Positions 1 through 6,126 of a stretch of 6,126 nt of DNA are shown here, in pieces; position 1 is the first letter of the stretch, and each line of letters begins with the position of its first letter. The position numbers and the translations under genes are program-made. The stretch covers positions 1-6,126 of the forward strand of contig MHDQ01000175.1 of NCBI GenBank assembly GCA_001803565.1, given 5' to 3'. Below the pieces are notes generated by a model that had not been told where the DNA came from, searched no databases, and saw nothing but the letters and a program-made list of their open reading frames with translations. Origin of the DNA: Nitrospinae bacterium RIFCSPLOWO2_12_FULL_45_22 (GTDB taxonomy: Bacteria > 2-12-FULL-45-22).

Positions 1-9
1 TGGAGGTAT

Positions 10-702
10 ATGGTTGAATTAATCCTGGATCCAGTGCGAAAAGGGTTTATTGTTCGTTCTGGATCCAGGTTAGTCAAAGGTAAGCGTTCACGGTGTCAAA
101 TTTTCTCAGGCAATTTTGTGATAGCTATTATAGAAAAGATAAGTCTGGTAGGTACGGCAATAATTGTCGTCTTGCAGCCTCCTTTATCTCTCAATTTATA
201 TCTTGCCGTAATTATAGCCCTGGGAGCGGCCCTGATAGATATTAAAAGCAGCAAGATTCCAAATTATTTGACCTTCCCGGCCATGGTACTGGGATTATCC
301 TATTTTGGATATGATGAGGGCTGGAGGGGATACCTCTCCAGCCTTGCCGGTTTAGGCCTGGGGATGGGTTTGTTCATGCCCTTATACCTGCTGGGGGGTA
401 TGGGGGCGGGAGATGTCAAGTTAATGGGGGCAATGGGTGCATTGGTAGGAATGGGCTTAGCTTTTAAGGCAGTAATTGCCGCTACCCTTGTGGGGGGGGT
501 ACTATCGGTATTGACTCTGGCTATCCAAGGCCAGTTAAGCCGAATTATCAAACGTTATTGGCTCATGCTGAAACTCCTTTTGTTTACCGGGGAGATTAGT
601 TATATCCCCCTGGAGGGGGAGATAAAACAGACTAAAATCCATTATGGAGTTGCTATCGCCTTGGGTACCATGATTCTCATATTGGTAGAGGAGGGTTTAT
701 GA
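10..702 (+). CDS. cpaA: Prepilin peptidase CpaA/TadV (A24 family), start uncertain
   Basis: This is an integral inner-membrane aspartyl protease that would cleave the leader of Flp prepilins (and TadE-type pseudopilins) on the cytoplasmic side. The two expected catalytic aspartates are visible: D77 in ALIDIKSSKIPN and D135 in GMGAGDVKLMGA, the GxGD-type motif. Several hydrophobic segments follow (about 64-80, 85-100, 108-130, 141-172, 213-228). There is no N-terminal methyltransferase domain, as is usual for the short Tad-type enzymes. The ATG at 10 has GGAGGT at 2-7, but only 3 nt away. It adds a basic, non-hydrophobic stretch of about 36 residues encoded by repeat-like DNA. In-frame GTG at 118 (194 aa) or TTG at 172 (176 aa) would give lengths and Asp positions closer to the family norm. 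The 3' end overlaps the next gene by 4 bp (ATGA), so the two are probably co-translated. The family call is firm; the start is not. Confidence 0.9.
   Translation: MVELILDPVRKGFIVRSGSRLVKGKRSRCQIFSGNFVIAIIEKISLVGTAIIVVLQPPLSLNLYLAVIIALGAALIDIKSSKIPNYLTFPAMVLGLSYFGYDEGWRGYLSSLAGLGLGMGLFMPLYLLGGMGAGDVKLMGAMGALVGMGLAFKAVIAATLVGGVLSVLTLAIQGQLSRIIKRYWLMLKLLLFTGEISYIPLEGEIKQTKIHYGVAIALGTMILILVEEGL
24..69. repeat. Paired CTGGATCCAG palindromes (11-bp inverted repeat)
   Basis: CTGGATCCAG, itself a perfect 10-bp palindrome, occurs at 25-34 and again at 59-68. Each copy has one extra matching base on its outer side (C24 and G69), so 24-34 and 59-69 form a perfect 11-bp inverted pair around a 24-bp spacer. 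The pair lies inside the first 20 codons of the upstream reading of cpaA. Just downstream, GTAAGCGTTCAC (about 80-91) is a second, imperfect palindrome. Together these look like a fragment of a dispersed palindromic repeat rather than conserved coding sequence; that interpretation is inference. Confidence 0.6.
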
Positions 703-2018
703 TAACGGCCTCGGCAGCCGAAGAGAAAAAAGAAGAGAAAACGGTCTGGTTCCCCCCGGTGCCAGCTAGTATCGAGGATACCGGCTTAGACCTCCTTTTT
801 CTGGTGGAGCTCATAACTAAGACTTTCTATGTGAACGGAATTTTACGTATTCCTGAAATAAGCGAATATATTAAATTACCGCCCAACTTAGTGGAGGACC
901 TGTTAGATTTTATGCGGAGAGAAAAATATTGTGAGATCCGGGGGGGGAGCGGCACAACCGCTTCTTTCCTCTTTGAATTGACCGACCTGGGACGTTCCCG
1001 GGCAGTGGATTTTTTTAATAGGAGCCAATATGTCGGCCCTGCCCCGGTCCCCTTAGAGATGTATGCGGAAGTCTCTTCCCAGCAGACCGTAAAGAACATA
1101 TTTATCACCCGGGATAATATCCGCCGGGTTTTTCAAAACCTCATTATCAAAGAAAGCCTTATAGATCAGATAGGGCCGGCCATCAATTCCGGGAAACCCA
1201 TATTTCTCTATGGCCCCCCTGGGATAGGCAAGACCTATCTGGCTGGTCACATCGTAAGCTTATTGGAGGGGAATATCTATATCCCTTACGCCCTTGCGGT
1301 AGATAATCAGATCATTAAATTATTTGACCCCACTAATCACGAGCCGGTGTCCCCTTCCCTTTCCCAGGAAAAACATCTCTCCCTCCTGAAAAAAGAATCC
1401 TATGATCAGCGATGGATATATTCTAAACGCCCGGTAGTATTGGCCGGGGGTGAGCTAACCATGGATATGCTAGACCTCCAATTTAACCCGGTCTCTAAAT
1501 ATTATGAGGCCCCTTTGCAATTAAAGGCCAATCACGGTATGTTTATTATTGATGATCTAGGAAGGCAAACCATCCCTCCCTTTGTGCTTATGAACCGATG
1601 GATTATGCCTTTAGAGAATCATTTTGACTTCCTCACCTTACATACCGGAAAAAAATTTCCCATACCTTTTGATATAATCGTAGTATTTTCTACCAATTTT
1701 CCGCCTAAAGATTTAGCGGACGAGGCCTTCTTGAGGCGTATTGGCTACAAGCTCAAGATAGACTATCTTGAGCTGGAAGAATATGAAAAGATTTTCAAAC
1801 AGTTCTGCCAGCGTAAAGGGATTCCTTATGACCAGGAGATGTTTAGCTATCTGGTTAAGGAGCATCATGAAAAAAAGGGGGTACGATTTGTTGCCTGTTA
1901 CCCGAGAGACATTATCGAACAGGTTATTGATCTCTGTCATTATCATTCTGTGCCCCTTAAATTTTCTAAAGAATTTATTGATCAGGCGTGGGATGACTAT
2001 TTCGTGACTGATTTTTAA
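699..2018 (+). CDS. AAA+ ATPase of tad loci with N-terminal winged-helix-like region
   Basis: This is a predicted cytoplasmic AAA+ ATPase, not the pilus secretion motor: it lacks the CpaF/TadA Asp-box and His-box layout. Residues about 28-108 look like a winged-helix fold (helices around ISEYIKLPPNLVEDLLDFM, then a wing and ELTDLGRSRA) and are followed by the SQYVGPAPVPLE linker. The ATPase core has Walker A GPPGIGKT (172-179), a Walker B-like MFIIDDLGRQ (281-290, D285/D286, with Asp where Glu is usual), sensor 1 at FSTN (330-333), a likely arginine finger in AFLRRIGYK (R346/R347) and a sensor 2-like YPRD (401-404). I recognise this architecture, including the SQYVGPAPVPL, LTLHTGKKF and DEAFLRRI blocks, as a conserved but uncharacterised ATPase family in several bacterial phyla. 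The AAA+ modules nearest to it are MoxR/AAA_5-like. The start codon overlaps the cpaA stop. The partner and substrate are unknown; a remodelling role in pilus assembly is inference. Confidence 0.85.
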   Translation: MITASAAEEKKEEKTVWFPPVPASIEDTGLDLLFLVELITKTFYVNGILRIPEISEYIKLPPNLVEDLLDFMRREKYCEIRGGSGTTASFLFELTDLGRSRAVDFFNRSQYVGPAPVPLEMYAEVSSQQTVKNIFITRDNIRRVFQNLIIKESLIDQIGPAINSGKPIFLYGPPGIGKTYLAGHIVSLLEGNIYIPYALAVDNQIIKLFDPTNHEPVSPSLSQEKHLSLLKKESYDQRWIYSKRPVVLAGGELTMDMLDLQFNPVSKYYEAPLQLKANHGMFIIDDLGRQTIPPFVLMNRWIMPLENHFDFLTLHTGKKFPIPFDIIVVFSTNFPPKDLADEAFLRRIGYKLKIDYLELEEYEKIFKQFCQRKGIPYDQEMFSYLVKEHHEKKGVRFVACYPRDIIEQVIDLCHYHSVPLKFSKEFIDQAWDDYFVTDF

Positions 2019-2042
2019 TATTAATGACCGGGAAAAATTTTA

Positions 2043-2071
2043 TTGACTGATGTTCCAACCTCAGGGATAAT
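2043..2071 (+). promoter_or_regulatory. Predicted sigma70-type promoter for the cpaB-cpaC operon
   Basis: TTGACT (2043-2048) and GATAAT (2066-2071) each match the sigma70 consensus hexamer at 5 of 6 positions and are separated by the ideal 17 bp. An A/T-rich tract (AAAAATTTTATT, 2033-2044) lies just upstream and overlaps the -35 box, like an UP element. The start of transcription would be near 2078, giving a 5' leader of about 210 nt before cpaB that contains the palindromic repeat. It begins only 25 bp after the stop of the ATPase gene, where a new transcription unit makes sense. No experimental support is available. Confidence 0.55.
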
Positions 2072-2113
2072 ATAAAAATCGAGGTCCAGCATTTTGGATA
2101 AATACGGTAATGA

Positions 2114-2258
2114 ACCGCAAAGCCACAAAGAACACTAAGAGAAATGTGATTAGGGCATTGGGTAATTGGGTCATTCACCAATCTAATAATGCAATAACCC
2201 AATGGCCTAATGACGCAATAGCCTAATTACCAAAATTAAATTCTTTGCGTCCTTTGTG
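2114..2258. repeat. Nested palindromic repeat element (MITE/REP-like)
   Basis: Outer arms: CACAAAGAACACTAAGAG (2124-2141) pairs with the complement of TTCTTTGCGTCCTTTGTG (2241-2258), 14 of 18 positions matching. The left arm continues outward with the related text ACCGCAAAGC (2114-2123). Inner arms are built of 8-bp units ending in ATT: four on the + strand (2144-2175) and about six on the - strand (2231 back to 2184). Examples are GGGTAATT and GGGTCATT against AGGCTATT and GCGTCATT. GGTAATT (2161-2167) pairs with AATTACC (2225-2231), GTCATT (2170-2175) with AATGAC (2209-2214), and ATTGGGT with ACCCAAT (2197-2203). It carries no ORF of its own. The type fits a non-autonomous dispersed palindromic element; mobility is inferred. 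Confidence 0.65.
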
Positions 2259-2275
2259 TAGTAACAAATTTAATT

Positions 2276-2283
2276 TAAGGGGG
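2276..2283 (+). promoter_or_regulatory. Atypical ribosome binding site of cpaB
   Basis: The AAGGAG at 2286-2291 touches the cpaB ATG (2292) with no spacer, which is too close for normal use. TAAGGGGG at 2276-2283 can pair with the 16S anti-SD if one G-U wobble is allowed, and its 8-nt spacing is normal. This is the more likely site. It sits at the 3' end of the palindromic leader, where folding could influence its access. Confidence 0.45.
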
Positions 2284-2291
2284 GGAAGGAG

Positions 2292-3113
2292 ATGAATAGA
2301 TTACTTAGGAACATCCTTCTGCTGATGGTTGCTGTTGTATTAGCAGCCGGGGCTACTTATCTTTCGATAAAATGGCTCCAGAGACAGGCAGCTTTACAGA
2401 AACGACCAGGTCTGACTAATAGAGTAGTGGTGGCAGAGGTGGATTTGGTTATAGGGTCTAAGTTAACACCCAATCTCATCAAAGCGGTCCCCTGGCCCAG
2501 GGAAAGTATTCCCAAGGAGTCATTTAATGATCCTGGCCAACTAACTGATAGGGTGGTTAAGACCACCCTTTATGCCGGGGAGCCGGTTCTGGAGATGAAA
2601 TTAGCGCCAAAAGGCATGACCGGAGGGTTATCAGCCGTTATTTCTGAGGATAAGCGCGCCCTGACGGTCAAGGTTAGTGAGATCAGCGGGGTAGCAGGAT
2701 TCACCCTACCTGGTCGGAAGGTAGATATATTGGTAACGATAGAGGATGAACAAAAAAAGGAGCCTATTACGAAGATGATATTGCAGAATATGAAGGTATT
2801 AGCGGTGGATCAAAGTGTAGACCAGTCCGGAGATAAGCCCGTAGTCGTTAATGCCGTTACCATGGAAGTTACCCCGGCAGAGACGGAGATATTGGCTATG
2901 GCTGAGGGCGAAGGGAGGATTGGATTGGCCCTGCGGAACGAGGTGGATCAGAAATTTGTTCCTACGAAAGGTGTGCACAAATCTGGCTTAATCCCCGCGA
3001 TCCGGGTGCCAGCAACGGTGGAAAAGGTGGCCTATAACCCCCCTAAACCTTCACCTAATACTATTGAGGTGATAAGGGGAGTAACCAAGACAAAGGTGGA
3101 ATCGCTATTTTGA
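2292..3113 (+). CDS. cpaB: Flp pilus assembly protein CpaB/RcpC
   Basis: This is a periplasmic, inner-membrane-anchored partner of the Tad secretin, thought in the family to stabilise or gate it. Residues 7-29 form a single hydrophobic N-terminal segment (ILLLMVAVVLAAGATYLSI) serving as anchor or uncleaved signal. A SAF domain spans about 44-106 (VVVAEVDLVIGSKLTPNLIK, then VVKTTLYAGEPVLEMKLAP). The RcpC/CpaB domain spans about 113-216 and includes the typical LTVKVSEISGVAGFTLPGRKVDILV and VTMEVTPAETEILAMAEGEGRIGLALRN stretches. A proline-rich tail (237-258) follows. The length of 273 aa is usual for the family. It is separated from the ATPase gene by 273 bp holding a putative promoter, and from cpaC by 177 bp. 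The ATG at 2292 is the natural start because it puts the hydrophobic segment at the extreme N-terminus. Confidence 0.93.
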   Translation: MNRLLRNILLLMVAVVLAAGATYLSIKWLQRQAALQKRPGLTNRVVVAEVDLVIGSKLTPNLIKAVPWPRESIPKESFNDPGQLTDRVVKTTLYAGEPVLEMKLAPKGMTGGLSAVISEDKRALTVKVSEISGVAGFTLPGRKVDILVTIEDEQKKEPITKMILQNMKVLAVDQSVDQSGDKPVVVNAVTMEVTPAETEILAMAEGEGRIGLALRNEVDQKFVPTKGVHKSGLIPAIRVPATVEKVAYNPPKPSPNTIEVIRGVTKTKVESLF

Positions 3114-3124
3114 GAAACTATAGG

Positions 3125-3160
3125 GAGGTAGAGGTAAAGGTAGAGGTGGATAAGGAAGAC
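3125..3160 (+). repeat. Degenerate 6-bp tandem repeat after cpaB
   Basis: Starting 12 bp after the cpaB stop, purine-rich hexamers run in register: GAGGTA, GAGGTA, AAGGTA, GAGGTG (3125-3148), decaying into GATAAG and GAAGAC. A similar decayed array follows the cpaC stop. It is non-coding on the + strand. Its function is unknown; it may be microsatellite-like or the remains of a dispersed repeat. Confidence 0.6.
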
Positions 3161-3172
3161 GGCTGGATAGTA

Positions 3173-3184
3173 GTTAATATTAAC
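3173..3184. other. 12-bp perfect palindrome GTTAATATTAAC
   Basis: GTTAATATTAAC reads the same on both strands and lies midway in the gap between cpaB and cpaC. Its central ten bases, TTAATATTAA, also occur at 2015-2024, over the stop codon of the ATPase gene and just upstream of the putative promoter. The palindrome and shared core could be a dimeric regulator site, but A/T-rich palindromes of this size can arise by chance. Confidence 0.3.
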
Positions 3185-3238
3185 CGGGGGTAGGGGCTGG
3201 TTCCGGTAGTATATAAGGGCAGAGAGGGGTAAGTTTGG

Positions 3239-3249
3239 GTCTCTGCGGC
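3239..3249 (+). repeat. GTCTCTGCGGC repeat remnant before cpaC
   Basis: GTCTCTGCGGC lies 41 bp before the cpaC start. A copy differing at one base, GTCTCTGTGGC, lies at 4804-4814, 30 bp before the small exported-protein gene. Both resemble the TTTGCGTCCTTTGTG arm of the palindromic element before cpaB. They may be remnants of one dispersed repeat family; this is inferred from short matches only. Confidence 0.4.
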
Positions 3250-3290
3250 TAAACCATTTATAGGGTGTTAGCTTAAAGGGAGGGGAGGAT

Positions 3291-4763
3291 ATGAAAAAAA
3301 CTAAGGGGGTAAATAGGAGGCTCAGCATTATCTTTTTATTCTTTACTACTTTTCTGTTTGTGGCCTTATCTCTATCCTTTGGATGGGCTGAGTCTGAAAC
3401 GCCTTCTCCGGGAAATTTACCGCCCGGGGAGGGTTATGGAGCGGTTGCTACCCAAAGATTAAATCTGGTAGTAGGCAAATCCCACATCCTTCATAGTCCG
3501 GTGCCCATTAGTCGAATTTCGGTAGCTGATCCGAAAATAGCAGACGTATTGATCATCACGGCAAAGCAGATATATATCAATGGGAAGAAACCGGGTATTA
3601 CCAATCTGATCCTCTGGCGGGATAGAGAAATTACGGCGATTATGGATGTTAATGTCATTTTTGACTTGACCCAATTGAAAGAAAAGCTCTATCAGATATT
3701 GCCTGGAGAGCCCATCGAGGTCCATGCCGCCGAAGACTCGATTGTCCTTTCCGGCGAAGTGTCTGATTCTACTAAGATTCCCCAGGCCTTATCCCTGGTA
3801 AAGTCCTTTGCCCCAAAGCCGGAAAACGTAGTTAATCTCCTGCGGGTGGGGGGCGCCCAGCAGGTAATGCTGGAGGTAAAGATAGCAGAGATGAGTAGGG
3901 ATGTGACCAAGAGAATGGGCTTCAATTTCCGCATCCTTAACCTGGAGCGGGGAGAGACAGCCTTATTTAATATTGGTGATATCGCCACCGGCGACCTGTT
4001 TGGGACTCTTGGTTTTACCTCCAATATTACTGCCCGATTGTTACGGGGTAACAGAATATTTGATTTCTTCCTGGAAGCCCTTAAGGAAAAGGGGCTGGCC
4101 AGGATCCTGGCAGAGCCTACCCTGATCGCTATAAGCGGCCAGAATGCCAGCTTTTTGGCAGGTGGTGAGTTCCCCGTCCCCGTCCCTCAAGCTGGCCAAC
4201 TTGTCGGGGCCATAACGGTGGAGTTTAAGGAATTTGGGGTAGGGCTCTCGTTTCTTCCCCGGGTCTTATCCAACGGGTCTATCAATATAGGGGTCAGCAC
4301 CGAGGTATCAGACCTGGATTTTACGGCGGCAGTAATATTACAGGGGTTCGCGGTACCCGGGGTAACTACCCGAAGGGCTTCTACCAATATTGAGCTGAAA
4401 GATGGGCAAACATTTTCTATTGCCGGTCTGCTCCAAGATAATATCCGAGAGATAGTAACCAAGTATCCCCTTTTGGGAGATATCCCCATCTTAGGGGCCC
4501 TATTTCGGAGCGAGGAGTTTCAGAAAAAGCAGACCGAATTGGTTATCCTGGTAACACCCCGTCTAGTTAAGCCCCTGGCTGAATCGGCCCAGCGCTTACC
4601 CACGGATAAGTATATTGAGCCTAATGATTTTGACTTTTATCTGATGGGGAAGCTGGAGGGGAAGAGCAAGGATGAGCTTAAGGAAAAAGGGCCTGGGGAA
4701 GGGAAAGACCGGGCCAAGCCAGAAGGGGGATTAGAAGGGGAATTTGGACACGAGCTCGAATAA
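3291..4763 (+). CDS. cpaC: Flp pilus secretin CpaC/RcpA
   Basis: This is the outer-membrane secretin that forms the channel through which the Flp pilus leaves the cell. A Sec signal peptide covers residues 1-33 (basic MKKTKGVNRR, hydrophobic core 11-30, likely cleavage after GWA). Next come an N-terminal pilus-formation domain (about 54-120, with LVVGKSHILHSPVPISRISVADPKIADV), a BON-like domain (about 125-186) and the secretin domain (about 190-427). The secretin domain shows VPGVTTRRASTNIELKDGQ and the signature YPLLGDIPILGALFRS followed by TELVILVTPRLVKP. Residues 454-490 are a charged, Gly/Lys/Glu-rich tail. Full length is 490 aa, normal for the family. The GGGAGG at 3278-3283 is 7 nt from the ATG and is the likely SD; a second GGGAGG (3283-3288) lies too close. 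cpaB upstream and the TadG-like gene downstream match usual tad gene order. Confidence 0.95.
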   Translation: MKKTKGVNRRLSIIFLFFTTFLFVALSLSFGWAESETPSPGNLPPGEGYGAVATQRLNLVVGKSHILHSPVPISRISVADPKIADVLIITAKQIYINGKKPGITNLILWRDREITAIMDVNVIFDLTQLKEKLYQILPGEPIEVHAAEDSIVLSGEVSDSTKIPQALSLVKSFAPKPENVVNLLRVGGAQQVMLEVKIAEMSRDVTKRMGFNFRILNLERGETALFNIGDIATGDLFGTLGFTSNITARLLRGNRIFDFFLEALKEKGLARILAEPTLIAISGQNASFLAGGEFPVPVPQAGQLVGAITVEFKEFGVGLSFLPRVLSNGSINIGVSTEVSDLDFTAAVILQGFAVPGVTTRRASTNIELKDGQTFSIAGLLQDNIREIVTKYPLLGDIPILGALFRSEEFQKKQTELVILVTPRLVKPLAESAQRLPTDKYIEPNDFDFYLMGKLEGKSKDELKEKGPGEGKDRAKPEGGLEGEFGHELE

Positions 4764-4770
4764 ATATAAG

Positions 4771-4800
4771 GGATAGGTATAGGATAAGGTAGAGGAAGCC
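4771..4800 (+). repeat. Degenerate 6-bp tandem repeat after cpaC
   Basis: Seven bases after the cpaC stop, hexamers GGATAG, GTATAG, GATAAG, GTAGAG and GAAGCC run in register. The GATAAG and GAAG-C units recall the end of the array after cpaB (3149-3160). The repeat is decayed, so the unit boundaries are approximate. Confidence 0.5.
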
Positions 4801-4803
4801 CTT

Positions 4804-4814
4804 GTCTCTGTGGC
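4804..4814 (+). repeat. GTCTCTGTGGC repeat remnant before the small exported-protein gene
   Basis: This matches 10 of 11 bases of the sequence at 3239-3249 and occupies a similar place: after a decayed hexamer array and before the SD of the next gene. The shared arrangement suggests that the two gaps were seeded by the same kind of repeat. Confidence 0.4.
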
Positions 4815-4844
4815 AGAAAGCTTACCCCTAAGGAGGATAAAAAG

Positions 4845-5129
4845 ATGAAGATTCCTACTAGTCTCTGTATTTTAATGGTAGTAAGTAATCTATTTTTGCC
4901 AGCTTACGGTCTGGCAGCAGAGCTAACAGCGCTGGAAAAGGACTATGGCCGGGCCTTTCATACGCTCAAGGCCGCCCAGACCCTCAACCCCGACGCCAGT
5001 AAAAACCTGGCCCCCCCGCTGGGCCTGGAGGGAAAGGTGGGTGAGAAGGTTATGCAAGAGTATTATAAAATGTTTGAGAAGAAGGAGCCCACGATTACCA
5101 ATATAATTAATATCGGTACCGGCCAATAA
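4845..5129 (+). CDS. Small predicted exported protein in the tad operon
   Basis: I do not recognise a named family. The 94-residue product starts with a clear signal peptide: K2, a hydrophobic core at about 6-20 and a likely cleavage site near GLAAE (about 22-26), leaving a mature protein of about 70 residues. The mature part is mostly helical by appearance (ELTALEKDYGRAFHTLKAAQ, then KVGEKVMQEYYKMFEKKEP), with a proline-containing break in between and a short hydrophobic end, TNIINIGTGQ. It has no lipobox, no cysteine after the signal and no Flp-type processing motif. The start is well supported by TAAGGAGG at 4829-4836, 8 nt upstream. It lies 81 bp after the secretin gene and 23 bp before the TadG-like gene, so it is probably co-transcribed. 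A periplasmic accessory or secretin-helper role is a guess from position. Confidence 0.8.
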   Translation: MKIPTSLCILMVVSNLFLPAYGLAAELTALEKDYGRAFHTLKAAQTLNPDASKNLAPPLGLEGKVGEKVMQEYYKMFEKKEPTITNIINIGTGQ

Positions 5130-5152
5130 GTCTGTTAGGGAGGTGGTTTTAA

Positions 5153-6126
5153 ATGAAGATAGCACGGCCTATCCGGGGGGAGAGGGGAAGTATCCTGGTT
5201 ATTACCGCCCTGTCCCTGGTAGCACTGGTAGGGTTTGTGGGCCTTGCCCTGGATCTGGGCCATTTGTATGTAGTTAAAACCGAGCTGCAAAATGCGGCTG
5301 ACGCAGCCGCCCTGGCAGCCGCCGAAATGATGGACAAGAGTACAGACAGTTTAATTAATGGCCGGGCAGCCGCTATGGCAGTACCTAATAAATTCAACTT
5401 CCAAAAGCAGGATGTGTCCATTGCTTCGACGAATGTCACTTTTTCTGCCCAATTATCCGGGCCATATGTTGGGGCGGAGGCGGCTGATCCTGCCACCACC
5501 CGGTTTGTCAGGGTTGCCATAAGCCCTCAAGCTATTGACCTCTGGTTTGCCCCGGTTTTAGAAATACTATCTGCCCAGGTACCAGCTATGGCGGTTGCCG
5601 GTCCCAGCTCAGCCCTGCAAGAGGCATGTGATCTGATACCACTGGCGGTATGTGAAGATACGACAAGATGCAATTTTGCTGATCCAGATGATCCTTTAGC
5701 ATGCCCTGACCCCGAGTTCGTCCCGGGAGAGATGTATACGGTCAAACTCCCTCCCGCTGGTTTTAATGAAGCTAGTCCAGGAAACTATTTAGTCTTAGAT
5801 TTTGGCGGGAGCGGATTTGCCGATGTAAGAGAGTGGATAGCAGGTGGCTATACCGGGTGTGAAGAGTTGGGCGATGGTATTACCACCCAACCAGGACAAG
5901 GGGCTGGGCCGGTATCTCAGGGTTTTAATACCCGCTTTGGAGAGTATAAAGGGGGACTATCCGAGGCTGATTATTCGCATGATACCGATGTAAGTGCGCC
6001 TATCTCCTACTCTGCTTATACAAATGGCGCTGATAATCCCCACGGTGATGGAGAATTTGGGAGACGGGTCCTGGCCGTCCCCCTGGTGGATTGTACCAAC
6101 TGGGATGGCGGTAAAAATCCCGTAAC
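5153..6126 (+). CDS. tadG: TadG-related pilus assembly protein (3' end outside window)
   Basis: The reading frame is open from the ATG at 5153 to the window end: 324 codons plus two bases, with no stop reached. The N-terminus is the typical TadE/G-like (Pfam Tad) module: a basic start with RGERGSILV, a transmembrane helix (about 13-34), then DLGHLYVVKTELQNAADAAALAAA (34-57). The rest should be extracytoplasmic. It contains cysteines at 159, 167, 173, 184, 236 and 314, possibly disulfide-bonded, and a Gly-rich region (about 216-270). At the edge the FGRRVLAVPLVDC stretch resembles the C-terminal part of Tad-like proteins with a DUF2134/Tad_C region. There is no Glu five residues after a processing Gly, so it is unlikely to be cleaved like a pseudopilin. 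GGGAGG at 5138-5143, 9 nt upstream, supports the start. Assignment to TadG rather than another Tad-domain paralogue is likely but not certain. Confidence 0.87.
   Translation, partial: MKIARPIRGERGSILVITALSLVALVGFVGLALDLGHLYVVKTELQNAADAAALAAAEMMDKSTDSLINGRAAAMAVPNKFNFQKQDVSIASTNVTFSAQLSGPYVGAEAADPATTRFVRVAISPQAIDLWFAPVLEILSAQVPAMAVAGPSSALQEACDLIPLAVCEDTTRCNFADPDDPLACPDPEFVPGEMYTVKLPPAGFNEASPGNYLVLDFGGSGFADVREWIAGGYTGCEELGDGITTQPGQGAGPVSQGFNTRFGEYKGGLSEADYSHDTDVSAPISYSAYTNGADNPHGDGEFGRRVLAVPLVDCTNWDGGKNPV

Follow-up and report, generated by a model that had tools for sequence, protein, structure and literature searches.

Among the described systems close to the repeat analyzed here are two from the literature. 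The intervening sequences (IVSs) of 23S rRNA form stems that are excised by RNase III and contain an S23p ORF, which short tandem repeats precede; a crystal structure of S23p from Xanthomonas campestris is mentioned in the same work (PMC4990558). Intergenic arrays of the heptamer TAACTGA in Beggiatoaceae were described as direct repeats, without a link to S23 (PMC4679880).

The window, that is, the whole stretch of 6,126 nucleotides that was analyzed, is contig C175 of a fragmented Nitrospinae assembly (321 contigs, 3.67 Mb, 85% complete). The genes on it form a tad/cpa-type pilus locus: a prepilin peptidase, an AAA ATPase, CpaB, a secretin, a short ORF, and a Tad-like protein (Table 1). A 17-bp inverted repeat (CCTGGATCCAGTGCGAA/TTCGTTCTGGATCCAGG, positions 24–69), with one weak partial match elsewhere (L058), lies close to where the prepilin peptidase frame starts. 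The ATPase-cpaB gap spans 2019–2291. Very probably, this gap is occupied by a non-autonomous composite, without a gene, of two families of repeat-wrapped cassettes; the composite would have dispersed as a unit, with one copy ahead of the ribosome binding site of cpaB. The outer layer would be the inverted CACAAAGN-unit arms of a GxxExxY (PD-(D/E)XK nuclease-like) cassette minus its gene, and the inner layer an S23-type ATTGGGTN-unit palindrome within the loop of the outer element.

Table 1. Features of the window in and around the ATPase-cpaB gap
Feature	Position	Strand	Basis or remark
AAA/MoxR-like ATPase gene, upstream of the gap	699..2018	+	ORF; weak bpMoxR/AAA matches, under curated cut-offs
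Sigma-70-type promoter-like match TTGACT-17-GATAAT	2043..2071	+	Outside the repeat; weakly above chance
Complete composite repeat (MITE-like, without a gene)	2110..2277	+	Alignment with other copies
Left outer arm, units of about 8–9 bp (NCACAAAG); same arm at GxxExxY remnants C229 (L115) and C320 (L113)	2110..2140	+	
Left half of inner palindrome, 8-bp units ATTGGGTN; unit as in the arms of S23 gene C124:4925-5242 (L212)	2146..2175	+	
Right half of inner palindrome, AACCCAAT-type units	2185..2231	+	
Right outer arm, starts AATTAAATTC, ends GTAACAAATTTAATTTA	2234..2277	+	
G-rich ribosome binding region of cpaB, directly 3′ of the repeat	2278..2291	+	Sequence
cpaB (RcpC/SAF)	2292..3113	+	ORF; domain match
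Second repeat array, cpaB-secretin gap, 6-bp units AGGTAN (AGGTAGAGGTAAAGGTAGAGG)	3121..3155	+	Same as the arm flanking S23 gene C92:28760-29017

The repeat is about 168 bp long (about 2110 to about 2277), with outer arms of CACAAAGN units and a core of ATTGGGTN units. It has inverted termini, lacks an ORF, and occurs in several dispersed copies, like a miniature inverted-repeat element (MITE). None of 500 shuffles equaled the RNA fold of 2122–2258 (−42.0 kcal/mol, z = −4.9) or that of 2146–2214 (−27.6 kcal/mol, z = −4.5). The full repeat, 2110–2277, gave −42.7 kcal/mol (z = −3.6; as DNA, z = −6.1). The nested palindrome reported in the preliminary description is thus well above chance and, if transcribed, it lies wholly within the 5′ untranslated RNA of cpaB, as had been stated. 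The fold comparison proposed there, over the 223 nt of 2078–2300, reached only z = −2.1, in contrast to the tighter stretches. The palindrome had also been said to end 17 bases before the ribosome binding site; alignment with the other copies extends it rightward from 2258 to about 2277, and the distance to this G-rich site shrinks to 1–2 bases. Five aligned copies showed one compensatory change among 28 pairs, with an unfavorable covariation term, so that selection on the hairpin itself is not demonstrated.

A blastn search of the same genome gave 58 matching places. When as many as 2 mismatches were allowed, the arm motif CTTTGCGTCCTTTG occurred 80 times, versus 21 for the reversed pattern. 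Close copies of the composite, 78% identical along almost their whole length, were present at two unrelated sites, in contigs C285 and C289. These two and the window copy have common outer arms, inner palindrome, and junctions; the loops vary, and the right outer arm of the window copy has one unit of about 8 bp fewer. The composite would have spread as one unit to at least three sites, and one copy would have settled before the cpaB ribosome binding site. Related nests were found in C116 and C242. Based on mechanical ORF calls for the neighboring genes, 48 related places were examined. The flanking genes were codirectional at 30 of them, divergent at 10, and convergent at 3; another 3 places lay at contig edges, and 2 fell within mechanical ORFs. 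A composite that lies beside unrelated genes, in every gene arrangement, does not have the distribution of a cpaB-specific leader. The idea of a repeat element recruited as a leader is thus supported as regards the repeat element, but not as regards its recruitment for cpaB.

Nesting also occurs in the reverse order: at L029 (1400–1720) an arm element lies inside a ATTGGGTN palindrome, and at L031 (1500–1680) there are three layers. Insertions seem to favor the loops of existing palindromes. Five sites (L020, L022, L023, L024, and L029) have an extra outer layer (AGTTTAGCCACAAAAAGGCACAAG/GCGCATTTTTGCGGCTTATTTTTAGAAGACTTTAGTCGGCTAAAC) around CACAAAG arms, and their inner parts are 82–85% identical to the copy in C163. 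The exact 28-mer of the left arm was absent from the genome_contigs collection (84,980 species) and from viral contigs, so the exact arm looks lineage-specific. The phage collection gave no match and the plasmid collection one weak match of 50 bp; a scan of the genome collection with the ATPase found no relative. By eye, no obvious target-site duplication was seen in the aligned copies. Two genomes of the class were among those compared; the other one, of the same order and 68% complete, encodes neither the ATPase nor cpaB, and for this reason no empty site or target-site duplication could be demonstrated.

A near-consensus promoter had been placed just after the ATPase gene. The promoter-like match is present and its placement is correct (the ATPase stops at 2018): the promoter scan gave 10 of 12 matches for TTGACT (2043–2048) and GATAAT (2066–2071) with a 17-bp spacer. 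Across the window, such sites are as frequent as chance predicts (9 promoter-like sites vs. 9.1 ± 3.2 in shuffles), which makes the promoter suggestive at most. The score of 10/12 was reached in 3.6% of the shuffles of the unique 91-nt stretch 2019–2109, and in 8.1% for the whole gap. This stretch had no second copy among the loci of the same genome that were compared, and the promoter-like match is consequently not part of the repeat. TTGACT-17-GATAAT may be a promoter, although the sequence alone does not establish one.

This match, with its ideal spacing in a unique stretch, is one argument for a dedicated 5′ leader, in which a promoter at 2043–2071 would start the cpaB transcript near 2078 and the hairpin would control its stability, elongation, or translation. 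The strong predicted hairpin and the position and orientation of the element, which set the stem before the ribosome binding site, point the same way, but the chance-level promoter count and the occurrence of the composite next to unrelated genes do not. No described riboswitch or leader family in Rfam matched the gap. In the closest cpaB homologue found (33% identity), the gene and the ORF before it overlap by 4 nt, and there is no gap. The hairpin had been suggested to affect mRNA stability, elongation, or translation of cpaB. The ribosome binding site was predicted to be unpaired with a probability of 0.16 with the element and 0.26 without it for a start at 2078, and 0.23 and 0.19 for read-through transcripts. 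The start codon gave 0.87 with the element versus 0.85 without it (start at 2078), and 0.45 versus 0.78 (read-through). Accessibility of the binding site is barely altered, so no clear switch is predicted for cpaB, and we regard a dedicated leader as quite unlikely. A long stem between two genes could also be a transcription terminator or attenuator; this is highly improbable, given that the gap has no G+C-rich stem followed by a T run and no other terminator-like site. In the composite reading, any effect on cpaB would be incidental (an intercistronic hairpin, mRNA processing, or partial polarity). It is possible, judging from the predicted folds, that an intercistronic stem is cleaved or slows mRNA decay, and in RNA the stem might be a target of RNase III-like cleavage by analogy with the 23S rRNA IVSs.

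The outer arms lead to the GxxExxY genes. The genome has 12 PF13366 matches, 5 of them long and 7 (L113–L119) C-terminal remnants between arms, a proportion that suggests recurrent internal deletion. By eye, nearly all 12 lie inside inverted arrays whose unit differs per locus (CACAGAGN, CACAAAGN, ACAGGATN, GGAGATNN, CAAGATTNA). In C229 and C320, a GxxExxY gene with its middle deleted is located between arms of the outer-arm type of the window. The stop in C229 runs into the right arm, and the AATTAAATTC that begins the right arm of the window is the stop end of this ghost frame (..IVN, then the stop). The composite thus has its arms in common with internally deleted gene-bearing copies, as is typical of MITEs. 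No intact GxxExxY gene with exactly the arm sequence of the window was found in the assembly, which is 85% complete. Intact members scored 135–156 bits against TIGR04256 (cut-off 35) and keep the conserved GxLE, D, ExK, and Q. D..ExK..Q is the signature of a RecB/Cas4-like nuclease of the PD-(D/E)XK type. Among solved structures there was no sequence match for GxxExxY, and the defence library gave only weak Cas4-like matches. The nuclease would recognize and process the hairpin or cruciform of the arms.

The ATTGGGTN core had been assigned to the S23 family, the proteins of 23S rRNA intervening sequences, as a prediction made before the test, and contig C124 bore it out. There, the S23 gene at 4925–5242, one of 9 PF05635 matches in the genome, is wrapped in arms (GGTTATTAGGTTATTGGG.../...CCTAATGACCTAATAACC) with the unit of the window core; among solved structures, its protein matches 2gsc from X. 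campestris. Other S23 cassettes of this genome have different units (heptamers, hexamers). Most S23 cassettes (L209–L216) are inside operons, in sense, and directly upstream of the ribosome binding site of the next gene; one (L214) lies between apparent tRNA genes. The type of array found in the cpaB-secretin gap also forms a palindrome at C107:3609-3668, and the gap at 4770–4793 resembles it, although no match was obtained. Pipelines might misread the short-unit arms around S23 genes as repeat arrays.

Both associations extend to unrelated genomes. We took a single gene from each genome, all from different families, compared the inverted repeat between its upstream and downstream flanks with 200 dinucleotide shuffles, and used PIN-domain genes from the same genome set as a control. 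Significant inverted flanks (0/200 shuffles) were present in 20 of 27 GxxExxY genes and 18 of 28 S23 genes, versus 0 of 29 PIN genes; the genes tested were the best-scoring ones of each family, and 200 shuffles bound each p at about 0.005. The test was failed by 7 GxxExxY and 10 S23 genes, and among further GxxExxY genes, several per genome, 16 of 29 passed. Short-unit periodicity appeared at lags of 7 and 14 in S23 arms and 8–10 in GxxExxY arms, and was absent from the PIN control. Degenerate triple-unit CRCRRAG arrays, which are of the outer-arm type, occurred in 20 of 145 genomes, and the reversed pattern had 0 matches. GxxExxY genes were present in 17 of these 20 genomes (odds ratio 36, p = 3e-10), against an odds ratio of 5 (p = 0.02) for PIN genes. 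Arrays far outnumber genes (127 vs. 1 in G048, 75 vs. 3 in G049), as expected for gene-less derivatives.

The same excess of arrays would agree with the repeats having come first: short-unit palindromes would expand and disperse through replication or recombination, while the GxxExxY and S23 genes could be passengers rather than movers, or host-derived binders of such structures. The differing units of cassettes within one genome and the nesting in both directions are in line with this. We nevertheless judge it somewhat unlikely, in view of the very strong co-occurrence of arrays with GxxExxY and of the internally deleted copies, which keep the ends of the gene and indicate that it was inside before those copies lost it.

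When both neighbors of a cassette share a strand, the cassette gene is in sense in 25:0 cases for S23 and 19:2 for GxxExxY, and the window copy, judged from its arms, is also in the sense orientation typical of cassettes. This bias fits co-transcription, either required for function or merely tolerated. It might reflect mobility at the RNA level, IVS-like or retro-like, with the element transcribed, folded, and recognized as RNA, and S23 is indeed the protein of the 23S rRNA IVSs (PMC4990558). However, selection for harmless co-transcribed insertions would produce the same bias, and the neighboring genes rest on mechanical ORF calls; RNA-level mobility is in our opinion unlikely.

A further candidate mover is a classical transposase, Y1 or other, acting on a MITE derived from REP/RAYT or an IS. 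The genome has five Y1_Tnp matches, and dispersed palindromes are typical of REPs, but the arms track GxxExxY and S23 genes instead, and the palindromes that flank the Y1 genes are unrelated to them (1 octamer unit match in the five Y1 loci), which leaves this origin improbable. Since the palindrome family is not located at the ends of Y1/RAYT genes, the repeat was not classified as a RAYT-associated REP/REPIN. The Y1_Tnp genes at L103 and L106 have inverted flanks of their own, unrelated to the arms.

To our knowledge, GxxExxY and S23/IVP are widely distributed families without an assigned role. The window copy has shared arms and a shared core, the composite is multi-copy with internally deleted relatives, and both gene families are tied to inverted short-unit arrays in unrelated genomes. 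We propose, tentatively and as a little short of an even chance, that GxxExxY and S23 genes drive a widespread, undescribed class of minimal mobile elements, in which a gene of about 120 aa lies inside inverted arrays of degenerate 7–9 bp units; palindromic derivatives without a gene would nest in the loops of one another and accumulate in intergenic gaps of many unrelated bacteria. Among 5.39 million open full-text papers, with subscription journals outside this set, no link between GxxExxY and flanking arrays was found and GxxExxY was mentioned only incidentally; searches by sequence strings gave chance hits only. The cassette association thus appears to be undescribed in the open literature searched. 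If GxxExxY and S23 mobilize or maintain such arrays, a large share of the unexplained intergenic hairpins of bacteria would have an origin, many apparent leader hairpins or regulatory repeats would have to be re-read as element remnants, and the movement of 23S rRNA IVSs would become testable outside rRNA.

Compared with known systems, the repeat resembles REP/REPIN sequences with RAYT in being a dispersed intergenic palindrome linked to a chromosomal protein, and differs from them in its unit arrays, its nested layers, and the absence of a tie to a Y1 transposase. The Beggiatoaceae arrays are likewise short-unit intergenic arrays at many sites, for which mobility and regulation were both discussed (PMC4679880). 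As in 23S rRNA IVSs, an inverted-repeat stem surrounds an ORF for an S23 four-helix bundle, which in the Coxiella IVS is preceded by heptamer repeats (PMC4990558), and the cassette of C124 has such an ORF in its stem; unlike IVSs, the cassettes here are between protein genes and not in 23S rRNA. The window copy, located between the ATPase gene and cpaB and lacking an S23p ORF, was therefore not counted as an IVS. The GxxExxY family (TIGR04256/PF13366) is the gene partner of the outer arms and has the RecB/Cas4-like motif D..ExK..Q, while its name refers to a sequence motif only and open papers searched make no link to flanking arrays. With MITEs the repeat shares its short length, the lack of a gene, inverted termini, multiple copies, and kinship with internally deleted gene-bearing copies; it differs in its arms, which are arrays of degenerate 7–9 bp units, in its partners GxxExxY and S23 in place of a transposase, and in the lack of a target-site duplication obvious by eye. 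The feature in the window itself thus belongs to a known kind, the MITE-like palindromic repeats; what merits further attention is the cassette association.
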